From Kitasatospora sp. MAP12-44 (GTDB taxonomy: Bacteria; Actinomycetota; Actinomycetes; Streptomycetales; Streptomycetaceae): a stretch of 64,000 nucleotides of DNA. The DNA lies in the NCBI RefSeq assembly GCF_029892095.1, contig NZ_JARZAE010000004.1, positions 7,316,001 to 7,380,000 of the forward strand, read 5' to 3'. Both the position numbers and the translations under genes were made by a program. This document shows, piece by piece, positions 1 to 64,000 of the stretch; the first letter of the stretch is position 1; every line of letters starts with the position of its first letter. A model generated the notes under the pieces. The model made no database searches. It saw only the letters and a program-made list of their open reading frames with translations, and was not told where the DNA came from.

Positions 1-865
1 CGGGCAGGGCCGGGCGCTCGACGGCGCCGCTGCCGAAGTGGCCGATCACCTCGGAGGCGGGCAGTGCCCCGGCGGGCAGCGGCGCGGACTCGGCCGCCAC
101 CAGCTCCGCGTAGGCGCGCGGGGAGCGGCGCACGGTCTGCGCCGCGTTGTTGATCAGGATGTCCAGCGGGCCTTCGGCGGCCACCGAGTCGGCCAGCGCG
201 ATCACCTGGGCGGGGTCGCGCAGGTCGATCCCGACGATCTTCAGGCGGTGCAGCCAGTCGCCGCTGTCGGGCATCTCCTTGAAGCGCCGGATCGCGTCGT
301 TGGGGAAGCGGGTGGTGATCGTGGTGTGCGCGCCGTCGCGCAGCAGGCGCAGCGCGATGTACATCCCGATCTTGGCCCGGCCGCCGGTGAGCAGCGCCCG
401 GCGGCCCGTCAGGTCGGCCCGGGCGTCGCGGCGCGAGCGGTTCTCCTTGGCGCACGGCGGGCAGAGCTGGTGGTAGAAGGCGTCCACCTCGACGTAGCGG
501 GTCTTGCAGGTGTAGCAGGAGCGCGGGCGCTGCAGGATGCCGGCGATCTCGGTGGTGGTCGGGGTGGAGAGCCCGAACACGCCCGCGGTCTCGTCGTCGA
601 TCCGGCCCGGCGCGCCGGTCGCGGTGGCGGCGGTCACGGCGCGGTCGTTGGCCGACTTGGCGGCCCGGGTCTCCTGGCGGCGGCGCTGCTTCACGGTGCG
701 GAAGATGCCCGCGACGGCGCGGCGCACGGTGATCGCGTCAGGGTGGTCGACGTCCAGCTCGTCCAGTTCGGCGAGTACCTCGAGGCAGAAGCGCAGGCGC
801 TCGGGGTCGATACCCGGCCCGAATTCGAGCTCCGTGATGTCCTGCTGCTCCTCTGCCGTCGTCAT
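1..865 (-). CDS. SDR-family oxidoreductase with N-terminal zinc ribbon (3' end outside window)
   Basis: The gene reads leftward from an ATG at 865 and runs off the window edge, so only about 288 residues are visible. An N-terminal segment of about 115 residues leads into a CxxC...CxxC zinc-ribbon-like element (C117, C120, C135, C138). A Rossmann fold follows, with a glycine motif TGGRAKIG at residues 160-167 and an NNAA motif near 239-242, both typical of short-chain dehydrogenases that use NAD(P). The catalytic Tyr-Lys region lies outside the window. The zinc ribbon in front of an SDR domain is unusual among SDRs. The substrate is unknown. The gene is divergent from the hydroxyacid dehydrogenase at 976. 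Confidence 0.8.
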   Translation of the reverse strand, partial: MTTAEEQQDITELEFGPGIDPERLRFCLEVLAELDELDVDHPDAITVRRAVAGIFRTVKQRRRQETRAAKSANDRAVTAATATGAPGRIDDETAGVFGLSTPTTTEIAGILQRPRSCYTCKTRYVEVDAFYHQLCPPCAKENRSRRDARADLTGRRALLTGGRAKIGMYIALRLLRDGAHTTITTRFPNDAIRRFKEMPDSGDWLHRLKIVGIDLRDPAQVIALADSVAAEGPLDILINNAAQTVRRSPRAYAELVAAESAPLPAGALPASEVIGHFGSGAVERPALP

Positions 866-975
866 GCCTTCGCTGCTTCCTTCATCCGCTGATCCCACCC
901 GATTACTCGATGAATCGTACGGAGTGCCCAGCACGAGGCCAAACGGCGGCAACGGGGGTCGGTAGATTCGCTGCC

Positions 976-1938
976 ATGACCACCGCTGCCACCGCCCCCG
1001 TCGTGCTGCTGCCCTATCCCGCCGAGAGCATCCCCGGGCTGCCCGCCGAACTGGAGGCGCACGTGTTCGACAACACCTCCTGCGACGGCCGCCCCGGCCC
1101 GCCGCCTGCCGAGCTGCTCGCCCGTACCGACTTCCTGGTCGTCCCCTACAGCTATCTGCACCCCGGCTCGGTGCTGCCGCTGCTGCCCGCGATGCCCCGG
1201 CTGCGCGTGGTGCAGACGCAGACCGCCGGGGTGGACGACATCCTCCCGCACATCCCGGCGGGCGTGACGCTCTGCAACGCCCGCGGCGTGCACGACGCCT
1301 CCACCGCCGAGCTCGCCCTCACCCTGACGCTGGCGGCGCTGCGCGACGTGCCGCGCTTCGTCCGGGGCCAGGACGCCGAGCAGTGGCAGGCCGGCTTCTA
1401 CCCGGCGCTGGCCGACCGGACGGTGCTGATCGTCGGCTACGGCGCGGTCGGCGCGGCGATCGAGGAGCGGCTGCGGCCCTTCGAGTGCGAGGTGCTGCGG
1501 GTGGCGCGCACGGCCCGCAGCGCCCCGCACGGCCCGGTGCACTCGCTGGCCGAGCTGCCCGAGCTGCTCCCGGCGGCCGATGTGGTGATCCTCGCGGTGC
1601 CGCTCTCGGACGCCACCCGCGGCCTGGTGGACGCCGGGTTCCTGGCCGCGCTGCCGGACGGCGCGCTGCTGGTGAACGTGGCGCGCGGCCCGGTGGTGGA
1701 CACCGGCGCGCTGCTCGCCGAGCTGACGGCCGGCCGGCTGCGGGCGGCGCTGGACGTCACCGACCCCGAGCCGCTGCCGGCCGGCCACCCGCTCTGGCAT
1801 GCGCCGGGCGTGCTGATCACCCCTCATGTCGGCGGCAGCAGCTCGGCGTTCCTGCCGCGCTCGCGCCGGTTGATCGCCGCCCAGCTGAGCCGCTTCGTCA
1901 AGGGCGAGCCGCTGGAGAACGTGATCATCGCCGGTTAG
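976..1938 (+). CDS. D-isomer specific 2-hydroxyacid dehydrogenase
   Basis: The product is 320 aa, a usual length for this NAD(P)-dependent cytosolic family, which interconverts 2-hydroxy and 2-keto acids. The nucleotide-binding motif GYGAVG lies at residues 154-159. The catalytic triad is present: Arg237 in NVARG, Glu265 in DPEP and His284 in TPHVGG. I chose ATG 976, which starts the conserved part; an in-frame ATG at 910 would add a 22-residue tail of low plausibility. The substrate cannot be read from the sequence. The stop codon lies one base before a 23-base G run, and the next gene is convergent. Confidence 0.85.
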   Translation: MTTAATAPVVLLPYPAESIPGLPAELEAHVFDNTSCDGRPGPPPAELLARTDFLVVPYSYLHPGSVLPLLPAMPRLRVVQTQTAGVDDILPHIPAGVTLCNARGVHDASTAELALTLTLAALRDVPRFVRGQDAEQWQAGFYPALADRTVLIVGYGAVGAAIEERLRPFECEVLRVARTARSAPHGPVHSLAELPELLPAADVVILAVPLSDATRGLVDAGFLAALPDGALLVNVARGPVVDTGALLAELTAGRLRAALDVTDPEPLPAGHPLWHAPGVLITPHVGGSSSAFLPRSRRLIAAQLSRFVKGEPLENVIIAG

Positions 1939-1939
1939 C

Positions 1940-1962
1940 GGGGGGGGGGGGGGGGGGGGGGG
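1940..1962. repeat. Uninterrupted 23-base poly-G tract between convergent genes
   Basis: A run of 23 consecutive G residues starts one base after the stop codon of the dehydrogenase (1938) and ends just before the stop of the convergent gene (1966). Nothing else in the window approaches this homopolymer length. It could be a slippage-prone tract, a G-quadruplex-forming element at a convergent terminator, or an assembly artefact. Confidence 0.95.
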
Positions 1963-1965
1963 CGG

Positions 1966-2601
1966 TCAGCGCGGGTCGGGCCGGTCCAGGTTCCAGTGCC
2001 GGACGACCTGGCAGTACCAGGTCCCCTCCGCGCCGTGCGGGATCAGCGCGAAGCGGCTGACGGTGCGCTGGCCGCCCTCGTGGTCCCCGTAGAGCAGGTC
2101 GATGCTGATCCGCTCGCGGTTCTTCAGGCGCTGGAGAATCGGCGCGTGGTCGGGGTCGGTGGCCTCGCGGATCGCCGCGTGCCAGAAGCCGGTGTCCCCG
2201 GGGGCGACATAGAGGTCGCGGGACTGGCGTCGGAACGACTCCGGGTCGGCCGGCCCCCGCGAGGCGTAGGTGTCAGCCTCGGCGAGCCGCCAGCCGTGGA
2301 TGACGCCGATCCCGGGGCCGACGTTGCGCAGCGAGGCTGCCAGGTAGAGCCGGTCCTCCTCGACCTGGACGTAGCCCGCGCCCCCGTGCAGGCGGGTGCC
2401 GTGGCCGTCCATCCAGATCAGCTTCTGATCCGGGTCGCCGACCCGCGAGGAGATCAGCACCGGTCGCAGCGAGGCCTGGACGGCCCGCTCGGCGGAGAGC
2501 GCGGCGCGGTCCGCCGAGCGGATCGAGGCGAACGAGGCGACCGCCAGGATCAGCGTTCCGCCGGCGGTCGCCAGCGAGGAGATGGTCGCCCAGTCAGCCA
2601 T
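1966..2601 (-). CDS. Hypothetical protein with one N-terminal membrane segment
   Basis: The product is 211 aa. Residues about 5-26 (ISSLATAGGTLILAVASFAS) form one hydrophobic helix, followed by a polar, probably soluble domain of about 180 residues rich in Trp, Arg and Asp and ending NLDRPDPR. The arrangement suggests a protein anchored at its N terminus. I recognise no enzymatic motif and no family. The ATG at 2601 begins directly with the membrane segment, which supports that start. Its stop codon is three bases from the poly-G tract. Confidence 0.65.
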   Translation of the reverse strand: MADWATISSLATAGGTLILAVASFASIRSADRAALSAERAVQASLRPVLISSRVGDPDQKLIWMDGHGTRLHGGAGYVQVEEDRLYLAASLRNVGPGIGVIHGWRLAEADTYASRGPADPESFRRQSRDLYVAPGDTGFWHAAIREATDPDHAPILQRLKNRERISIDLLYGDHEGGQRTVSRFALIPHGAEGTWYCQVVRHWNLDRPDPR

Positions 2602-2695
2602 GGGCGGCCTGCACAGTACATATCGGGTTCACGGGCGGCAGCGTAGGGGATCGCGCCCGCGGCCCGGGCAGCTGTCCACCCCGTAGACGGAACGC

Positions 2696-3169
2696 TCAGC
2701 TCTCGCCGCCCATCGCCTTGGCCGCGCGCCCGGGCATCGCCTCCGGCGGCACGTCCTCGATGTGCGTGGAGACGTTCCAGTGGTGGCCGAACGGGTCGGC
2801 GAAGGAGCCGGAGCGGTCGCCGTAGAACTGGTTCTCGACCGGGCGCAGCGTGGTGGCGCCGTTGGCCAGCGCCAGCCCGAACACCGCGTCGACGTCCTCG
2901 ACGTAGACGTTCAGCAGCACGGGCGTGCCGCCGACCGTCTTGGGGCCGACAGCGCCGATCTCCGGGTACTCGTCGGCCAGCATGATCAGCGAGTCGCCGA
3001 GCTGCAGTTCGGCGTGGCCGACCCGCCCGTCCGGCCCGGTCATCCGGTCGCCGCGCTGGGCGGCGCCGAGCACGGTGGTGTAGAAGTCGATCGCCGCCGC
3101 GGCGCCGTCCACGAAAAGGTACGGCGATACGCGCGGGTAACCGTCCGGAATGGGTTTCACAGCGGACAT
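2696..3169 (-). CDS. VOC-family (glyoxalase/bleomycin-resistance fold, PhnB-like) protein
   Basis: The product is 157 aa, starting at ATG 3169 behind an AGGAG ribosome-binding site; the open frame continues upstream without family resemblance. The sequence carries the two beta-alpha-beta-beta-beta modules of the vicinal oxygen chelate fold. PYLFVDGAAAAIDFYTTVLG opens the first module, and a DRSGSFADPFGHHWNV stretch in the second module resembles the PhnB group. VOC proteins are often small metal-dependent enzymes or binding proteins. Metal ligands and substrate cannot be assigned by eye. Confidence 0.8.
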   Translation of the reverse strand: MSAVKPIPDGYPRVSPYLFVDGAAAAIDFYTTVLGAAQRGDRMTGPDGRVGHAELQLGDSLIMLADEYPEIGAVGPKTVGGTPVLLNVYVEDVDAVFGLALANGATTLRPVENQFYGDRSGSFADPFGHHWNVSTHIEDVPPEAMPGRAAKAMGGES

Positions 3170-3320
3170 CGTGCGCTCCTGGATTTTCGGTGCCTGCGTC
3201 CTTGTACCGAGCCTGGCACGGCCCGCGGAGCGTCGCCTGTCGCGGGAGGCTCTTTTCGCCCCCGCGATCGTTAGATTGGAGGCCAGAGGTTCTGCCGGGC
3301 CAGAGGGCGGGGTGAGCTTG

Positions 3321-3545
3321 ATGGACGTGCCGGGCGACGCGGAGCAGAGCCCCGTCGGCGCCGTCGGACGGGTGACCGTCTCGATCCCGACGGACGGGCC
3401 GGGGGAGGTGCTGGTGCCGGTGCGCGGCGGGACGGAGGCCTTCGCCGCCTGGGCCGACCAGCCCATTCCCCGACACGCCCAGGTGATGGTGGTGGAGCGG
3501 ACCTCGGCGCGCTCGGTGATCGTCGTCCCCTTTCCCTCTTCGTAA
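3321..3545 (+). CDS. Small NfeD-like (OB-fold) protein upstream of flotillin
   Basis: The product is about 74 aa, starting at ATG 3321; a GTG at 3312 is an alternative start. The segment GRVTVSIPTDGPGEVLVPVRG followed by hydrophobic beta strands resembles the soluble C-terminal OB-fold domain of NfeD/YuaF proteins. These are classically encoded next to flotillins and work with them at membrane microdomains. No transmembrane helix is visible, so it would be the soluble domain alone. The flotillin gene starts 38 bases downstream, suggesting one transcript. Assignment rests on the short motif plus this context. Confidence 0.6.
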   Translation: MDVPGDAEQSPVGAVGRVTVSIPTDGPGEVLVPVRGGTEAFAAWADQPIPRHAQVMVVERTSARSVIVVPFPSS

Positions 3546-3583
3546 AGTCCTTCTTCGTAAAAGCTTCATAGAGGAGTTCCGCG

Positions 3584-4840
3584 ATGTTGTTCTGGCATGT
3601 CCCCGCGCCGAACGAGGCGCTGCTGATCTCCGGTTCCAAGCGCCAGGCCCAGGACACCCAGTTCCGGATCGTCACCGGCCACGGCAGCTTCGTGATGCCG
3701 ATCAAGCAGAAGGCCCGGATGCTGTCGCTGGCGCTGCGCGAGGCGGAGATCTCCGAGGACTGCGTGACCCAGCAGGGCATCCGGCTCAACGTCCGCGCGG
3801 TGACGGTGTTCAAGGTCGGCGACGACTCGGTCTCCATCTCCAACGCGGCCCGCCGCTTCCTGGCCGAGCAGGACCGGATGGAGGAACTGGTGGGCCGGAT
3901 CTTCGCGGGCCATCTGCGGTCCATCATCGGCGGTCTGACGGTGGAGCAGATCATCCGCGAGCGGGACCGGGTGGCGCAGGAGGTGAAGGCGGGCAGCCAC
4001 AACGAGATGGAGAAGCTGGGCATCGTGGTGGACGCCCTGCAGATCCAGGAGATCGAGGACGCCACCGGCTACATCACCAACCTGGCCGCCCCGCACGCCG
4101 CCGCGGTCGCCAGCCAGGCCCGGATCGCCCAGGCCCGCTCCGACCAGGAGGCCGCCCAGCGCGAGCAGGAGGCCCTGGCGCTGAAGGCGCAGTACGAGCG
4201 GGACACCGCGATCAAGCGGGCCGGTTTCGTGGCCGAGACCGAGCAGGCCAACGCCAAGGCCGCGCAGGCCGGTCCGCTGGCCGAGGCGAAGGCCTCGCAG
4301 GAGGTCATCGAGGAGCAGACCGCGCTGGCCACCCGCCAGGCCAACCTGGCCGCCCAGCGCCTGGAGGCGGAGGTGCGCCGGCCGGCCGACGCGGAGGCCT
4401 ACCGCCAGCGCACGCTGGCCGAGGCGCAGCGCGACCGGGCGAAGTTCGAGGCCGAGGGCGAGGCCTACCGCCGCACCACGCTGGCCACCGCCGAGGCGCA
4501 GGCGATCCGGGTCCAGGCGGACGGCACCGCGTACGCGGAGCGGACCACCGCCGAGGCCCAGGCCGCCGCGAACGACGCCCGCGCCGCCTCGCTCAAGAAC
4601 GGCAACCAGGAGCTGATCGCCGCCAACCGGGTCGTGGAGAACCTGCCCGCCCTGGTCGACGCGGCCGCGCGCGGCATCGCGAGCTCCAACCTGACGATCC
4701 TGAACGGCACCGAGGGCGTCAACCAGGTCGCCGCCGGCATCGTCGGCCAGGGCATGGCGATCCTTGACGCGCTGCGCCAGTCCACCGCGGTCCGGCCGAC
4801 CACGCCGCCGTCGCCGCAGCCGCAGGCCGAGGCGGTCTGA
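3584..4840 (+). CDS. Flotillin-like SPFH-domain protein
   Basis: The product is 418 aa with a clear ribosome-binding site (GAGGAG) before ATG 3584. Residues about 5-180 form the SPFH/Band-7 domain. Residues about 185-340 form a long Ala/Glu/Gln-rich coiled coil with repeated EAQA/EAxAYR motifs, and a flotillin-type C-terminal region follows, ending in a Pro/Gln-rich tail. Bacterial flotillins oligomerise at the membrane and organise microdomains. There is no N-terminal membrane helix, so attachment would be peripheral or through a partner. The upstream NfeD-like gene is the classical neighbour. Confidence 0.85.
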   Translation: MLFWHVPAPNEALLISGSKRQAQDTQFRIVTGHGSFVMPIKQKARMLSLALREAEISEDCVTQQGIRLNVRAVTVFKVGDDSVSISNAARRFLAEQDRMEELVGRIFAGHLRSIIGGLTVEQIIRERDRVAQEVKAGSHNEMEKLGIVVDALQIQEIEDATGYITNLAAPHAAAVASQARIAQARSDQEAAQREQEALALKAQYERDTAIKRAGFVAETEQANAKAAQAGPLAEAKASQEVIEEQTALATRQANLAAQRLEAEVRRPADAEAYRQRTLAEAQRDRAKFEAEGEAYRRTTLATAEAQAIRVQADGTAYAERTTAEAQAAANDARAASLKNGNQELIAANRVVENLPALVDAAARGIASSNLTILNGTEGVNQVAAGIVGQGMAILDALRQSTAVRPTTPPSPQPQAEAV

Positions 4841-4914
4841 GATCTTGCCGCCCGGGCGGGGTGGGAGGACGCTGGTGGGAGCGGGGTGACGGGACCGGCG
4901 CCAGGAGGTGCGGG

Positions 4915-5178
4915 ATGCACAACCAATGGGATGTCGAACTCAGCTTCGAGGAGGACGGCACACTCACGTCCTGCGAGGCGAGGCTGGTCGGCGTACGCGC
5001 GCCGGCGCTGAGCGCGCACGCGGAGTCCGTGCGCAGCACCGCCGACCGTCCGGTGGCCGGGATCGGCGAGGAGGTCGCGGCGGCTCGCGCGCTGGACGCG
5101 CTCTCGCACAAGCTGCGCGCCCAGGCGGCCGGGGACCTGGAGGACGCGAGTCTGCGGCCCAACTATCTGATCTTCTGA
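4915..5178 (+). CDS. DUF1876 domain protein
   Basis: The product is 87 aa, with an AGGAGG ribosome-binding site at 4903-4908 that fixes ATG 4915. The sequence fits the DUF1876 pattern common in actinobacteria: a QWDVELSFEEDG strand, then ARL, then GIGEEVAAARALDALSHKL and a C-terminal AAGDLE segment. These are small alpha/beta proteins of unknown function, often present in several copies per streptomycete genome. It is the last gene before a strong bidirectional terminator hairpin. Confidence 0.75.
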   Translation: MHNQWDVELSFEEDGTLTSCEARLVGVRAPALSAHAESVRSTADRPVAGIGEEVAAARALDALSHKLRAQAAGDLEDASLRPNYLIF

Positions 5179-5212
5179 TCCGCCGGCGGGGAGTTGCCCC
5201 GCCGGCGGATCA
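5176..5212. terminator. Bidirectional terminator hairpin, 16-bp perfect stem
   Basis: The arms TGATCCGCCGGCGGGG (5176-5191) and CCCCGCCGGCGGATCA (5197-5212) are perfect inverted repeats with a 5-nt loop AGTTG. The hairpin overlaps the DUF1876 stop codon and lies 12 bases from the stop of the convergent permease gene. It lacks a U-tract, as is common for streptomycete terminators. Confidence 0.85.
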
Positions 5213-5224
5213 GCGGTCGCGCGA

Positions 5225-7663
5225 TCAGGCGGACGGGTCCGCCGGGTCCTCGTGCGGCATCAGCAGCTCGTACGAGGGGTTGGCGATGGTGAGGTAGCCG
5301 TCCGTGTTGCCGACCATCCCCTCCGCCCGCAGCCGGGCGCCGGGCTGGATGCCCTGGATGGCGCGGCGGCCGTAGAAGGTCAGCGTGATGCCGCCGGTCT
5401 CGTCGAAGACCTCGCACTCCAGCCGGGGCGTGCCCGAGACCGGCGTGACGTTGACCGACCGCACCTGGCCCCGGACGCTGGCCCGCTGGCGCCACTGCAG
5501 GTCGGACATCGCGACGGTGCCGTCGGCACGCCGCACGACCTCACCCCGCTCGGCGGGCGCGGCGTCGTCCGGGACGGGGAGTCGGCGCCGCCCGTTCGCG
5601 CTCTCGCCCCGGCGCGCCGCGCTGACGGCGGCGGACACCGGCACCGGCGCGCCCAGCTGGTCGGGGCCGAGCTCCTCGATGGCCTGCGTGACGTCGAACG
5701 GCACGATGGTCGCCGCGACGTGCGGCAGGCGCCCGGCGACTTGGGCGATCCGGTCGCCGACCCGGGCGTGGAACAGCCGGCCGAACAGCGGGCCGTAGGC
5801 GCGCCGGGGGATCAGCAGCGTGACGTCGGTGCGGCCGTCGGCCGTGGCGCGTGCCGAGAGCTCGGCCACCGCGCGGCGCAGTCGCCGGTCGGGGCACTCG
5901 ATGATCTCCAGCGGCACGTCAGCGGCGTGGTTGGCCTCCCAGTCGGCGCGCAGCCGCTCGGCCTGCCGGTCGTCGACCATGAAGTGCACGGCGCTCAGCT
6001 CGGTCGGGCGCAGGCTGCGGGCGTGGTGCAGGGCCTTGACGACGGCGAGGTCGAGCCGGTCCACCAGGACGTAGACGACGCTGCGGGTGTTGGCGGCGGT
6101 GGTCGCCGAGGCCGGGGCGGCGGCCAGCGCGGCGGTCTCGGCGCGGTAGCGGCTGTTGGTGCGGATCAGCGCCCAGACGCCGATCGGGAAGATGACGACG
6201 ACCATCCAGGCGCCCTCGGTGAACTTGGTGACCGCGAACATCACCACCACGGCGGCGGAGGCCACCGACGCCGCGGCGTTGACGACGATCTTCATCGTCC
6301 GATGCGGGTCGCGGCGCACCCAGTTGTACTTCACCAGGCCGGCGGCCGCCATCACAAAGCCGGTGAAGACCCCGATCGCGTAGAGCGCCACCAGCTTGGT
6401 CAGGTCGCCGCCGGTGCCGATCAGCAGCACCAGCGAGGCCACCGCCAGCACGATGATGCCGTTGGAGAAGGCCAGCCGGTGGCCGCGGATGGTCAGCTGC
6501 CGGGGCAGGAAGGAGTCCTCGGCGACGAAGCTGGCCAGGAACGGGAAGCCGTTGAAGGAGGTGTTGCCGCCGGTGTACAGGATCAGCGCGGTGGCGATCT
6601 GGACGAAGGCGAACATCACGTTGCCGAAACCGCTCTGCCCGAAGACCAGGTGCGCCTCCTGGGCCAGCACCGTGGGGCTGCCGGAGGAGAAGGGCACGGC
6701 GTGGGTCTTCCAGGCCAGCGTGGAGACGCCGAGCACCAGGGTGCCGAGGATGGCGCTCATGATCACCAGGGTGCGCCGGGCGTTGGGGCCCTGCGGGCTG
6801 CGGAACGCGCTGACGCCGTTGGAGATGGCCTCCAGACCGGTCAGCGAGGAACCGCCGTTGGCGAAGGCCCGCATCATGATGAAAAGCGAGGCGCCCATCA
6901 GGATGCCGCCGCCCGGGTGGCCGATGTCGATCACGCCCGGTGCGTGCAGCTGCGCGTCGGTGAGCTGCGGCAGGCTGCCGGTGAAGAGCCGGATCATGCC
7001 GACGATCACGGTCAGCCCGGTCGCCAGGATGAAGAGGTAGGTCGGCAGCGAGAAGGCCTTGCCGGCCTCGCGGATCCCGCGCAGGTTCCCGTAGAAGAGC
7101 AGGACGACCACCCCGCAGGTGATCCAGATCTTCTCGTGGTCGATGTTGGTGTGCAGGAGCAGCTGCAGCAGCGAGGCGACCGCGTCGGTCCCGGCGGCGG
7201 TCTGCACCGCCACCGTCACGATGTAGTCGATCAGCAGCGCGACGGCGGCGATCTGGGCGACCCGCGGCCCGAAGTTCTCGCGCGCCACCACGTACGAGCC
7301 GCCGGCCTTGGTGTACGTCATCACGACGTCGCGGTAGGACAGCGTGAGCAGGAAGAGCAGCGCCAGGATGATCCCGGTGACCGGCATGACCAGCGCGAAC
7401 CCGGCCACCCCGACCGCCGGTATCAGCTGGGTGAGCATCTGCTCGGTGCCGTACGCGCTGGAGCTGATGCAGTCCGGCGCCAGCACGCCCAGCGCGATCG
7501 GCTTGGACAGCTTCTCGTTGTGCAGCTCCGAGCTGACCAGCGGCGGGCCCAGCAGCGCCTTCTTCAGGCGGTAGCCGGGGCTCTCCGGGATCTCGACGAC
7601 GTTGCCCGGCAGGGCTGCGGGTTTTGCTGCTGGATCATTGGCGAGACGTTCGGGCGCGGCCAT
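5225..7663 (-). CDS. APC-superfamily permease (KimA-like) with C-terminal OB-fold domain
   Basis: I start the gene at ATG 7663, behind AAAGGATG, giving 812 aa; the frame stays open to 7843. Residues about 50-510 hold some 12 hydrophobic helices. The segments ISSSAYGTEQML and KAGGSYVVARENFG are typical of the APC permease branch that includes the potassium importer KimA (YdaO). Residues about 520-660 form a soluble alpha/beta domain resembling universal-stress domains. Residues about 720-812 (VRGQVRSVNV ... VFDETGGITLTFYGRRAI) look like an OB-fold of the type usually encoded by a separate neighbouring gene in streptomycetes. The substrate (K+ or amino acids) is inferred only from family. Confidence 0.8.
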   Translation of the reverse strand: MAAPERLANDPAAKPAALPGNVVEIPESPGYRLKKALLGPPLVSSELHNEKLSKPIALGVLAPDCISSSAYGTEQMLTQLIPAVGVAGFALVMPVTGIILALLFLLTLSYRDVVMTYTKAGGSYVVARENFGPRVAQIAAVALLIDYIVTVAVQTAAGTDAVASLLQLLLHTNIDHEKIWITCGVVVLLFYGNLRGIREAGKAFSLPTYLFILATGLTVIVGMIRLFTGSLPQLTDAQLHAPGVIDIGHPGGGILMGASLFIMMRAFANGGSSLTGLEAISNGVSAFRSPQGPNARRTLVIMSAILGTLVLGVSTLAWKTHAVPFSSGSPTVLAQEAHLVFGQSGFGNVMFAFVQIATALILYTGGNTSFNGFPFLASFVAEDSFLPRQLTIRGHRLAFSNGIIVLAVASLVLLIGTGGDLTKLVALYAIGVFTGFVMAAAGLVKYNWVRRDPHRTMKIVVNAAASVASAAVVVMFAVTKFTEGAWMVVVIFPIGVWALIRTNSRYRAETAALAAAPASATTAANTRSVVYVLVDRLDLAVVKALHHARSLRPTELSAVHFMVDDRQAERLRADWEANHAADVPLEIIECPDRRLRRAVAELSARATADGRTDVTLLIPRRAYGPLFGRLFHARVGDRIAQVAGRLPHVAATIVPFDVTQAIEELGPDQLGAPVPVSAAVSAARRGESANGRRRLPVPDDAAPAERGEVVRRADGTVAMSDLQWRQRASVRGQVRSVNVTPVSGTPRLECEVFDETGGITLTFYGRRAIQGIQPGARLRAEGMVGNTDGYLTIANPSYELLMPHEDPADPSA

Positions 7664-7746
7664 GCGCCATCCTTTCGGCCGTGAGTACCTGGCGGCGCTG
7701 CGCTGCGTAGTCCCTGGTACTGCTGACGGCCTAAGGGAGCCGTCTC

Positions 7747-7831
7747 CTTTTTTGACGACTATCTTCTTAACGTCTTTCGCTCGCCGCGGCCCCATCGGGT
7801 CGGGTTCCAGCGGCTTTTTTGACGCTATCTT
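7747..7831. promoter_or_regulatory. Pair of 18/19-bp direct repeats in the permease leader
   Basis: CTTTTTTGACGACTATCTT at 7747-7765 recurs at 7814-7831 as CTTTTTTGACGCTATCTT, differing by one extra A. The start-to-start distance is 67 bases. On the gene strand the repeats read AAGATAG-(T)CGTCAAAAAAG, each with an A6 run, and lie 84-168 bases upstream of ATG 7663. They are AT-rich islands in an otherwise very GC-rich sequence, which suggests a regulator-binding or structured leader element. I do not recognise the motif. Confidence 0.6.
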
Positions 7832-7871
7832 GACGGTTTCCATACGCCCTGGCGGGAATCAGGCGGACCCG

Positions 7872-9029
7872 TTAACGCCGGCTCTTAACGCCCCCGCCCC
7901 GCTTGCGGTATCCGTCCAGGACGTCCTGGCGCAGCAGGTGGCCGAAGCCCGCCCCCTCCAGGCGCAGCCCCAGCTGGGCCTCGGTGATCCCCAGCGCGCC
8001 CGCCGCCCTGCCCAGGTGCCACTCCTGCCCCGCCAGCACACCGAGCAGATGCCCGCGCCGCACCTGGTTCTCCGAGAGCCGGAAGCTCTTCAGATAGGCG
8101 ACCCGGCCGGCCTCGTCGGTGATCGTCTCGCCGATGTGGTTCTCCTGCTTGGGCGCGAACGGCGGCAGGAACCGTGCGAGCGTGAAGCGCCCCAGCCGGT
8201 ACACCGTCTCCCGGCTGTACGCGGCGCCCAGCAGCCCGCCGGCCATCGTCGAGTCGTGGAAGTCCGCCCACCGGCTCTCCTGGCTCCGCGCCGCCGACCG
8301 CAACTCGGCCAGTGAGCGGATCCCGCGATCAGCGATCTCGGCCCTGAAGTCGGGCAGCGGCGTCATCAGCGTCGCGTAGTGGTGGATCAGCTCGCCGTAG
8401 AGGTCCTGCACCAGGGTGGGGTGCAGGGCGCGGTAGTCCTCGGGATGCGGTACGACGAAGGCGGCCGCGAGCGCGTCGGCGGTGTACACCAGCAGGCCGC
8501 ACTGGTTCGGGTGGATCTCGAACACCCGCAGCGCGTCCGCCAGCCCGCGCACCTGTGCGCCGGTGTACGCCTCCTCCACCCGCGGCGCGAGCCCCTGGCG
8601 CACCGCGCGCTGCGACCACTCCTGCCAGGCGATCGAGGGCCCGCCGAAGTGCAGCGACAGGTAGCCCTCCAACGCCAGGTGCAGCGGCAGGAAGCGCAGC
8701 CGGTCCTTGGCCTGGCGGCGGGTCATCCGGCGGTGGAAGTGCAGCGGCATGGACGCCTTCGGCGCCTCGCCGCGACCGGAGGCCAGCTGGGTGCCGTAGG
8801 CGGCGGCCGGCGAACCGTCGTCGGTCCAGGCGGCGACGAACCCGTGCGGGATGTACGACAGGTAGTGGTCGCGCGGACCCAGCCCGACCAGTCCAGGACC
8901 GTCGCTGTAGATCTCCTCGTGCAGCCGCAGATCGGTCAGCGGCCGCTCGCGCACCAGCGGCACCAGCCGCACGCCGCCCCAGACCTGGGAGGGGCGGGTG
9001 GTCAGGCCGGTCAGGTCCAGCGCGGTCAT
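7872..9029 (-). CDS. Conserved hypothetical protein, probably ARPP-2 family
   Basis: The product is 385 aa from ATG 9029, or 386 from an adjacent GTG at 9032. It resembles actinobacterial proteins annotated with the ARPP-2 domain (ARG and rhodanese-phosphatase associated); I recall this family rather than having tested it. Notable segments are LRFLPLHLALEGYLSLHFGG, ALRVFEIHPNQCGLLVYTAD and ENHIGETITDEAGRVAYLKSF. The C-terminal 60 residues look like a helix-turn-helix or Fis-like bundle (AAGALGITEAQLGLRLEGAGF). The start overlaps the stop of the upstream vWA gene, so the two are translationally coupled and probably work together. Molecular function is unknown. Confidence 0.6.
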   Translation of the reverse strand: MTALDLTGLTTRPSQVWGGVRLVPLVRERPLTDLRLHEEIYSDGPGLVGLGPRDHYLSYIPHGFVAAWTDDGSPAAAYGTQLASGRGEAPKASMPLHFHRRMTRRQAKDRLRFLPLHLALEGYLSLHFGGPSIAWQEWSQRAVRQGLAPRVEEAYTGAQVRGLADALRVFEIHPNQCGLLVYTADALAAAFVVPHPEDYRALHPTLVQDLYGELIHHYATLMTPLPDFRAEIADRGIRSLAELRSAARSQESRWADFHDSTMAGGLLGAAYSRETVYRLGRFTLARFLPPFAPKQENHIGETITDEAGRVAYLKSFRLSENQVRRGHLLGVLAGQEWHLGRAAGALGITEAQLGLRLEGAGFGHLLRQDVLDGYRKRGGGVKSRR

Positions 9030-10450
9030 CACGGGCCCTCCAGGAAGGCGGCGGTCCGGCTGTCCAAGTAGGCCGTCAGCTCGGCCAGGCCGGTGCGGCC
9101 CTCGGCGAACTGCGCGAGCTCGACCAGCGCCGGCAGGTCCTCGGCGTCGCGCAGGCCCGCGGTGGGGACGGTCGGCGCGAGCGGCGCACGTCGAAGTCGT
9201 CCGCGTCGTAGACCGGGTTGAGGTGGACGACGCTGGTGCGGCGCTCCGGGTCGAGCCGGGTGCGCCAGATCCGCAGCACCTCGCCGGCCAGCCCGGGCGG
9301 CGCGTTGTCCCAGCCGTCGGAGACGATCACCAGGCGCTCGGGCGCGGTCTCCAGCGCGTCCAGGATCCGCCGGCCCAGCGGCGTCGGACCGTACGGATAG
9401 CTCAGCAGCGCGTCGGTGCGCCCGGAGGTCCACAACGCGGTGTAGTGGCCGGCCAGCGCCTGGAGCAGGTAGTGCGCGGCCAGCGCGGCCGCCAGCGGCC
9501 GGCGCCGCTTCTGCGCCGACCCGACGGTGGAGAAGCTGTCGTCCAGCACCGCCGCCACCCGCCCCCATCGCCCCCGGTGCACCCCCGCCGCCCGGCCCGC
9601 CGCGGTGCGCAGCGCCTCGGTCAGCTCGGCGCGCCGGGCCAGCCGGTCGGCCGAGCGGCAGCGCCAGCACGTACGAGGCGAGCCGGGTGAGCGGCATCCG
9701 GGTCAGGTCGGCCCGCACCGCCGGCGCCCGGCTGCCGCGTGCGCGCTCCTGCAGCCGCAGCTGCTCCAGGCGCGTCATCCTCGGAGCGATCCGCTCCAGG
9801 AAGGCGCCGCGCGCGATCCCGTGCTTGGCGGCGAACCCCTCGGCCACCGTGTACGGCAGCTCGTAGAGGGCGGCCTGCTCGTAGTGCGCCCGGCGCCAGC
9901 TCTCCAGAATCGGCGTGCCGAACCGCGCGCGGCTCTTCGGTGCGAACAGGAACGGTCCCAACTCCTCGCCGGCAGGGGCGAGATGGGCATGGCGAAGGGT
10001 CAGCTTGAGGCCGCTGCGGTACTTCACGGCGTCGAAGGCCGGATCCGGGCGCGCGGCGATCCAGTCGCGCATCACCGCACGGGTGCGGCGGTTGTTGACC
10101 TTGGCCCGGCGCAGCTCCCGGAACAGCCCGTACACCCGCTGCGGGGGCAGCAGCGCCAGCCGCCGGGCGATCAGCCGGCCCTCGGTGCGCCGCTGTTCCT
10201 CGTCCGCCTCGCGCGCGGTCTCCAGCAGCCGCCGCACGATCAGCGCCGCGTTGTGGTCGTTGATGTCCAGCGCGAGCACCGCCGCGTAGAGGCCGCGGTA
10301 GTTGCCGATCATGTACTCGTGCAGGAAGTCCAGCGAGAGCCGCTGCTCATCCGCCTCGCTGTGGAACTCGCGCTGCCCGGTGGAGGTGATCGCCGCGTTG
10401 ACGAACAGCAGGACGTCGTCGGCGGCTATCAGGTCGCCGTAGGAATCCAT
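9029..10450 (-). pseudogene. vWA-domain protein gene with two compensating frameshifts
   Basis: From ATG 10450 the first ~260 residues read as a normal helical protein, beginning MDSYGDLIAADDVLLFVNAA. Near 9654 the coding sense moves to the +1 frame. There a clear von Willebrand A-like segment appears: a DDSFS MIDAS motif near 9535 and LVIVSDGWDN near 9320. Near 9182 a second shift restores the original frame for the C terminus (TVPTAGLRDAEDLPALVELAQF). The second shift is explained by a single missing C in a GCGCC context. The gene is therefore either recently broken or mis-sequenced; the repaired product would be about 470 aa. The domain order (helical repeat plus vWA) is reminiscent of Ro/TROVE proteins, but I cannot confirm that. 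Confidence 0.7.
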
Positions 10451-10846
10451 CGGACGAGCCCCCCGGTCGTGGTCGGATGCCGGCCGGGGAATGGGGGCGC
10501 GAGCTGCGAATCATTGCTTCAGAGGCAGGTTCCGGAAGTCGCACCGGAGTCCCGCGGCCGGCCCGCCGACCGTACCAGGGCGGGTCACCCGATCGCGTCG
10601 GCATTACGGGCTGCGCCAACTGGGCCTGCACCGGCTTCGCTTTCGAGTGACACGGCGGCTCGCCGACCGCCGCGCCCGGTCCGGTGTGCGTGAGCATCGG
10701 CGAGTGGTCCCAGCGGTGCCGACCAGCCCGTCGGCGCAAGGGGCGTCACCGGATTGGCCGTGCCTGACGTCCCACCGGGGCCCGCTTCCCAGCACGCTGA
10801 GACTGACCTGAGGGTTTTCGTCCCACACCTCCCTGAGGAGGCCCCC
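10451..10846 (+). promoter_or_regulatory. Upstream region of the hydrogenase operon
   Basis: This 396-base divergent region between the vWA gene and hhyS holds no credible gene. It must contain the hydrogenase promoter, but no convincing -35/-10 pair stands out in the GC-rich sequence. The only clear structure is a short hairpin at the hhyS ribosome-binding site, listed separately. Confidence 0.5.
10828..10841 (+). promoter_or_regulatory. Hairpin that can sequester the hhyS Shine-Dalgarno sequence
   Basis: CCTCC (10828-10832), a CTGA loop, then GGAGG (10837-10841) form a perfect 5-bp stem. The right arm is the Shine-Dalgarno sequence, five bases before ATG 10847. In the mRNA the ribosome-binding site can therefore pair with the immediately preceding bases, which could damp translation. 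Confidence 0.5.
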
Positions 10847-11932
10847 ATGAACCCCGCTTCGCCGACCTCGGCCACAGCGCCGGACGCGTCCGCGCCGGGC
10901 ACCGACGAGTCCCCGATCCACATCCTCTGGATCAACGCGGGCCTGAGCTGCGACGGCGACTCCGTGTCGCTCACCGCCGCCACCCAGCCCAGCATCGAGG
11001 AGATCGCGCTCAGCGTGCTCCCCGGCCTGCCAAAGATCGCCATCCACTGGCCGCTGATCGACTTCGAGTGCGGACCGGTCCAGGGTGCGGACAACTTCAT
11101 CGAATGGTTCTTCAAGGGCGAGCGCGGCGAGATCGACCCGTTCGTCCTGGTGATCGAGGGGTCCATCCCCAACGAGGCGATCAAGGCCGAGGGTTACTGG
11201 TGCGGGTTCGGTGACGACCCCGCGACCGGCCAGCCGATCACCACCAGCGAGTGGATCGACCGGCTCGCCCCCAAGGCGCTGGCGGTCGTCGCGATCGGCA
11301 CCTGCGCGACCTACGGCGGCATCCACGCGATGGCCGGCAACCCGACCGGCGCGATGGGTGTGCCCGACTACCTGGGCTGGGACTGGAAGTCCAAGGCCGG
11401 CATCCCGATCGTCTGTGTGCCCGGCTGCCCGATCCAGCCCGACAACTTCTCCGAGACGCTGGTCTACCTGCTCCACCAGGCCACCGGCGCCGCCCCGATG
11501 ATCCCGCTGGACGAACACCTGCGCCCCACCTGGTTGTTCGGCGCCACCGTGCACGAGGGGTGCGACCGGGCCGGCTACTACGAGCAGGGTGAGTTCGCCA
11601 CCACCTACGACTCGCCCAAGTGCCTGGTGAAGCTGGGCTGTTGGGGGCCGGTGGTGAAGTGCAACGTGCCCAAGCGCGGCTGGATCAACGGCATCGGCGG
11701 CTGCCCCAACGTCGGCGGCATCTGCATCGCCTGCACGATGCCCGGCTTCCCCGACAAGTTCATGCCGTTCATGGACGAGCCGCCCGGCGGCAAGATCTCC
11801 AGCGCCGCCAGCAGCGCGTACGGCGCGGTGGTCCGCAAGCTGCGCGCGGTCACCGCCGCGACCGTGGACAAGGAGCCCAAGTGGCGCCAGACCGGGGAGA
11901 AGCTGACCACCGGTTACCGACCGCCCTGGTGA
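10847..11932 (+). CDS. hhyS: Group 1h [NiFe]-hydrogenase small (electron-transfer) subunit
   Basis: The product is 361 aa, with GGAGG before ATG 10847. It carries the Fe-S clusters that take electrons from the NiFe site. The proximal-cluster motif reads SCDGDS (C35, D38) where most hydrogenases have CxxC, matching the 3Cys-1Asp proximal [4Fe-4S] cluster known for the high-affinity actinobacterial-type enzyme. Further ligands lie in GTCATYGG, VPGCPIQPDNF, HEGCDRAG and the C-terminal series SPKCLVKLGCWGPVVKCN and GGCPNVGGICIACTMPGF. There is no Tat signal peptide, unlike classical uptake hydrogenases, so the enzyme stays on the cytoplasmic side. It heads the operon. Confidence 0.95.
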   Translation: MNPASPTSATAPDASAPGTDESPIHILWINAGLSCDGDSVSLTAATQPSIEEIALSVLPGLPKIAIHWPLIDFECGPVQGADNFIEWFFKGERGEIDPFVLVIEGSIPNEAIKAEGYWCGFGDDPATGQPITTSEWIDRLAPKALAVVAIGTCATYGGIHAMAGNPTGAMGVPDYLGWDWKSKAGIPIVCVPGCPIQPDNFSETLVYLLHQATGAAPMIPLDEHLRPTWLFGATVHEGCDRAGYYEQGEFATTYDSPKCLVKLGCWGPVVKCNVPKRGWINGIGGCPNVGGICIACTMPGFPDKFMPFMDEPPGGKISSAASSAYGAVVRKLRAVTAATVDKEPKWRQTGEKLTTGYRPPW

Positions 11933-11995
11933 GCCCGCGCCCGAACCCGAACCGTCCAGCAGACCTCCCCGCATGAAGAAGGGCACGGCATAACG

Positions 11996-13783
11996 ATGGC
12001 AACACCGACCACGAAGGCGACCGGCGACGGCAGCGGCCTGGTGGAGATGGCCTGGGACCCGATCACCCGGATCGTGGGCAGCCTCGGCATCCACACGAAG
12101 ATCGACTTCAAGCAGAAGAAGGTCGCCGAGTGCTACAGCACCTCGTCGGTCTTCCGCGGCTACAGCGTCTTCATGCGGGGCAAGGATCCCCGGGACGCGC
12201 ACTTCATCACCAGCCGCATCTGCGGCATCTGCGGTGACAACCACGCCACGTGCTCGGTGTACGCGCAGAACATGGCCTACGGGGTGAAGCCGCCGCACCT
12301 GGGCGAGTGGATCATCAACCTGGGCGAGTCCGCGGAGTACATGTTCGACCACAACATCTTCCAGGAGAACCTGGTCGGGGTCGACTACTGCGAGAAGATG
12401 GTCCGCGAGACCAACCCGGGCGTCCTCGAGCTGGCCGAACGCACCGCGGCCCCGCACGCCGGCGAGCACGGCTACAAGACCATCGCCGACATCATGCGCT
12501 CGCTCAACCCGATCGAGGGCGAATTCTACCGCGAGGCACTCCAGGTCAGCCGCTACACCCGGGAGATGTTCTGCCTGATGGAGGGGCGCCATGTGCACCC
12601 CTCCACCCTCTACCCGGGCGGCGTGGGAACCGTCGCCTCGGTGCAGCTCTTCACCGACTACCTCAGCCGGCTGATGCGCTACGTGGAGTTCATGAAGCGC
12701 GTCGTCCCGCTGCACGACGACCTGTTCGACTTCTTCTACGAGGCGCTGCCGGGCTACGAGGAGGTCGGCCGCCGGCGTGTCCTGCTCGGCTGCTGGGGGG
12801 CTCTCAACGACCCCGAGTACTGCGACTTCACCTACCGCAACATGACCGACTGGGGCCGGCGGATGTTCGTCACCCCGGGCATCATCGTGGACGGCAAGCT
12901 GGTCACCAACGACCTCACCCAGATCAACCTCGGTATCCGGATCCTGCTCGGCAGCTCCTACTACCAGGACTGGGAGGGCAAGGAGCAGTTCGTCACCCAC
13001 GACCCGCTCGGCAACCCGGTCGACCCGCGCCACCCGTGGAACCAGCACACCATCCCGGCGCCGCAGAAGCGCAACTTCGACGACAAGTACAGCTGGGTGA
13101 TGTCGCCGCGCTGGTTCGACGGCAAGGACTACCTCGCGCTGGACACCGGCGGCGGCCCGATCGCCCGGCTGTGGTCCACCGCGCTGTCCGGACTGGTCGA
13201 CATCGGCTACGTCAAGGCCACCGGCCACAGCGTGGTGATCAACCTGCCGCGCACCATGACCAAGCCCGAGACCACCTTCGAGTGGAAGATCCCGAAGTGG
13301 AGCAACGCGCTGGAGCGCAACCGCGCCCGCACGTACTTCCAGGCCTACGCGGCGGCCGTGGCGCTGCACTTCGCGGAGAAGGGGCTCGCCGAGGTCCGCG
13401 CCGGCCGCACCCAGACCTGGGAGAAGTTCGAGGTGCCGGACGAGAGCATCGGCTGCGGCTTCACCGAGGCCGTCCGCGGCGTGCTGTCGCACCACATGGT
13501 GATCCGCGACGGCAAGATCGCCAACTACCACCCGTACCCGCCGACTCCGTGGAACGCCAGCACCCGTGACACCTACGGGACGCCCGGCCCCTACGAGGAC
13601 GCCGTGCAGAACACGCCGATCTTCGAGGAGAACACGCCCGAGAACTTCAAGGGCATCGACATCATGCGCGCGGTCCGCAGCTTCGACCCGTGCCTGCCCT
13701 GCGGCGTCCACATGTACCTCGGCGAGGGCAAGACCGTGCAGAAGATGCACGTGCCCACCGGCCTGAGCGGCATGGGCGGATGA
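11996..13783 (+). CDS. hhyL: Group 1h [NiFe]-hydrogenase large (catalytic) subunit
   Basis: The product is 595 aa and binds the NiFe(CN)2CO centre. The N-terminal ligand motif is RICGICGDNHATC (C76, C79) and the C-terminal one is DPCLPCGVH (C566, C569). The 23 residues after His572, beginning MYLGEGKTVQ, form the tail that the maturation protease should remove after nickel insertion. The RICGICGDNH form is characteristic of the high-affinity group 1h enzymes that oxidise atmospheric H2 in Streptomyces and Mycobacterium. The stop overlaps the start of the NifU-like gene (ATGA), beginning a chain of coupled genes. Confidence 0.95.
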   Translation: MATPTTKATGDGSGLVEMAWDPITRIVGSLGIHTKIDFKQKKVAECYSTSSVFRGYSVFMRGKDPRDAHFITSRICGICGDNHATCSVYAQNMAYGVKPPHLGEWIINLGESAEYMFDHNIFQENLVGVDYCEKMVRETNPGVLELAERTAAPHAGEHGYKTIADIMRSLNPIEGEFYREALQVSRYTREMFCLMEGRHVHPSTLYPGGVGTVASVQLFTDYLSRLMRYVEFMKRVVPLHDDLFDFFYEALPGYEEVGRRRVLLGCWGALNDPEYCDFTYRNMTDWGRRMFVTPGIIVDGKLVTNDLTQINLGIRILLGSSYYQDWEGKEQFVTHDPLGNPVDPRHPWNQHTIPAPQKRNFDDKYSWVMSPRWFDGKDYLALDTGGGPIARLWSTALSGLVDIGYVKATGHSVVINLPRTMTKPETTFEWKIPKWSNALERNRARTYFQAYAAAVALHFAEKGLAEVRAGRTQTWEKFEVPDESIGCGFTEAVRGVLSHHMVIRDGKIANYHPYPPTPWNASTRDTYGTPGPYEDAVQNTPIFEENTPENFKGIDIMRAVRSFDPCLPCGVHMYLGEGKTVQKMHVPTGLSGMGG

Positions 13784-14346
13784 GCGCCGCGACCGCCGCA
13801 CCCGACGCCGCGCTGACCGGCCACCGCGTCGAGGAGGTGCTGGAGCGCCTGGCCGCCACCGGCGACCGCGAGGTGTGCGCCTCGGCCGAGGAGCTGGTGC
13901 GCGTCCTGATGGACTTCTACGGCGCCGGGCTGGCCCGGATCGTCGAGCTGCTCGGCCGCGGTGGCCAGCAGCCGGGCGCCCTGGACCGCTTGCTGCGCGA
14001 CGAGTTGGTGTCCAGCCTGCTGGTGCTGCACGAGCTGCACCCCGAGGACGTCGACACCCGGATCCGCCGCGCGCTGGCCGGGCTGCGCAACAAGCCCGTG
14101 GAACTGGTGGACTTCGACGCGCAGAGCGGCACCCTGCGGGTGCGCGCCAGTGGCGGGGGTGGCGGCTGCGGCTGCCCGAGCACCGGCGGCGACCTGCTGG
14201 AGACCGTCCAGGAGGCGATGGCCTGCTTCGCGCCCGAGGTGGTCGCAGTCGAGCTGGAGGCCGCCGTCAAGGAGCCCGCGCTGCTGCAGATCGGCACCCG
14301 CCCCTCGGCGGCCGGCGTCGGGGCCGACCCGGTGAAGACCTCGTGA
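13780..14346 (+). CDS. NifU C-terminal domain-like protein of the hydrogenase operon
   Basis: The product is 188 aa and starts at ATG 13780, overlapping the hhyL stop. After an N-terminal helical part of about 120 residues, GGCGCPSTGGDLLETVQEAM and FAPEVVAVELE match the NifU C-terminal domain, an Fe-S scaffold or carrier. The cysteine pair is CxC here rather than the canonical CxxC, confirmed at the codon level. Such genes recur in group 1h hydrogenase operons and probably help deliver Fe-S clusters to HhyS. It is coupled to the next gene through GTGA. Confidence 0.8.
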   Translation: MSAATAAPDAALTGHRVEEVLERLAATGDREVCASAEELVRVLMDFYGAGLARIVELLGRGGQQPGALDRLLRDELVSSLLVLHELHPEDVDTRIRRALAGLRNKPVELVDFDAQSGTLRVRASGGGGGCGCPSTGGDLLETVQEAMACFAPEVVAVELEAAVKEPALLQIGTRPSAAGVGADPVKTS

Positions 14347-15011
14347 GCACTCGTCAGGCGTGGCCGCCGCGGACCGGGCCCTCGCCCGTCCCCGGCGGCC
14401 TGCGCCGCTTCGTGCGGCCCCCGCAGTCCCAGCAGGAGCGCTGCGAGCTGTGCGGGGTGGTGGTGGCGCCCGAGGGCCACCGCCATCTGGTGGACATCGA
14501 GAAGCGCTCGCTGGCCTGCGCCTGCACGCCCTGCGCGCTGCTCTTCGACCGTCCCGGCGCGGCCGGCGGCCGGTTCCGGACCGTGCCGGACCGCTACTAC
14601 GCCGACCCCGGCCACAGCCTGGACGACGGCGCCTGGGAGCTGCTGCAGATCCCGGTCAGCGTCGCCTTCTTCTTCCGCAACGCCGAGCTGGACCGCCTGG
14701 TCGCGCTCTACCCGAGCCCGGCCGGCGCCACCGAGAGCGAGCTGGACCCGTCGACCTGGCAGACCGTGCTGGGCGGCACCCGGCTGGCCGAGCTGCTCGA
14801 ACCCGACGTCGAGGCGCTGCTGGTGCGCCGCAGCGAGGGCCGCTACGAGTGCTTCCTGGTGCCGATCGACATCTGCTACGAGCTGGTCGGCCGGATGCGG
14901 CTGCACTGGCAGGGTTTCGACGGCGGCGCGGAGGCCAGGGCCGACCTGGCGGCCTTCTTCGAACAGGTCAACCGCCGGGCCCGGGCGCCCAAGGAGGACG
15001 CAGCGCCGTGA
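14343..15011 (+). CDS. DUF5947 family protein, hydrogenase-associated
   Basis: The product is 222 aa from GTG 14343, overlapping the previous stop. A probable metal site is made by CELC near residue 33 and CACTPC near residue 61, resembling a rubredoxin or zinc-ribbon knuckle. The rest is a soluble alpha/beta protein with an AFFFRNAELDRLVALYPSPAGATE segment. I recognise the family as DUF5947, which travels with group 1h hydrogenases. Its role is unknown; electron transfer or assembly are both possible. It is coupled to the next gene by GTGA. Confidence 0.75.
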   Translation: MSTRQAWPPRTGPSPVPGGLRRFVRPPQSQQERCELCGVVVAPEGHRHLVDIEKRSLACACTPCALLFDRPGAAGGRFRTVPDRYYADPGHSLDDGAWELLQIPVSVAFFFRNAELDRLVALYPSPAGATESELDPSTWQTVLGGTRLAELLEPDVEALLVRRSEGRYECFLVPIDICYELVGRMRLHWQGFDGGAEARADLAAFFEQVNRRARAPKEDAAP

Positions 15012-15718
15012 CCGAATTCGCCTTCTCCTGCACCGGGGTGCGCGCCGACCGGTTCGCCGCCGGTCCCACCCTGGTGTTCCGGCTGCGGATCACCGCCTCG
15101 CCCGACACCCGGGTGCACGCGATCGCGCTGCGCTGCCAGCTGCGCATCGAGCCCGCCAGGCGCGGCTACCAGCCGGCCGAGGCCGAGGGCCTCAGCGACC
15201 TGTTCGGTGACCGCTCGCGCTGGGGCACCAGCCTGCTGCCGGTGCAGTTCGCGCAGGTCTCGCTGGTGGTGCCCGGCTTCACCGGGGAGATCGAGGTCGA
15301 CCTCCCGGTGCCGTGCAGCTACGACCTGGACCTCGCCCCCACCAGGTACTTCCACGCGTTGCAGGACGGCGAGGTGCCGCTGCTGATGCTCTTCTCCGGT
15401 ACGGCGTTCACCGGCGCGGGCGGCTTCCATGTCGAACCGGTGCCCTGGGACCGCGAGGCCTCCTTCCGGATGCCGGTCGCGATCTGGCGGGAGATGGTCG
15501 ACCAGCACTTCCCCGGGTGCGGCTGGCTGCGGCTGCCCAGCGAGACGATGAACGCCCTGCTCGCCTTCCGCTCGCGCCGGGCGCTGCCCTCCTGGGAGGC
15601 GACCGTGCAGGCCCTGCTGGCGGCAGCCGAGACCGCCGAGGCCGCCGAACCCCCGCCGCCGGCCCGCGTTCTGCTGGGCGCGACGGCTCCGCTCGCCACC
15701 GGAAGGACGGGTCCGTGA
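15008..15718 (+). CDS. DUF6084 family protein, hydrogenase-associated
   Basis: The product is 236 aa from GTG 15008, overlapping the previous stop by four bases. It appears beta-rich, with alternating hydrophobic strands such as LVFRLRITASPDTRVHAIAL and a cysteine-poor core. The C terminus is Ala/Pro-rich. It matches what I know as DUF6084, found in the same position of actinobacterial group 1h operons. No catalytic motif is visible. Its coupling to both neighbours suggests it is made in a fixed ratio with the other accessory proteins. Confidence 0.7.
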   Translation: MTEFAFSCTGVRADRFAAGPTLVFRLRITASPDTRVHAIALRCQLRIEPARRGYQPAEAEGLSDLFGDRSRWGTSLLPVQFAQVSLVVPGFTGEIEVDLPVPCSYDLDLAPTRYFHALQDGEVPLLMLFSGTAFTGAGGFHVEPVPWDREASFRMPVAIWREMVDQHFPGCGWLRLPSETMNALLAFRSRRALPSWEATVQALLAAAETAEAAEPPPPARVLLGATAPLATGRTGP

Positions 15719-17187
15719 CGACCGCCGAACCGACTGCCGAACCGATCACCGACCCTCTACCTCTACCGGGGGAGCGGTTCGCCGCCGCCCGGCAGGTGGC
15801 CGACGCCGTGCTGTTCGAGGGCTATGTGCTCTACCCCTACCGGGCCTCGGCGGCCAAGAACCGGATGCGCTGGCAGTTCGGCGTCCTGGTGCCGCCGGGC
15901 TGGGGCGCCGACTGCGGCGAGCACTCCCTGCAGCGCACCGAGTGCCTGATGGAGCCCCGGCGCGGCGCCACGCTCTTCGTGGAGCTGCGCTTCCTGCACG
16001 CCCAGCGGCGCACCGTCCAGCAGCTCGGGCCCTCCGGCGGGCATCGCACGGTCACCGAGCTGGAACTCGCCGACCGGGTGCTGACGCCGTGGGACGAGGG
16101 CGTCGAGGAGCGGGTGCAGCTGACCGTGCCGGTGGCCGAACTGAGCGGCGCGGGCCGCACCCTGCCGTTCGAGCTGGGGGCCCGCGAGGAGATCGAGACG
16201 GTCTTCGACGAGAGCGGGCGGGCGGTGGGCCGGCTGGTGCGTCGGCGCGAGCGGCTCTGCGGGGTGGTCCGCTTGACCGCCGCCGACCTGGACGGGCCGT
16301 ACGCCGTGCAGCGGCTGACCGCGGTGGTGGAGAACACCAGCGACTGGACACCGTTGGGCGGGCCGGCCGACCGCGAGGCGGTGCTGCCGCGCTCGCTGGT
16401 CTCCGCGCACCTGATGCTCGGGCTCAGCGCCGGGTCGTTCCTGTCGATGGCCGATCCGCCGCAGTGGGCCAAGGGCGCCACCGCGGCCTGCCAGAACCTG
16501 CACACCTGGCCGGTGCTGGCCGGCCGGGACGGCGGCGCCGACGTGGTGCTCTCCTCGCCGATCATCCTGGAGGACCACCCGGCGATCGCCCCCGAGAGCC
16601 CCGGCGCCCTCTACGACGCGCTGGAGATCGACGAGATCCTCGCGCTGCGCACCTCGGCGCTGACCGAGCAGGAGAAGCGCGAGGCCCGCGGCACCGACGC
16701 GCGGGCGGCCGCCGTGATCGACCTGGCCGACTCGATGCCGCCCGAGGTGCTGGAGCGCCTGCACGGCGCGGTCCGGGCGCTGCGGGAGATCACCGATCCC
16801 CGCGCGCGGGAGGAGGTCGACCTGGTCGACTCGGGCGATCCCTTCGACCCGTTCGCGGTCGGACAGCCGGACACCCCGTGGTGGGACCCGGCGAGCGACC
16901 GCGCCTTCGACCCGGCCCGGGACCGGGTGACGGTGGACGGCCGCTCGGTCGGGGCCGGCAGCCGGGTGCTGCTCAAGCCCGGCCTGCGGCGCACCGACGC
17001 GCAGGACCTCTTCCTGCACGGCCGCAGCGCCCAGGTCGAGGCGGTGCTGCACGACGTGGACGGTGTGGTGCACCTGGCGGTGACGGTGGAGGGCGACCCG
17101 GGCGCGGACATCCGCCGCGAGCAGGGCCGGTTCCTGTACTTCCAGCCCGACGAGGTCGCCCCCCTGGACTCCCTGGAGGGCACGTGA
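15715..17187 (+). CDS. Hydrogenase-operon conserved protein of unknown function, 490 aa
   Basis: It starts at GTG 15715, overlapping the DUF6084 stop, and its own stop overlaps the protease start. The protein is soluble and acidic, with a central beta-rich part (residues about 30-200) and a NLHTWPVLAG segment. Its last ~100 residues (residues about 405-485) form a small domain rich in Asp and Arg (VDGRSVGAGSRVLLKPGLRRTDAQDLFL) that resembles a beta-barrel. I cannot name the family. Its conserved place between structural and maturation genes suggests a specific maturation, scaffold or adaptor role. Confidence 0.7.
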   Translation: MTTAEPTAEPITDPLPLPGERFAAARQVADAVLFEGYVLYPYRASAAKNRMRWQFGVLVPPGWGADCGEHSLQRTECLMEPRRGATLFVELRFLHAQRRTVQQLGPSGGHRTVTELELADRVLTPWDEGVEERVQLTVPVAELSGAGRTLPFELGAREEIETVFDESGRAVGRLVRRRERLCGVVRLTAADLDGPYAVQRLTAVVENTSDWTPLGGPADREAVLPRSLVSAHLMLGLSAGSFLSMADPPQWAKGATAACQNLHTWPVLAGRDGGADVVLSSPIILEDHPAIAPESPGALYDALEIDEILALRTSALTEQEKREARGTDARAAAVIDLADSMPPEVLERLHGAVRALREITDPRAREEVDLVDSGDPFDPFAVGQPDTPWWDPASDRAFDPARDRVTVDGRSVGAGSRVLLKPGLRRTDAQDLFLHGRSAQVEAVLHDVDGVVHLAVTVEGDPGADIRREQGRFLYFQPDEVAPLDSLEGT

Positions 17188-17726
17188 GCGGGCGGACGCT
17201 GGTGGCCGGCGTCGGCAACATCTTCCTCGGCGACGACGCCTTCGGTGTGGAGACCGTCCGGGAGTTGGCCCGGCAGTCGTTGCCCGAGCAGGTCGAAGCC
17301 GTCGACATCGGTGTCCGCGGTGTCCATCTGGCCTATCAACTGCTCGAAGGCTACGACACGTTGATCCTGGTGGACGCCACTGAGCGGGGTGGCGAGCCGG
17401 GCACGCTGTATCTGATCGAGCCTGGCGAGAGCGGCGCCATCGAGCCGCAGGCCGCACTGCTCGACGGCCACCGGATGTCCCCGGACGCGGTGTTGGCGCT
17501 ACTGGACACCCTGTGCGCCGGCACCGACGGCACCCCGCCCCGGCGGACGCTGGTGGTGGGCTGCGAACCGGCCTGCGTCGAGGAGGGGTTCGGGCTCAGC
17601 GCGCCGGTGGCCGCCGCGGTGCCGGAGGCCGTCCGGCTGGTGCTGCGCCTGCTGCGGGAGGGCCACCAGGAGGACCACCAGGGGGAGCCCGCCCTGCGGG
17701 CCGCGGCCGGCCCGGCCGCGAACTGA
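17184..17726 (+). CDS. Hydrogenase maturation protease (HyaD/HybD family)
   Basis: The product is 180 aa from GTG 17184, overlapping the previous stop. The family cuts the C-terminal tail of the large subunit once nickel is in place. GVGNIFLGDDAFGVE near the N terminus supplies the first acidic metal ligand. DIGVRG and DGHRMSP supply the probable second Asp and the His that sense nickel. Its substrate is evidently HhyL, whose DPCLPCGVH tail is intact. The C-terminal 25 residues are low-complexity. Confidence 0.9.
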   Translation: MSGRTLVAGVGNIFLGDDAFGVETVRELARQSLPEQVEAVDIGVRGVHLAYQLLEGYDTLILVDATERGGEPGTLYLIEPGESGAIEPQAALLDGHRMSPDAVLALLDTLCAGTDGTPPRRTLVVGCEPACVEEGFGLSAPVAAAVPEAVRLVLRLLREGHQEDHQGEPALRAAAGPAAN

Positions 17727-17743
17727 CGAGAGGAATAGGGAAC

Positions 17744-17851
17744 ATGTTCAAGAAGATCGTCGTCTCCGGTGCGGCCGCGGCCGCGCTGGCCGCCGTGGTG
17801 GCGCAGGTCCTGCCGGACATCAAGCGCTATCTGAAGATGCGGAGTATGTGA
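17744..17851 (+). CDS. DUF6893-type 35-aa membrane peptide in the hydrogenase operon
   Basis: ATG 17744 lies 17 bases after the protease stop, behind an AGGAATAGGG ribosome-binding site. The 35-residue product has a basic start (MFKK), one Ala/Val-rich hydrophobic helix and a basic tail LPDIKRYLKMRSM. It matches the small actinobacterial DUF6893 family. It ends the first block of the operon, before a hairpin and hypA. It could anchor the otherwise soluble hydrogenase to the membrane; that is inference. Confidence 0.75.
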   Translation: MFKKIVVSGAAAAALAAVVAQVLPDIKRYLKMRSM

Positions 17852-17914
17852 GTCAGTATCAGTTCTCTTTCTGCTGAGGTTGGTTGGGCCAGGCGGGCTA
17901 TGCCGTGGCCCGGC

Positions 17915-17948
17915 GGCGGCGTGGCACCCGGTCGGGTGCCGCGCCGCC
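17915..17948 (+). terminator. Intra-operon hairpin between structural and hyp gene blocks
   Basis: GGCGGCG-T-GGCACCC (17915-17929) pairs with GGGTGCC-G-CGCCGCC (17934-17948) around a GGTC loop. The stem has 15 positions with a single mismatch. It sits in the only sizeable gap of the hydrogenase locus, between the 35-aa peptide (17851) and hypA (18004). It may attenuate read-through or stabilise the upstream mRNA. Confidence 0.6.
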
Positions 17949-18003
17949 GTCCTGTAATGGACGCGCCCTGGGCCTCCCCGTACGGCTCGGCAGGAAGAGA
18001 CCG

Positions 18004-18396
18004 ATGCACGAGATGTCCATCGCGATGGCCGTGGTCGACCAGGTGACGCAGGCGGAGCCGCCCGCCGGTGCCGGTGGCGTCCGGTCCCTTCGGCTGCAGG
18101 TCGGCGAGCTGGCCGGGGTGGTCCCCGACTCGCTCGCCTTCTGCTTTGAACTGGCTTGCGCCGGAACGGTGCTGGAGGGTGCCGAGCTGGTCGTCGAGCC
18201 GGTGCCGGGGCGGGCCCGCTGCGCGCCGTGCGCCGACGAATGGGCGGTCGGCATGCCACCGCAGCTCTGCTGCCCGGTCTGCGGCGCGGCGGCCGCGGAG
18301 CTGCTGGCGGGGCGCGAGCTGCAGATCGTCAGCGTGTGCTGGGCGGACGACCCGGTGCATGTGCCCACCCGCGAACCGATTCCCGAGGAGCGCTGA
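18004..18396 (+). CDS. hypA: Hydrogenase nickel-insertion protein HypA
   Basis: The product is 130 aa with an AGGAAGAGA ribosome-binding site. MHEMSIA at the start provides the His2/Glu3 nickel-binding motif. The zinc site is made of CAPC and the CCPVCG cluster. HypA works with HypB to insert nickel into the large-subunit precursor. It follows the hairpin at 17915-17948 and opens the hypABFCDE block, with hypB four bases downstream. Confidence 0.95.
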   Translation: MHEMSIAMAVVDQVTQAEPPAGAGGVRSLRLQVGELAGVVPDSLAFCFELACAGTVLEGAELVVEPVPGRARCAPCADEWAVGMPPQLCCPVCGAAAAELLAGRELQIVSVCWADDPVHVPTREPIPEER

Positions 18397-18399
18397 ACC

Positions 18400-19203
18400 A
18401 TGTGCCGAGTGGTCGACCTGCAGCAGGCGGTACTCGCCAAGAACGACCTCTGTGCCCACCAGTTGCGTGCCGAGCTGGCCGCGCGCGGCACGATCGTGGT
18501 CAACCTGCTCTCCAGTCCCGGTAGCGGGAAGACCGCGCTGCTGGAGCAGGAACTGCTGCTGGCGCGCCAACGGGGCATCCCGGTCGCCGCGTTGACCGCT
18601 GACCTGGCCACCGAGAACGACGCGGTTCGGCTCGCGCGCTCCGGCGTTCCGGTCAAGCAGGTGCTGACCGATGGGCTGTGCCACCTGGAGGCGGGGATGC
18701 TGGGCGGTCACCTGGAGGGGTGGCTGCCGCAGGACACCCGGCTGCTGTTCGTGGAGAACGTCGGCAACCTGGTCTGCCCGGCCTCCTACGACCTCGGCGA
18801 GTCGCTGCGGGTCGCGCTCGCCTCGGTCACCGAGGGGGAGGACAAGCCGCTGAAGTACCCCACGGCCTTCGGGTTGGCGCAGCTGGTGGTGGTGACCAAG
18901 ACGGACATCGCCGAGGCCGTCGACTTCGACGAGGCGGCGTTCCGGGCGAACGTGCAGCGGGTGAACCCGGGGGTGGAGGTGCTGCTGACCTCGGTGCGCG
19001 GCGGCGTGGGCGCGGGACTGCTGCTCGACCGGGCGCTCGCGGTGGCGCAGGGCGGGGAGGTGCACCTGCCGGTGATGGCCGCGGGTGCGCAGGCGCACTC
19101 GCACGGACCTGAGCATTCGCACAGTCCTGAGCACTCGCACGGGCATGAGCACGGGCATCCGCACGTGGGTGCCGTGGCCGGCGTGCAGTCGCACCGGTCG
19201 TGA
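18400..19203 (+). CDS. hypB: Hydrogenase nickel-incorporation GTPase HypB with C-terminal His tail
   Basis: The product is 267 aa. LLSSPGSGKTALLE is the P-loop, and ENVGNLVCPASYDLGE and VVTKTDIAEAVD are the GTPase motifs. HypB releases nickel to the large subunit with HypA. Here the histidine-rich nickel-storage stretch lies at the C terminus (about residues 232-255, repeated HSHGPEHSHSPEHSHGHEHG), whereas it is normally N-terminal. The N-terminal CxxCGC high-affinity site is absent. The start follows GAGGAG; the stop overlaps hypF. Confidence 0.95.
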   Translation: MCRVVDLQQAVLAKNDLCAHQLRAELAARGTIVVNLLSSPGSGKTALLEQELLLARQRGIPVAALTADLATENDAVRLARSGVPVKQVLTDGLCHLEAGMLGGHLEGWLPQDTRLLFVENVGNLVCPASYDLGESLRVALASVTEGEDKPLKYPTAFGLAQLVVVTKTDIAEAVDFDEAAFRANVQRVNPGVEVLLTSVRGGVGAGLLLDRALAVAQGGEVHLPVMAAGAQAHSHGPEHSHSPEHSHGHEHGHPHVGAVAGVQSHRS

Positions 19204-21548
19204 CGAGCACGGTTGCGGCGGCGGTGCTGCGCCGGCGGGTCACCGTCCGGGGCGTGGTGCAGGGCGTGGGTTTCCGCCCGTTCGTCTACACGCTGGCCAC
19301 CGGGCTCGGCCTGGTCGGGCAGGTGAGCAACACCGGCGAGGGCGTCGTCGCCGAGGTGGAGGGCGCGCCGGGGGCGGTGGCGCTGTTCTGCGAGCGGATC
19401 GCCGCCGCCGCGCCGCCGCTGGCGGTGGTGGACTCCGTCGAGCAGCAGGAGATCGCCGCCGCCGGGGGCTCCGGCTTCGCCATCGTCGCCTCACGCACCG
19501 GCGGTCCGGCCCGCACGCTGGTCTCCCCGGACGTCGCCACCTGCGCCGACTGCCTGGCCGAGCTGGCCGACCCGGGCGACCGCCGCCACCGGCACCCGTT
19601 CATCACCTGCACCCACTGCGGGCCGCGCTTCACCATCGTGACCGGGCTGCCCTACGACCGGGCGCACACCACGATGGCCGGCTTCCCGATGTGCCAGGAC
19701 TGCGCGGGGGAGTACACGGACCCGGGCGATCGGCGCTTCCACGCCCAGCCGGTCGCCTGCCACGCGTGCGGGCCGCGGCTGCGTCTGCTGCTCGGTGCCG
19801 GTGCCGACGCCGGCGGTGACCGCAGCGATGACTGTGGCGGGGTGGATCCGATCGCGGCGGCCCGCGCGCTGCTCGCGCGGGGCGCGATCCTCGCCGTCAA
19901 GGGGCTCGGTGGCTACCACCTGGCCTGCGACGCCGCCGATCCGGCGGCCGTCGCCCGGTTGCGGCGGCGCAAGGCCCGGGGCGACAAGCCGTTCGCGCTG
20001 ATGGCCCGGTCGCTCGCGGACGTCGAGCAGCTGGTTGAGATCGGCCCCGAGGAGCGGGCGCTGCTGACCGGAGCGGCGCGGCCGATCGTGCTGCTGCGCA
20101 GGCGACTTGGAGCCAGGTCGGGCTTGGCCGAGGCGGTCGCGCCCCGGAGCCCGGACCTCGGGGTGATGCTGCCGTACACGCCGCTGCACCACCTGCTGCT
20201 CGGCCTGCCCGGTGACCCGCCGGGGCCTCGGCTGCTGGTGATGACCAGCGGCAATGTGTCCGGCGAGCCGATCGTCACCGACGAGGCGCAGGCGCTGGAG
20301 CGGCTCGCGCACCTTGCGGACGCCTGGCTCACGCACGACCGGCCGATCCAAGTACCGTGCGACGACTCGGTGGTGCGGGTCTGCGACGGCGCCGTGCTGA
20401 TGCTGCGCCGCTCGCGCGGCTATGCGCCGCTGCCCCTGGCGCTCCCGCTGCCGGTCCGACCGGCCCTGGCCGTCGGGGGCGACCTGAAGAACACCTTCTG
20501 CCTGGCCGAGGGCCGCCGGGCCTGGCTCTCCGCCCACATCGGGGACATGGACGATCTGGCCACCCAGCTCGCCTTCGAAGGGGCCGAGCGGCAGTTGGAG
20601 TCGATCACCGGGGTGCGCCCCGCCCTGCTGGCGGCGGACCGGCACCCGGCCTACCGCTCCACCCGATGGGCCGAACGCCGGTGCGGTGAGCGTCCGTTGA
20701 CGCTGGTCCAGCACCACCACGCGCATATCGCCTCGGCGATGGCCGAGCACGGCCTGGACGGCAGCCGGCGGGTGATCGGGGTGGCCTTCGACGGCACCGG
20801 CTACGGCGACGACGGCGCGGTCTGGGGCGGCGAGATCCTGCTGGCCGACTACGACGGCTACCGGCGCTTCGCCCAGCTGGCCTATGTGCCGCTGCCCGGC
20901 GGCGACGCCGCCGTGCGGCGCCCGTACCGGATGGCGCTGGCGCACCTGCGGGCGGCGGGCATCGCCTGGACCCCGGACCTGCCCTGCGTCGCCGCCTGCC
21001 CGACGGACGAACTGCGGCTGCTGGAGCGCCAGTTGGAGCGCGGGCTGAACTGCGTGCCGACCTCCAGCATGGGCCGGCTCTTCGACGCGGTCTCCGCACT
21101 GGTCGGGGTCTGCCAGCTGGCCGGCTATGAGGCCCAGGCCGCCATCGAGTTGGAGGCGGCGGCGCTGCCCGGCCTGGCGGGCGCCGGGCACGGCTACCGC
21201 TTCACCCTGCACCCGGGAGCCGCTGCGGCGCTGCTCGCCGACCCGGCGCCGGTGCTGGCGGCCGTGATCGCCGACCTGCGTGCGGGCGCGCCGCGTTCCT
21301 TCGTCGCGGCGCGCTTCCATCTGGCGGTGGCCGACCTGGTGCGCCGGGCCTGCGCGCGGGCGCGGACGGCGGACGGTCTGGACACGGTGGCGCTGACCGG
21401 TGGGGTCTTCGCCAACACCCTGCTCTCCTCGGCCTGCGCCGCCGCTCTGGGCGAGGACGGCTTCACCGTCCTCCGTCATCGCCAAGTCCCGCCGAACGAC
21501 GGTGGGTTGGCCCTGGGGCAGCTCATGGTCGCGGCCCGCGCCGACTAG
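19200..21548 (+). CDS. hypF: Carbamoyltransferase HypF
   Basis: The product is 782 aa from GTG 19200, overlapping the hypB stop. HypF makes the thiocarbamate precursor of the CN ligands from carbamoyl phosphate. Domains in order: acylphosphatase (GVVQGVGFRPFVY, residues about 15-100), two paired zinc fingers (CADC/CTHC/CQDC/CHAC, residues about 115-200), a YrdC-like domain (LAVKGLGGYHLACDA, from about 225) and a Kae1-like carbamoyltransferase domain (HHHAHIASAMAEHG, then GGVFAN near the end). All are intact and the length is usual. Confidence 0.95.
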   Translation: MTSTVAAAVLRRRVTVRGVVQGVGFRPFVYTLATGLGLVGQVSNTGEGVVAEVEGAPGAVALFCERIAAAAPPLAVVDSVEQQEIAAAGGSGFAIVASRTGGPARTLVSPDVATCADCLAELADPGDRRHRHPFITCTHCGPRFTIVTGLPYDRAHTTMAGFPMCQDCAGEYTDPGDRRFHAQPVACHACGPRLRLLLGAGADAGGDRSDDCGGVDPIAAARALLARGAILAVKGLGGYHLACDAADPAAVARLRRRKARGDKPFALMARSLADVEQLVEIGPEERALLTGAARPIVLLRRRLGARSGLAEAVAPRSPDLGVMLPYTPLHHLLLGLPGDPPGPRLLVMTSGNVSGEPIVTDEAQALERLAHLADAWLTHDRPIQVPCDDSVVRVCDGAVLMLRRSRGYAPLPLALPLPVRPALAVGGDLKNTFCLAEGRRAWLSAHIGDMDDLATQLAFEGAERQLESITGVRPALLAADRHPAYRSTRWAERRCGERPLTLVQHHHAHIASAMAEHGLDGSRRVIGVAFDGTGYGDDGAVWGGEILLADYDGYRRFAQLAYVPLPGGDAAVRRPYRMALAHLRAAGIAWTPDLPCVAACPTDELRLLERQLERGLNCVPTSSMGRLFDAVSALVGVCQLAGYEAQAAIELEAAALPGLAGAGHGYRFTLHPGAAAALLADPAPVLAAVIADLRAGAPRSFVAARFHLAVADLVRRACARARTADGLDTVALTGGVFANTLLSSACAAALGEDGFTVLRHRQVPPNDGGLALGQLMVAARAD

Positions 21549-21576
21549 TCCACATCCCCACAGCGAGGAGATCCCC

Positions 21577-21909
21577 ATGTGCTTGGCGGTACCCGGCAGA
21601 GTGCTGGACATCGAGGAACGGGACGGCACCCGGATGGCCAATGTCGACTTCGGCGGCGTGGTCAAGGAGGTGTGCCTGGAGTACCTGCCGGACCTCCAGG
21701 TCGGTGAATACGCGATCGTCCACGTCGGATTCGCGCTCCAGCGGCTGGACGAGGAGTCGGCCAGGCACACCCTGGAGCTCTTCGCCGACCTCGGCATGCT
21801 GCAGGAGGAGTTCGGCGACCCCTGGGAACTGGCCGCGCGCGAGGGCGGGTTCGTCTTCCCCAGCGACCTCCCGAGCGACGGCGACGCGGAGCGGGAGGAG
21901 GCCCGATGA
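21577..21909 (+). CDS. hypC: Hydrogenase assembly chaperone HypC
   Basis: The product is 110 aa with a GCGAGGAG ribosome-binding site. [13 protein letters not shown] is the diagnostic N terminus, whose Cys2 binds the Fe(CN)2CO unit together with HypD. A C-terminal extension of about 25 residues (beyond [13 protein letters not shown]) makes it longer than the usual 75-90 aa. Its stop overlaps the hypD start. Confidence 0.95.
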
Positions 21910-23036
21910 AGTACATCGACGAGTTCCAGGACCCTGAGCTGGCCCGGCGGCTGCTCGACGACATCCACGCCACGGTGACCAGGCCGTGGGCGCTGATGGA
22001 GGTCTGCGGGGGTCAGACGCACACCATCATCCGTCATGGCATCGACCAACTGCTGCCGGACCAGGTGGAGTTGATCCACGGTCCGGGCTGCCCGGTCTGC
22101 GTGACGCCGCTGGAGGTGATCGACAAGGCCTTGGAGATCGCCTCGCGTCCCGGGGTGATCTTCTGCTCCTTCGGCGACATGCTCCGGGTCCCGGGGACGG
22201 ATCGCGACCTGTTCCGGGTCCGCAGCGAGGGCGGTGACGTGCGGGTGGTCTACTCGCCGCTGGACGCCCTGCGGATCGCCCAGCAGAACCCGCAGCAGCA
22301 GGTGGTCTTCTTCGGGATCGGCTTCGAAACCACCGCGCCACCCAATGCCATGACGGTCTATCAGGCCAGCAAGCTCGGCATCCGCAACTTCAGCCTGCTG
22401 GTCTCGCACGTCCGGGTGCCGCCCGCGATCGAGGCCATCATGCAGTCGCCCAGTTGCCGGGTGCAGGGCTTCCTCGCCGCCGGGCACGTCTGCAGTGTGA
22501 TGGGCGTCGGCGAATACCCGGAGCTGGCCGAGCGGTTCAAGGTGCCGATCGTGGTGACCGGCTTCGAGCCGCTGGACATCCTGGAGGGAGTGCGGCGTAC
22601 CGTGCGGCAGTTGGAGCGCGGCGAGCACCGGGTCGAGAACGCGTACCAGCGGGCCGTCCGGCCGGAGGGCAATCCGGCCGCCCAGGCCATGCTCGAGGAC
22701 GTCTTCGAGGTCACCGACCGGGCCTGGCGCGGGATCGGCACGATCGCCCGGAGCGGGTGGAAACTGTCCGAGCGCTACCGTGAGTTCGACGCCGAGCAGC
22801 GGTTCTCGGTGTCCGGGATCAGGACCCTGGAGCCGGCCGCCTGCCGGGCCGGCGAAGTCCTCCAGGGGCTGCTGAAGCCGCACGAGTGCGAGGCCTTCGG
22901 GACCACCTGCACCCCGCGCAACCCGCTCGGCGCCACCATGGTGTCCAGCGAGGGCGCCTGCGCCGCCTACTACCTCTACCGGCGGCTCGACCTCAATCCC
23001 GCCCCCGCCCGCCTGGAGGCGAGCCCCCTTGTCTGA
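21906..23036 (+). CDS. hypD: Hydrogenase Fe-ligand assembly protein HypD
   Basis: The product is 376 aa. MEVCGGQTH near the N terminus holds the catalytic Cys, [10 protein letters not shown] is the central motif, and [10 protein letters not shown] and SHVRVPPA match the family. The C-terminal cysteines ([21 protein letters not shown]) hold the [4Fe-4S] cluster. HypD assembles Fe(CN)2CO with HypC and HypE. It overlaps hypC (ATGA) and hypE. Confidence 0.95.
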
Positions 23037-24147
23037 GACCATTCCCAGCCCCTTCGGTGCCCGGCCGCTGAGCCCGGCCGCCCGCGACCTGCTGCAGGCG
23101 CCGGACTTCAGCTCCTGGACCTGCCCCGCCCCGCTGCGCGACCAGCCGCGGGTGGTGATGGGCCATGGCGGCGGCGGTGCGATGTCCGCCGAACTGGTCC
23201 AGCACGTCTTCGCCCCCGCCTTCGGGGGAGCGGTGCTCGCGCAGTTGGGCGACGCGGCGGCGGTCACCCTCGGTGGTGTCCGGCTGGCCTTCTCCACCGA
23301 CACCTTCGTGGTCCGCCCGCTGTTCTTCCCCGGCGGGTGCATCGGCGACCTCGCGGTCAACGGAACCGTCAACGACCTCGCCATGAGCGGCGCCCGGGCC
23401 GCCTACCTGTCCTGCGGGTTCATCCTGGAGGAGGGTGTGGAGCTGTCGGTGCTCGGCCGGATCGCCGAGGCGCTGGGCGCGGCCGCGCGGGCCGCAGGTG
23501 TCGAGGTGGCGACCGGGGATACCAAGGTGGTCGAGGCCGGCCACGGCGACGGCGTCTTCATCAACACCGCCGGTATCGGCCTGATCCCGGACGGCGTGGA
23601 CCTGCGGCCGCAGCGGGTGGTGCCCGGCGACGTGGTGATCGTCAGCGGCGAGATCGGCGTGCACGGCGTGGCGATCATGAGCGTCCGGGAGGGCCTGGAG
23701 TTCGGGGTGGAGATCGAGAGCGACTGCGCGGCGCTGGGCGGCCTGGTGGAGGCGATGCTCGCGGTCACCCCGGACCTGCACGTGCTGCGCGACCCCACCC
23801 GGGGCGGTCTTGCCGCCTCGCTCAACGAGATCGCGGCGGCCGCCGGGGTCGGCGTGGTCGTCCAGGAGCGGGCCGTGCCGGTGCCGCCGCCGGTCGCCAA
23901 CGCCTGTGCGATCCTCGGGCTCGACCCGATGTACGTGGCCAACGAGGGCAAGCTGGTCGCTTTCGTGCCGCGTGAGCACGCGGAGGCCGTGCTGGCGGCG
24001 ATGCGCGCGCACCCGCTGGGCGCGGGCGCGGCGGTGATCGGCGAGGCGGTGCCGGAGCACCCCGGGATGGTGGTGGCCCGTACCGGGCTCGGCGGCACCC
24101 GGGTGGTCGACCTGCCGATCGGCGAGCAGCTGCCGCGGATCTGCTGA
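23029..24147 (+). CDS. hypE: Hydrogenase cyanide-ligand dehydratase HypE
   Basis: The product is 372 aa if started at TTG 23029, which overlaps the hypD stop by eight bases; the next plausible start, ATG 23158, would remove 43 residues before GHGGGGAM. HypE dehydrates the thiocarbamoylated C-terminal Cys to thiocyanate. The family signature PRIC ends the protein, and the ATP-binding segments FSTDTFVV and RDPTRGGLA are intact. It ends the hydrogenase locus; the next gene is convergent nine bases away. Confidence 0.95.
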
Positions 24148-24156
24148 CCCGGGCGC

Positions 24157-25431
24157 TCAGGTCCGCCCGTAGCGGATGGTCTGGTCGGCGAACTCCAGGC
24201 CCATCTCGTTGCTCACGGTGGGCCTCGTGCGGCGGATGGTGTGCAGGTAGTCGTCGGTGCGCGGGTGCGCCCGGTCGCCGGTGTCCAGGGTGCGTTCGAA
24301 GACCGACTGGGCGACCGTGCGGGCGGCCTGCGCGATGTCGGCGGGGGTGAAGCCCTCGCTGGCGTCCGCGAGCACCTCGATGTCGGCGTGCGCGTCGGCC
24401 CGGGCGAGATAGCTCGACCACAGGGCGCAGCGCGCCTCGTGGTCGGGCGGTCCGACCGGCAGCACGTAGTCGAAGCGGCCGTGCCGCAGGAACGCCGGGT
24501 CGAGCGCCGCCACGTTGTTGGTGGCGCAGATCAGCAGCCTGCGGTCGCGCTCCCGGAAGCGCACGATCAGTTTGAGCAGCTCGTTGACGACGCCGGTGGC
24601 CGTCTGGTCGGCGTCGCTGCGGGCGGCGGCCACCTCCTCGACCTCGTCGATGAAGACCAGCACCCGGTCCAGCTGGGCGATCTCCTCGAAGCTGCGGCGC
24701 AGCCCGGTCGCCAGGCCGTCCTCCAGCGCCAGCCGGGAGGGCAGCAGCTCCACGAAGGGCCAGCCCAGCCGACCGGCCACCGCCTGGGCGAAGGTGCTCT
24801 TGCCAGTGCCGGGCGGCCCGAACAGCACCACGGCCTGCGGTGGCTCGACGCCGTGCTCGGAGGCGAGCTCGGGGTGCGCCAACGGCAGCACCAGGCGCCG
24901 TTCGATGAGCTGCTTCTCGGTGGTCATACCGGCCAGCGCCTGCCACATTCCGGCGGTCGGCAGCACCGCGCCGAGCGAGGCCAGCAGCACCACGTCCTGG
25001 GCCGTCACGGACCGGGCCTTTTCGTAGTAGGTCATCCCCTGGCGCGGGTGGAAGCCGGAGTTGCGCAGCGCGCCGGCCCCGGAGTCCGACTCGTCGCCCG
25101 AGAGCAGCGCCGCCAGCGTGCGGGCGCCGGAGGCCTGCAGCCGGTGTTCCAGGGCGGAGAGCAGCGCGCTGCCCAGGCCCAGGTTGCGCCAGGCCGGGTG
25201 CAGGCTGATCCGCAGCACCCAGGCGCGGTCGCCGTCCAGCCGGCCGACCGCCGCGCCCACCAGGTGGCCGTCCGCCACCGCGACCACGGCCGGGTGCAGC
25301 GCCTGCAGGGCGGCGACCACGTCGGAGAGGCGGAAGACGGCCGGCTGCTCGGTGCTGCTGACCTCGGTGTCCAGCCGGACCAGCGCCTCCAGGTCGTCGG
25401 GGGCGAAGTCCCGTACGTGCCAGCCGGCCAT
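24157..25431 (-). CDS. GNAT acetyltransferase-like domain fused to an AAA+ ATPase
   Basis: The product is 424 aa. Residues about 1-135 are a GNAT N-acetyltransferase-like domain, with the acetyl-CoA loop-like HPAWRNLGLGSALL. Residues about 185-380 are an AAA+ ATPase: Walker A GPPGTGKST, Walker B VLVFIDEVEE, sensor-1 CATNN and arginine finger RHGRFDY. The AAA domain resembles the FtsH/Cdc48-like group of single-domain ATPases, with no protease motif. It faces the hydrogenase operon. Function is unknown; acetylation-linked remodelling is speculation. Confidence 0.8.
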   Translation of the reverse strand: MAGWHVRDFAPDDLEALVRLDTEVSSTEQPAVFRLSDVVAALQALHPAVVAVADGHLVGAAVGRLDGDRAWVLRISLHPAWRNLGLGSALLSALEHRLQASGARTLAALLSGDESDSGAGALRNSGFHPRQGMTYYEKARSVTAQDVVLLASLGAVLPTAGMWQALAGMTTEKQLIERRLVLPLAHPELASEHGVEPPQAVVLFGPPGTGKSTFAQAVAGRLGWPFVELLPSRLALEDGLATGLRRSFEEIAQLDRVLVFIDEVEEVAAARSDADQTATGVVNELLKLIVRFRERDRRLLICATNNVAALDPAFLRHGRFDYVLPVGPPDHEARCALWSSYLARADAHADIEVLADASEGFTPADIAQAARTVAQSVFERTLDTGDRAHPRTDDYLHTIRRTRPTVSNEMGLEFADQTIRYGRT

Positions 25432-25456
25432 CCTGTGGCCTCCCGTCCGCGGCCTG

Positions 25457-25750
25457 TCAGCCCGCGTCGGTCTGCGGTGCCCGCGCCTCGCCGCGGGCTT
25501 TGGTGGCGACCACCATGGCCTGGTGGATCTCCCGGGCGGTGTGCTCGTCGGCAGCCGGGACGGGGCTGCCGAGCACCGTGTACCAGTCGAGGGCTTCGGT
25601 GTACTGGACGGTCAGGACGACCTCGGTACCTGTCCAGGTGGTGTGGATGGTCAGGTCGCCCGTGATGGCGCCGACCTCGGCGGTGAGGACTCCGCCGGGG
25701 CCGGCGATGATGCTCTTCGTGGTCCAGGATTCCCAGGCGTCGGTGGCCAT
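25457..25750 (-). CDS. Small conserved hypothetical protein
   Basis: The product is 97 aa from ATG 25750, behind a GGGAG-like ribosome-binding site. The longer frame to 26023 is unlikely because its extra part is low-complexity. The sequence looks beta-rich (SIIAGPGGVLTAEVGAITGDLTIHTTW) with a C-terminal helix. No family is recognised. It lies 25 bases upstream of the GNAT-AAA gene on the same strand and is probably co-transcribed with it. Confidence 0.6.
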   Translation of the reverse strand: MATDAWESWTTKSIIAGPGGVLTAEVGAITGDLTIHTTWTGTEVVLTVQYTEALDWYTVLGSPVPAADEHTAREIHQAMVVATKARGEARAPQTDAG

Positions 25751-25958
25751 CCAGAACTCCCAACTCGGTCGGTCATCGATGCGACCGGGATCTGCCCGGC
25801 GCCGGAGGGGCGGCCCATCCGGCAGTCCCCTCTTCGAGCGTGCGCCTGCCGGGGCCCTGGCGCATCCCGGCGGAGGCCGCGGATTCGCGGCCGCTAGGCT
25901 CGCGGTACGCGCCGCCGGGCCCAGCGGGCCGGTCGGACCGTTGCGTGTGGGATGCCGG

Positions 25959-26723
25959 ATGAAGTGGGTGGACAGTGTGGCCAGAGTCCTGATGCCCTTG
26001 CCCGACCGGGACTTCGATGTCACCGAGGTCGCCGTGCCCTGGCGGCTGCTGACCGCCGCCGGCCATCAGGTGGTCTTCGCCACCGAGCGTGCCGGTACCG
26101 TGCCGGCGGCCGATCCGAGGCTGCTGACCGGGGTCGTGCTGGGCAAACTGGGGGCCGCCCCGGACGCCAAGGAGTGCTACGCGCAGCTGGTGGCCGCGCC
26201 CGAGTTCCGCTCCTCCGTCGCCTGGGCCGATATCGATCCGCAGCGGTACGACGCGCTGGTGCTGCCGGGTGGCCACGCGCCAGCGATGCGGCAGTACCTG
26301 GGGTCGGAGCTGCTGCAGGGCAAGGTCGCCGCCTTCTGGGCATGTGATCGGCCGGTGGCCGCGATCTGCCACGGCGTGCTGGTGCTCGCCCGGGCCAAGG
26401 ACCCGGCGACCGGCCGCAGCCTGCTCTACGGTCGGCGCACCACCTGCCTGCCCGGCTACATGGAGCGCTCCGCCTACCTGGCCACCGCCTGGCGGCTGGG
26501 CCGCTACTACCGGACGTATCCCGCCTACGTGGAGACCGAGGTGCGCGCCGCGCTGGCCGCCGAGGGCGACTTCGAGCGCGGCCCGCTGACCCTCTCGCGG
26601 CGGGGCACCGCCACCGACGACACCGGGGCGTTCACCGTGCTGGACGGCCGCTACCTGTCGGCGCGCTGGCCGGGCGACGCGTACCTGTTCGCGCGCCGGC
26701 TGGTCGAGCTGCTGGACGCCTGA
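25959..26723 (+). CDS. DJ-1/PfpI-family class I glutamine amidotransferase-like protein
   Basis: The product is 254 aa from ATG 25959; a GTG at 25977 is an alternative. The family covers chaperones, glyoxalases and proteases with a nucleophilic cysteine. YDALVLPGGHAPAMRQYLGS leads to the nucleophile elbow AICHGVLVLARA, with Cys in the expected place. The length and the insert near YGRRTTCLPGYMERS suggest the DJ-1 subgroup seen in streptomycetes. The gene is convergent with the P450 eleven bases downstream. Confidence 0.8.
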   Translation: MKWVDSVARVLMPLPDRDFDVTEVAVPWRLLTAAGHQVVFATERAGTVPAADPRLLTGVVLGKLGAAPDAKECYAQLVAAPEFRSSVAWADIDPQRYDALVLPGGHAPAMRQYLGSELLQGKVAAFWACDRPVAAICHGVLVLARAKDPATGRSLLYGRRTTCLPGYMERSAYLATAWRLGRYYRTYPAYVETEVRAALAAEGDFERGPLTLSRRGTATDDTGAFTVLDGRYLSARWPGDAYLFARRLVELLDA

Positions 26724-26734
26724 CCCACTTGGCG

Positions 26735-28063
26735 CTAGCGGACCCGGACCGGGAGGTGCTTGAGGCCGTTCTGGAAGGTGGAGGCGAGCCGGACCGGGTC
26801 GCCGGCCGGCGCCAGGGCGGGGAGCCGGGTGGCCAGTTGGCGGAGCACGGCGCGCATTTGGGTGCGGGCCAGGTGGGCGCCCAGGCAGACGTGCGGGCCG
26901 AAGCCGAAGCTGAGGTGGTCGTTGGGGTGGCGGGTGAGGTCGAGGCGGTCGGGGTCGGCGAAGACGTCCGGGTCGCGGTTGGCGGAGGCGTGGTAGACGA
27001 CCACCTTGTCCCCGCGCCTGATCCGGTGGCCGCCGAGCTCGGTGTCCCGGGTGGCGGTGCGCCGGAAGTTCATCACCGGGGGCCAGTAGCGCAGCAGTTC
27101 CTCGACGGCGGTGTCCACCAGGTCCGGTCGGCGGCGCAGCGCCGCGTACTGCTCCGGGTGGTTCAGCAGCACGTGCAGGCCGCCGGGGATGCCGTTGCGC
27201 AGGGTCTCGTTGCCGGCCACCGCGAAGAGGAAGAACATCGTCTCGAACTCGGCCGACTCCAGGCCGCCGGCCAGCATCTGCGCCAACACGCTGCCCGGGC
27301 TGGGCTGTTCGGCCAGCGCATGGGCGTAGCCGAACATGTCGGCCAGCGCCTCGCGCGAGCGCGGGCTCATCGGGCGGCCGTCGGGGCGGGTGAGCGGGCC
27401 GGGGCGCTGGTCCAGGGCGCGGCGGCCGCACGGGCTGAGGGCGGCCGGGTCGGCGGTGGCGCTCGCGGCGTACTCGTCGTCCTGGTAACCGATCACCCGG
27501 TTGGCCCAGTCGGTGAGCAGCGGGCGGTCCTGCTCGGGCACGCCGAGCAGGTGGGCCAGCGTCCGGACCGGCAGGTCGGCGGCCACCGGGACGAAGTCCA
27601 CCGGGCCCCCGTCGGCGAGCTGTTCGGCGAGATCCTCGACCAGCTGGGCGGCCCGCTGCTCGATCACCGCCTCCAACTCCCGTACGGCGCGCGGCGTGAA
27701 GGCGCCCGCGACGATGCGGCGCAGCCGCGCCTGCGCGGGCGGGTCCTGGTTGAGCATCATGGTGCGGACGAAGGCCAGATCCTCGGCGGTGTCGGGATCG
27801 GTGATCTGGGTCGCGCCGAGCCAGGAGGAGAAGATGTCCGGCTGCCGCAGCACGGACCTGACGTCCGCGTGCCGCAGCACCGCCCAGTAGCCGGGCCCGG
27901 CGGGCCAGTTGCCGACGGCCGGCTCGGCGACCCGGCAGACCGGTGAGCTCGCCCGCAGCTCGCGCAGCAGCTCGTACGGCACGCCGTCGGCGTAGGTCGA
28001 GGGGAGGAACAGCTCGTCTGCGTCCACGAGCTGACGGTACGCCAGGACCTGTTGCCCGGTCAC
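26735..28063 (-). CDS. Cytochrome P450
   Basis: The product is about 442 aa from GTG 28063; no good ribosome-binding site is visible, and GTG 28066 or 28030 are alternatives. The I-helix motif AVAGNETLRN, the ExxR motif EELLRYWPPV and the heme loop FGFGPHVCLGAHLAR are all intact. MMLNQDPPAQARLRRIVAGAF resembles the CYP124/125/142-like actinobacterial P450s that act on sterols and branched lipids; that subfamily match is from memory. The start lies inside the loop of a 16-bp inverted repeat. It follows kup on the same strand with a 59-base gap. Confidence 0.9.
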   Translation of the reverse strand: MTGQQVLAYRQLVDADELFLPSTYADGVPYELLRELRASSPVCRVAEPAVGNWPAGPGYWAVLRHADVRSVLRQPDIFSSWLGATQITDPDTAEDLAFVRTMMLNQDPPAQARLRRIVAGAFTPRAVRELEAVIEQRAAQLVEDLAEQLADGGPVDFVPVAADLPVRTLAHLLGVPEQDRPLLTDWANRVIGYQDDEYAASATADPAALSPCGRRALDQRPGPLTRPDGRPMSPRSREALADMFGYAHALAEQPSPGSVLAQMLAGGLESAEFETMFFLFAVAGNETLRNGIPGGLHVLLNHPEQYAALRRRPDLVDTAVEELLRYWPPVMNFRRTATRDTELGGHRIRRGDKVVVYHASANRDPDVFADPDRLDLTRHPNDHLSFGFGPHVCLGAHLARTQMRAVLRQLATRLPALAPAGDPVRLASTFQNGLKHLPVRVR

Positions 28064-28107
28064 CACTTGGCCGGCGGGGCCGGATGGGGAGCGGGCAACA
28101 GGTCCTG
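28043..28107. promoter_or_regulatory. 16-bp perfect inverted repeat spanning the P450 start
   Basis: CAGGACCTGTTGCCCG (28043-28058) is repeated inverted as CGGGCAACAGGTCCTG (28092-28107), with a 33-nt loop. Four more pairs are possible beyond a 2-nt bulge. The likely GTG start of the P450 (28063) lies in the loop. Alternatives are a DNA operator, a hairpin masking initiation, or a terminator of kup. Confidence 0.75.
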
Positions 28108-28122
28108 TGGCGCCGTACTGCC

Positions 28123-30105
28123 TTACACCGAGACCTGGGCGCCCATGATGACGCACCGGTCGCTGGGGAGGCCGAAGTACTGGACGGGGCTGCTCGCGTT
28201 GTTGGAGATGGCCAGGAAGAGCTTCTTGCGCCACCGCTGCATGCCCGGCGCGGCCGTCCTGACGATCGTCATCCGCGACAGGAAGTACGACACGTCGTCC
28301 ACCTGCAGCCCGTAGATCTCACCCGCGTCGGGATGCTGGGCGGCGAGCCGCAGCGCCTGCGGGATGTTCGGCTCGTCCTGGAAGCCGAAGCGCACGGTGA
28401 GGTGCGTGATGCCGTCGTCGCTGTGGCCGAGGTTGTCGAAGGCGCAGCGCTCCTCCTCGGGGACGGTGGGGACGCGATCCACGGCGACCGACACGATGAC
28501 CACGTTCTTGTGCAGGGTGTGGTTGTGGTCGACGTTGGCACGCAGCGCCAGCGGAGTGGTCTCGATGTTGGCGTTGAGGAACACCGCCGTGCCGTCGACC
28601 CGGTGCACCGGCGGGTCCATCGCGTAGACCTCCTCGACGAACTCGCGCAGCGAGCCCTCCAGCGCCGTCCGGTTCGGGGTGACGATCTGCCGGCCGCGCT
28701 GCCAGGTGATCAGGATCGTGAAGACCGTGAAGGCGACCAGCAGCGGCAGCCAGCCGCCGTGGACGACCTTGGTCAGGTTCGCCGCGAAGAACGCGATCTC
28801 GGTCGTCAGGAACACCACGCCGCCGAGCACGACCAGCCAGAGCGGCTTGCCCATCAGATTGCGTGCCACCGCCAGGAACAGGACGGTGTTGAGCACAAAG
28901 GTCGCGGTGACCGCGACGCCGTACGCGGAGGCGAGCGCGGCGGACGAGCCGAAGCCCACCACCAGCGCCACGACCGCGCCGAACAGACCCCAGTTGATGA
29001 CCGGCGCGTACACCTGGCCGACCTCGTGCTCCGAGGTGTGGCGGATCGTCAGGTGGGGCAGGAAGCCGAGCTGCACCGCCTGGCGGGTGACGCTGAACGC
29101 GCCGGAGATGACCGCCTGCGAGGCGATCACGGTGGCGATGGTGGCCAGGATCACCATCGGGAACTGCGCCCAGCCGGGCATCAGCAGGAAGAACGGGTTC
29201 GCGATCGCCGACGGCGAGCGCAGGATGAGGGAGCCCTGGCCGAGGTAGTTGAGCGTCAGCGTCGGGAAGACCAGGAAGAACCAGGCGCGGTGGATCGGCG
29301 CTCGGCCGAAGTGGCCCATGTCCGCGTAGAGCGCCTCCGCACCGGTCACGGCCAGCACGACCGATGCCAGCGCCACGAAGCCGATCATCCCGTGGTCCAG
29401 GATGAACCGCAGGCCGTACACCGGCGACAGGGCCTTGAAGATCGCGGGGTGGTTCGCGACCTCGCACCCGCCGGCTGCGCCCAGGATGAGGAACCACACC
29501 GCCATGACCGGGCCGAACAGGTTGCCGACGAGACTGGTGCCGTAGCGCTGGATCGCGAAGAGCAGCACCAGCACCGCGATCGTGACCGGGATCACGAAAC
29601 TGCTCAGACCCGGAGCCGAGACCTTGAGCCCCTCGACGGCGGACAGCACCGAGATCGCCGGTGTGATCATTCCGTCGCCGTAGAAAAGCGACGCCCCGAA
29701 GATCCCGAGCGCCACCAGGATCACCTTGGTGCGCGCGGACTTGAACGACAGCTTCTGGACGAGGGCGGTCAGTGCCATGATCCCGCCCTCGCCGCCGTTG
29801 TCGGCGCGCAGGATGAAGGTCACGTACTTGATCGAGACGATCAGCGTGATCGCCCAGAACACCAGCGAGATGACCCCGTACACCTCGTCCGGCGCCGTCC
29901 CGACGGCGCTGTTGTCGGCGGTGAACACGGTCTGGATCGCGTACAGCGGGCTGGTGCCGATGTCACCGAAGACGACGCCCAGTGCACCGAGCGTCAGGGC
30001 CGCCATTGCGGGGCGGTGGAGGGGGGATCTGTTGCCGTCGGGCGCGCCGCCGGGTGCAGGGGCGGCAAGGGCGACGGGCGCGCTCTTAGCGGATTCAATA
30101 CTCAT
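28123..30105 (-). CDS. kup: KUP-family potassium uptake transporter
   Basis: The product is 660 aa. GALGVVFGDIGTSPLYA at the N terminus is the family signature, followed by about 12 hydrophobic helices (residues about 35-455) and a cytoplasmic C-terminal domain of about 190 residues. YGDGMITPAISVLSAVEG and GAEALYADMGHFG are further KUP motifs. The family imports K+ coupled to protons. It is the first gene of a probable kup-P450 transcription unit. Confidence 0.9.
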   Translation of the reverse strand: MSIESAKSAPVALAAPAPGGAPDGNRSPLHRPAMAALTLGALGVVFGDIGTSPLYAIQTVFTADNSAVGTAPDEVYGVISLVFWAITLIVSIKYVTFILRADNGGEGGIMALTALVQKLSFKSARTKVILVALGIFGASLFYGDGMITPAISVLSAVEGLKVSAPGLSSFVIPVTIAVLVLLFAIQRYGTSLVGNLFGPVMAVWFLILGAAGGCEVANHPAIFKALSPVYGLRFILDHGMIGFVALASVVLAVTGAEALYADMGHFGRAPIHRAWFFLVFPTLTLNYLGQGSLILRSPSAIANPFFLLMPGWAQFPMVILATIATVIASQAVISGAFSVTRQAVQLGFLPHLTIRHTSEHEVGQVYAPVINWGLFGAVVALVVGFGSSAALASAYGVAVTATFVLNTVLFLAVARNLMGKPLWLVVLGGVVFLTTEIAFFAANLTKVVHGGWLPLLVAFTVFTILITWQRGRQIVTPNRTALEGSLREFVEEVYAMDPPVHRVDGTAVFLNANIETTPLALRANVDHNHTLHKNVVIVSVAVDRVPTVPEEERCAFDNLGHSDDGITHLTVRFGFQDEPNIPQALRLAAQHPDAGEIYGLQVDDVSYFLSRMTIVRTAAPGMQRWRKKLFLAISNNASSPVQYFGLPSDRCVIMGAQVSV

Positions 30106-30143
30106 GATGAACGAAGATCATACGCATGGCCCCAACGAGCGAT

Positions 30144-30178
30144 AGGGGTCCCCGGTATCCGAAGGACCGGGGACCCCT
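30144..30178. terminator. Terminator hairpin downstream of the NCS1 permease
   Basis: AGGGGTCCCCGGT (30144-30156) and ACCGGGGACCCCT (30166-30178) form a perfect 13-bp stem with a 9-nt loop. It lies 35 bases beyond the stop of the permease at 30213 and 39 bases before the kup start, which separates the two transcription units. Confidence 0.8.
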
Positions 30179-30212
30179 GAGCGCTCGGCGACGACGCCGT
30201 CCGCGCGTCTGC

Positions 30213-31727
30213 TCAGACGGTGATCCGCTCGGCCTGCTCGATCTTGAGCTCGGTGGTCCCCTCGGCGGTCTCCTCGGTGCTCTCTTCGGTGGTCTCTTCG
30301 GTGATGGCCGAGGTGTTCTCCCGGGGCGCGGGGAGCACGGCCATGATCGCGCCGGAGATCACGATGGTGGCCGCCCAGGCCAGCCCGTACTTGCCGATCG
30401 GAGTGCTGGAGAACGGGCCGGCGAACCAGTCGCACTTGGTGAAGGCGAGCCCGATCAGCAGCGCCAGCACCCAGGACACCATCGCCTGCCAGCAGAAACC
30501 GCCGACGTACCAGTAGCGGCTGGTGCGGCTGGTGTCCATCAGCGCGGCGGCGTCGTAGCGCACCGCACGCGACCGGCGGCGGAACATGTCCACGGTGTAG
30601 ACGCCGATCCAGGCCGAGAAGGAGACGGCGAGCAGGATCAGGAAGGTGATGAAGGAGCCCAGGAAGCTCTTGGCGACCAGCATCAGCATCAGGCCGCCGA
30701 TCAGCGAGATCACGGCGTTGATGCTGACGGCCAGGGCGCGCGGCAGCTTGACGCCCATGGTCTGGGCGGTGAAGCCGGCCGAGTACATCGAGAGGCTGTT
30801 GATCAGCAGCATGCCCACGATCGCGGTCAGCAGGTACGGCACGGCCAGCCAGGTCGGCAGTAGGTCGCCGAGGAAGGAGACCGGGTCCGCGGCCTGCGCC
30901 AGTCCGGGCGAGGCCACCGCCATCACGGCGCCCATCAGCACCATCGGCACCATGACCAGGCCGGCGCCGGAGACCGTCACGCCGACGATCTTCTTACCGG
31001 AGGCGGCGTGCGGCAGGTAGCGGGCGAAGTCCGGGCCGGTGGGGACCCAGCTGATGCCGCCGGCGGCGATGGTTCCGATGCCGGCGATCATCATCGCGGT
31101 GGTGCCCGCGGGCTTGGAGAAGACCTCGCTCCAGTGCATGTGCACGATCAGGTAGCCGAGCACCAGGATGCTGAAGACGCCGAAGAGGTACGTCGACCAG
31201 GTGTTGCAGACGTTCAGCGCCTTGCGGCCCATGCCGGAGACCAGGAACGTGCAGGCGACGAAGACGAGAAGCGTGACGACGATCAGCAGGGTGTTGCTCT
31301 TGATGCCGAAGAGCAGGTTGAGCACGGTCAGCACGGCGTAGGCGCCGGTGACGGCGTTGATCGTCTCCCAGCCGAACCGGGCGACCCAGAGGATCGCGCC
31401 CGGGAACAGGTTGCCGCGCACACCGAAGGTGGCCCGGGAGAGCGTGGCGCCCGGCGCCCCGCCCCACTTTCCGGAGACCGACAGCAGGCCGACCATGCCG
31501 AAGGAGGCGACCGCGGCGCACGCCGCGACGATCAGGACCTGCCAGAAGTTCAACTGGTTGAACACCACCAGGGCCGCACCCATGGTGAGCAGCAGGACGC
31601 TGATGTTCGCCGCGACCCAGGTCGGGAAGAGCTCGCGGACTCTGCCGTGCCGTTCGTGGTCCGGGACGGGTTCGATACCGCGGGTCTCTATCGCGCCGTC
31701 GGTGTCGGCGGTGGACAGGTTGTCCAT
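30213..31727 (-). CDS. NCS1-family permease (cytosine/purine/allantoin type)
   Basis: The product is 504 aa from ATG 31727; the frame stays open far upstream but without resemblance. There are 12 hydrophobic helices, with the NCS1 features FPTWVAANISVLLLTMGAAL, GWETINAVTGAYA and TGPDFARYLP. The acidic tail holds a repetitive TEETTEESTEETAEGTTE segment. NCS1 carriers import nucleobases or hydantoins with H+ or Na+. The true substrate is not visible. The gene lies between a terminator and the convergently oriented end of the regulator at 31906. Confidence 0.8.
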   Translation of the reverse strand: MDNLSTADTDGAIETRGIEPVPDHERHGRVRELFPTWVAANISVLLLTMGAALVVFNQLNFWQVLIVAACAAVASFGMVGLLSVSGKWGGAPGATLSRATFGVRGNLFPGAILWVARFGWETINAVTGAYAVLTVLNLLFGIKSNTLLIVVTLLVFVACTFLVSGMGRKALNVCNTWSTYLFGVFSILVLGYLIVHMHWSEVFSKPAGTTAMMIAGIGTIAAGGISWVPTGPDFARYLPHAASGKKIVGVTVSGAGLVMVPMVLMGAVMAVASPGLAQAADPVSFLGDLLPTWLAVPYLLTAIVGMLLINSLSMYSAGFTAQTMGVKLPRALAVSINAVISLIGGLMLMLVAKSFLGSFITFLILLAVSFSAWIGVYTVDMFRRRSRAVRYDAAALMDTSRTSRYWYVGGFCWQAMVSWVLALLIGLAFTKCDWFAGPFSSTPIGKYGLAWAATIVISGAIMAVLPAPRENTSAITEETTEESTEETAEGTTELKIEQAERITV

Positions 31728-31905
31728 GAGGGTGGCTCCGGGCGTGTGAGGCGGGAGGTGAAACCAGACATATGGAACATCTATGGAACTCTTCGCGCGT
31801 AGCAAGCGAATTACGCCATCGTACTTTGTTCCAGATGTGACCGGATTGATGCCATTACTCCCCAGGGGTACCGATCGATGCGCGGGGGAGCGCCCCTCGG
31901 GCGGA

Positions 31906-34566
31906 TCAGGAGGGCTGGACTTGGCCGATCTGTCCTGGTTCATCCGCTTCATCCGCGGCCGCGCTGGCCTCGGCGGCCGCGCTGCAGCGGGCGACGCCTT
32001 CCAGGGCCCTGGCCTCCTCGAGCGGGCTGTGGCTCTCGCGGGCCAGCCGCAGGGCCTGCCGGTACAGCACCAGGGCCGCACGGGGGTCGCCGGTGTCGGC
32101 GGCCAGCGCGGCCATGTCGATGCGCAGGACGGCCTCGCCGGGGCGGCTGCCGATGTCCTGGTAGATCGGCAGGGCCTGCCGGTAGAGCCGCGCGGCGGCG
32201 ATGGCGTCACCGTCGCCGTGGCGGGCGCGGCCCAGCCCGTGCAGCGAGTCCGCCTCGCCCTGGCGGCTGCCGATCTCCCGGCAGATGGCCAGCGCCTGCT
32301 CGTGCAGCTCGGCCGCGGCCCTGAAGTCGCCTTCGGCGTGGCGCGCGCGGCCCAGGCCGCGCAGGGCGTTGGCCCGGCCCTGGCCGCTGCCCAGATCCTG
32401 GTAGATCGCCAGCGAGCGCCGGTACAGGTCCGCCGCGGCCCTGACGTCGCCGGTCTCGTCCAGGATGAACGCCAGGTCGTGCAGCGCTCCGGCCTCGCCC
32501 CGGCGGTCGCCCAGCTCCTGGTAGAGCGCCAGGACCTGCCGGGTCAACCGGGCCGCCTCGGGGGAGTCGCCGGTCGAGTGCCGCGCGCGGCCCAGATCAC
32601 AGAGGGTGCGGGCCTCGCCCAGGCGGTCGCCGAGCTCCCGGAAGATCGCCAGCGCGCGCTCCTGGAGGTCGGCCGCGACCAGCAGGTCCCCGGTGAGCAG
32701 CCGGATGCGGCCCAACTCGTGCAGGCCGACCGCCTCTCCCGGGCGGTCGCCGAGGCCCTGGCAGATCGCCAGCGCCCGCTCGTAGAGCTCGCCCGAGGCT
32801 CGGTAGTCGCCGGTCGCGTGCCGGATGCGGCCCAGATCGCACAGGGCGCCGGCCTCGCCCGCGAGGTCTCCCAACTGCTGTGCGGCCTCGGCCGCGGCCT
32901 GGTGCAGGGCCGCGGCCTGGGTCCACGGGCCGTCCAGGAGGAGGACGGCGGCCAGCGCGGCAGCCAGTGGGGTGGTCAGCGGGGTGGCCAGTGCGATTGC
33001 CCGCGGGTGGCGGGTGTCGGCGGCCTGGGCGATCAGGTTGTCCCGCTCGACGCGTATCCAGCTCAGCGCCGCGTCCCGATCGGGCAGCGGGGGAGCCACG
33101 GCGGGCTGGGCGGCGGCCGGCGGCGCGTCGGCGCGGGTGCGGCGGGCGAGATGGCGGTCGGCCTGCTGGGCGGTGTGCAGGTAGTAGCTCCCCAGGCGTT
33201 CCAGCGCGGCCTCGCGGGCGGCCTCGCGCTCGGTCGCTGCCGCTGCCGCTGCCGCTGCCGAGGCCTCGGGGTCGTTCAGCGTTCGCGCGTACAGTCCGAC
33301 GAGGTCGTGGAAGCGGTAGCGGCCGGGGGTGTGCTGGGCGAGCAGGCTGTGCTCCAGCAGTGACTCCAGCAGGCGCTCGGCCGTCCGGTGGTCGCCGCCG
33401 ATCAGGTTGGCGGCGGCGTAGGCGTCGAAGTCCGCTCCGGGGACCAGGCCGAGGAGGGCGAACAACTGCCGCTCGGCCTCGGGCAGGTCGGCGACCGAGG
33501 TGGCGAAGACGGCGGCCAGGCTGCGGTCCTCGTCGGCGAGGTGGTCCAGCCGGTGGCGCTCGTTGCCCAGTTCCGCGACCAGGTCCTCCAGGCGCAGGGC
33601 CCGGTGGTGGCGCAGGCGGGCGGCGGTGATGCGGATCGCCAGCGGCAGGTGTCCGCACAGGGCGGCCAGTTCGGCGAGCGCGGGGTGGTCGGCCGGGAGG
33701 CGGCCGGGGCCGGCGACCTCGTGCAGCAGCCTGACGGCCTCCGGCCCGGAGAGGACGTCGAGGGCCAGCAGGTGCGCGTCGTCCAGTCCGGTGAGCCGTC
33801 GGCGGCTGGTGATCAGGACCAGGCAGCCGGGCGTGCCGGGCAGCAGGGGGCGGACCTGGGCGGTGCTCGCCGCGTTGTCCAGGACGATCAGGGTGCGGGT
33901 GTCGGCGAGTCGGTCGCGGTAGAACGCGGCGCGCTCGCCGAGCTCCTGGGGGATCTGCTGCGGTGGTACGTCCAGCGAGCGCAGCAGCCAGCCCAGGGCG
34001 TCCTCGGCGCTGAGCGGTGGAACGCCGGGTGTGTGGCCGCGCAGGTCGACGAAGAGCTGTCCGTCCGGGAACTGGGCGCGCACCCGGTGGGCGGCGCGGA
34101 CGGCCAGGGCGGATTTGCCGACGCCGCCCATCCCGTCGATCGCGGAGATCACCACCATGCCCGCCGTACTGCCGGCCGGCGCGGCTCGGGCGGTTGCGAG
34201 GAGCTCGTCGAGTTCCGCCGAGCGGCCGGTGAACAGCCGGGTTTCGGCGGGGAGTTGACATCGGCCTCGGCTGCGGCTGCGGTCGCGGTCGCGGATCGGT
34301 TCGCGCGCCGGGCCGGGGCCGTTGACTGCTGCGCTGGGGGTGTCGGGCGTGCGGGCGGCCGCGAGCAGCCGTCCGTGGCTCTCCGGGGCCAGCTCCATGG
34401 CGGTCGAGAGCAGGGCCACCGACGACAGCCGCGGACGTCGACGCCCGCTCTCCAGCACGCTGATCGAGTGTGCGGACACGCCGGACCGGTCCGCCAGTTG
34501 GTCCTGCGTCAGGCCCGCCTCAAGCCGGAACTCGCGCAGGAGCGCTCCGAAGACATTGCCAGCCAC
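31906..34566 (-). CDS. XRE-type HTH, NB-ARC and TPR regulator (SARP/STAND-like)
   Basis: The product is 886 aa. Residues about 7-62 are an XRE helix-turn-helix (AGLTQDQLADRSGVSAHSISVLESG). Residues about 115-420 are a STAND/NB-ARC NTPase with P-loop DGMGGVGKSALA and RTLIVLDNA as Walker B. Residues about 560-860 are seven or eight TPR-like repeats, each near 40 aa with a G-D-x-x-A-A-x-x-L-x-x-x-A core. Such proteins are ATP-switched transcription regulators. It is divergent from the SARP gene at 34722, the usual pairing partner type. Confidence 0.85.
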   Translation of the reverse strand: MAGNVFGALLREFRLEAGLTQDQLADRSGVSAHSISVLESGRRRPRLSSVALLSTAMELAPESHGRLLAAARTPDTPSAAVNGPGPAREPIRDRDRSRSRGRCQLPAETRLFTGRSAELDELLATARAAPAGSTAGMVVISAIDGMGGVGKSALAVRAAHRVRAQFPDGQLFVDLRGHTPGVPPLSAEDALGWLLRSLDVPPQQIPQELGERAAFYRDRLADTRTLIVLDNAASTAQVRPLLPGTPGCLVLITSRRRLTGLDDAHLLALDVLSGPEAVRLLHEVAGPGRLPADHPALAELAALCGHLPLAIRITAARLRHHRALRLEDLVAELGNERHRLDHLADEDRSLAAVFATSVADLPEAERQLFALLGLVPGADFDAYAAANLIGGDHRTAERLLESLLEHSLLAQHTPGRYRFHDLVGLYARTLNDPEASAAAAAAAATEREAAREAALERLGSYYLHTAQQADRHLARRTRADAPPAAAQPAVAPPLPDRDAALSWIRVERDNLIAQAADTRHPRAIALATPLTTPLAAALAAVLLLDGPWTQAAALHQAAAEAAQQLGDLAGEAGALCDLGRIRHATGDYRASGELYERALAICQGLGDRPGEAVGLHELGRIRLLTGDLLVAADLQERALAIFRELGDRLGEARTLCDLGRARHSTGDSPEAARLTRQVLALYQELGDRRGEAGALHDLAFILDETGDVRAAADLYRRSLAIYQDLGSGQGRANALRGLGRARHAEGDFRAAAELHEQALAICREIGSRQGEADSLHGLGRARHGDGDAIAAARLYRQALPIYQDIGSRPGEAVLRIDMAALAADTGDPRAALVLYRQALRLARESHSPLEEARALEGVARCSAAAEASAAADEADEPGQIGQVQPS

Positions 34567-34631
34567 GCGCTCTCCCTGGATGCCGACCCCCTCGCACCCT
34601 AACGGGCGACGGTCGTCGGAAGTACCAGGAG

Positions 34632-34649
34632 AACGTCAACTCAACGTCA
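34632..34649. promoter_or_regulatory. 11-bp-spaced heptamer direct repeats, candidate SARP box
   Basis: AACGTCA at 34632-34638 recurs at 34643-34649 with a 4-base spacer, giving an exact 11-bp period. Antibiotic-regulatory SARP proteins typically bind heptamer direct repeats with this spacing. The site lies 73 bases upstream of the SARP start and 66 bases upstream of the divergent regulator. No convincing -10 box follows at the canonical distance. Confidence 0.45.
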
Positions 34650-34721
34650 TGGAGGCCCGCCAAGTCCCGGCTGAGGATGGAGGCTTCCTAGCGGTGATCC
34701 AGGGGATCCAGGGGAGTGGCC

Positions 34722-35462
34722 ATGCAACTGGGGATACTCGGTCCGTTGTCGGCGTGCGAGGACGGACGGGCGGTGGTCGTCACCGGTGAGCGGCAGCGGA
34801 ACCTGCTGGCGGCCCTGCTGGTCCGAGCCGGTGCCACGGTCTCCTGCGAGGCCTTGACGCAGGCGGTCTGGGACTGCCGCGCGCCGGCGGGCGCGCGCGG
34901 GGCGCTGCACACCGGCCTCAGCCGGCTCCGCAATCAGCTGGGCCCTTCGATCGGCGCCCGGATCGTCACCCGGTCGCCGGGCTACCACTTCGAGGTCGGC
35001 CCGCACGAACTGGACCTGCACCGGTTCGAGGCCGCCGCCCGGGACGGCCGGGCGGCGCTCGCGCGCGGCGACTGGGCCCAGGCCTACCGGCTGCTGTCCG
35101 AGGCCGACGGGCTGTGGCGCGGCGAACCCCTGGAGGACGTGCCCTCGACGGCCCTGCACGAGGCCTGGAGCGAGCCGCTGCGGCAACGGCGGCTGGCGGT
35201 CCGGCTCGACCGGGCGGACGCCGGTCTCCACCTCGGCCGGCAGGCGGAGTTGCTCCCGCGACTCGATCAGCTGACCCGTGAGCACCCGTTGGACGAGCGC
35301 GTCCACGAACGGCTGATGCTCGCCCTGCACCTCGACAACCGGACCCCAGAGGCGCTGGCGGCCTTCCGGCAGGCCCGCCGGCTGCTCGTGCGCGAGGTCG
35401 GCGTGGAACCGGGGCCGGCGCTTCAGCGGCTGCACAACCGCATGCTGACCCGCGCGGTGTAG
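34722..35462 (+). CDS. SARP-family (AfsR/DnrI/RedD-like) transcriptional regulator
   Basis: The product is 246 aa from ATG 34722, five bases after GGGGAG; GTG 34716 is an alternative. An OmpR-like winged helix is followed by a bacterial transcriptional activation domain (residues about 95-235; FEAAARDGRAALARGDWAQAYRLLSEADGLWRGEPLEDV). SARPs activate specialised-metabolism genes. This one lacks the ATPase and TPR parts of AfsR; the divergent NB-ARC/TPR protein carries equivalent domains. No obvious biosynthetic cluster adjoins it, so its targets are unknown. Confidence 0.9.
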   Translation: MQLGILGPLSACEDGRAVVVTGERQRNLLAALLVRAGATVSCEALTQAVWDCRAPAGARGALHTGLSRLRNQLGPSIGARIVTRSPGYHFEVGPHELDLHRFEAAARDGRAALARGDWAQAYRLLSEADGLWRGEPLEDVPSTALHEAWSEPLRQRRLAVRLDRADAGLHLGRQAELLPRLDQLTREHPLDERVHERLMLALHLDNRTPEALAAFRQARRLLVREVGVEPGPALQRLHNRMLTRAV

Positions 35463-35727
35463 GGGCGAACCAGCAACCGGCGCTCCCCCGTTCTGCGCTC
35501 GGACCTCCATGTCGCCCCCTCCGCTTGCGTGCCGGCTTGGCGTGCGTCCAGCTTCGCACCGGCCCCTCCGAGAGGGTGGCGTGGCGGCCTTACCGATGGC
35601 TTACGTCCCGCATACGCCGGACCGGCCCCTGGTGAACGGGTGGGCTGGTGAGCCGGTGAACTGGTGGGGCCCGGCTGCGGGAATATGATCGAATCTGATT
35701 GATTGCGTTGACTCTTGTGGAGCCTTG

Positions 35728-35754
35728 AGCAGTGCCATATCGTATGGCACTGCT
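35728..35754. promoter_or_regulatory. 27-bp palindrome, probable operator upstream of alpha-galactosidase
   Basis: AGCAGTGCCATA (35728-35739), loop TCG, and TATGGCACTGCT (35743-35754) form a perfect 12-bp inverted repeat. It overlaps the candidate -10 box TATCGT, as expected for a repressor site. A LacI- or GntR-type sugar regulator would be a natural ligand, but none is encoded nearby. Confidence 0.65.
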
Positions 35755-35801
35755 GCTGAGACCCGGCGGCACACCACCCCCACCCCACGCTGTGCCTCGT
35801 C

Positions 35802-35826
35802 ACGGCGCGCTCATCGAGCGCGCCGT
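35802..35826 (+). promoter_or_regulatory. 11-bp hairpin in the alpha-galactosidase leader
   Basis: ACGGCGCGCTC (35802-35812), loop ATC, GAGCGCGCCGT (35816-35826) form a perfect stem in the 5' region of the alpha-galactosidase mRNA, 83 bases before its start codon. It could be a leader stabiliser or an attenuator. Confidence 0.5.
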
Positions 35827-35908
35827 CGTGTCCCCGCCCTGACCCCGCTCCCCAGGCCCGGCATGAGCCGCGCGGAGCCCGGCCAGCCCCCCCACGTTGG
35901 AGTCACGT

Positions 35909-38008
35909 ATGCGCACCCCCGTCCACCGCCTCGCCAGCGCGCTGGCCGCCATGGCCCTGACCGCCTCCGGCCTCGGCGCCCTCACGCTGGGCGGCGCCAC
36001 CTCCGCCGCCGCCCTGGGCAACGGCAACGCCCTCACGCCGCCCATGGGTTGGAACTCGTGGAACAGCCTGGGCACCCAGGTCAATGAGCAGCAGGTCAAG
36101 CAGACCATCGACTTCATGTCCGCCAACGGCCTGGTGCAGGCCGGCTACAACACCGTCACCATCGACGACGGCTGGTCGGTGAGCCACCGCGACGGCCAGA
36201 CCACGAACTTCGCCAAGACCGCCGACAACGCCATGCAGCTCTACGACAACAACGGCAATCCGGTCTCCGGCATCGACGGCACCGGCAACGACACCACCAG
36301 CGGGCACCTGACCCCGGATGCGAGCCACTTCCCGAACCAGGTCGTCAACGGGCAGACCATGAACGGGATCCAGTACCTGGCCTGGTACGCGCACAGCAAG
36401 GGCATGAAGTTCGGCCTCTACGCCACCGACACCTACACCACCTGTCAGGGCCACCCTGGCAGCCTGGGCCACGAGACCACCGACGCCAACGACTTCGTCT
36501 CCTGGGGCGTCGACTTCGTCAAGTACGACGACTGCCCGTACGGCCCCACCATCGTCGGCCCGGACGGCTACGCCTACTACCCGCAGGGCGAGGGCAAGGA
36601 GCTCACCGAGTCCATCTACGCCCGCACCCAGACGTTCCAGCGCGCCCTGGACGCCGCGACCGCGGCAGCGGGCAAGCCGAAGGTCACCCTCAGCCTGTCC
36701 GCGCAGCCCGCGCACACCGGCATCCCGTACCTGCTGAACGCCAACGACCCGGCGCGCACCGACCCGTTGATCGTGGCCGCCGGCGTGCAGCCCCACCAGG
36801 CCGCCGGCTACTACCCCACCGGAGTGTGGTGCGGCCAGGTCGCCAACATGTGCCGGATCGGCGGCGACCGGGACAGTGAGCTGGACGGCGTGCTCTACAA
36901 CGGCCAGTTGCAGACCGCCCTGAAGTACCCGGGCAACGTCCACCCGGGCAGCTGGAACGACATGGACATGATGTTCGCCGGCTGGCAGGACGTGAACGGG
37001 GTCTGGGGTGTCACCGACACCTACAAGGGCGACAAGCCGTTCACCGACGACGAGTCGCGCACCGAGCTGTCCGTGCTGTCGATGATGGCCGCCCCGCTGA
37101 TCTCCGGCGCCGACCTGCGCAACGCCGCTGACGCCCAGCACAGCGCGAGCGGCTACACCTGGTCCACCGGTATCAACTCCTCCGCGCTGGCGATCATGAA
37201 GAACCCCGATGTGATCGCCATCGACCAGGACAGCCTCGCCAAGCCCGCCACCCTGGTCGGCAACCCGCCCTCCTCGCCCACCGCGCCGGTGATCCTCAAG
37301 CGCACGCTGGCCAACGGCGACCTGGCCGTCGCCCTGATCAACCAGGACCCGAGCAACTGGGCCATGCCCAGCGCCAGCTTCGCCGACCTCGGCCTGACCG
37401 GCTCCAGCTACAACTACCGGGAGATCTGGACCGGCGCCACCGGCACCACCACGGGCACCATCGGCGGCAACTGGATCCCCGCGCACGGCACCGCGCTCTA
37501 CCTCATCCCCGGTGCGGGCAACACCACGGGTGGCGGCACGGGCGGTGGCAGCGGGCAGGCGAGCATCGTCGGTGACGGCAAGTACCACGCGATCAGCGCG
37601 GGCGGCACCGGCGGCCAGGCGCTCGAAGTCCAGGGCGGCTGCTACGCCAACGTGGGCGGCAACTCCGACATCAACGCCTACCAGAGCGGCAACGCCGCCC
37701 AGCAGTGGCTGTTCACCCCGAACGCGGACGGCACGGTGACGATCACCGACAACTGCTACACCGCCACCCAGTCGCACACCGTGCTCGCCGCCGGCGGCGG
37801 AGTCGGCACCGCCTACCTGCTCAACCCCTCGGCCAACAACCCCTGGCAGAAGTGGAAGGTCACCCAGAACAGCAGCGGCGCGCTGACCGTCACCAACGTC
37901 GGCAACGGCCTGACCCTGGACGTGTCCGGCACCGCCGCCGGCTCGAACGGGATGACCAACCCGGCCAACACCTCGGCGGCCGGCCAGGCCTGGACCGTCC
38001 TGTCCTGA
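35909..38008 (+). CDS. Secreted GH27 alpha-galactosidase with C-terminal ricin-type lectin domain
   Basis: The product is 699 aa from ATG 35909, eight bases after GGAG. Residues 1-35 form a signal peptide. The GH27 catalytic domain follows: TPPMGWNSWNSLG, then DFVKYDDCPYG, whose first Asp of the DD pair is the probable nucleophile. GDRDSEL lies in the region of the acid/base Asp. A C-terminal domain after a GGGTGGGSG linker carries three QxW-type repeats (QQW, QKW, QAW) of a ricin-like beta-trefoil that binds carbohydrate. It hydrolyses terminal alpha-galactosides outside the cell. Confidence 0.92.
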   Translation: MRTPVHRLASALAAMALTASGLGALTLGGATSAAALGNGNALTPPMGWNSWNSLGTQVNEQQVKQTIDFMSANGLVQAGYNTVTIDDGWSVSHRDGQTTNFAKTADNAMQLYDNNGNPVSGIDGTGNDTTSGHLTPDASHFPNQVVNGQTMNGIQYLAWYAHSKGMKFGLYATDTYTTCQGHPGSLGHETTDANDFVSWGVDFVKYDDCPYGPTIVGPDGYAYYPQGEGKELTESIYARTQTFQRALDAATAAAGKPKVTLSLSAQPAHTGIPYLLNANDPARTDPLIVAAGVQPHQAAGYYPTGVWCGQVANMCRIGGDRDSELDGVLYNGQLQTALKYPGNVHPGSWNDMDMMFAGWQDVNGVWGVTDTYKGDKPFTDDESRTELSVLSMMAAPLISGADLRNAADAQHSASGYTWSTGINSSALAIMKNPDVIAIDQDSLAKPATLVGNPPSSPTAPVILKRTLANGDLAVALINQDPSNWAMPSASFADLGLTGSSYNYREIWTGATGTTTGTIGGNWIPAHGTALYLIPGAGNTTGGGTGGGSGQASIVGDGKYHAISAGGTGGQALEVQGGCYANVGGNSDINAYQSGNAAQQWLFTPNADGTVTITDNCYTATQSHTVLAAGGGVGTAYLLNPSANNPWQKWKVTQNSSGALTVTNVGNGLTLDVSGTAAGSNGMTNPANTSAAGQAWTVLS

Positions 38009-38032
38009 CCATCCCCTGACCACCCGATGACA

Positions 38033-38068
38033 GGGCCGCAGCAGAGTCGCCGGACTCCGCTGCGGCCC
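38033..38068 (+). terminator. Terminator hairpin after alpha-galactosidase
   Basis: GGGCCGCAGC (38033-38042) pairs with GCTGCGGCCC (38059-38068). Inside, GAGTC (38044-38048) pairs with GACTC (38053-38057) around a GCCG loop, with one A/C mismatch between the two stems. It lies 24 bases past the stop codon and is followed by CTTCGT. Confidence 0.85.
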
Positions 38069-38127
38069 CTTCGTCATGCGGGCATCCACCGCTTGACGTA
38101 ATGATCCCATGATGGTGTCATTGGCGC

Positions 38128-39261
38128 ATGCTGTACTCATCGCCCGTGCTGCAGGAAGCGGACCTGCGGGTTCTCGCTGAGATCGAGGAGTCGCGGGACC
38201 GGCTTCGGCTGCACCTGCGCACGTCCCGGCGCTGGGAGGGGCAACTGCGGCGCAACCTGACCGCGCGGGCGATCGCCGGGTCAAACACCATCGAGGGTTA
38301 CGCGGCCAGCGTGTCCGACGTCGAGGACATCATGGTCGGCGAGGCACCGATCGAGGCGAGCGAGACCGTGACCGCCGAGATTGAGGGTTATCGGCAGGCG
38401 ATGACGTACATCCAGCGCCTCGCCGAAGCCGGCGACGACTTCGCCTACAGCAAGGGCCTGCTGAACGCGCTGCACTTCATGATGCAGGGCCACCACCCGC
38501 TGAAGCGGCCCGGCTGGTGGCGCACCCGTCCGGTCTACGTCACCTCGGCCGAGGATCCGACGATCGCCGCCTACACCGCACCGGACGCGGAGGCGGTCCC
38601 GGCATTGGCGACCGAGCTCGTCGAATGGCTCAACGCCGGCGACCTGGACGCACCTGGCCTCGTGCGGGCGTCGATGGCGCACCTGAACCTGGTGGCGATC
38701 CACCCGTGGTCGGACGGCAACGGGCGGATGTCCCGTGCCCTGCACACCCTTGTGCTGGCCCGCGAAGGGATCATGGCGCCGGAGTTCTCCAGCATCGAGG
38801 AATGGCTCGGCCGAGCCCGCAACACCTACCGCTACTACGACGTCCTCGCAGAGGTCGGCGGCCCCGTCTGGACCCCGGAACGCGACACCCTGCCGTGGGT
38901 GCGCTTCTGCCTGCGTGCCCACCACCAGCAGGCCCAGAGCGTCGAACGCCAGGTGAACACCACCCGCGAGGTGTGGACCGCCCTCGACGAAGCCATCGAA
39001 CAGCGCGGCTGGCCCGACCGCATGCTCTACGCCCTCTACCCGACCGCCATGGGCAACCGTCTGCGCCGTGCCACCTACCAGGCCGATGCCGAGCTGAGCG
39101 AGCAGCAGGCCCAGCGCGACATCCGCGAACTCGTCCGCGCCGACTGGCTGATCGCCAAGGGAGAGGCTCAGGGCCGCTACTACGTTGCGGGCCCGGAGCT
39201 GCCCGAGGCGATCGTCCGCGGCGCGCGCGAGCCCCGGCCGCTGCGCGACCCGTACGCGTAG
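38128..39261 (+). CDS. Fic-domain protein (likely AMPylase) with winged-helix C terminus
   Basis: The product is 377 aa. The Fic core is HPWSDGNGRMSR (about residues 193-204), a near-canonical HPFxxGNGR loop with the catalytic His and phosphate-binding Asn/Arg. AGSNTIEGYAAS near residue 52 fits the (S/T)xxxE(G/N) inhibitory helix of class II Fic proteins, so it is probably autoinhibited. The last ~90 residues (ATYQADAELSEQQAQRDIRELVRADWL) resemble a winged helix. Such proteins usually transfer AMP to target proteins. No separate antitoxin gene is adjacent, and the target is unknown. Confidence 0.88.
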   Translation: MLYSSPVLQEADLRVLAEIEESRDRLRLHLRTSRRWEGQLRRNLTARAIAGSNTIEGYAASVSDVEDIMVGEAPIEASETVTAEIEGYRQAMTYIQRLAEAGDDFAYSKGLLNALHFMMQGHHPLKRPGWWRTRPVYVTSAEDPTIAAYTAPDAEAVPALATELVEWLNAGDLDAPGLVRASMAHLNLVAIHPWSDGNGRMSRALHTLVLAREGIMAPEFSSIEEWLGRARNTYRYYDVLAEVGGPVWTPERDTLPWVRFCLRAHHQQAQSVERQVNTTREVWTALDEAIEQRGWPDRMLYALYPTAMGNRLRRATYQADAELSEQQAQRDIRELVRADWLIAKGEAQGRYYVAGPELPEAIVRGAREPRPLRDPYA

Positions 39262-39389
39262 AACTGACGCGCGTGCCAGCACCACTACCCGGGTGGGCGC
39301 AGCGGCAGGAAGATCTGCCGCTTCGGCCTGCACGGACGTGGCGGTCGGTTGATCGGCCGGGTTGGATGAGCGTCCCGCCGCCGCCATGA

Positions 39390-39605
39390 GCACCCTCCTT
39401 CTGGCACCTGGGTGAGTTCGGCACGGGTGAGGAGTGGCAACTGATCTTCAAGACCACTCTCGACAGGTACCCGGCGCTTGAAGTCCACCTGCTGGAGCAT
39501 CATCCGTGGGACAACCCCGAGATCGTGGCGGCACCGATCCTGGCGGGCTCCTCGGCCTGTCTGAGCTGGCCACGGCAGGCCATCGCCCCGGAGGAGTCGA
39601 AGTAG
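39390..39605 (+). pseudogene. cutA: Truncated cutA remnant
   Basis: In frame from about 39396 to the stop at 39603-39605 the sequence reads FWHLGEFGTGEEWQLIFKT, then LDRYPALEVHLLEHHPWDNPEIVAAPILAGS. That is the C-terminal two thirds of CutA, a small trimeric protein of the divalent-cation tolerance family. There is no start codon: the frame is closed by TGA at 39387-39389. The N-terminal ~45 residues are missing, so this is a decayed copy. Confidence 0.7.
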
Positions 39606-39671
39606 CTCAGCCGCGTGCCTTCTCCATGACACCTGCCGTACGGCCGGTGTGCGGGTGCCTGGTGGCATCCT

Positions 39672-40337
39672 CTATGGCAGCCGTACCGGCGTGCCACGCT
39701 CCCACAGCTCTTCGGCATGGTCGACGAACCGGGACCACATACCACCTTCGCCCTGTCCGCGTAGGTGCATCAACGGGGAGTCGTGACCTGCCAATCGAGC
39801 CAAGTGCGGTGTGACCAGCGCGTCCTGATCGAATCGGAACACAGACAGGCTGACGTGGTTCATGGCGTCCGCTGGGGCAGAGAAGCGGGCCTCAAGCCCT
39901 TCTGTCGGCCCGAGGCGGCGCAGGTGCTCAAGGGTGATCCTCACCCGCGTGGAGACTGACAGGGCAACATCTTCGATGGCTTCCCGCTGGCGGGTCACAT
40001 CACCGTCGGGGTCGCCCAACAGGAACCTCACCCGACAGCCTGTCTCGGCCTTCCGGCGCAGCGCCTCGACCAGATTTGGTTGTTCGAGCCAGAGAAAGTA
40101 GTTCGTGTATCCGGCGAAATACAGGTCGGCCTTGGCACTGCTGATCAGTTGGCCCCACGCGGTCGAGGGGCAAGCCGACCGGTAGGGGTAGCTGCGGACG
40201 ATCTCCCGATCGGGGCCGGTCTTGAAGACGTCCCGAACTTCCTTCGGCCACAGCATAGTTGCTTCAACTCCCAACGCCTGTGCGGCGCCCTCTCGGTTCC
40301 GAGCGTGGAGATCAGGTGCGGCGACACGAGCTCCCAT
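39672..40337 (-). pseudogene. DUF5919 domain regulator lacking its helix-turn-helix
   Basis: The 221-aa open frame matches the C-terminal part of XRE-family regulators with a DUF5919 domain: ALGVEATMLWP, then TAWGQLISSAKADLYFAGYT and RVRFLLGDPDGDV. Full-length family members begin with a helix-turn-helix of about 60-70 residues. Only its last helix appears here (HARNREGAAQALGV). I translated the upstream 80 bases in the alternative frames and found no missing HTH, so the 5' end is lost. It could still yield a stand-alone domain. Confidence 0.65.
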
Positions 40338-40418
40338 GCGTGCTGTGTCTGGATGGCGGACAGACCCGAGTCCCCGCCACCGTGCGGCCAGTGGCAGGGG
40401 CCCGGAAATACAGGACGG

Positions 40419-40613
40419 TCAGACGGTGCCGAAGTCGCCGGCCTTGACGCCTGCGACGAACGCGGCGAACACATCGGCAGGGAAGACCAGTCGCGGGCCG
40501 TCAGGGTCCTTTGAGTCTCGGACGGTACCAGGGTGCGCGTCGTCGACCTCGATGCACACGCCCCCGTCGTTGTTGCTGTGGCTGCTCTTGCGCCATCTCT
40601 CGTCAGTCTGCAC
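40419..40613 (-). CDS. DUF397 domain protein
   Basis: The product is 64 aa from GTG 40611-40613. WRKSSHSNNDGGVCIEVDD followed by VRDSKDPDGPRL and a short helical tail is the DUF397 signature. In streptomycetes DUF397 genes lie directly downstream of XRE/DUF5753 regulators, and the two are thought to act as a pair in development and antibiotic control. Here the start overlaps the stop of the upstream regulator by 11 bases. Confidence 0.9.
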   Translation of the reverse strand: MQTDERWRKSSHSNNDGGVCIEVDDAHPGTVRDSKDPDGPRLVFPADVFAAFVAGVKAGDFGTV

Positions 40614-41445
40614 GGCCGTATCCCTTCAGGGCAGTTCTGATCATCGCCTCGGAGTCGCGAGGGGACAGGGCCTGAGCCCTGAGTAGATCGTAGGAGTCTC
40701 GCCGGTCACCAACGTCGTTCGGGTCCGAGATCACGACACCGGTACGGGCGCCCTCATCGTAGGCCAGCTGCTGCCCGCCGGAGAGGGTGTAGATCACGAG
40801 GGTGCCGCCCATCTCCGGATGCGGGCCGGCCGCAAACGGCAGTATCTGCACGGTGATCCATGAACGACTGGCAGCAGTCTGAATGATCGAGTGAAGCTGG
40901 GCTGTCATCGTCTCTGTGCTGCCCATGGGCCTGCACAGCACTGCCTCATCCAGGATGAACCAACTGCGAGGACCAGTTGATGAGTTGAGTCGCTTCTGAC
41001 GTCCCATGCGGGCCTGAAGCAGGGACTCGATTTCCTGCGGGCCGGCATGCGGACGACCTGTCCGTAGAGCCCAACGGGCGTAGTCCTCTGTTTGTAGCAA
41101 TCCCGGCACGGTAGCCGCGGCATACTCCTCGATCCCGGAAGCCTTCGCCTCGATGTCGAGCACATCTCGGTATTTGCCAGCGAAGATCTCTTTCTTGGCC
41201 AGATCGTACAGACGTCCGAAGCGGCCGCCAGTGTTGAAGGCGGCATCCAGCTTCTGGGACAGGCCCTCCGGGACGGGGCTCTCGGCCTTCTCGATCCGAG
41301 CGAGATGACTCTTACTCCAATTGATGATCTCCGCGAGCTGACCGAGGGACATATTCCCAGCTCGGAGGCGATGCTCCCGCATCTCGGCTCCGTAGAGATC
41401 GCGCACTGACCGGTCAGGTTGGAGATCTTTTGGCCTGAACGTCAT
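40603..41445 (-). CDS. XRE-family regulator with DUF5753 domain
   Basis: The product is 280 aa from ATG 41445. Residues about 20-75 are a helix-turn-helix (MSLGQLAEIINWSKSHLARIEKAE). From about 100 onwards the DUF5753 domain begins (YAAATVPGLLQTEDYARWALR), with LPFAAGPHPEMGGTLVIY as a further signature. Together with the coupled DUF397 gene it forms the usual streptomycete regulator pair. The frame stays open to 41547, but the extra residues lack resemblance. It is divergent from 41546. Confidence 0.88.
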   Translation of the reverse strand: MTFRPKDLQPDRSVRDLYGAEMREHRLRAGNMSLGQLAEIINWSKSHLARIEKAESPVPEGLSQKLDAAFNTGGRFGRLYDLAKKEIFAGKYRDVLDIEAKASGIEEYAAATVPGLLQTEDYARWALRTGRPHAGPQEIESLLQARMGRQKRLNSSTGPRSWFILDEAVLCRPMGSTETMTAQLHSIIQTAASRSWITVQILPFAAGPHPEMGGTLVIYTLSGGQQLAYDEGARTGVVISDPNDVGDRRDSYDLLRAQALSPRDSEAMIRTALKGYGRAD

Positions 41446-41545
41446 GATCGCTACCTGTCTCTCAATCAGCTGCGGTACGGCGGACCCCTGTTGAGAGTAC
41501 TGGGGTCGGTCGATTCTTGTAGTGGGATCACCACAAGGAGTAATC

Positions 41546-41899
41546 ATGACTGAAGTAGAGCGCGCAGACGAGACGCTGAGACGTCACCAGCGGGAAGCGG
41601 AAGACGCAGCGGAGAAGCTGGCAACGGCGTTTCAGGTCGCCGGCGTCAGCGAACTGCCCTCCCTGCGGCCGGCGTTCCATGCGACAGGTATTCGGCAGGG
41701 TCCACATGTCTACCTGGGCGGCTGCTCGGCTGCCGTCGCGCTGGAACTCGCGAACGCCCTGATGGTGTATGCGCGTTGTACGGGGAGGCTGGTCGACCGC
41801 GACTCCTCGTCCAGGCTGCGCGAGCTGCTGGTCCAGCTGGACGTGACCCCGGCGCTGCCCGGTGACGGAGCGATCGTCATCCGAGGGGACTGGACGTGA
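41546..41899 (+). CDS. Hypothetical protein, divergent partner of the DUF5753 regulator
   Basis: The product is 117 aa from ATG 41546, with AAGGAG at 41535-41540. It is helical and has no membrane segment. The core LGGCSAAVALELANALMVYARC is the only distinctive part. The 100-base divergent promoter region shared with the regulator contains a 7-bp inverted repeat (CTCTCAA at 41459-41465, TTGAGAG at 41491-41497) that may be a control site. Its stop overlaps the GTG of the next frame. Function is unknown. Confidence 0.6.
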   Translation: MTEVERADETLRRHQREAEDAAEKLATAFQVAGVSELPSLRPAFHATGIRQGPHVYLGGCSAAVALELANALMVYARCTGRLVDRDSSSRLRELLVQLDVTPALPGDGAIVIRGDWT

Positions 41900-42072
41900 G
41901 TGTCGCGCTCGCTGTTCCGCCCCCGATCGGCTCGTGTGCCGTTGATCTCAAGGGCGGCCGTGTGCGATCGCTGATCGTCTCAAGGATCACGCGTGCTGCT
42001 CGGGCCGCATTCCGCTCGACACGGTCGTGTCCACTGGACTGGCCGAACTGCCCGTTGTGCGAAGGAAATTGA
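41896..42072 (+). CDS. Possible 58-aa cysteine-containing small protein
   Basis: A frame starting at GTG 41896 overlaps the previous stop (GTGA) and ends at 42070-42072, five bases before the next gene. The product is basic in the middle and ends CPLDWPNCPLCEGN, a compact cysteine cluster that could bind zinc. The overlap and spacing suggest translation, but there is no family support and codon use is not decisive. Confidence 0.35.
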   Translation: MSVALAVPPPIGSCAVDLKGGRVRSLIVSRITRAARAAFRSTRSCPLDWPNCPLCEGN

Positions 42073-42076
42073 ACTA

Positions 42077-42319
42077 ATGATGAGCATCAGCACCCCCGAC
42101 GACGTCCCGCCGACCGGCTCCTACGTCGTCGACCGCAAGTCGCTGCGCATCCTGGTCGTCATGGACAACCGCCATGGTGAGCTCTACCTCCGCCCACCCG
42201 GCGGCGGCATCGAGATCACCCGCAAACCGGACCAGATCCGCCCCGCCGACCGCGCCGAAACCCTGCGCGGCCGCGTGGCCAAGGCCAACCTCGACGCCGA
42301 ACACGGCTGCGCCGGCTGA
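42077..42319 (+). CDS. Small hypothetical protein, 80 aa
   Basis: ATG 42077 follows a GAAGGA element by about ten bases. The sequence GSYVVDRKSLRILVVMDNRHGELYLRPPGGGIEI suggests a small beta-barrel, followed by a helix (RAETLRGRVAKANL). I recognise no family. It is the third of three closely spaced genes oriented away from the DUF5753 regulator, which suggests one unit. Confidence 0.6.
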   Translation: MMSISTPDDVPPTGSYVVDRKSLRILVVMDNRHGELYLRPPGGGIEITRKPDQIRPADRAETLRGRVAKANLDAEHGCAG

Positions 42320-42382
42320 CCGAGGCGCCCGACGAGCTGCGTCGGTGCAGGCCACAGGGAGTCGGGCTCGAGGTCGCGACGT

Positions 42383-42426
42383 GTTCACAAAAGGTTTACT
42401 TTCAGGTAGGTGTCCGCGCCTAGACT
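42383..42426 (+). promoter_or_regulatory. Candidate PHO box and -10 of the phosphoesterase promoter
   Basis: GTTCAC at 42383-42388 and GTTTAC at 42394-42399 are spaced exactly 11 bp, the repeat period of streptomycete PhoP boxes (GTTCACC units). TAGACT at 42421-42426 is a plausible -10 and lies 19 bases before ATG 42445. The PHO repeats would occupy the -35 region, as expected for PhoP-activated genes. Confidence 0.65.
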
Positions 42427-42444
42427 GCCCGCGAGCATAAGCCC

Positions 42445-43956
42445 ATGACATTCAGGGGATTGCGGCTCGGCCGCATGGGGACAGGCGGTCGACCGCGGGT
42501 CGCGGCGACGCTGGCGGCAGCGGTGCTGGCCGCAGCGGGCTTGGTGGGCGGGAGCGGGGCGGGGACGGCGGTGGCTGCGTCGCACAACTTCCAGCCGCCG
42601 AAGATCAAGCACGTGTGGCTGATCATGCTGGAGAACAAGTCGTACGAGGCGGCGTTCACCGGTCTCAACCAGAACAGCTACCTGTGGAAGACGCTGCCGC
42701 AGTACGGCGAGTTGCTGCGGCAGTACTACGGCACCGGGCACTACAGCCTGGACAACTACATCAGTGCCGTCAGCGGACAGGCGCCCGCGCCCGCCACGCA
42801 GGGCGACTGCCCGCAGTACACGAACGTCTCGCCCGGTACACCGGCCGCCGACGGCCAGGTCCACGCGGCATCGGGCTGCGTCTACCCGGACTCGACGTAC
42901 ACCCTGTTCAACCAGCTCGACGACAAGAACGTCAGCTGGAAGGCGTACATGCAGGACATGGGCAACACGCCCGGCCGCGAGGACCCGTACAAGTGCGGCG
43001 TCCCCGGTGACCCGTCCGGCGGCGGCGTGGTGGACCCGGGCGGCGCGACCGCGCAGGACCAGTACGTGCCCAAGCACAACCCGACGGCCTGGTTCCACTC
43101 GCTGATCGACGACCCGCAGGAGTGCGCCCAGGTCGTCCCGTTGGACGGGCGCCCGGCGCAGCCCGGCCACGACGCGATGAGCGGGCTGGCCGAGGACCTG
43201 AAGAGCGAGTCCACCACCCCGGCGTTCTCCTGGATCACCCCCGACAACTGCTCGGACGCGCACGACTCCACCTGCAAGGGCGACAACGGCTCCGGTGACC
43301 CGAACAACCACCAGGGCGGCCTCTACGCCTCGGACCTGTTCCTGCAGAAGTGGATCCCGCAGATCATGGCCTCGCCCGCCTTCCAGGACGACGGCATGAT
43401 CGACATCACCTTCGACGAGGCGTTCCCGCCCTACAAGCTGTACGGGAACTCCACCGCCGACTACACCGGCAACAGCGACCCCACCCTCAACACCCCGACC
43501 GACACCGCGCAGTCCGTGGTCGCCTGCTGCAACGAGCTGCCCGGCCCGAACACCAGCCAGCCCGGCGACCAGGCCTTCGGCCAGGACACCACTCCCGGCG
43601 GCGGCATCACCGGGTCGGTCCTGATCTCCCGTTACATCAAGCCCGGCACCATCAGCGACCAGCCGTACAACCACTACTCCTGGCTGCGCAGCATGGAGGA
43701 CCTCTTCCACGTCACCAAGGGCGGCATCGACGGGCGGGGCCACCTCGGCTACGCCGGCACCCCGGGCCTTCGCCCGTTCGGCCCGGATGTCTACAACAAC
43801 CCGGGCGGGCACGCGATGCAGCCCGCGCCGATGGGCAGCAACGGCGTCTACTCCGCCACCACCAAGCAGCCGCAGGACCAACCCGCCCTGCTGGCACCAG
43901 ACTTCACCGGTGCCACCGCCGTCGACGACAGCCTCAAGCCCGGAGCCGGCAAGTGA
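42445..43956 (+). CDS. Secreted phosphoesterase (phospholipase C / acid phosphatase family)
   Basis: The product is 503 aa. Residues 1-45 form a signal peptide with a twin-Arg-free, Ala-rich core. IKHVWLIMLENKSYEAAF is the N-terminal motif of the phosphoesterase family that includes bacterial phospholipase C and AcpA-like phosphatases. GHYSLDNYISAVSGQAP, SWITPDNCSDAHDSTCKGD and ITFDEAFP hold the further metal and active-site regions. A candidate PHO box upstream suggests it scavenges phosphate when phosphate is scarce. Its stop overlaps the next gene (GTGA). Confidence 0.88.
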   Translation: MTFRGLRLGRMGTGGRPRVAATLAAAVLAAAGLVGGSGAGTAVAASHNFQPPKIKHVWLIMLENKSYEAAFTGLNQNSYLWKTLPQYGELLRQYYGTGHYSLDNYISAVSGQAPAPATQGDCPQYTNVSPGTPAADGQVHAASGCVYPDSTYTLFNQLDDKNVSWKAYMQDMGNTPGREDPYKCGVPGDPSGGGVVDPGGATAQDQYVPKHNPTAWFHSLIDDPQECAQVVPLDGRPAQPGHDAMSGLAEDLKSESTTPAFSWITPDNCSDAHDSTCKGDNGSGDPNNHQGGLYASDLFLQKWIPQIMASPAFQDDGMIDITFDEAFPPYKLYGNSTADYTGNSDPTLNTPTDTAQSVVACCNELPGPNTSQPGDQAFGQDTTPGGGITGSVLISRYIKPGTISDQPYNHYSWLRSMEDLFHVTKGGIDGRGHLGYAGTPGLRPFGPDVYNNPGGHAMQPAPMGSNGVYSATTKQPQDQPALLAPDFTGATAVDDSLKPGAGK

Positions 43957-44543
43957 CCCACCGCTCCACCAGCCGAGGCCGCGCCCACCACGGGCGCGGC
44001 CTCGGCCGCCGTCGACACACCGCTGCCGGGGTCGTGCTGGCCGTGCTGCTCGCCACCGTGACCGCATGTTCGTCGGCCAAGCCGGCTCCGCAGGACCTGG
44101 GCAGGGTGCCCATCCCCTCCGCTCCGGCCGCGCCGATCGTGCCCACCGCCTCTGCGGGGCACGCCCAGCTGGTCGCGATGGGCGACGCCGTTCACCTGGA
44201 CCTCGGTACGCAGCAGGGGCAGATCACCGCGACCGGCCCCGACCTCGCGCTGCCCGCGCCCGCCCCGGGGGCGGCCCCGGCAACCGAGTCCAAGGGCGTC
44301 ATCACCGTGGTGCTCAAGGCTCAGGCCGGCAGTGACGTGCTCAGCGCGGACGCCCTGACCGTCACCGACGAGGTCGGCCACACCGTGCCGGTCACCGCTG
44401 ACGTGGCGTCGGCGTCGGCCGGCCCTGGGCGCGACGCCGTGGTCCATCTTGCCGGGACTTTCGCCGCGGGCCACTCCACGCTGACCTGGAGCAATGCCGG
44501 AAAGCCGCTGGCCACCTGGGACTTCGAGGTCGAACTCGACTGA
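43953..44543 (+). CDS. Putative lipoprotein coupled to the phosphoesterase
   Basis: The product is 196 aa from GTG 43953, which overlaps the phosphoesterase stop. A basic N terminus, a hydrophobic segment and a lipobox-like VTAC|SS near residue 39 mark it as a lipoprotein. The mature part is beta-rich, ending in an immunoglobulin-like domain (LTVTDEVGHTVPVTADVAS ... LTWSNAGKPLATWDFEVEL). Coupling suggests it acts with the phosphoesterase at the cell surface, perhaps as a partner or a binding module. Confidence 0.75.
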   Translation: MTHRSTSRGRAHHGRGLGRRRHTAAGVVLAVLLATVTACSSAKPAPQDLGRVPIPSAPAAPIVPTASAGHAQLVAMGDAVHLDLGTQQGQITATGPDLALPAPAPGAAPATESKGVITVVLKAQAGSDVLSADALTVTDEVGHTVPVTADVASASAGPGRDAVVHLAGTFAAGHSTLTWSNAGKPLATWDFEVELD

Positions 44544-44561
44544 CCCCACCGGCGGCTGCGC

Positions 44562-45041
44562 CTACGGGTGGCCGATGGGGCCGTCAGGGAGGAGGTCGGC
44601 GAGATAGCCGTCCATGTCGGGCTTCTCGGGCATCAGCATGTGCCGCACCCAGGCGGACCGCTCGTGCGCGAGCACGCCGAGCTCGTATATGCAGCCGACA
44701 ACCGCCAGGTGGTCCAGCGAGACCAGGTTCGTCGGGTCCTCGTCCGGGCAGCCGAGGAAGGGGACGCCGCCGGCGGCGAACTTGCCCCAGATCACGTTGC
44801 CCCAGTACCAGCTGTAGACGTTGAGGTGGCTGCCCGCTCCACTGCGGAAGAGGACGGTGAACGCGGCCGGAGGGGTCTCGCCGTCCTCCGGGGAGAACAG
44901 GCCGGGAACCATCGCGTACGCGCGCTCTTCGATGACCGGGTCGATCGGGCCGGCGTTGCGGCTGAGGTGGTAGCGCTTGACTGGGCGGCCGCCGATGATG
45001 TCGGTGCCGGCGTGCCAGACGTGGGTTTCAGTGACTGCCAT
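44562..45041 (-). CDS. Hypothetical protein divergent from the WYL regulator
   Basis: The product is 159 aa from ATG 45041. The soluble sequence has a HLNVYSWYWGNVIWGKFAAGG segment rich in aromatic residues and several His/Asp pairs. No family is recognised. Its promoter region is shared with the WYL-type regulator and contains the large inverted repeat at 45055-45101, so it is probably the regulator's target. The frame extends to 45071, inside that repeat. Confidence 0.6.
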   Translation of the reverse strand: MAVTETHVWHAGTDIIGGRPVKRYHLSRNAGPIDPVIEERAYAMVPGLFSPEDGETPPAAFTVLFRSGAGSHLNVYSWYWGNVIWGKFAAGGVPFLGCPDEDPTNLVSLDHLAVVGCIYELGVLAHERSAWVRHMLMPEKPDMDGYLADLLPDGPIGHP

Positions 45042-45054
45042 GACTTCACGGTAG

Positions 45055-45101
45055 GCCGGATCCACTGACATCTACTGTCAGTGGATGTCAGTGGATCCGG
45101 C
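45055..45101. promoter_or_regulatory. 18-bp perfect inverted repeat operator with extra half-site
   Basis: GCCGGATCCACTGACATC (45055-45072) is repeated inverted as GATGTCAGTGGATCCGGC (45084-45101). The 11-base spacer contains a third copy of the core, so TGTCAGTGGAT occurs twice in direct and once in inverted orientation. It lies between the two divergent starts (45041 and 45115) and overlaps the probable promoters of both genes. The WYL-type regulator at 45115 is the likely ligand. Confidence 0.85.
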
Positions 45102-45114
45102 AACAATGGGCGGC

Positions 45115-46110
45115 ATGCGCGCGAGCCGACTCCTCCGGATCATCCTGCTCCTCCAGACCCGGGGCCGGATGACGGCCCAGAGCCTCGCCGACGAGCTGGA
45201 GGTCTCCGTCCGCACCATCTACCGGGACGTGGACTCCTTGCACCAGGCAGGCGTCCCCCTCTACGGCGACGCCGGTCCGGCCGGCGGCTACCAGCTCCTT
45301 GCCGGCTACCGGACCCGCCTCACCGGCCTGAACAACGACGAGGCCGAGGCCATGTTCCTCGCCGCGCTCCCCGGCCCCGCCGCCGAGCTGGGCCTCGGCT
45401 CCGTCATGGCGGCGGCCCAGCTCAAGCTCAAGGCCTCGCTGCCGCCGGAGCTGGCCGACCGGTCGGGACGCGTGCAGCAGCGGTTCCTGCTGGATGCGCC
45501 GGGCTGGTACGACGACGGGGATCAGAGCCCGTGTCTGCCGCTCGTCGCCGACGCGGTCTGGAACCAGCAGCGCATCCAGGTGCGGTACCAGCGGTGGAAG
45601 GCCCCGACGGAAGTGACGCGGATCCTGGACCCGTACGGCATCGTCCTGAAGGGCGGACGCTGGTACGCGGTCGCCAAGAGCGGCAACCGCGTCAACACCT
45701 ACCGCGTCAACCAGATCCTGGACCTCCAGGCCCTGGGCGAGACGTTCGACCGGCCCGACGACTTCGACCTGCCGGCGTTCTGGCGCGTGCAGGTGGTGGA
45801 GTTCCGGGGGCGGCTCGTGCAGGGCGAGGCCCTGATCCGGCTGTCCGCCGAAGGACGCCGGCGCGCGTCCGACCTCTACTCCTCGGACGTCGTCAACGCG
45901 GTCGACGCCACCGCCGAGGACGATGCCGAGCAGCCGGGGTGGGTCCGGGCGACGGTGCCGATCGAGAGCCTGGCGCACGCCGAGACCGAGTTCCTGAAGC
46001 TCGGCGCGGACGTCGAGGTGCTTCAGCCGGAGGAGCTCAGGAAACAGATCACGGACACCGCCGCGGCGCTCGCGGCGATGTACGTGCGGCGCGATGAATC
46101 AGGCGTCTGA
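45115..46110 (+). CDS. YafY/DeoR-like HTH regulator with WYL domain
   Basis: The product is 331 aa from ATG 45115; ATG 45106 is possible, and both have only weak ribosome-binding sites. Residues about 1-60 form a winged helix (MTAQSLADELEVSVRTIYRDVDSL). Residues about 130-210 are the WYL domain (RIQVRYQRW ... DPYGIVLKGGRWYAVAKSG), which senses ligands, often nucleic acid or nucleotides. The C-terminal WCX-like extension follows. It presumably binds the palindrome immediately upstream and controls its own promoter and the divergent gene. Confidence 0.88.
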   Translation: MRASRLLRIILLLQTRGRMTAQSLADELEVSVRTIYRDVDSLHQAGVPLYGDAGPAGGYQLLAGYRTRLTGLNNDEAEAMFLAALPGPAAELGLGSVMAAAQLKLKASLPPELADRSGRVQQRFLLDAPGWYDDGDQSPCLPLVADAVWNQQRIQVRYQRWKAPTEVTRILDPYGIVLKGGRWYAVAKSGNRVNTYRVNQILDLQALGETFDRPDDFDLPAFWRVQVVEFRGRLVQGEALIRLSAEGRRRASDLYSSDVVNAVDATAEDDAEQPGWVRATVPIESLAHAETEFLKLGADVEVLQPEELRKQITDTAAALAAMYVRRDESGV

Positions 46111-46123
46111 CGACGTACCCGTA

Positions 46124-47236
46124 TCAGCTGTTCACGACCGCGACGCCCGCCGCGCTGGCTGGCAGCACCGACGGGGTGTTGATGACCTTCGCGCCGCCGG
46201 CGCCGAAATACACAGCCTGCAGGCGGTTGTTCGTCGCGTCGCGGACGTAGAGGACGTCGCCGCGGCCGAGGGCCTCGTCGGTCGGGTGGCCGCCGACGGT
46301 GGCGGCTATCGGGGCGGTCAGGGTCAGGGCGCCGTTGCGGACGTGGTAGGTGGAGATGGTGCCGGTCGCGGCGTTGGCCACGTAGGCGGTGCCGGTGGTG
46401 TGCGAGACCACCAGCCAGCAGGCCGCGCCGCCGCCGTCCGGCAGGTAGGCGAGCTGGTGGGCCGTGCCGGAGGCGACGGAGTACGTGGTGACCGCGCTGG
46501 CCGCGGCGTCGGAGACCACGGCGTCGCCGTGGTTGTCGAAGTCGAAGCCGAACGGCACCGCGGCTGCCGAGGCGGTGCGGGATGCGGCGGAGGCCAGGCC
46601 GTGGTGGTCCACGGTGAAGGTGTCGAGGGAGTTGCTGCCCTTCTCGGTGACGACCAGTCGGCTGCCGTCGGGGGAGAAGGCGACCTCGGCCGCCCCGGCC
46701 GCACCCGTCGACAGGGCGCGGGTCGAGCCGGCCAGCGGGGTCAGGATGCCGTGGTGCAGGCGGAAGCCGGCGATCGTGCCGTTGCCGGAGTTGAGGACGT
46801 AGACCAGGTCGCCGTGGACGGTCACGCTCACCGGGTGGGTGCCGCCGGAGGCGACGGTGGAGACCGCGGTCAGGGCGCCGTCCTCGGCGACCCGCAGCGC
46901 GGTGATGGAGTTCGAACCCGCGTTGACGGTGAGCAGGATCCGGCCGTGGTCGGCCGGCGTGAGCGCGCCCTGCGAGCCGAGGCCGGCGCCCGAGCCGAGG
47001 TCTCCGGTCGGGTAGGAGCCGGCCGGGGTCAGCACGCCGTGGAGGTCGTGGAAGGCGAGAACGGTGTTGCCGGCCGCCGCGTTTGACAGCGTGTAGACGG
47101 TGGCCGCGCGCTCGGTCGAGGCGGAGGTCGAGGCGGAGGCGACGCCGGGCGCGGCGGCGACGGCCAGGGCGCCGCCGAGCACGGCGGTGGCGGCCAGGGC
47201 GGCGCGGGTACGCAGGTTCTTCGCAGTGGTCTTCAC
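46124..47236 (-). CDS. Secreted beta-propeller protein (lactonase-like)
   Basis: The product is 370 aa. Residues 1-36 form a signal peptide ending near VASAS. The mature protein is a series of six or seven repeats of about 45 residues with GNTVLAF, NSITALR, GTIAGFR, NSLDTFTV and GTISTYHV strands, typical of the seven-bladed lactonase/YVTN-like propeller. Whether it has lactonase activity cannot be seen, since the catalytic metal residues are not obvious. The gene is convergent with the WYL regulator, 13 bases away. Confidence 0.8.
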   Translation of the reverse strand: MKTTAKNLRTRAALAATAVLGGALAVAAAPGVASASTSASTERAATVYTLSNAAAGNTVLAFHDLHGVLTPAGSYPTGDLGSGAGLGSQGALTPADHGRILLTVNAGSNSITALRVAEDGALTAVSTVASGGTHPVSVTVHGDLVYVLNSGNGTIAGFRLHHGILTPLAGSTRALSTGAAGAAEVAFSPDGSRLVVTEKGSNSLDTFTVDHHGLASAASRTASAAAVPFGFDFDNHGDAVVSDAAASAVTTYSVASGTAHQLAYLPDGGGAACWLVVSHTTGTAYVANAATGTISTYHVRNGALTLTAPIAATVGGHPTDEALGRGDVLYVRDATNNRLQAVYFGAGGAKVINTPSVLPASAAGVAVVNS

Positions 47237-47366
47237 GCCAAGCTCCTTGGGAGGAAGGGGATTTCGTTGAGGACCACACTGCTGCCTGCCGAGCCGCTGC
47301 GGCAGCCCGGAAGCGTCATCGACAGATCTCCGTAAGCAGTGGGAAAGAGCTCTGTAATGATTGGGC

Positions 47367-47969
47367 TCAGTACAGGAAGGAGTCGAAGTACTCGTTCCAC
47401 AGGCTGCCGGACGTCCCGAAGGGCACCGGGTCCAGCGGGTCGACCGTCGCGCGGACGGCGGCGGCGCAGGCGGCGGTGTCGTATTCGCCGCGGAAGGGCT
47501 CCGGGATCTCCCGTTGGATGGTCAGCAGCACCATCGCCAGTGACGAGACGTCGGTGTTGACCAGCTCGTACTCGTCCTCGGCGCCGGGGGCGGCGAACAC
47601 CTCGCCGGTCGCGCGGTCCACGTAGAGTCCGGCATCGCGCAGCACCGTGTAGCCGATCAGCAGCAGGCTGCGGCCCTGCCACTCCAGGACGGTCGGTTCG
47701 TCCTCGGGCTCGACCGCCCCGCGTTCGAAGGCTTCGGGGTCGTCGACGAGGGGCGAGACCATGACGAACAGCCCCTCGTAGTGGGGCAGGCCCACGCGGG
47801 AGAGGAAGCCGGCGCCGGCCTCCTGCGACAGCACCGGGGCCAGGCGCTGCGCTGAGGCCGTCAGGAGTTGACGTTCCGTCATGACGTCGAGCATGGTCGC
47901 GCGGTCGAGGTCGATGAGCATGGTGCCCGGCTTCTTGGGGCCGCGCGGTGGGATGGGCGTCGGTGGCAT
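47367..47969 (-). CDS. SUKH-4-like family protein
   Basis: The product is up to 200 aa; ATG 47969 has no clear ribosome-binding site and ATG 47921 is a good alternative. The pattern GLFVMVSPLVDD, LLLIGYTVLRDAGLYVDRATGEVFAAP and ELVNTDVSSLAMVLLTIQREI resembles the SUKH fold, especially the SUKH-4 group found in streptomycetes. SUKH proteins often act as immunity proteins for polymorphic toxins. No toxin gene adjoins it. A more general role in streptomycetes is equally possible. Confidence 0.6.
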   Translation of the reverse strand: MPPTPIPPRGPKKPGTMLIDLDRATMLDVMTERQLLTASAQRLAPVLSQEAGAGFLSRVGLPHYEGLFVMVSPLVDDPEAFERGAVEPEDEPTVLEWQGRSLLLIGYTVLRDAGLYVDRATGEVFAAPGAEDEYELVNTDVSSLAMVLLTIQREIPEPFRGEYDTAACAAAVRATVDPLDPVPFGTSGSLWNEYFDSFLY

Positions 47970-48011
47970 CGGGTCACTATCGCAGCAGGAGCCTTCGGAG
48001 CGGAAAACGCC

Positions 48012-49463
48012 TTACCCGCCCGGGCGGTGCTGGCCGTGCTGGCCGTGCTGGCCGTGCTGCGCGAACGCTTTCAGCAGCTGCCCGGTCGCCGCCTGGACGA
48101 TCCGGCGCACGTCGGCCGGCACGCCCGGGCAGTCGTCGGTGCGCAGTGCGCAGATCCAGTTCTCGGTGCCCGCGTCGAAGACGGTCGCGCCGCTCGCCGC
48201 GGTGTAGGAGGTCGTGTTCGCCGTGGTCGGCGGGCCGAACGCGCAGGCGACGTCGGCGTGTCCGAGCACGGTGACCTGCGGCGCGCGTCCGGACGTCGTG
48301 TCGAGGTGGTCGGACTCCGGACCGACCAGACCGGTCAGCTGCTGCCCCGCCGTGACGCCGGTGCCGGCCCACGGCAGGCTGCCCGGGTTCTCGACCAGCA
48401 GTGGCGCGTTGGTGTGCGCGTCGCAGGCGTAGGCCTGGCCGGTCAGCGAGCTCTGCGGGTCCGCGTCCGGCGGGCTCGGCCAGTCGCCGGTGACCCGGCT
48501 GTTGTCCTTGCCGTAGAGCGGATCCTCCTGCGGCACCTTGTAGTTGACCTCCACCCGGTCAGGCCCGCTCGCCGCCGACTCGAACCGGATCCTGCGGTAG
48601 ACGGCGTTCGCGCCGAGGAACGCGAGGTTGCTGCCGGCGTCCCGGGCGTGCGTGACGGTGGCGCGCATCGCCGGGGACCAGTACTCGTCGTGCCCCTCGC
48701 TCAGCACCGCCGCCGCGCCGTCCAGCGCGTGCGGGTCGAGGTCGAGGTCCACGCTCGTCCGGTACGCGAGCGGCAGGCCCTGGCGCTCGGCGAAGGCGAC
48801 CAGTGGCTGCTCCAGCCGGAAGAAGTCCGCCGCGCCGTCCTCGTCCTGGTACGGCCTGTCGAAGCTCACCGCCCGCGCGCGCGTCGCGAACGCGCCGTCC
48901 GGCCCGACGTACAGGTTCCGCCCTCCCCATGTGTTGTACGCCTGGTACGAGGTCACCGGCTGGACCAGCACCACCCGCCCGGCCACCGACGGTGATTCGA
49001 CCGTCAGCGGCACCCAGCGCTTGCCACCCGAGGCGGCATCGAGCCGGAGCAGGTACGACCCCGGCGGCCAGCCGTCGGTCGGGACGGTGACGCTCGGCTG
49101 CCACGGTGCGACCGTCATCCCGCGCGCGTCGGTGGTGGGCGCGGGCTGCGAGCGGCCGGGCGTCTGCGGGGAGGACCAGACGAGGCGGGCGGGCAGGCCC
49201 CCGGCGTACGCGCCGAAGCGGTAGGCGCGGACCTGGAAGGCGCTTGCCGTGGTGGAGACCATCAGCCGTACGGGCACGCCGGGCAGGACTCCGGCACGGT
49301 CGGCGTAGCCCTGGATCGCGTCGGTCGGCCCGGGGTCGGCGATCGCCCAGTCGGGCGCGCCGGCCTCGGGAGTGGGGGTCGCGGTGGGGGCGGGGGCGCC
49401 GGTGCAGCCGGCGACGAGGGACGCGGCGACGAGTGGGAGGATGATCCGCCAGGGGACTGGCAC
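48012..49463 (-). CDS. Lipoprotein with N,N-dimethylformamidase beta-like C-terminal domain
   Basis: The product is about 483 aa from GTG 49463. LPLVAASLVAGC|TG is a lipobox, followed by a Pro/Thr-rich linker. The remainder resembles the DMF-ase beta-subunit-like C-terminal domain found in secreted actinobacterial proteins: SYQAYNTWGGRNLYVG, LSEGHDEYWSPAMR and ANAVYRRIRFE. The C terminus ends in a His/Gly/Gln repeat encoded by a 9-base tandem repeat. True activity and substrate are unknown. Confidence 0.75.
   Translation of the reverse strand: MPVPWRIILPLVAASLVAGCTGAPAPTATPTPEAGAPDWAIADPGPTDAIQGYADRAGVLPGVPVRLMVSTTASAFQVRAYRFGAYAGGLPARLVWSSPQTPGRSQPAPTTDARGMTVAPWQPSVTVPTDGWPPGSYLLRLDAASGGKRWVPLTVESPSVAGRVVLVQPVTSYQAYNTWGGRNLYVGPDGAFATRARAVSFDRPYQDEDGAADFFRLEQPLVAFAERQGLPLAYRTSVDLDLDPHALDGAAAVLSEGHDEYWSPAMRATVTHARDAGSNLAFLGANAVYRRIRFESAASGPDRVEVNYKVPQEDPLYGKDNSRVTGDWPSPPDADPQSSLTGQAYACDAHTNAPLLVENPGSLPWAGTGVTAGQQLTGLVGPESDHLDTTSGRAPQVTVLGHADVACAFGPPTTANTTSYTAASGATVFDAGTENWICALRTDDCPGVPADVRRIVQAATGQLLKAFAQHGQHGQHGQHRPGG
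48027..48059. repeat. 9-bp tandem repeat (about 3.7 copies) in the lipoprotein 3' end
   Basis: GTGCTGGCC is repeated in tandem three times and then partially, within the coding sequence. On the gene strand it encodes a repeated Gly-Gln-His triplet near the C terminus. Such repeats can change length by slippage without breaking the frame. Confidence 0.85.
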
Positions 49464-49517
49464 GTCCCGACCGTACTGCGGGGCCGTGCCGATCGGGCAC
49501 CAAGACACGGAGACGGC

Positions 49518-50282
49518 ATGACCAGGGTCCAACTCGAAGAACTGCGCGCAGTGATCCACCCGCCGGGCAAGCTCGACAGCCGGGCGGAACACTGGGCCGG
49601 ACGCCTCTATATGCGCTCCATCTCGCTACGGGTGACCCGACTGATGCTCGGCACCCGCTGGTCGCCGAACCAGATCACCGGCGTCATGGTGGTCGCCGGC
49701 GTGCTCTCCGGAGCCGCGCTGCTGATCCCCGGGCTGCTCGGCGCCGTGCTCTGCGTGCTGTTCATGCAGCTCTACCTGCTGCTCGACTGCGTGGACGGCG
49801 AAGTCGCCCGCTGGCGCAAGCAGTTCAGCCCGCTCGGCGTCTACCTCGACCGGCTCGGCGCGTACCTCGCGGATGCCGCCGTGATGGTCGGCATGGGATT
49901 CCGGGCCGCCTCGCTCGGCCTCAGCCCCTACCTGGTGGCCGGGATGGCGGCAGCCATCGGCGTGCTCATCCTGAAGGCATCCTCGGACCTGGTCCACGTG
50001 GCACGGGCGGACAGCGGGCTCGCGAAGGCCACCGACCAGTCGGTCGTGCCGCGCTCCTCCGGCCTGGCCAAGGTGCGCCGCCTGGCCTCCGCCGTCGGCC
50101 TGCACCGGCTGGTCAACGGCATCGAGTGCACGCTGGTGCTGCTCGTCGCGGCGGTGGCCGACGCCGCTACCGGCCACCTGACGGCGACCAGGGCCGTGGT
50201 CGCCGGCGTCACGGTGATCGTCTGGATCCTGGTGCCGGCGCACATCGTCTCGATCGTCTCCTCGTCGCGCCTGAAGAAGTAA
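49518..50282 (+). CDS. CDP-alcohol phosphatidyltransferase-like membrane protein
   Basis: The product is 254 aa with about six hydrophobic helices. The family motif reads DCVDGEVARWRKQFSPLGVYLDRLGAYL. D1, D2, G, AR, G and D3 of the canonical D-x2-DG-x2-AR-x8-G-x3-D-x3-D are present. The position of D4, the usual catalytic base, is Ala (DRLGA). Canonical enzymes transfer a phosphoalcohol from CDP to an acceptor in phospholipid synthesis. The substitution suggests a specialised substrate or altered mechanism. It is divergent from the lipoprotein gene. Confidence 0.8.
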   Translation: MTRVQLEELRAVIHPPGKLDSRAEHWAGRLYMRSISLRVTRLMLGTRWSPNQITGVMVVAGVLSGAALLIPGLLGAVLCVLFMQLYLLLDCVDGEVARWRKQFSPLGVYLDRLGAYLADAAVMVGMGFRAASLGLSPYLVAGMAAAIGVLILKASSDLVHVARADSGLAKATDQSVVPRSSGLAKVRRLASAVGLHRLVNGIECTLVLLVAAVADAATGHLTATRAVVAGVTVIVWILVPAHIVSIVSSSRLKK

Positions 50283-50364
50283 CCGCAGCGGTGGCGGCGG
50301 GCTCTTGGAGCTTCCTACAAGCCTATGCGCTATCCGCTTGGTGATCTTTGGGTGGATCTTCAAC

Positions 50365-51963
<1,599 letters not shown>

Positions 51964-51969
51964 TGCGGG

Positions 51970-52011
51970 ACGAATGCCGGCCCCCGGGGTGTCCCGGGGG
52001 CCGGCATTCGT
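51970..52011. terminator. Bidirectional terminator, 19-bp perfect stem
   Basis: ACGAATGCCGGCCCCCGGG (51970-51988) and its exact complement (51993-52011) surround a GTGT loop. The hairpin lies seven bases from the guaB1 stop and seven bases before the convergent chitinase stop, and should end both transcripts. Confidence 0.92.
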
Positions 52012-52017
52012 GTTTGG

Positions 52018-53655
52018 TCAGCCGGTGAAGCCGGCCCACATCTTGGAGAACTCGTACGGCGTCTGGGTGATGTTGGTGCACTTGAAGAGGGCGCCGGTGC
52101 AGGCGTTGCCATCCCGGGTGACCTCCCAGAACGCCAGCTCGCCCAGGTGGTTCTGCTGGGCGAAGGTGAGCAGCTGCTGGGCGTCGGCGAGGCCGAAGAC
52201 CTCGTCCGCGTTGTCGTTCTGGCCGATCATCGGGGTGACCCCGACCATCGCCCAGGTCTGCGCGGTGGTCAGCGACGGCCAGTTCTGCGCGATCTGCGCG
52301 CGGGTGGACTGCGCCGCCTGGATCGCGTAACTACCCATCTGGCCGGACGGGTTGGGAGCCTCGGTGTCACCGAAGTCCATCGCCATCACATTGACCACGT
52401 CGACGTTGACGCCCGCCGCCTTGGCCGACTGCAGGACGTAGACGCCGTCGGCGGTCAGGCCGCTGGGCAGCACCGGGAGGGTCAGGCTGACCTTGAGGTC
52501 GCGGCCCTTGGCCCGCTGGGCGGCCTGCACGGCGGCGATCGCGGCCGAGCGGCGGTCGATCGAGGCGTGGTCGGAGACGGCCGAGCCCTCGATGTCGAAG
52601 TCGATCCGGTCCAGGCCGTAGGCGTCGACGACCTTCTGGTACTGCGCCGTCAGGCTCGGCACGTCCGTGCAGGACTGGGCCAGCTCGGTGCCGGCCTCGC
52701 CGCCGAAGGACGGCCGGACGTCGCCGCCGGCCGCGCGGACGGCGTCGAAGTCGGCCTTGTCCCAACCGGTGCCCGGGTCATAGGCGTTGAACCAGCTGGC
52801 GGTGCAGGCGCTGGTGCCGTTGACGATGAAGCCGAGCGAGAACTGCTTGAGCCCGGTGGTCGCGGCGATCTGCGCCAGGTTGGGCGTCGGGTACGCGCCG
52901 AGGTCGACGAAGGGTGCGGCCACCCCGGCGGCGGTGCCGCTGCCGGCCACACCCGTCACCGCGGCGGAGACCGCGGACTCGTTGCCGGCCGCGTCGAAGG
53001 CGCTGACGGTGAAGGTGTGGCTGCTGCCCGCGAGCAGTCCGGTGACCGTCGTCGAGGTGGCGGTGGTGGTGCTCGCGACCACCGTTGAGCCCTCGCGGAC
53101 GTTGTAGCCGGCCACCCCGACGTTGTCGGTGGAGGCGTTCCAGGAGAGCGAGATACTGTCCGGACCGGCGCCGGAGACCTTCACCCCGACCGGGACCGAC
53201 GGCGGGGTGGTGTCGACCGGGCCACCCGCACACGGGCCGTTGTTGATGGTGCAGTTGGCAGGCAGCACCTGGGCGCCGGTCCCGTTCGACACGTCCATCC
53301 CGACCACCGGGGCGCTGGCGCCGGGGGCGAGCGGCGAGGCCCAGCCTGGTGAGGAGACGGTGAAGTGGGTGCCGCTCTGGGTCAGCGTGCCGTTCCAGGC
53401 GCTGCTCACCGTCTCGCCGGCGGGCAGGTCGAAGGAGAGCGACCAGGAGGAGACGGGCGCCTTGGTGTAGTTGGTGATCGTGTAGTCGGCCTCGAACCCG
53501 CTGCTCCAGCTCTGCGGTTCGGTGAGGGTGGCCACCAGACCGGAGACGCCTGCGTCCGCCTGGGCGGTGGCGGGCAGTGCGAGCGGTAGGACGCCTCCGG
53601 CCAGCAGCGCGGTGGCTATGGTGGCGGTGACGGTGGGCAGGGTGACACGCCTCAT
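52018..53655 (-). CDS. Secreted GH18 chitinase with CBM2 and fibronectin III domains
   Basis: The product is 545 aa from ATG 53655, with GAGGAGG upstream. Residues 1-34 form a signal peptide. A CBM2-type cellulose/chitin-binding domain follows (ITNYTKAPVSSWSLSFDLPAG), then a fibronectin III domain (PDSISLSWNASTDNVGVAGYNV) and a GH18 catalytic domain. Its catalytic motif is DRIDFDIEG, with the DxxDxDxE glutamate. It cuts chitin outside the cell. A DasR-type site upstream links it to GlcNAc-controlled chitin use. Confidence 0.93.
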   Translation of the reverse strand: MRRVTLPTVTATIATALLAGGVLPLALPATAQADAGVSGLVATLTEPQSWSSGFEADYTITNYTKAPVSSWSLSFDLPAGETVSSAWNGTLTQSGTHFTVSSPGWASPLAPGASAPVVGMDVSNGTGAQVLPANCTINNGPCAGGPVDTTPPSVPVGVKVSGAGPDSISLSWNASTDNVGVAGYNVREGSTVVASTTTATSTTVTGLLAGSSHTFTVSAFDAAGNESAVSAAVTGVAGSGTAAGVAAPFVDLGAYPTPNLAQIAATTGLKQFSLGFIVNGTSACTASWFNAYDPGTGWDKADFDAVRAAGGDVRPSFGGEAGTELAQSCTDVPSLTAQYQKVVDAYGLDRIDFDIEGSAVSDHASIDRRSAAIAAVQAAQRAKGRDLKVSLTLPVLPSGLTADGVYVLQSAKAAGVNVDVVNVMAMDFGDTEAPNPSGQMGSYAIQAAQSTRAQIAQNWPSLTTAQTWAMVGVTPMIGQNDNADEVFGLADAQQLLTFAQQNHLGELAFWEVTRDGNACTGALFKCTNITQTPYEFSKMWAGFTG

Positions 53656-53733
53656 GGGCGGGTCCTCCTCGGCGAAGGGCAGCGCTGGGGAACGCCGCCG
53701 GGACAATGTGGGGGAGTGCCGCGGCTCCCTTAC

Positions 53734-53749
53734 AGTGGTACAGACCAAT
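53734..53749. promoter_or_regulatory. DasR-responsive element (dre) upstream of the chitinase
   Basis: AGTGGTACAGACCAAT matches the dre consensus AGTGGTCTAGACCACT at 13 of 16 positions, with the flanking TGGT and ACCA half-sites complete. It lies 79 bases upstream of the chitinase start codon. DasR, the GlcNAc-sensing GntR regulator, controls chitinases in this way in streptomycetes. Confidence 0.8.
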
Positions 53750-53833
53750 GGCATGCGTCAATACGGTCGGGGCGGCGGGATTCGGCGCGCGCCCGACGTG
53801 GTGAGGGTCCGTCAGCCGGCCTTGAGGCGGGGG

Positions 53834-54514
53834 TCAGGCCGTGATCGGGGTCAGTAGTGCCCGGCTGAGCACGCCGACCGAGTCGTCGAGCGCGGTGGTC
53901 AGCGCAAGCGAGGCGAGCGGGGCGCCGCGCAGTCCGCGCAGGGCCAGCACGGTGGCCCAGGCGGCGTCCCGGGCCCGGTCGATGCTCCAGACCCCGAGCA
54001 CGTGCAGCAGCGGCTCGGCGGGTCGGGCGGACTGCGGCTCGGGCAGCAGCTCCTCGCGGACCTGGGCCTCCACCCGGGCGAGCAGGTCGTTGATCCGGTG
54101 GTAGTCCGCCTCGAACGAGAGCGGGTCGCGGTCGAGCTGCCGGGCGGCGTCCAGCACGGCGAGCGGGAGGTCGTGCTCGATGTGCGCGTTCATCCCGGCG
54201 AGGGCGAACTGCAGGGGGTGGATGCCCGGGTGGTGCCGCAGCTCGAAGAGCGGCCGCCAGCAGGCCGGCGGCCGCCGCCCGGACGCGTCGGCGTCGAAGG
54301 CCGCCAGGTAGCGGGCGGCGAACAGCGCGTCCAACTCGGCCATGGCGACCGGGTCGTCGAAGAACGCCTGCGCCAGCTGATCGCGGATCAGCTCGGTGAC
54401 GGTGAGGTACATCCGGTTGAAGACCGCGACCCCGTCGGCCGTCGGCAGCCCCGCCCCGATCGCTTGAAGCCGATCAATCACCTGGTCGACGGTCGATACC
54501 TGGCTGATGGTCAT
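53834..54514 (-). CDS. DUF5995 family protein
   Basis: The product is 226 aa, all helical, with no signal peptide. The segments FNRMYLTVTELIRDQL, FAALAGMNAHIEHDLPLAVLDA-like NAHIEHDLPLAVL, and HRINDLLARVEAQVREELLP match the DUF5995 family, common in actinobacteria and of unknown function. The conserved AHIEHDLP may form a metal or active site. The gene is in the same direction as the chitinase but separated by about 180 bases containing the dre site. Confidence 0.75.
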   Translation of the reverse strand: MTISQVSTVDQVIDRLQAIGAGLPTADGVAVFNRMYLTVTELIRDQLAQAFFDDPVAMAELDALFAARYLAAFDADASGRRPPACWRPLFELRHHPGIHPLQFALAGMNAHIEHDLPLAVLDAARQLDRDPLSFEADYHRINDLLARVEAQVREELLPEPQSARPAEPLLHVLGVWSIDRARDAAWATVLALRGLRGAPLASLALTTALDDSVGVLSRALLTPITA

Positions 54515-54623
54515 GAGGTCGTCTCATCCTCTCGGCCGGGACAGGGAGCACCCACCCTGGCAGCCACCCGCCCCCGCCGGAAGCCGCCGCGCCACCCGTT
54601 CCGCCGACCAGGTCGTCATCCGG

Positions 54624-54711
54624 TCAGGGCAGGAGCCACTCCTGGGAGGTGTTGCCCGGGCTGCAGGTGCCGACGGTGACGCCGGCGCAGCGTCCCCCGA
54701 TCCCACATCCC
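54624..54711 (-). pseudogene. Possible remnant of a ricin-type lectin domain
   Basis: The minus-strand frame ending at TGA 54624-54626 reads CGIGGRCAGVTVGTC followed by SPGNTSQEWLLP. The spaced cysteines and the QEW triplet near a C-terminal stop resemble the last repeat of a ricin beta-trefoil. Upstream of it the frame turns into low-complexity Gly/Arg codons. The fragment is short and the similarity is by eye only. Confidence 0.3.
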
Positions 54712-54784
54712 CGTCCCCGTCCCCCTGTTCGCGCCCGACGTACCGATGCGCGGGTCGAACGAGAGTTTGCCAGACCGGGGTTGG

Positions 54785-54822
54785 GCCTCCAACAGCCCCA
54801 GTGCGCGGGGGTTGTTGGAGGC
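54785..54822 (-). terminator. Terminator hairpin downstream of the Mut7-C gene
   Basis: GGCCTCCAACA-like GCCTCCAACA (54785-54794) pairs with TGTTGGAGGC (54813-54822). CCCC and GGGG continue the stem inside after a small internal loop. It begins nine bases beyond the stop of the minus-strand gene at 54831. Confidence 0.7.
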
Positions 54823-54830
54823 GCTCGGGA

Positions 54831-55571
54831 TCAGACCGGTTGCGGGCCGAACTCGCGCAGTGCCTCGGCCACGATGGCCTCCAGGCGCGCGTGGTGGGCA
54901 CCGCGCCAGTAGACCTGTCCGCAGTCGGCGCAGCGGGCGAACGTGTCGTAGGCACGCTCGGTACCGTGCTGGAGCTGGTCGTACACCGCGTCCTTCGCGG
55001 TGTCCTGCAGCGGGCCGTTGCAGGCGGTGCACCGGCTCCAGGGGTTGAGCGGGGGTGCGAACCGGGAGAGCACGTCCTTCAGTTGCTCGTGCGGGCGGTG
55101 GCTGTAGACGTAGCCGCCCGCCCAGAGCTCGCGGCGGTGCAGCAGCCCCCGGTCGCGCGAGAGCATGACGCGCTGCTCGGCGGCCGAGCGGGCCGCCAGC
55201 GCCGCATCGCCGATGTCCACGTTCTCGTAGGCGGCGTCGACGCCCAGCAGGCGCAGCCGCCTGGCGAGCGTGCCGAGGTGCACGTCCAGCAGGAAGCGGG
55301 CCGGTCCTGGCAGCGTCTGCGGCCGGGTGAAGGCGAGCACCGAGACCTCCTCGCCGTCCCGGGGCAGGTGCGAGACGGTCACCTGCCGGCCGTCCACCAG
55401 GAGCGCGCCGACCTCGGTGAGCGGGACGCCGAGCGACTCCACCGTGTGCCCCAGCGTCGAGACGCCGTCCGTGCGGGCCGGCGACCACCCGGCCCGCCGG
55501 GAGGCTGCGACGAAGACGTGCAGCTCGGGGGCGAAGCTCAGGCTGATCTCGGGTCTCTCCACGCGTTCCAC
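54831..55571 (-). CDS. Mut7-C RNase domain protein with ubiquitin-like N terminus
   Basis: The product is 246 aa. Residues about 1-85 form a ubiquitin/MoaD-like domain (SLGVPLTEVGALLVDGRQVTVSHLPRDGEEVSVL). Residues about 90-235 are Mut7-C, a PIN-like RNase fold: FLLDVHLGTLARRLRLLGVDAAY, then VMLSRDRGLLHRRE with the conserved acidic/Arg residues. A zinc ribbon (CTAC and CADC) follows. Proteins of this type are presumed RNA-processing enzymes. The physiological substrate is unknown. Confidence 0.85.
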   Translation of the reverse strand: MERVERPEISLSFAPELHVFVAASRRAGWSPARTDGVSTLGHTVESLGVPLTEVGALLVDGRQVTVSHLPRDGEEVSVLAFTRPQTLPGPARFLLDVHLGTLARRLRLLGVDAAYENVDIGDAALAARSAAEQRVMLSRDRGLLHRRELWAGGYVYSHRPHEQLKDVLSRFAPPLNPWSRCTACNGPLQDTAKDAVYDQLQHGTERAYDTFARCADCGQVYWRGAHHARLEAIVAEALREFGPQPV

Positions 55572-55655
55572 CCGGCCAGCATGCCAGGGGAGCGGGGGTG
55601 GCGGCCAACGGTTATGACGATGGCCGATTCGCCGCAGCCGCCGGACACGCCGTGG

Positions 55656-56954
55656 CTAGGAGCGGGGTGAGCGGCGCACGGTGAGCGCGCCCAGGAAGCC
55701 CGCCAGGGCGCCCCAGACCACGCCCGCCGCCACCGTCACCAGCAGGTCGCAGTGCAGGGTCACGGCGGCGGCCGGGCCGCTCAGGCCGCCGACCCCCAGG
55801 AACGAGAGCCCGTAGCCCGCCGACACCCGGGTCAGCAGCCCCACCAGCAGCAGGGCCACGCCGAGCGCGAGTGCCAGCCGCAGGGCGTGCCGGCCCGGTG
55901 CGACGGGCCGGCCGGTGGCCGCGGCGGTCTGCCGTGCCATCAGCACCCCGGCGGCCAGCACCACCAGTGCCGCCAGCGGCAGCAGCAGCCAGGCCCGGCT
56001 GTCCTGCTGCCCGAGCGAGGAGAGGTTCAGGGTGGCCTCCTTGGTGCCGCCGCCCCCCAGCACCGAGGCGAGCGGCTCGGGGACCGACAGGCCGATGCTG
56101 CCGCCCTTCACCAGGCCGTGCCAGGAGCCGCCGAGCCCGACGCCGAGCGCCAGCCAGGCCAGATTGGGCAGCGCGAGCAGCACCACCGCGACGGTGGAGC
56201 GGGCGTCCGAGCCGCGGATCAGCACGACCACCGCGGCGAGCACCCCGAGCACGGCGTACGCCAGCAGTACCAGCACCGTCGCGTGCGCCGCCGGGCGCAC
56301 CCGCACCTGCTGGCGCAGCAGCGCCGACGGCAGCGGGGCGCGGCGGGCGACCAGGAAGGCGAGCAGCAGCACCACGGCCAGCCATAGCAGCCCGTAGCCG
56401 ACCGCGGCGGGCCAGTCGGCGTGGAAACCGATGGTGGGGGTGATGCCGAGCGCGCCGCCGATCAGGTCCGCCTCCGGGCTGCCGGTGGAGACGGTGAAGC
56501 TGTGCCGGGCCAGTCGGGTGAGCAGCAGGACGGCGGCCGTCCAGAACACCGCCATACGCAGCACCCGGGCTGCCAGCTCGCGCGGCGTCAGCACCGCCCG
56601 CAGGCGCAGCGGCCGCAGGAACGCCCAGCCGGCCACCAGGGCGCCGACCAGGCCCACCGAGAGCGGGACGGCCGAGATCTGCGCGCTCGCCTGGGCCAGG
56701 AACCCGGCGTCGCCCTCCAGTTGGAGCGGGATGCCGAGCGCCGTCAGCACCGTGGCGGCGGCCACGGGGACGAATGAGCCGCTCGGCAGCCCGTTCGCGC
56801 CGGCGGCCCACAGGCCGAGGGCGGCGACGGCGGCCATTACGACGAACGCGGCGACGGTGGCCACCAGTGCGTCCAGCCAGCCGGTGAGCGGGTGGTGCGG
56901 GTCGTGCAGGTGGTGCGGGTGGGCGGCGTCGGGGGGACCGTCACTCGGACGCAC
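55656..56954 (-). CDS. Streptophobe-family multi-pass membrane protein
   Basis: The product is 432 aa with about 10-12 hydrophobic helices and a His-rich N terminus (HPHHLHDPHHPLTGW). The overall pattern, with long Ala/Leu/Val helices and short loops such as HSFTVSTGSPEADLIGGALGITPTIGFHAD, matches the streptophobe family peculiar to streptomycetes. Its function is unknown. It is divergent from the DUF6777 gene, and the shared ~180-base region should hold both promoters. Confidence 0.75.
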   Translation of the reverse strand: MRPSDGPPDAAHPHHLHDPHHPLTGWLDALVATVAAFVVMAAVAALGLWAAGANGLPSGSFVPVAAATVLTALGIPLQLEGDAGFLAQASAQISAVPLSVGLVGALVAGWAFLRPLRLRAVLTPRELAARVLRMAVFWTAAVLLLTRLARHSFTVSTGSPEADLIGGALGITPTIGFHADWPAAVGYGLLWLAVVLLLAFLVARRAPLPSALLRQQVRVRPAAHATVLVLLAYAVLGVLAAVVVLIRGSDARSTVAVVLLALPNLAWLALGVGLGGSWHGLVKGGSIGLSVPEPLASVLGGGGTKEATLNLSSLGQQDSRAWLLLPLAALVVLAAGVLMARQTAAATGRPVAPGRHALRLALALGVALLLVGLLTRVSAGYGLSFLGVGGLSGPAAAVTLHCDLLVTVAAGVVWGALAGFLGALTVRRSPRS

Positions 56955-57137
56955 GCTGTCTCCTGCTCGGGTGTGGGCCGTCGGCGTGGGGGCCAGCCGT
57001 GGTGACCTGGCTGTTCCAGCTTCGGTCAGCGCGGCGGGATCGGCGCGCGGGGGCGGGGGATGGAGTGGCCCGACGGGGTGTCGGGGGCGGGCCGGCTGCG
57101 GTTGCGGGGTAGTGGCGGGCGGCGCAGAGAATGGGCG

Positions 57138-58124
57138 GTGAGCTCCGAAACGCCGTCAGGCCCGCCGTCCGGTCCGCCGTCCGCGCCACCACCTGATCGG
57201 CCGGCGGGGGAGCCCGGGGAACCGACCTCGACGGGATCCGCGGTGCCGCCGGTCGGGCCGCCGCCGCGGACGCTGGTGAGCGCATCGGGCGGCGGTGGGC
57301 AGCGGCCGCCGTGGTGGCGGCGACGGCTGGTGGTCGCGGCGGGCGTGGCGGTGGTCGCGGTGGTGGTGGGCATCGCGCTGGCGGAGCGGGAGCCGAATGG
57401 CACGCCGACGACCTCCGCCGCGCCGCAGATCGCGCTGCAGGCGGCGACCGTGCCCGGGCCCGACCCGTTCACGGCCTCGGTCGTCGTGGCGTCCGCCCCC
57501 GCGCCGTCCCCCGCGTCGTCCGGCGGGCCCTCGGCGACGGGGACGGTCGATGGCGGGACGATCGACGGCGGGACGGTCGGCCTCTACGGAGGCACCGAGC
57601 GCACCAGCAGCTGCGATGTCGGCCGGCTCTCCGACTTCCTGACCACCCACGCGGACAAGGGCCAGGCATGGGCGCAGGTGGAGGGCATCCCGCAGGACTC
57701 CATCGCCTCCTACCTGCACTCGCTGACGTCCGCGCTGCTGCGGGTGGACACCCGGGTCACCAACCACGGCTTCGCCGACGGCGCCGCGACCGGCTTCCAG
57801 TCCGTCCTCCAGGCCGGCACCGCCGTGCTGGTCGACAACCGCGGTGTGCCCAGGGCGCGTTGTGCGTGCGGCAACCCGCTGCTGCCGCCGGTCGCGCAGA
57901 GCGGGGCGACGTACGGTGGCGGTGGGTGGCCGTCGTTCCAGCCGGGCGGTGTGGTCAGCGTGACGCCGGCGGCGGCGCCGGTGAGCACGATCGTGATGGT
58001 CGACTCGGGGAGCGGCAAGGCGTTCGCCCGGCCGGTGGGCAGTTCGGGTAACCACGACGTGGTCGTCCCGCTCACGGGCCCGAGCGGCAGTTCCACGGCC
58101 GGTTCCCGTTCCTATGGCTATTAA
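57138..58124 (+). CDS. DUF6777 domain membrane-anchored protein
   Basis: The product is 328 aa from GTG 57138; ATG 57060 is an alternative that adds 26 basic residues. An N-terminal Pro/Gly/Ser-rich cytoplasmic part (residues about 1-55) precedes one transmembrane helix (about 62-82). The extracellular domain follows: GGTVGLYGGTERTSSCDVGRLSDFL, then VTNHGFADGAATGFQSVLQAGTAVLVDNRG and CACGNPL. These match the DUF6777 family of streptomycetes, of unknown function. Confidence 0.75.
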   Translation: MSSETPSGPPSGPPSAPPPDRPAGEPGEPTSTGSAVPPVGPPPRTLVSASGGGGQRPPWWRRRLVVAAGVAVVAVVVGIALAEREPNGTPTTSAAPQIALQAATVPGPDPFTASVVVASAPAPSPASSGGPSATGTVDGGTIDGGTVGLYGGTERTSSCDVGRLSDFLTTHADKGQAWAQVEGIPQDSIASYLHSLTSALLRVDTRVTNHGFADGAATGFQSVLQAGTAVLVDNRGVPRARCACGNPLLPPVAQSGATYGGGGWPSFQPGGVVSVTPAAAPVSTIVMVDSGSGKAFARPVGSSGNHDVVVPLTGPSGSSTAGSRSYGY

Positions 58125-58129
58125 TCATT

Positions 58130-58148
58130 TGCCTAAGCACCTTAGGCA
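58130..58148. promoter_or_regulatory. 8-bp inverted repeat upstream of the FBP-domain gene
   Basis: TGCCTAAG (58130-58137), spacer CAC, and CTTAGGCA (58141-58148) form a perfect repeat in an AT-rich patch 13-19 bases before the start codons at 58161 and 58167. It probably overlaps the promoter and could be an operator. It is not the DmdR iron box, whose half-sites are oriented the opposite way. Confidence 0.55.
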
Positions 58149-58166
58149 TTGTTAGCGTCCATGGCC

Positions 58167-58664
58167 ATGAAGGCAGTCACTGAGCAGGACATCCGCGCGT
58201 CGTTCGTCAACTGTTCCAAAGGGGAGGCCAAGCGGCTCACGGTGCCCCGCGACCTCACCGAACTCCCCTGGGACGACCTGGACTTCCTCGGCTGGCGGGA
58301 CGGCGGGGCCCCCGACCGGAGCTACCTGGTGCTGGAGCGCGAGGGGGAGTTGGTCGGCCTGACGCTGCGCTTCTCCGCCCAGCGCCGCGGCCTGCTGCGC
58401 AGCAGCCTGTGCAGCCTCTGCCTCACTCAGCACAGCGGCAACGGCGTCTCGCTGCTCACCGCGCGCAAGGCCGGGGTGGCCGGCCGTGAGGGCAACTCGG
58501 TCGGCGCCTACATCTGCACCGACCTGGCCTGCCCGCTCTACGTCCGCGGCCGCAAGATCCCGGAGGGGATGGGCGGACGGCTCCAGGAGTCGCTGACCGT
58601 CGAGGAGCAGATCGAGCGCACGGTGGCGAACCTGGACGCGTTCGTCGCCAAGATCCTCGGCTGA
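58167..58664 (+). CDS. FBP-domain (FusB/FusC-type zinc-finger) protein
   Basis: The product is 165 aa from ATG 58167; ATG 58161 is equally possible, and neither has a clear ribosome-binding site. SFVNCSKGEAKRLTVP at the N terminus and the treble-clef zinc finger SLCSLCLTQH ... YICTDLACPLYVRG match the FBP domain found in elongation-factor-G-binding proteins such as FusB. In streptomycetes these proteins may bind EF-G or ribosomes. Fusidic acid resistance cannot be inferred from sequence alone. Confidence 0.8.
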   Translation: MKAVTEQDIRASFVNCSKGEAKRLTVPRDLTELPWDDLDFLGWRDGGAPDRSYLVLEREGELVGLTLRFSAQRRGLLRSSLCSLCLTQHSGNGVSLLTARKAGVAGREGNSVGAYICTDLACPLYVRGRKIPEGMGGRLQESLTVEEQIERTVANLDAFVAKILG

Positions 58665-58677
58665 GACCGACGAGACC

Positions 58678-59184
58678 CTAAGCGCCGACGGTCCCGTCGA
58701 TCGCCTCGCGCAGGAAGTCGGCGTGACCGTTGTGCCGTGCGTAGTCGTGGATCAGGTGCAGCATCACCAGGCGCAGCGAAACGTCCTCGCCCCACCTGGC
58801 GTTGTGGCCGATCACGTCGAGCGACTCGGCCGCCTGCTCGATCCGGCGGGAGTGCTTGACCTCCGCCTGCCAGGCGGCGAAGGCCTCCGAGCGGGTGGCG
58901 GTGCTCGCGTCGTACGCCACCTGGTAGTCCATCTCCGCGGACCAGACCAGCGGGATGGCCTCGGCGTTCATCACGATGCGGAACCAGGTGCGCTCGACCT
59001 CGGCCATATGCCGCACCAGGCCGAGCAGTGAGAGCGTCGAGGGCGGCATCGACTGGCGGCGCAGCTCCTCGTCGGTGAGCCCGTCGCACTTCATCGCCAG
59101 CGTCGCGCGGTGGAAGTCGAGGAAGGAGCGCAGCATTTCGCGCTCGCCGGCGATCAGGGGAGGGCCGATCCGTTCGGTAGTCAT
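58678..59184 (-). CDS. DinB-family (DUF664) four-helix protein
   Basis: The product is 168 aa. MLRSFLDFHRATLAMKCDGLTDEELRRQ, then LGLVRHMAEVERTWF and LRLVMLHLIHDYARHNGHADFLRE contain the three-His metal site of the DinB/DUF664 group (HMxxxE and HLIHxxxRHxGHxD). The family includes mycothiol- and bacillithiol-dependent enzymes; which thiol or substrate applies here is not visible. The gene is convergent with the FBP gene, 13 bases away. Confidence 0.85.
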   Translation of the reverse strand: MTTERIGPPLIAGEREMLRSFLDFHRATLAMKCDGLTDEELRRQSMPPSTLSLLGLVRHMAEVERTWFRIVMNAEAIPLVWSAEMDYQVAYDASTATRSEAFAAWQAEVKHSRRIEQAAESLDVIGHNARWGEDVSLRLVMLHLIHDYARHNGHADFLREAIDGTVGA

Positions 59185-59702
59185 CCGTACATCATTCCAT
59201 CCCGCTGCTGACGGCGTTTTCCGGCCACTTCCGGAGAGAGGTCCGGCCGGCGCCGGAGATCGGCATCGAAGGTGGCCCGGACCACATCACGGGCCCATCT
59301 CCATCGCCGGTTACCACAATGCGGAGAGCGGTGAATAAATTTTCGCGGCTTTCTGCCCTTCTATGCAGAGCGGAGCATATCGATCCGCAGTTGCGAACTG
59401 ACGACCTGTGATCCTGCTCGCATTCGGCCGAAGTTCTGCCTGTTAAGGCAGTTGACGGACCGTCCGACCCGGAGAGCGCACGCTACAGTGGCGACAGCGG
59501 CCGGACATCAGCGGCCGCTTCCTCGTTTCGATTCGCACCCCGCCGGACCACCCCCAATCCGGCGGCGCTGCGGCACGGCAGCCGCCCTACGCGGATTTCC
59601 GTTTGTGGGCGCCCCACCCGGGCCTCTCGCATTCGATGGCGAGGGAACGCGGTCCGATGCGCCACGTAACCCGTATGCGTATCAGTTCTTCGGGGAGGTA
59701 TT
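59185..59702 (+). other. Long upstream region of the LuxE/LuxC cluster
   Basis: This 518-base gap holds no gene that I can support. It has a local AT-rich patch near 59335-59400, a 6-bp inverted repeat CTGCCT-GTTA-AGGCAG (59436-59451) and a TTGACG element at 59452. No good -10 box lies at 17 bp. The region ends with GGGGAGG, the ribosome-binding site of the TTG-initiated first gene. It is the probable promoter and long leader of the cluster. Confidence 0.5.
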
Positions 59703-60848
59703 TTGACCTACGAGTTCACTGCTGTTCAACTGGGCGACATCGACGGGCTGTTGACGCTCTACCGGCAGGTCTACGGACGAAGCTACGCACTGCCGTTGGG
59801 CACCGATCCCGAGGTGATGGCCCGGGAGATCTCCTCCCCCCGCACGACCTGGCTGGTCGTCAGGGAGCCCGGCAGCGGCCGGGTGGTCGGCTCCATCCTT
59901 GGCACGATCGACCCGCACGACCGGCTCGGCAAGATGCAGGGCCTGGTGATCCACCCGGACATCCGCGGCGGCGGCCTCGCCCACCAGGCGGTCCGCCGGC
60001 TCAGCGACATGATGCTGAGCGGCGACCAGGCCGCCGACTCCGTCTACGCCACCGCCCGGACCAACTCCACCGCGCCGCAGCGGATCTGCCTGCGCAGTGG
60101 CTTCCGGGCCCTGGGCGTCTTCCCCAATCTGCGCAAGGCGGAACGGCACGAGACCATGGTGCTGCTGGCCAGGCACCGGGACGGCGTCCTGGAGCGACGG
60201 CTGCCGGTCCCCCGGGTGCCGGCCGGCCTGGGCGGGCTGGTGCGCGCGCTGCACGACACGGTGGGTCTGTCGGACCAGCAGCTGCCCGCCGTCGACGACG
60301 AGCCGCGCCCGGCCCCGCAGCGCGGCCAGGTGCGCGAGGTGGAGCTGGTGGACGCCCCGCAGTTCGTGCTGCGCCGGCTGGCCGAGGTGGTGCCCGATCC
60401 CGAGCAGCGCTTCTACCCGTTCCACACGCCCAACGTGTTGCTGGCCGCCGCGGACGGTGCCTACGAGCTGTTCGCGCAGCTGAACCGCTCCGACGGCTAC
60501 TGCGCGCTGATCGGCGCCGCCCCCGGACTCGCCTCGCTGGCACGGGACTTCGAGGCGCTGATCGACCGCCTGGCCCAGGACGGCGCCTCGCACATCGAGA
60601 CCCTGCTGCCGCTGGACTGCTACGAGGACCTCAGCCTGCTGCTCGCGCACGGCTTCCTGCCCGCCGCCGCCTACCCGGCGATGCGCCGCGAGGGCGAGGG
60701 TTTTCGCGACTACGTGGTGATGGCCCGCAGCATGCAGCCACTGGACTTCCGCGGCCTGTCCATCGACGCGTCCTTCCAGCCCTTCACCGAGCAGTACATC
60801 GAGCTGTGGAAGCAGCGGTACCTCAACACCCATGGGGTTTTCCAGTGA
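59703..60848 (+). CDS. Two-domain GNAT-family protein, first gene of the LuxE/LuxC cluster
   Basis: The product is 381 aa from TTG 59703, preceded by GGGGAGG. Residues about 1-150 are a GNAT N-acetyltransferase domain, with the acetyl-CoA motif GLVIHPDIRGGGLAHQA and NSTAPQRICLRSGF typical of the family. Residues about 180-380 form a second, diverged GNAT-like half (DGASHIETLLPLDCYEDLSLLLAHGFLPAAAYPAM). Its stop overlaps the LuxE start (GTGA). It probably acylates the same substrate that LuxE/LuxC handle, but the acceptor is unknown. Confidence 0.75.
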   Translation: MTYEFTAVQLGDIDGLLTLYRQVYGRSYALPLGTDPEVMAREISSPRTTWLVVREPGSGRVVGSILGTIDPHDRLGKMQGLVIHPDIRGGGLAHQAVRRLSDMMLSGDQAADSVYATARTNSTAPQRICLRSGFRALGVFPNLRKAERHETMVLLARHRDGVLERRLPVPRVPAGLGGLVRALHDTVGLSDQQLPAVDDEPRPAPQRGQVREVELVDAPQFVLRRLAEVVPDPEQRFYPFHTPNVLLAAADGAYELFAQLNRSDGYCALIGAAPGLASLARDFEALIDRLAQDGASHIETLLPLDCYEDLSLLLAHGFLPAAAYPAMRREGEGFRDYVVMARSMQPLDFRGLSIDASFQPFTEQYIELWKQRYLNTHGVFQ

Positions 60849-62017
60849 GCCAGTACCTCAACCCGGTCCAGGTCCCCGATCCCGTCGCACTCGCCCAGGT
60901 GCAGCGGCTGTGCGACATCGCCGAGCCGTACACCGTGGGCGAGGACGCCGACCGGCTGTTCGTCGCCGCGATGGCGGAGTCCAACGCCTGGCACGCGGCC
61001 AGGTCGCCGTTCTTCGCCAGGCTCTGGGAGTCGAGTGAGGCCGCCCGATGTCCGGTCGAATCGGTCGCCGACCTGGAGCGGCTGCCCTTCGTGCACGCCA
61101 ACTTCTTCAAGACGCACGAGGTGGTCTCGATACCCCCCGAGGACGTCGCGCTGCACGTCACCTCCTCGGGCACCACCGGCCAGAAGTCGCAGATGTTCTT
61201 CGACGACTGGACCCTGCGCAACGGCCAGCGGATGGTGGCCCGGGTCTTCGACTCCTACGGCTGGCTGGGCGAGGAGGAGCCGGTCAACTACCTGCTCTCC
61301 AACTACCAGCCCCGGCCCGGGCTGAACCTGGGCACCGCGTTCACCGACGAGTACCTGTGCGACTTCGCCCCGGTGCGCTCGGTCGAGTACGCCCTCAAAC
61401 ACACCGGCAGCGGCCACGAGTTCGACGCGTTCGGCTGCGTGCGGGCGCTGCTGCGGTTCGCCGAGGAGGGGGCGCCGGTGCGGATCCTCGGGTTCCCCGC
61501 GTTCCTCTCCTTCACGCTCGACCGGATGCGTGAACTCGGGCTCCCGCCCGTTCAGTTGAACCCCAAGTCGCTGGTCGCCTTCGGCGGCGGCTGGAAGGGC
61601 CACGCCGACCAGCAGGTGGCCAGGCCGGAGCTCTACCGGCGGATCCACGAGCAACTGGGCATCCCGGACGAGCGGATCAGGGACGGCTACGGCGCGGTCG
61701 AGCACTCGGTGCTCTACATGGAGTGCGCCAACCACCGCCTGCACGTGCCCACCTGGTCGCGGATGCTGGTGCGCGACGTGCGCACGCTCGCGCCGCTGCC
61801 CTACGGTGAGCGCGGCTACGCCCAGTTCGTCTCGCCCTACATCACCTCCGTGCCGGCCCAGTCCGTCCTGATGGGCGACCTGGTCTCGCAGCACTCCCCC
61901 GAGGAGTGCGGCTGCGGCCTGCCCACCCCCTGGTTCGCCGTGCACGGCCGGGCCGGGGTCAGCCGGAACCGCAGCTGTGCCGTCGCCGCCGCCGAACTGC
62001 TCAAGGGGAAGTCATGA
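60845..62017 (+). CDS. LuxE-type acyl-protein synthetase
   Basis: The product is 390 aa from GTG 60845, overlapping the GNAT stop. HVTSSGTTGQKS is the ATP-binding motif of the LuxE branch of adenylate-forming enzymes, and NFFKTHEVVS and GYGAVEHSVLYMEC are further family motifs. LuxE activates a fatty acid as acyl-AMP and transfers it to a cysteine for reduction by LuxC. No luciferase (luxAB) is visible. The following gene starts at ATGA overlapping its stop. Confidence 0.88.
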   Translation: MSQYLNPVQVPDPVALAQVQRLCDIAEPYTVGEDADRLFVAAMAESNAWHAARSPFFARLWESSEAARCPVESVADLERLPFVHANFFKTHEVVSIPPEDVALHVTSSGTTGQKSQMFFDDWTLRNGQRMVARVFDSYGWLGEEEPVNYLLSNYQPRPGLNLGTAFTDEYLCDFAPVRSVEYALKHTGSGHEFDAFGCVRALLRFAEEGAPVRILGFPAFLSFTLDRMRELGLPPVQLNPKSLVAFGGGWKGHADQQVARPELYRRIHEQLGIPDERIRDGYGAVEHSVLYMECANHRLHVPTWSRMLVRDVRTLAPLPYGERGYAQFVSPYITSVPAQSVLMGDLVSQHSPEECGCGLPTPWFAVHGRAGVSRNRSCAVAAAELLKGKS

Positions 62018-64000
62018 CCGCCGATCAGCACTACTGGCAGGGCGAGTGGGTCGACGACGCCGAGGCGGAGCGCCGCCTCGACGATCTCGACGCCCACGTC
62101 GCCACCGCGCTCGCCGACAGGCTCAACCCGCTGACCGTGCTGGCCGCCTGCGACCGGCTGGCGATCGCGCTCGCCGACCCGGCCGGCGCGCAGTCCGTGC
62201 GCCTGTTCGCCGAGCTGCGCGCCGCGCGGATCCCCGCGGGGGAGGCCGCCCGTACGCTGACCGACATCGCCGAGGGGCTCTCCCGCGAGGCGCTGGAGGC
62301 CAAGCTGACCCGTGAGCTCGGCGGCATCGACCCGGGCCGGCTGGCCCGCTTCGACTTCCGTCGGGAGATCTTCGAGGGCTGGCTGCCGGTGGGCCTGCTG
62401 GTGCACGTCGCGCCCGGCAACGCGCCGGCCGCAGGCGCGTTCAGCGTGATCGAGGGCCTGCTCGCCGGGAACGTCAACGCGATCAAGACCAGCGGCAGCT
62501 CACGCTTCACCCAGCTGCTGCTGGCCGCGCTCGCCGAGCTCGATCCGACCGGCACGATCGCCACCCGGGTGCTGGTGCTCGCCTTCCCGTCCAGCCGGAC
62601 CGGCTGGCTGGAGCGGCTGTGCGCGGGCGCCGACGCGGTGGCCGCCTGGGGCGGCGAGGAGGCCCTGGCCGGGGTCGCGGCGCTGGTGCCGGCCGGCTGC
62701 CGGCTGGTCGACTGGGGGCCCAAGCTCTCCTTCGCCTACCTCACCGAGCACTCCTGGGCCGAGCCGTCGGCGCTGCGCGGCATCGCCGACGACATCTGCC
62801 GGCTCGACCAGCAGGCGTGCTCCAGCCCGCAGGTGATCTACCTGGACACCGACGACACCGAGCAGGTCTTCGCCTTCGCCGAGCGGTTCGCCGCCGTGCT
62901 GGCGCAGACCGTCGCCGAGCTCGACCCGGCGCTGCCGGACCTGCTGGAGAGCGCCGAGATCACCAACACCGTGCTGGTGGCCGGGCTGGAGGAGCACCTC
63001 GGCCTGACCCGGGTGCACGCGGCCGAAGACGGCAACTGGCACGTGCTGGCGGACGTCCGCAGCGCGCTGCGGGCCTCGCCGCTGTACCGCACGGTGTGGG
63101 TGAAGCCGCTGCCGCGCAAGGAGATCGTCCAGGTGCTGCGCCCGATGCGCCGCTACCTGCAGACCGCCGCGATCGGCGCCGAGCGCGCCGATCTGGCGGT
63201 GCTCGCGGGGGAGGTGCTGACCGCAGGCGTGCTGCGGGTCACCGTGCCCGGCCGGATGCTGGACAGCTACGACGGCGAGCCGCACGACGGCGTGTACGCA
63301 CTGCAGCGCTACAGCCGCCGGGTGGACGTGCAGCTGGACGAGCGGTTCGCCACCGACTCCTGCCTGGACGACCTGGTGGGCGCGCGCGAGCTGGCCGTCC
63401 CGTCCGTCCCGGTCACCGGCAAGACCGAGTTCGAGCAGCTGCAGGACGACCTCGGGCGCGCCGAGGTGTTCTTCCGCAGCGGCGGCAGCTCGGGGGCGCC
63501 CAAGCTCTCCGCCTTCGCCTGGGACGACTACCACGAGCACATGCGCTCGGGAGCCGAGGGCCTGCTCGCCGCCGGGTTCGACCCGCGCACCGACCGGGCG
63601 ATGAACCTGTTCTTCGGCGGGCAGCTCTACGGTGGCTTCCTGAGCTTCTTCTCGGTGCTGGAGACCCTGCAGGCCGTGCAGTTCCCGATGGCGGCGCAGG
63701 ACGACCACGCGGCCGTGGCCCACTCGATCGTCGACCACCGGGTGGACACTCTGTTCGGCATGCCGAGCTACCTGCTGCGGGTCTTCACCGAGGGCGCGGA
63801 CGCGCTGCGCGGCTACCGCGGGGTGCGCAAGGTCTACTTCGGCGGCGAGCACTTCCCCGAGCGCCAGCAGGCATGGCTGCGCGAGGAGTTCGGGGTCGAG
63901 CTGATCCGCTCGGCGGCGTACGGCAGCGCCGACGCGGGCCCGCTGGGCTACCAGTGCGGCGAGACCCCGCCGCGGGTGCACCACCTGTTCAGCGGGCTCC
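62014..64000 (+). CDS. LuxC-type acyl reductase fused to an adenylate-forming domain (3' end outside window)
   Basis: The gene starts at ATG 62014, overlapping the LuxE stop, and continues beyond the window; about 662 residues are visible. Residues about 1-440 are LuxC, an NADPH-dependent acyl-CoA/acyl-enzyme reductase. The catalytic Cys269 lies in RLDQQACSSPQ, and LLVHVAPGNAPAAGAF is a family segment. From about residue 480 a second domain begins: FFRSGGSSGAPKLSAFAW is an AMP-binding motif like that of LuxE or phenylacetate-CoA ligases. So one polypeptide joins acid activation and reduction to an aldehyde, beside a separate LuxE. The substrate is unknown. Confidence 0.85.
   Translation, partial: MTADQHYWQGEWVDDAEAERRLDDLDAHVATALADRLNPLTVLAACDRLAIALADPAGAQSVRLFAELRAARIPAGEAARTLTDIAEGLSREALEAKLTRELGGIDPGRLARFDFRREIFEGWLPVGLLVHVAPGNAPAAGAFSVIEGLLAGNVNAIKTSGSSRFTQLLLAALAELDPTGTIATRVLVLAFPSSRTGWLERLCAGADAVAAWGGEEALAGVAALVPAGCRLVDWGPKLSFAYLTEHSWAEPSALRGIADDICRLDQQACSSPQVIYLDTDDTEQVFAFAERFAAVLAQTVAELDPALPDLLESAEITNTVLVAGLEEHLGLTRVHAAEDGNWHVLADVRSALRASPLYRTVWVKPLPRKEIVQVLRPMRRYLQTAAIGAERADLAVLAGEVLTAGVLRVTVPGRMLDSYDGEPHDGVYALQRYSRRVDVQLDERFATDSCLDDLVGARELAVPSVPVTGKTEFEQLQDDLGRAEVFFRSGGSSGAPKLSAFAWDDYHEHMRSGAEGLLAAGFDPRTDRAMNLFFGGQLYGGFLSFFSVLETLQAVQFPMAAQDDHAAVAHSIVDHRVDTLFGMPSYLLRVFTEGADALRGYRGVRKVYFGGEHFPERQQAWLREEFGVELIRSAAYGSADAGPLGYQCGETPPRVHHLFSGL

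Follow-up and report, generated by a model that had tools for sequence, protein, structure and literature searches.

A probable NRPS-free operon in Kitasatospora, built around a LuxC–PaaK fusion, for the synthesis of an N-acylated peptide aldehyde

The window, a 64,000-nucleotide stretch of the Kitasatospora sp. MAP12-44 genome, ends inside a compact gene set. The set opens with a GNAT N-acyltransferase of two domains (59703..60848, plus strand; 381 aa, TTG start) and continues with a stand-alone LuxE-type acyl-protein synthetase carrying a conserved C-terminal cysteine, Cys378 (390 aa, GTG start; 60845..62017, plus strand), and a LuxC–PaaK fusion whose ATG at 62014 overlaps the end of the LuxE gene by 4 bp. 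The in-window part of the fusion (62014..64000, plus strand) encodes residues 1-662, and its full frame in this assembly runs to G000:C4:7380326 (L003:8015-10327, plus strand). A second, free PaaK-type ligase lies on the minus strand 0.6 kb beyond the window end (L003:10593-11879). A sequence-only reading of the window had placed a separate LuxE immediately upstream of the fusion, as the overlap and the Pfam assignment confirm, and had missed both the GNAT gene further upstream and the second PaaK just past the window.

The fusion comprises a LuxC reductase domain with Cys269 as nucleophile (62239..63318, plus strand; Pfam LuxC, E=4.7e-86, residues 76-435), followed by a PaaK-type adenylating (ligase) domain that starts at residue 485 (63466..64000 within the window, plus strand). 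The latter is matched by Pfam AMP-binding (E=7.1e-8, residues 553-688) and by NCBIfam PaaK-type models over approximately residues 484-720, with scores that all lie far below the model cut-offs. The phenylacetate-CoA ligase equivalog TIGR02155 gives 33.8 bits for the fusion (window-genome frame) and 42 bits for the free ligase against a cut-off of 646.3, and the LuxC/LuxE long-chain equivalogs also stay below theirs (NF052251, 91.8 bits for a cut-off of 750; NF052244, 67.6 for 550). Across 38 aligned copies, the window's included, Cys269 and the PaaK P-loop (SGGSSGAPK, residues 489-497) share one frame without exception. Cys269 is kept in all 38 and aligns with the DQQAC motif of the LuxC structure 7xc6_A; the P-loop glycines and Asp703 are likewise invariant (38/38), and Lys826 is present in 36/38, that is, in every copy whose frame reaches it, the two others being L023, which runs into a contig end, and the frameshifted copy of the window. 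We take these conserved PaaK-fold residues to act as P-loop, ribose-binding Asp and catalytic Lys.

Predicted models of the two domains match 7xc6_A for LuxC (Z 26.0, rmsd 7.2 over 428) and 4r1m_A for PaaK (Z 23.0, rmsd 5.6 over 362), the whole-fusion model being of moderate quality (pLDDT 74.4, pTM 0.45) and used for domain folds only. By sequence and predicted fold, the fused C-terminal part is a PaaK-fold adenylate-forming ligase domain, with a C-terminal end and Lys826 of PaaK type, unlike the LuxE-type end. The sequence-only reading had described a LuxC, with Cys269 in QQACSSPQ, running into a PaaK-type domain with a GGSSGAPK motif near residue 490; the motif is present, and Pfam, NCBIfam and the single shared frame agree with the description. 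It had also said that it would be wrong if a frameshift or assembly join near position 63400 split the frame into two genes, or if the C-terminal part were an extended LuxC. We reject the former because 38/38 copies are fused in frame, and the latter because the C-terminal part is PaaK by sequence and structure.

Past the window, the fusion frame continues and then breaks at two extra bases at about G000:C4:7380152-7380153, called against a 97% identical relative; they lie 152-153 bp after window base 64000, away from the LuxC/PaaK junction. The protein stops at 770 aa, against approximately 838 aa in intact relatives, and the C-terminus of the ligase with its catalytic Lys826 is out of frame, so this copy, judged from its reading frame, may be inactive, as a pseudogene or through an assembly error. 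The lesion could also mean that the locus of this strain is a decaying pseudogene set devoid of present function, which would be compatible with the family function proposed below. We consider this a minority possibility, though the strongest of the alternatives, since the remaining three genes are open frames and, of the codon differences from K. mediocidica, 60 are silent and 18 are not over the 712 codons that precede the break, with silent ones still commoner after it (7 versus 4; 125 codons). This pattern points to a recent lesion or a sequencing error.

The stand-alone LuxE is recognized by Pfam (LuxE, E=3.4e-21) and by a phmmer match to the LuxE chain 7xc6_E, and its Cys378, kept in 36/36 copies, aligns with the C-terminal cysteine of lux-cassette LuxE. 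The GNAT matches Pfam Acetyltransf_1 (E=1.6e-6); in the predicted model of its homologue from locus L005 (pLDDT 89.9), the N-terminal domain resembles amino-acid and N-terminal acetyltransferases with Z values reaching 13.3, and the tandem GNAT from clavulanic acid biosynthesis ranks second in Foldseek. The free ligase keeps Asp292 in 38/38 copies and Lys418 in 37/38, the exception being L029, whose sequence stops at the end of a contig. It matches the NCBIfam BagE/FevW model (E=8.5e-13, 48 bits, cut-off 800), the homologue in K. mediocidica gives a match to the sequence of NatL2 (4e-13), and the nearest solved PaaK structures include NatL2 and AjiA1, which we take to be CoA-free AMP-ligases; plain PaaK lies no further away than NatL2, and whether a PaaK enzyme forms CoA thioesters or amides cannot be read from its sequence alone. 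A single branch of the tree separates fused from free PaaK, which indicates that the two have long been distinct.

The four genes recur as a unit. All are present together at 25 of 28 related loci and GNAT at 27 of the 28; it is missing from a Marinilabiliales locus at a contig edge. An apparent lack of LuxE in L025 (Elusimicrobia) and L026 was rejected, LuxE being found on other contigs of these genomes. The loci come from Actinomycetota and from MAGs labelled Bdellovibrio, Bacteriovoracaceae and Proteobacteria, and two Salmonella plasmids carry LuxE–fusion–PaaK–GNAT, the GNAT being unannotated on the second of them; the Salmonella GNAT is short (294 aa; 22% identity to the L005 GNAT). In the window's genus, 25 of 70 genomes carry the fusion set, as do 23 of 199 in another genus of the family; in a Bdellovibrionota survey, the fusion was found in 1/58 genomes, namely the query's own. 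The fusion is no isolated oddity: in this family, whose distribution is patchy, it is the usual form.

GNAT, LuxE and fusion are spaced within 60 bp in 33/35 rows, mostly with 4-bp overlaps, and LuxE lies directly 5' of the fusion in all 35 rows having the three genes. The pairwise identities of the four proteins covary (r=0.90-0.97, 31 loci), to which host ancestry also contributes. An MFS exporter lies in or beside the set at 12/38 loci, including a tight operon PaaK–MFS–GNAT–LuxE–fusion; the same test found none at the window's copy or at 25 other loci of the 38. Streptomycetaceae hold two subfamilies with fusions approximately 57% identical, one in four-gene islands and the other in an operon of five genes that includes a pump. 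Three I36 peptidase-inhibitor genes, one of them tested with Pfam, lie one gene downstream of one such operon. A role as a known anti-phage defence system was rejected, as PADLOC profiles returned 0 families at E<=0.01 for five proteins (the four of L005 and the MFS of L041).

Besides the MFS pump, no flanking gene family recurs widely upon clustering of the 28 related loci, which suggests substrates drawn from primary metabolism, such as amino acids. No luciferase had been visible in the window, and none lies near the set: the closest Bac_luciferase match (G000:C4:7476795), one of 26 in the genome, is approximately 95 kb away. Flanking ORFs scanned with Pfam contained neither lux genes, luxD included, nor a recognized NRPS, and the KS, ACP, aminotransferase or oxidase genes that the sequence-only reading expected did not appear among the 11 scanned (one had no match). 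Riboflavin genes do follow downstream in the window's genome, and rib genes are known beside some lux operons; we regard their presence as coincidence rather than a lux-type link because the flanks differ in K. mediocidica, whose fusion is 97% identical.

These data lead us to propose that the region is probably a compact NRPS-free operon whose predicted product is a small leupeptin-type peptide aldehyde with an N-acyl cap. The GNAT would acetylate an amino acid (leucine in leupeptin), the free PaaK ligase would adenylate the N-acyl amino acid and join it to a second free amino acid, and the fused PaaK domain would add the last one (arginine or lysine in leupeptins) to give a peptide acid. LuxE would then adenylate this acid, load it onto its own C-terminal cysteine and hand it over to Cys269 of LuxC, which would reduce the thioester with NADPH to the aldehyde, for export by the MFS pump that stands beside many relatives and not beside the window's copy. 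The fusion would thereby couple the last ligation to the reduction. We infer the substrates, the order of steps, the bond assigned to each ligase and the product from the gene content, domains, residue conservation and co-occurrence observed above. The proposal agrees with the specialised aldehyde-forming pathway first suggested from the window and with its expectation of more than one activating enzyme (LuxE, fused PaaK and free PaaK); activation of an acid and an acceptor also holds, insofar as enzymes of the PaaK type can couple an acyl-AMP with an acceptor. Its view of the extra adenylation domain as a second feeder of LuxC is better replaced by an amide-forming ligase, because LuxE keeps its C-terminal cysteine throughout and a second PaaK and a GNAT belong to the set.

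A closely related alternative is that the fused PaaK domain, by virtue of its physical joining to LuxC, loads the LuxC active site and leaves LuxE another job. We find this improbable given the invariant Cys378, the unbroken LuxE–fusion adjacency (35/35), the PaaK-type rather than LuxE-type C-terminal end with Lys826 and the long-standing distinctness of the two PaaK groups. Equally improbable is a non-peptide aldehyde, for which PaaK enzymes would turn aromatic or other acids into an ester or amide, the GNAT would acylate an amine and LuxE/LuxC would make the aldehyde. BagE/FevW and NatL2 are PaaK enzymes that can make an ester or amide without a carrier, and the free ligases match them as described, but these matches are distant, plain PaaK is equally near and the lack of widely recurring flanking families other than MFS leads one to expect amino-acid-like primary substrates. 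Least probable is a lux-like route to a fatty aldehyde, with a fatty acid as the substrate of LuxE and LuxC and the PaaK parts acting as acyl-CoA ligases that supply the same or a second fatty acid: the LuxC and LuxE families with both active cysteines, and the prevalence of CoA ligases among PaaK relatives in the libraries, are outweighed by the regular tandem GNAT and two distinct PaaK groups, the remoteness of any luciferase-family gene and absence of lux genes from the scanned flanks, the position of the fused LuxC far from lux-cassette LuxC in the tree (via very long branches), and an unfused relative of this LuxC that occurs together with LuxE in a RiPP-like gene cluster, a setting suggestive of peptide substrates.

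Actinomycetes were the first source of leupeptin, a protease inhibitor in wide use (Aoyagi et al. 1969, cited in PMC11212599), and a 2023 paper groups Streptomyces leupeptin with NRPS-made aldehydes as opposed to the gammaproteobacterial route (PMC10548850). In the passages covered by our literature search there was no report of leup-type operons in actinomycetes, and a search for LuxC, LuxE and PaaK together found no paper. The interest of the set lies in its frequency in actinomycetes. If it makes leupeptins, a non-NRPS route is common in these bacteria and mining based on NRPSs would miss it; the LuxE/LuxC pair would serve peptide chemistry without light, within a toolkit of 4-5 genes for peptide aldehydes. 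More tentatively, and with slightly less than even confidence, we suggest that the family, unrecognized in this role, encodes the biosynthesis of the classical leupeptins of actinomycetes and of relatives that have not been reported, with the two Streptomycetaceae subfamilies making different N-acyl-peptide aldehydes without NRPS, the fusion acting as a chain-finishing ligase-reductase and the unfused LuxE/LuxC making the aldehyde end on a ribosomal peptide.

The closest known parallel is the leupeptin pathway (leupABCD) of Xenorhabdus, Photorhabdus and Klebsiella (Li et al. 2020, Angew. Chem.), described in PMC11212599, PMC8283571, PMC11480411 and PMC10548850 as NRPS-free, with AMP-ligases, a reductase and a transporter. 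In gene content, both systems have four genes, discrete AMP-dependent ligases (here two PaaK-type units, one fused and one free), an aldehyde-giving carboxylate reductase (here LuxE and LuxC with both cysteines, the activity being predicted) and no recognized NRPS, and the acetyl group of leupeptin leads one to expect an N-acyltransferase for the N-terminal cap, a part the GNAT could fill. A transporter adjoins the leup genes; in the present family an MFS gene does so at 12 of 38 loci, the window's not among them. The leupABCD genes of strain CAV1374 (CP011636.1:315353-321183) span 5,831 bp beside a transporter gene (PMC8283571) and the Salmonella set 5,759 bp, a weak agreement; published leupA/leupB primers had no match in the Salmonella set, and E. 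coli genomes no DNA match to the Salmonella fusion. The window's set differs in residing in actinomycetes (the family also in other phyla), in a gene order that varies by lineage and, in this copy, in the second ligase on the opposite strand, the missing adjacent pump and the frameshift. The NRPS-made actinomycete aldehydes antipain, chymostatin and MAPI belong to the same predicted product class of capped peptide aldehydes, and livipeptin is made by an NRPS-like protein and a tRNA-using enzyme (both from PMC10548850), whereas here the chain would be built by discrete ligases, with no NRPS recognized in the flanks. With the lux fatty-acid reductase (LuxC–LuxE–LuxD; structure 7xc6) the set shares the LuxC and LuxE families, the cysteine nucleophiles and a presumed thioester hand-over, whereas here LuxC is fused to PaaK, and the set holds a GNAT and a second ligase where a lux operon would have LuxD and luciferase. 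The PaaK ligases NatL2, AjiA1 and BagE/FevW share the fold and A-motifs, from which the present enzymes are set apart by their predicted peptide-bond role and by the fusion to LuxC.

The fusion gene starts at position 62014 and continues in one frame past the window end, encoding first a LuxC domain at residues 76-435 (Pfam E=4.7e-86) and then, from about residue 485, an AMP-binding domain of the PaaK type. Its ATG overlaps the stop codon of a LuxE gene (60845-62017), which is itself overlapped by 4 bp at the 3' end of a GNAT gene (59703-60848). A free PaaK-type ligase of 428 amino acids, about 31-34% identical to the fused PaaK part, is encoded on the opposite strand 0.6 kb past the window end (L003:10593-11879, in the extended locus of the window). 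Both the joining of LuxC to a PaaK-type domain and the presence of a separate LuxE just upstream, as proposed by the sequence-only reading, are confirmed by the Pfam assignments and gene positions.

A pattern scan of GTDB species genomes with the fusion protein, which reaches close relatives only, returned 28 loci. We aligned these with nine later loci (L041-L048 and L050) and the window's own copy, and found LuxC Cys269 and the PaaK P-loop in the same frame in all 38 sequences. Lys826 is present in 36 of the 38, the exceptions being the frameshifted copy of the window and L023, which is ended by a contig edge. The LuxC–PaaK fusion is real and general. An apparent internal duplication, in which residues of about 178-244 are matched twice, marks the copy of Streptomyces sp. 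CB01881 (L022:9862-12792).

The window's copy contains two extra bases about 152-153 bp past the window end relative to the intact copy of Kitasatospora mediocidica (L005), which is 97% identical across the first 720 residues. The frame stops at 770 amino acids, so that roughly 125 C-terminal residues, Lys826 among them, are out of frame. Since most codon differences between the two copies leave the amino acid unchanged ahead of the break (60, against 18 that do not), with 7 against 4 after it, we interpret the frameshift as a recent lesion or an assembly error in this 9.04 Mb genome of four contigs. Here the island directly precedes riboflavin and histidine genes (L003:12178-16773: riboflavin synthase-like Lum_binding protein, NMN transporter, lumazine synthase, PRA-PH and HisG), and the K. 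mediocidica island is flanked by other genes.

The distribution of the fusion is patchy. The 28 loci belong to the actinomycetes Kitasatospora, Streptacidiphilus, Streptantibioticus, Streptomyces, Kutzneria, Crossiella, Allokutzneria, Solihabitans, Lentzea and Amycolatopsis and to metagenome-assembled genomes labelled Bdellovibrio, Bacteriovoracaceae, Proteobacteria, Elusimicrobia, Marinilabiliales and 'bacterium'. In the window's genus the fusion occurs at E<=1e-80 in 25 of 70 genomes, of which 11 show 76-100% identity and the other 14 show 56-59%. In a second genus of the family it occurs in 23 of 199 genomes, where one match covers the LuxC part only and one has an internal stop. An even sample of the phylum yielded two of 396 genomes, one being the window's own, and Bdellovibrionota one of 58, namely the source genome of the query. 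The fusion is also found on two Salmonella enterica plasmids, both typed conjugative, which carry leupeptin-type LuxE, LuxC–PaaK and PaaK (and GNAT) genes at L048:5656-11414 (CP054717.1) and L049:5656-10533 (CP053580.1), with recombinase and toxin-antitoxin genes nearby.

All four genes lie within the fetched stretch in 25 of the 28 scan loci; at L023 the GNAT is missing at a contig edge, while LuxE is absent from L025 and L026, whose genomes carry it on other contigs. The free PaaK gene is about 3-9 kb from the fusion in three of the complete loci (L012-L014). GNAT, LuxE and fusion are spaced by at most 60 bp in 33 of 35 rows, except at L022, whose start is poorly placed, and in the Salmonella set, ordered LuxE-fusion-PaaK-GNAT. 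Across 31 loci, the pairwise identities of each of the four proteins track those of the others (r=0.90-0.97). Joint inheritance of the set would give this pattern, and common host ancestry also contributes to r. A single branch separates fused from free PaaK (SH-aLRT 100, unrooted tree). Of 38 loci, 12 have an MFS pump inside or adjoining the set; in the second subfamily the pump gene comes second in the tight PaaK-MFS-GNAT-LuxE-fusion operon. No such pump was found adjoining the window's copy. Clustering of predicted ORFs around the scan loci revealed no other flanking family recurring beyond a few loci. A Pfam scan of ten ORFs flanking the set in the window's genome, one of which had no match, found no NRPS, nor the KS, ACP, aminotransferase or oxidase sought as a check on the sequence-only reading.

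Fusion Cys269 aligns to the DQQAC motif of the 7xc6 LuxC. The N-terminal half of the fusion model best matches 7xc6_A (Z 26.0, rmsd 7.2 over 428), and for the PaaK part there is a match to 4r1m_A (Z 23.0, rmsd 5.6 over 362). We left the domain arrangement uninterpreted because the whole-fusion model is only moderate (pLDDT 74.4, pTM 0.45). LuxE Cys378, kept in 36 of 36 copies, aligns to the C-terminal cysteine of LuxE from a lux cassette, which in lux LuxE carries the acyl group. The confident GNAT model (pLDDT 89.9) has an N-terminal domain resembling phosphinothricin and N-terminal acetyltransferases (Z 12-13), with the tandem GNAT of the clavulanic acid pathway at Foldseek rank 2; Arg88, in the presumed CoA-binding loop, is present in 37 of 37 copies.

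The absence of a luciferase beside the LuxC and LuxE genes was upheld: the nearest of 26 Bac_luciferase-family matches in the genome is about 95 kb away, and this family, present in 10 of 14 control genomes, has many non-luciferase members. On a Streptomyces europaeiscabiei plasmid (L051:886-9344, NZ_CP109155.1), a RiPP-like cluster (YcaO, nitroreductase, MBL-fold and MbnB/TglH/ChrH-type enzymes) is followed by an unfused LuxE–LuxC pair. Its LuxC is 47.7% identical to that of the window, and its placement within the fused clade depends on a long branch. The product of the cluster may be a ribosomal peptide that ends in an aldehyde, and the location of the pair suggests a LuxC branch handling peptides. 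Other plasmid-borne unfused pairs accompany an SDR oxidoreductase in Lactiplantibacillus (L067:1875-5272) and ABC transporter genes in Azospirillum (L068:3468-8537), with no annotated light genes alongside; they would represent other uses of LuxC and LuxE.

Leupeptin is acetyl-Leu-Leu-argininal, and such a peptide aldehyde requires an N-acetyltransferase, two amide-forming steps and, at the terminal carboxylate, a reduction that depends on ATP and NADPH. In the conserved set these needs would be covered by the single GNAT, the pair of AMP-ligases and the LuxE/LuxC couple, LuxE using the ATP and LuxC the NADPH; many loci also encode an exporter. We consider it probably an N-acyl-peptide-aldehyde operon; leupeptin itself is a considerably less likely product, and the two subfamilies may make different ones. 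The sequence-only reading was partly right, in proposing a specialised aldehyde-forming pathway with no luciferase nearby; where it had two acids, or an acid and an acceptor, activated, we assign the two AMP-ligases to amide-forming steps, a predicted role. PaaK sequence comparison cannot tell amide-forming from CoA-forming enzymes. The set would also agree with cell-free leupeptin synthesis in a Streptomyces, which reportedly relied on an acetyltransferase, an ATP-dependent acid synthetase and a reductase using ATP and NADPH. On a plasmid of Streptomyces sp. NBC_00158, three consecutive genes annotated as I36 peptidase inhibitors (L050:11232-12599), the first of them examined with Pfam, start one gene downstream of a five-gene leupeptin-type operon, which we count, like the unfused LuxE–LuxC pair of the RiPP-like cluster, as a supporting hint for a peptide aldehyde. 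The genes of the conserved set are candidates for those behind actinomycete leupeptins.

In Xenorhabdus bovienii, leupeptin is attributed to a pathway that uses no NRPS but individual AMP-dependent ligases together with a reductase (PMC11212599, citing Li et al. 2020), the major products of Klebsiella leup are leupeptin and its Lys analogue (PMC11480411), and leupABCD of strain CAV1374 spans 5,831 bp with a transporter adjacent (PMC8283571). The Salmonella set measures 5,759 bp, and the published leup primers had no match in it. Unlike leupABCD of CAV1374 as described there, the window's copy has no adjacent pump and is frameshifted. The likeness is to the published description of the leup pathway: AMP-ligases combined with a reductase, and no NRPS, which in the window's genome holds for the flanking ORFs scanned. 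The window's set is probably a new member of the already known NRPS-free leupeptin-type pathway.
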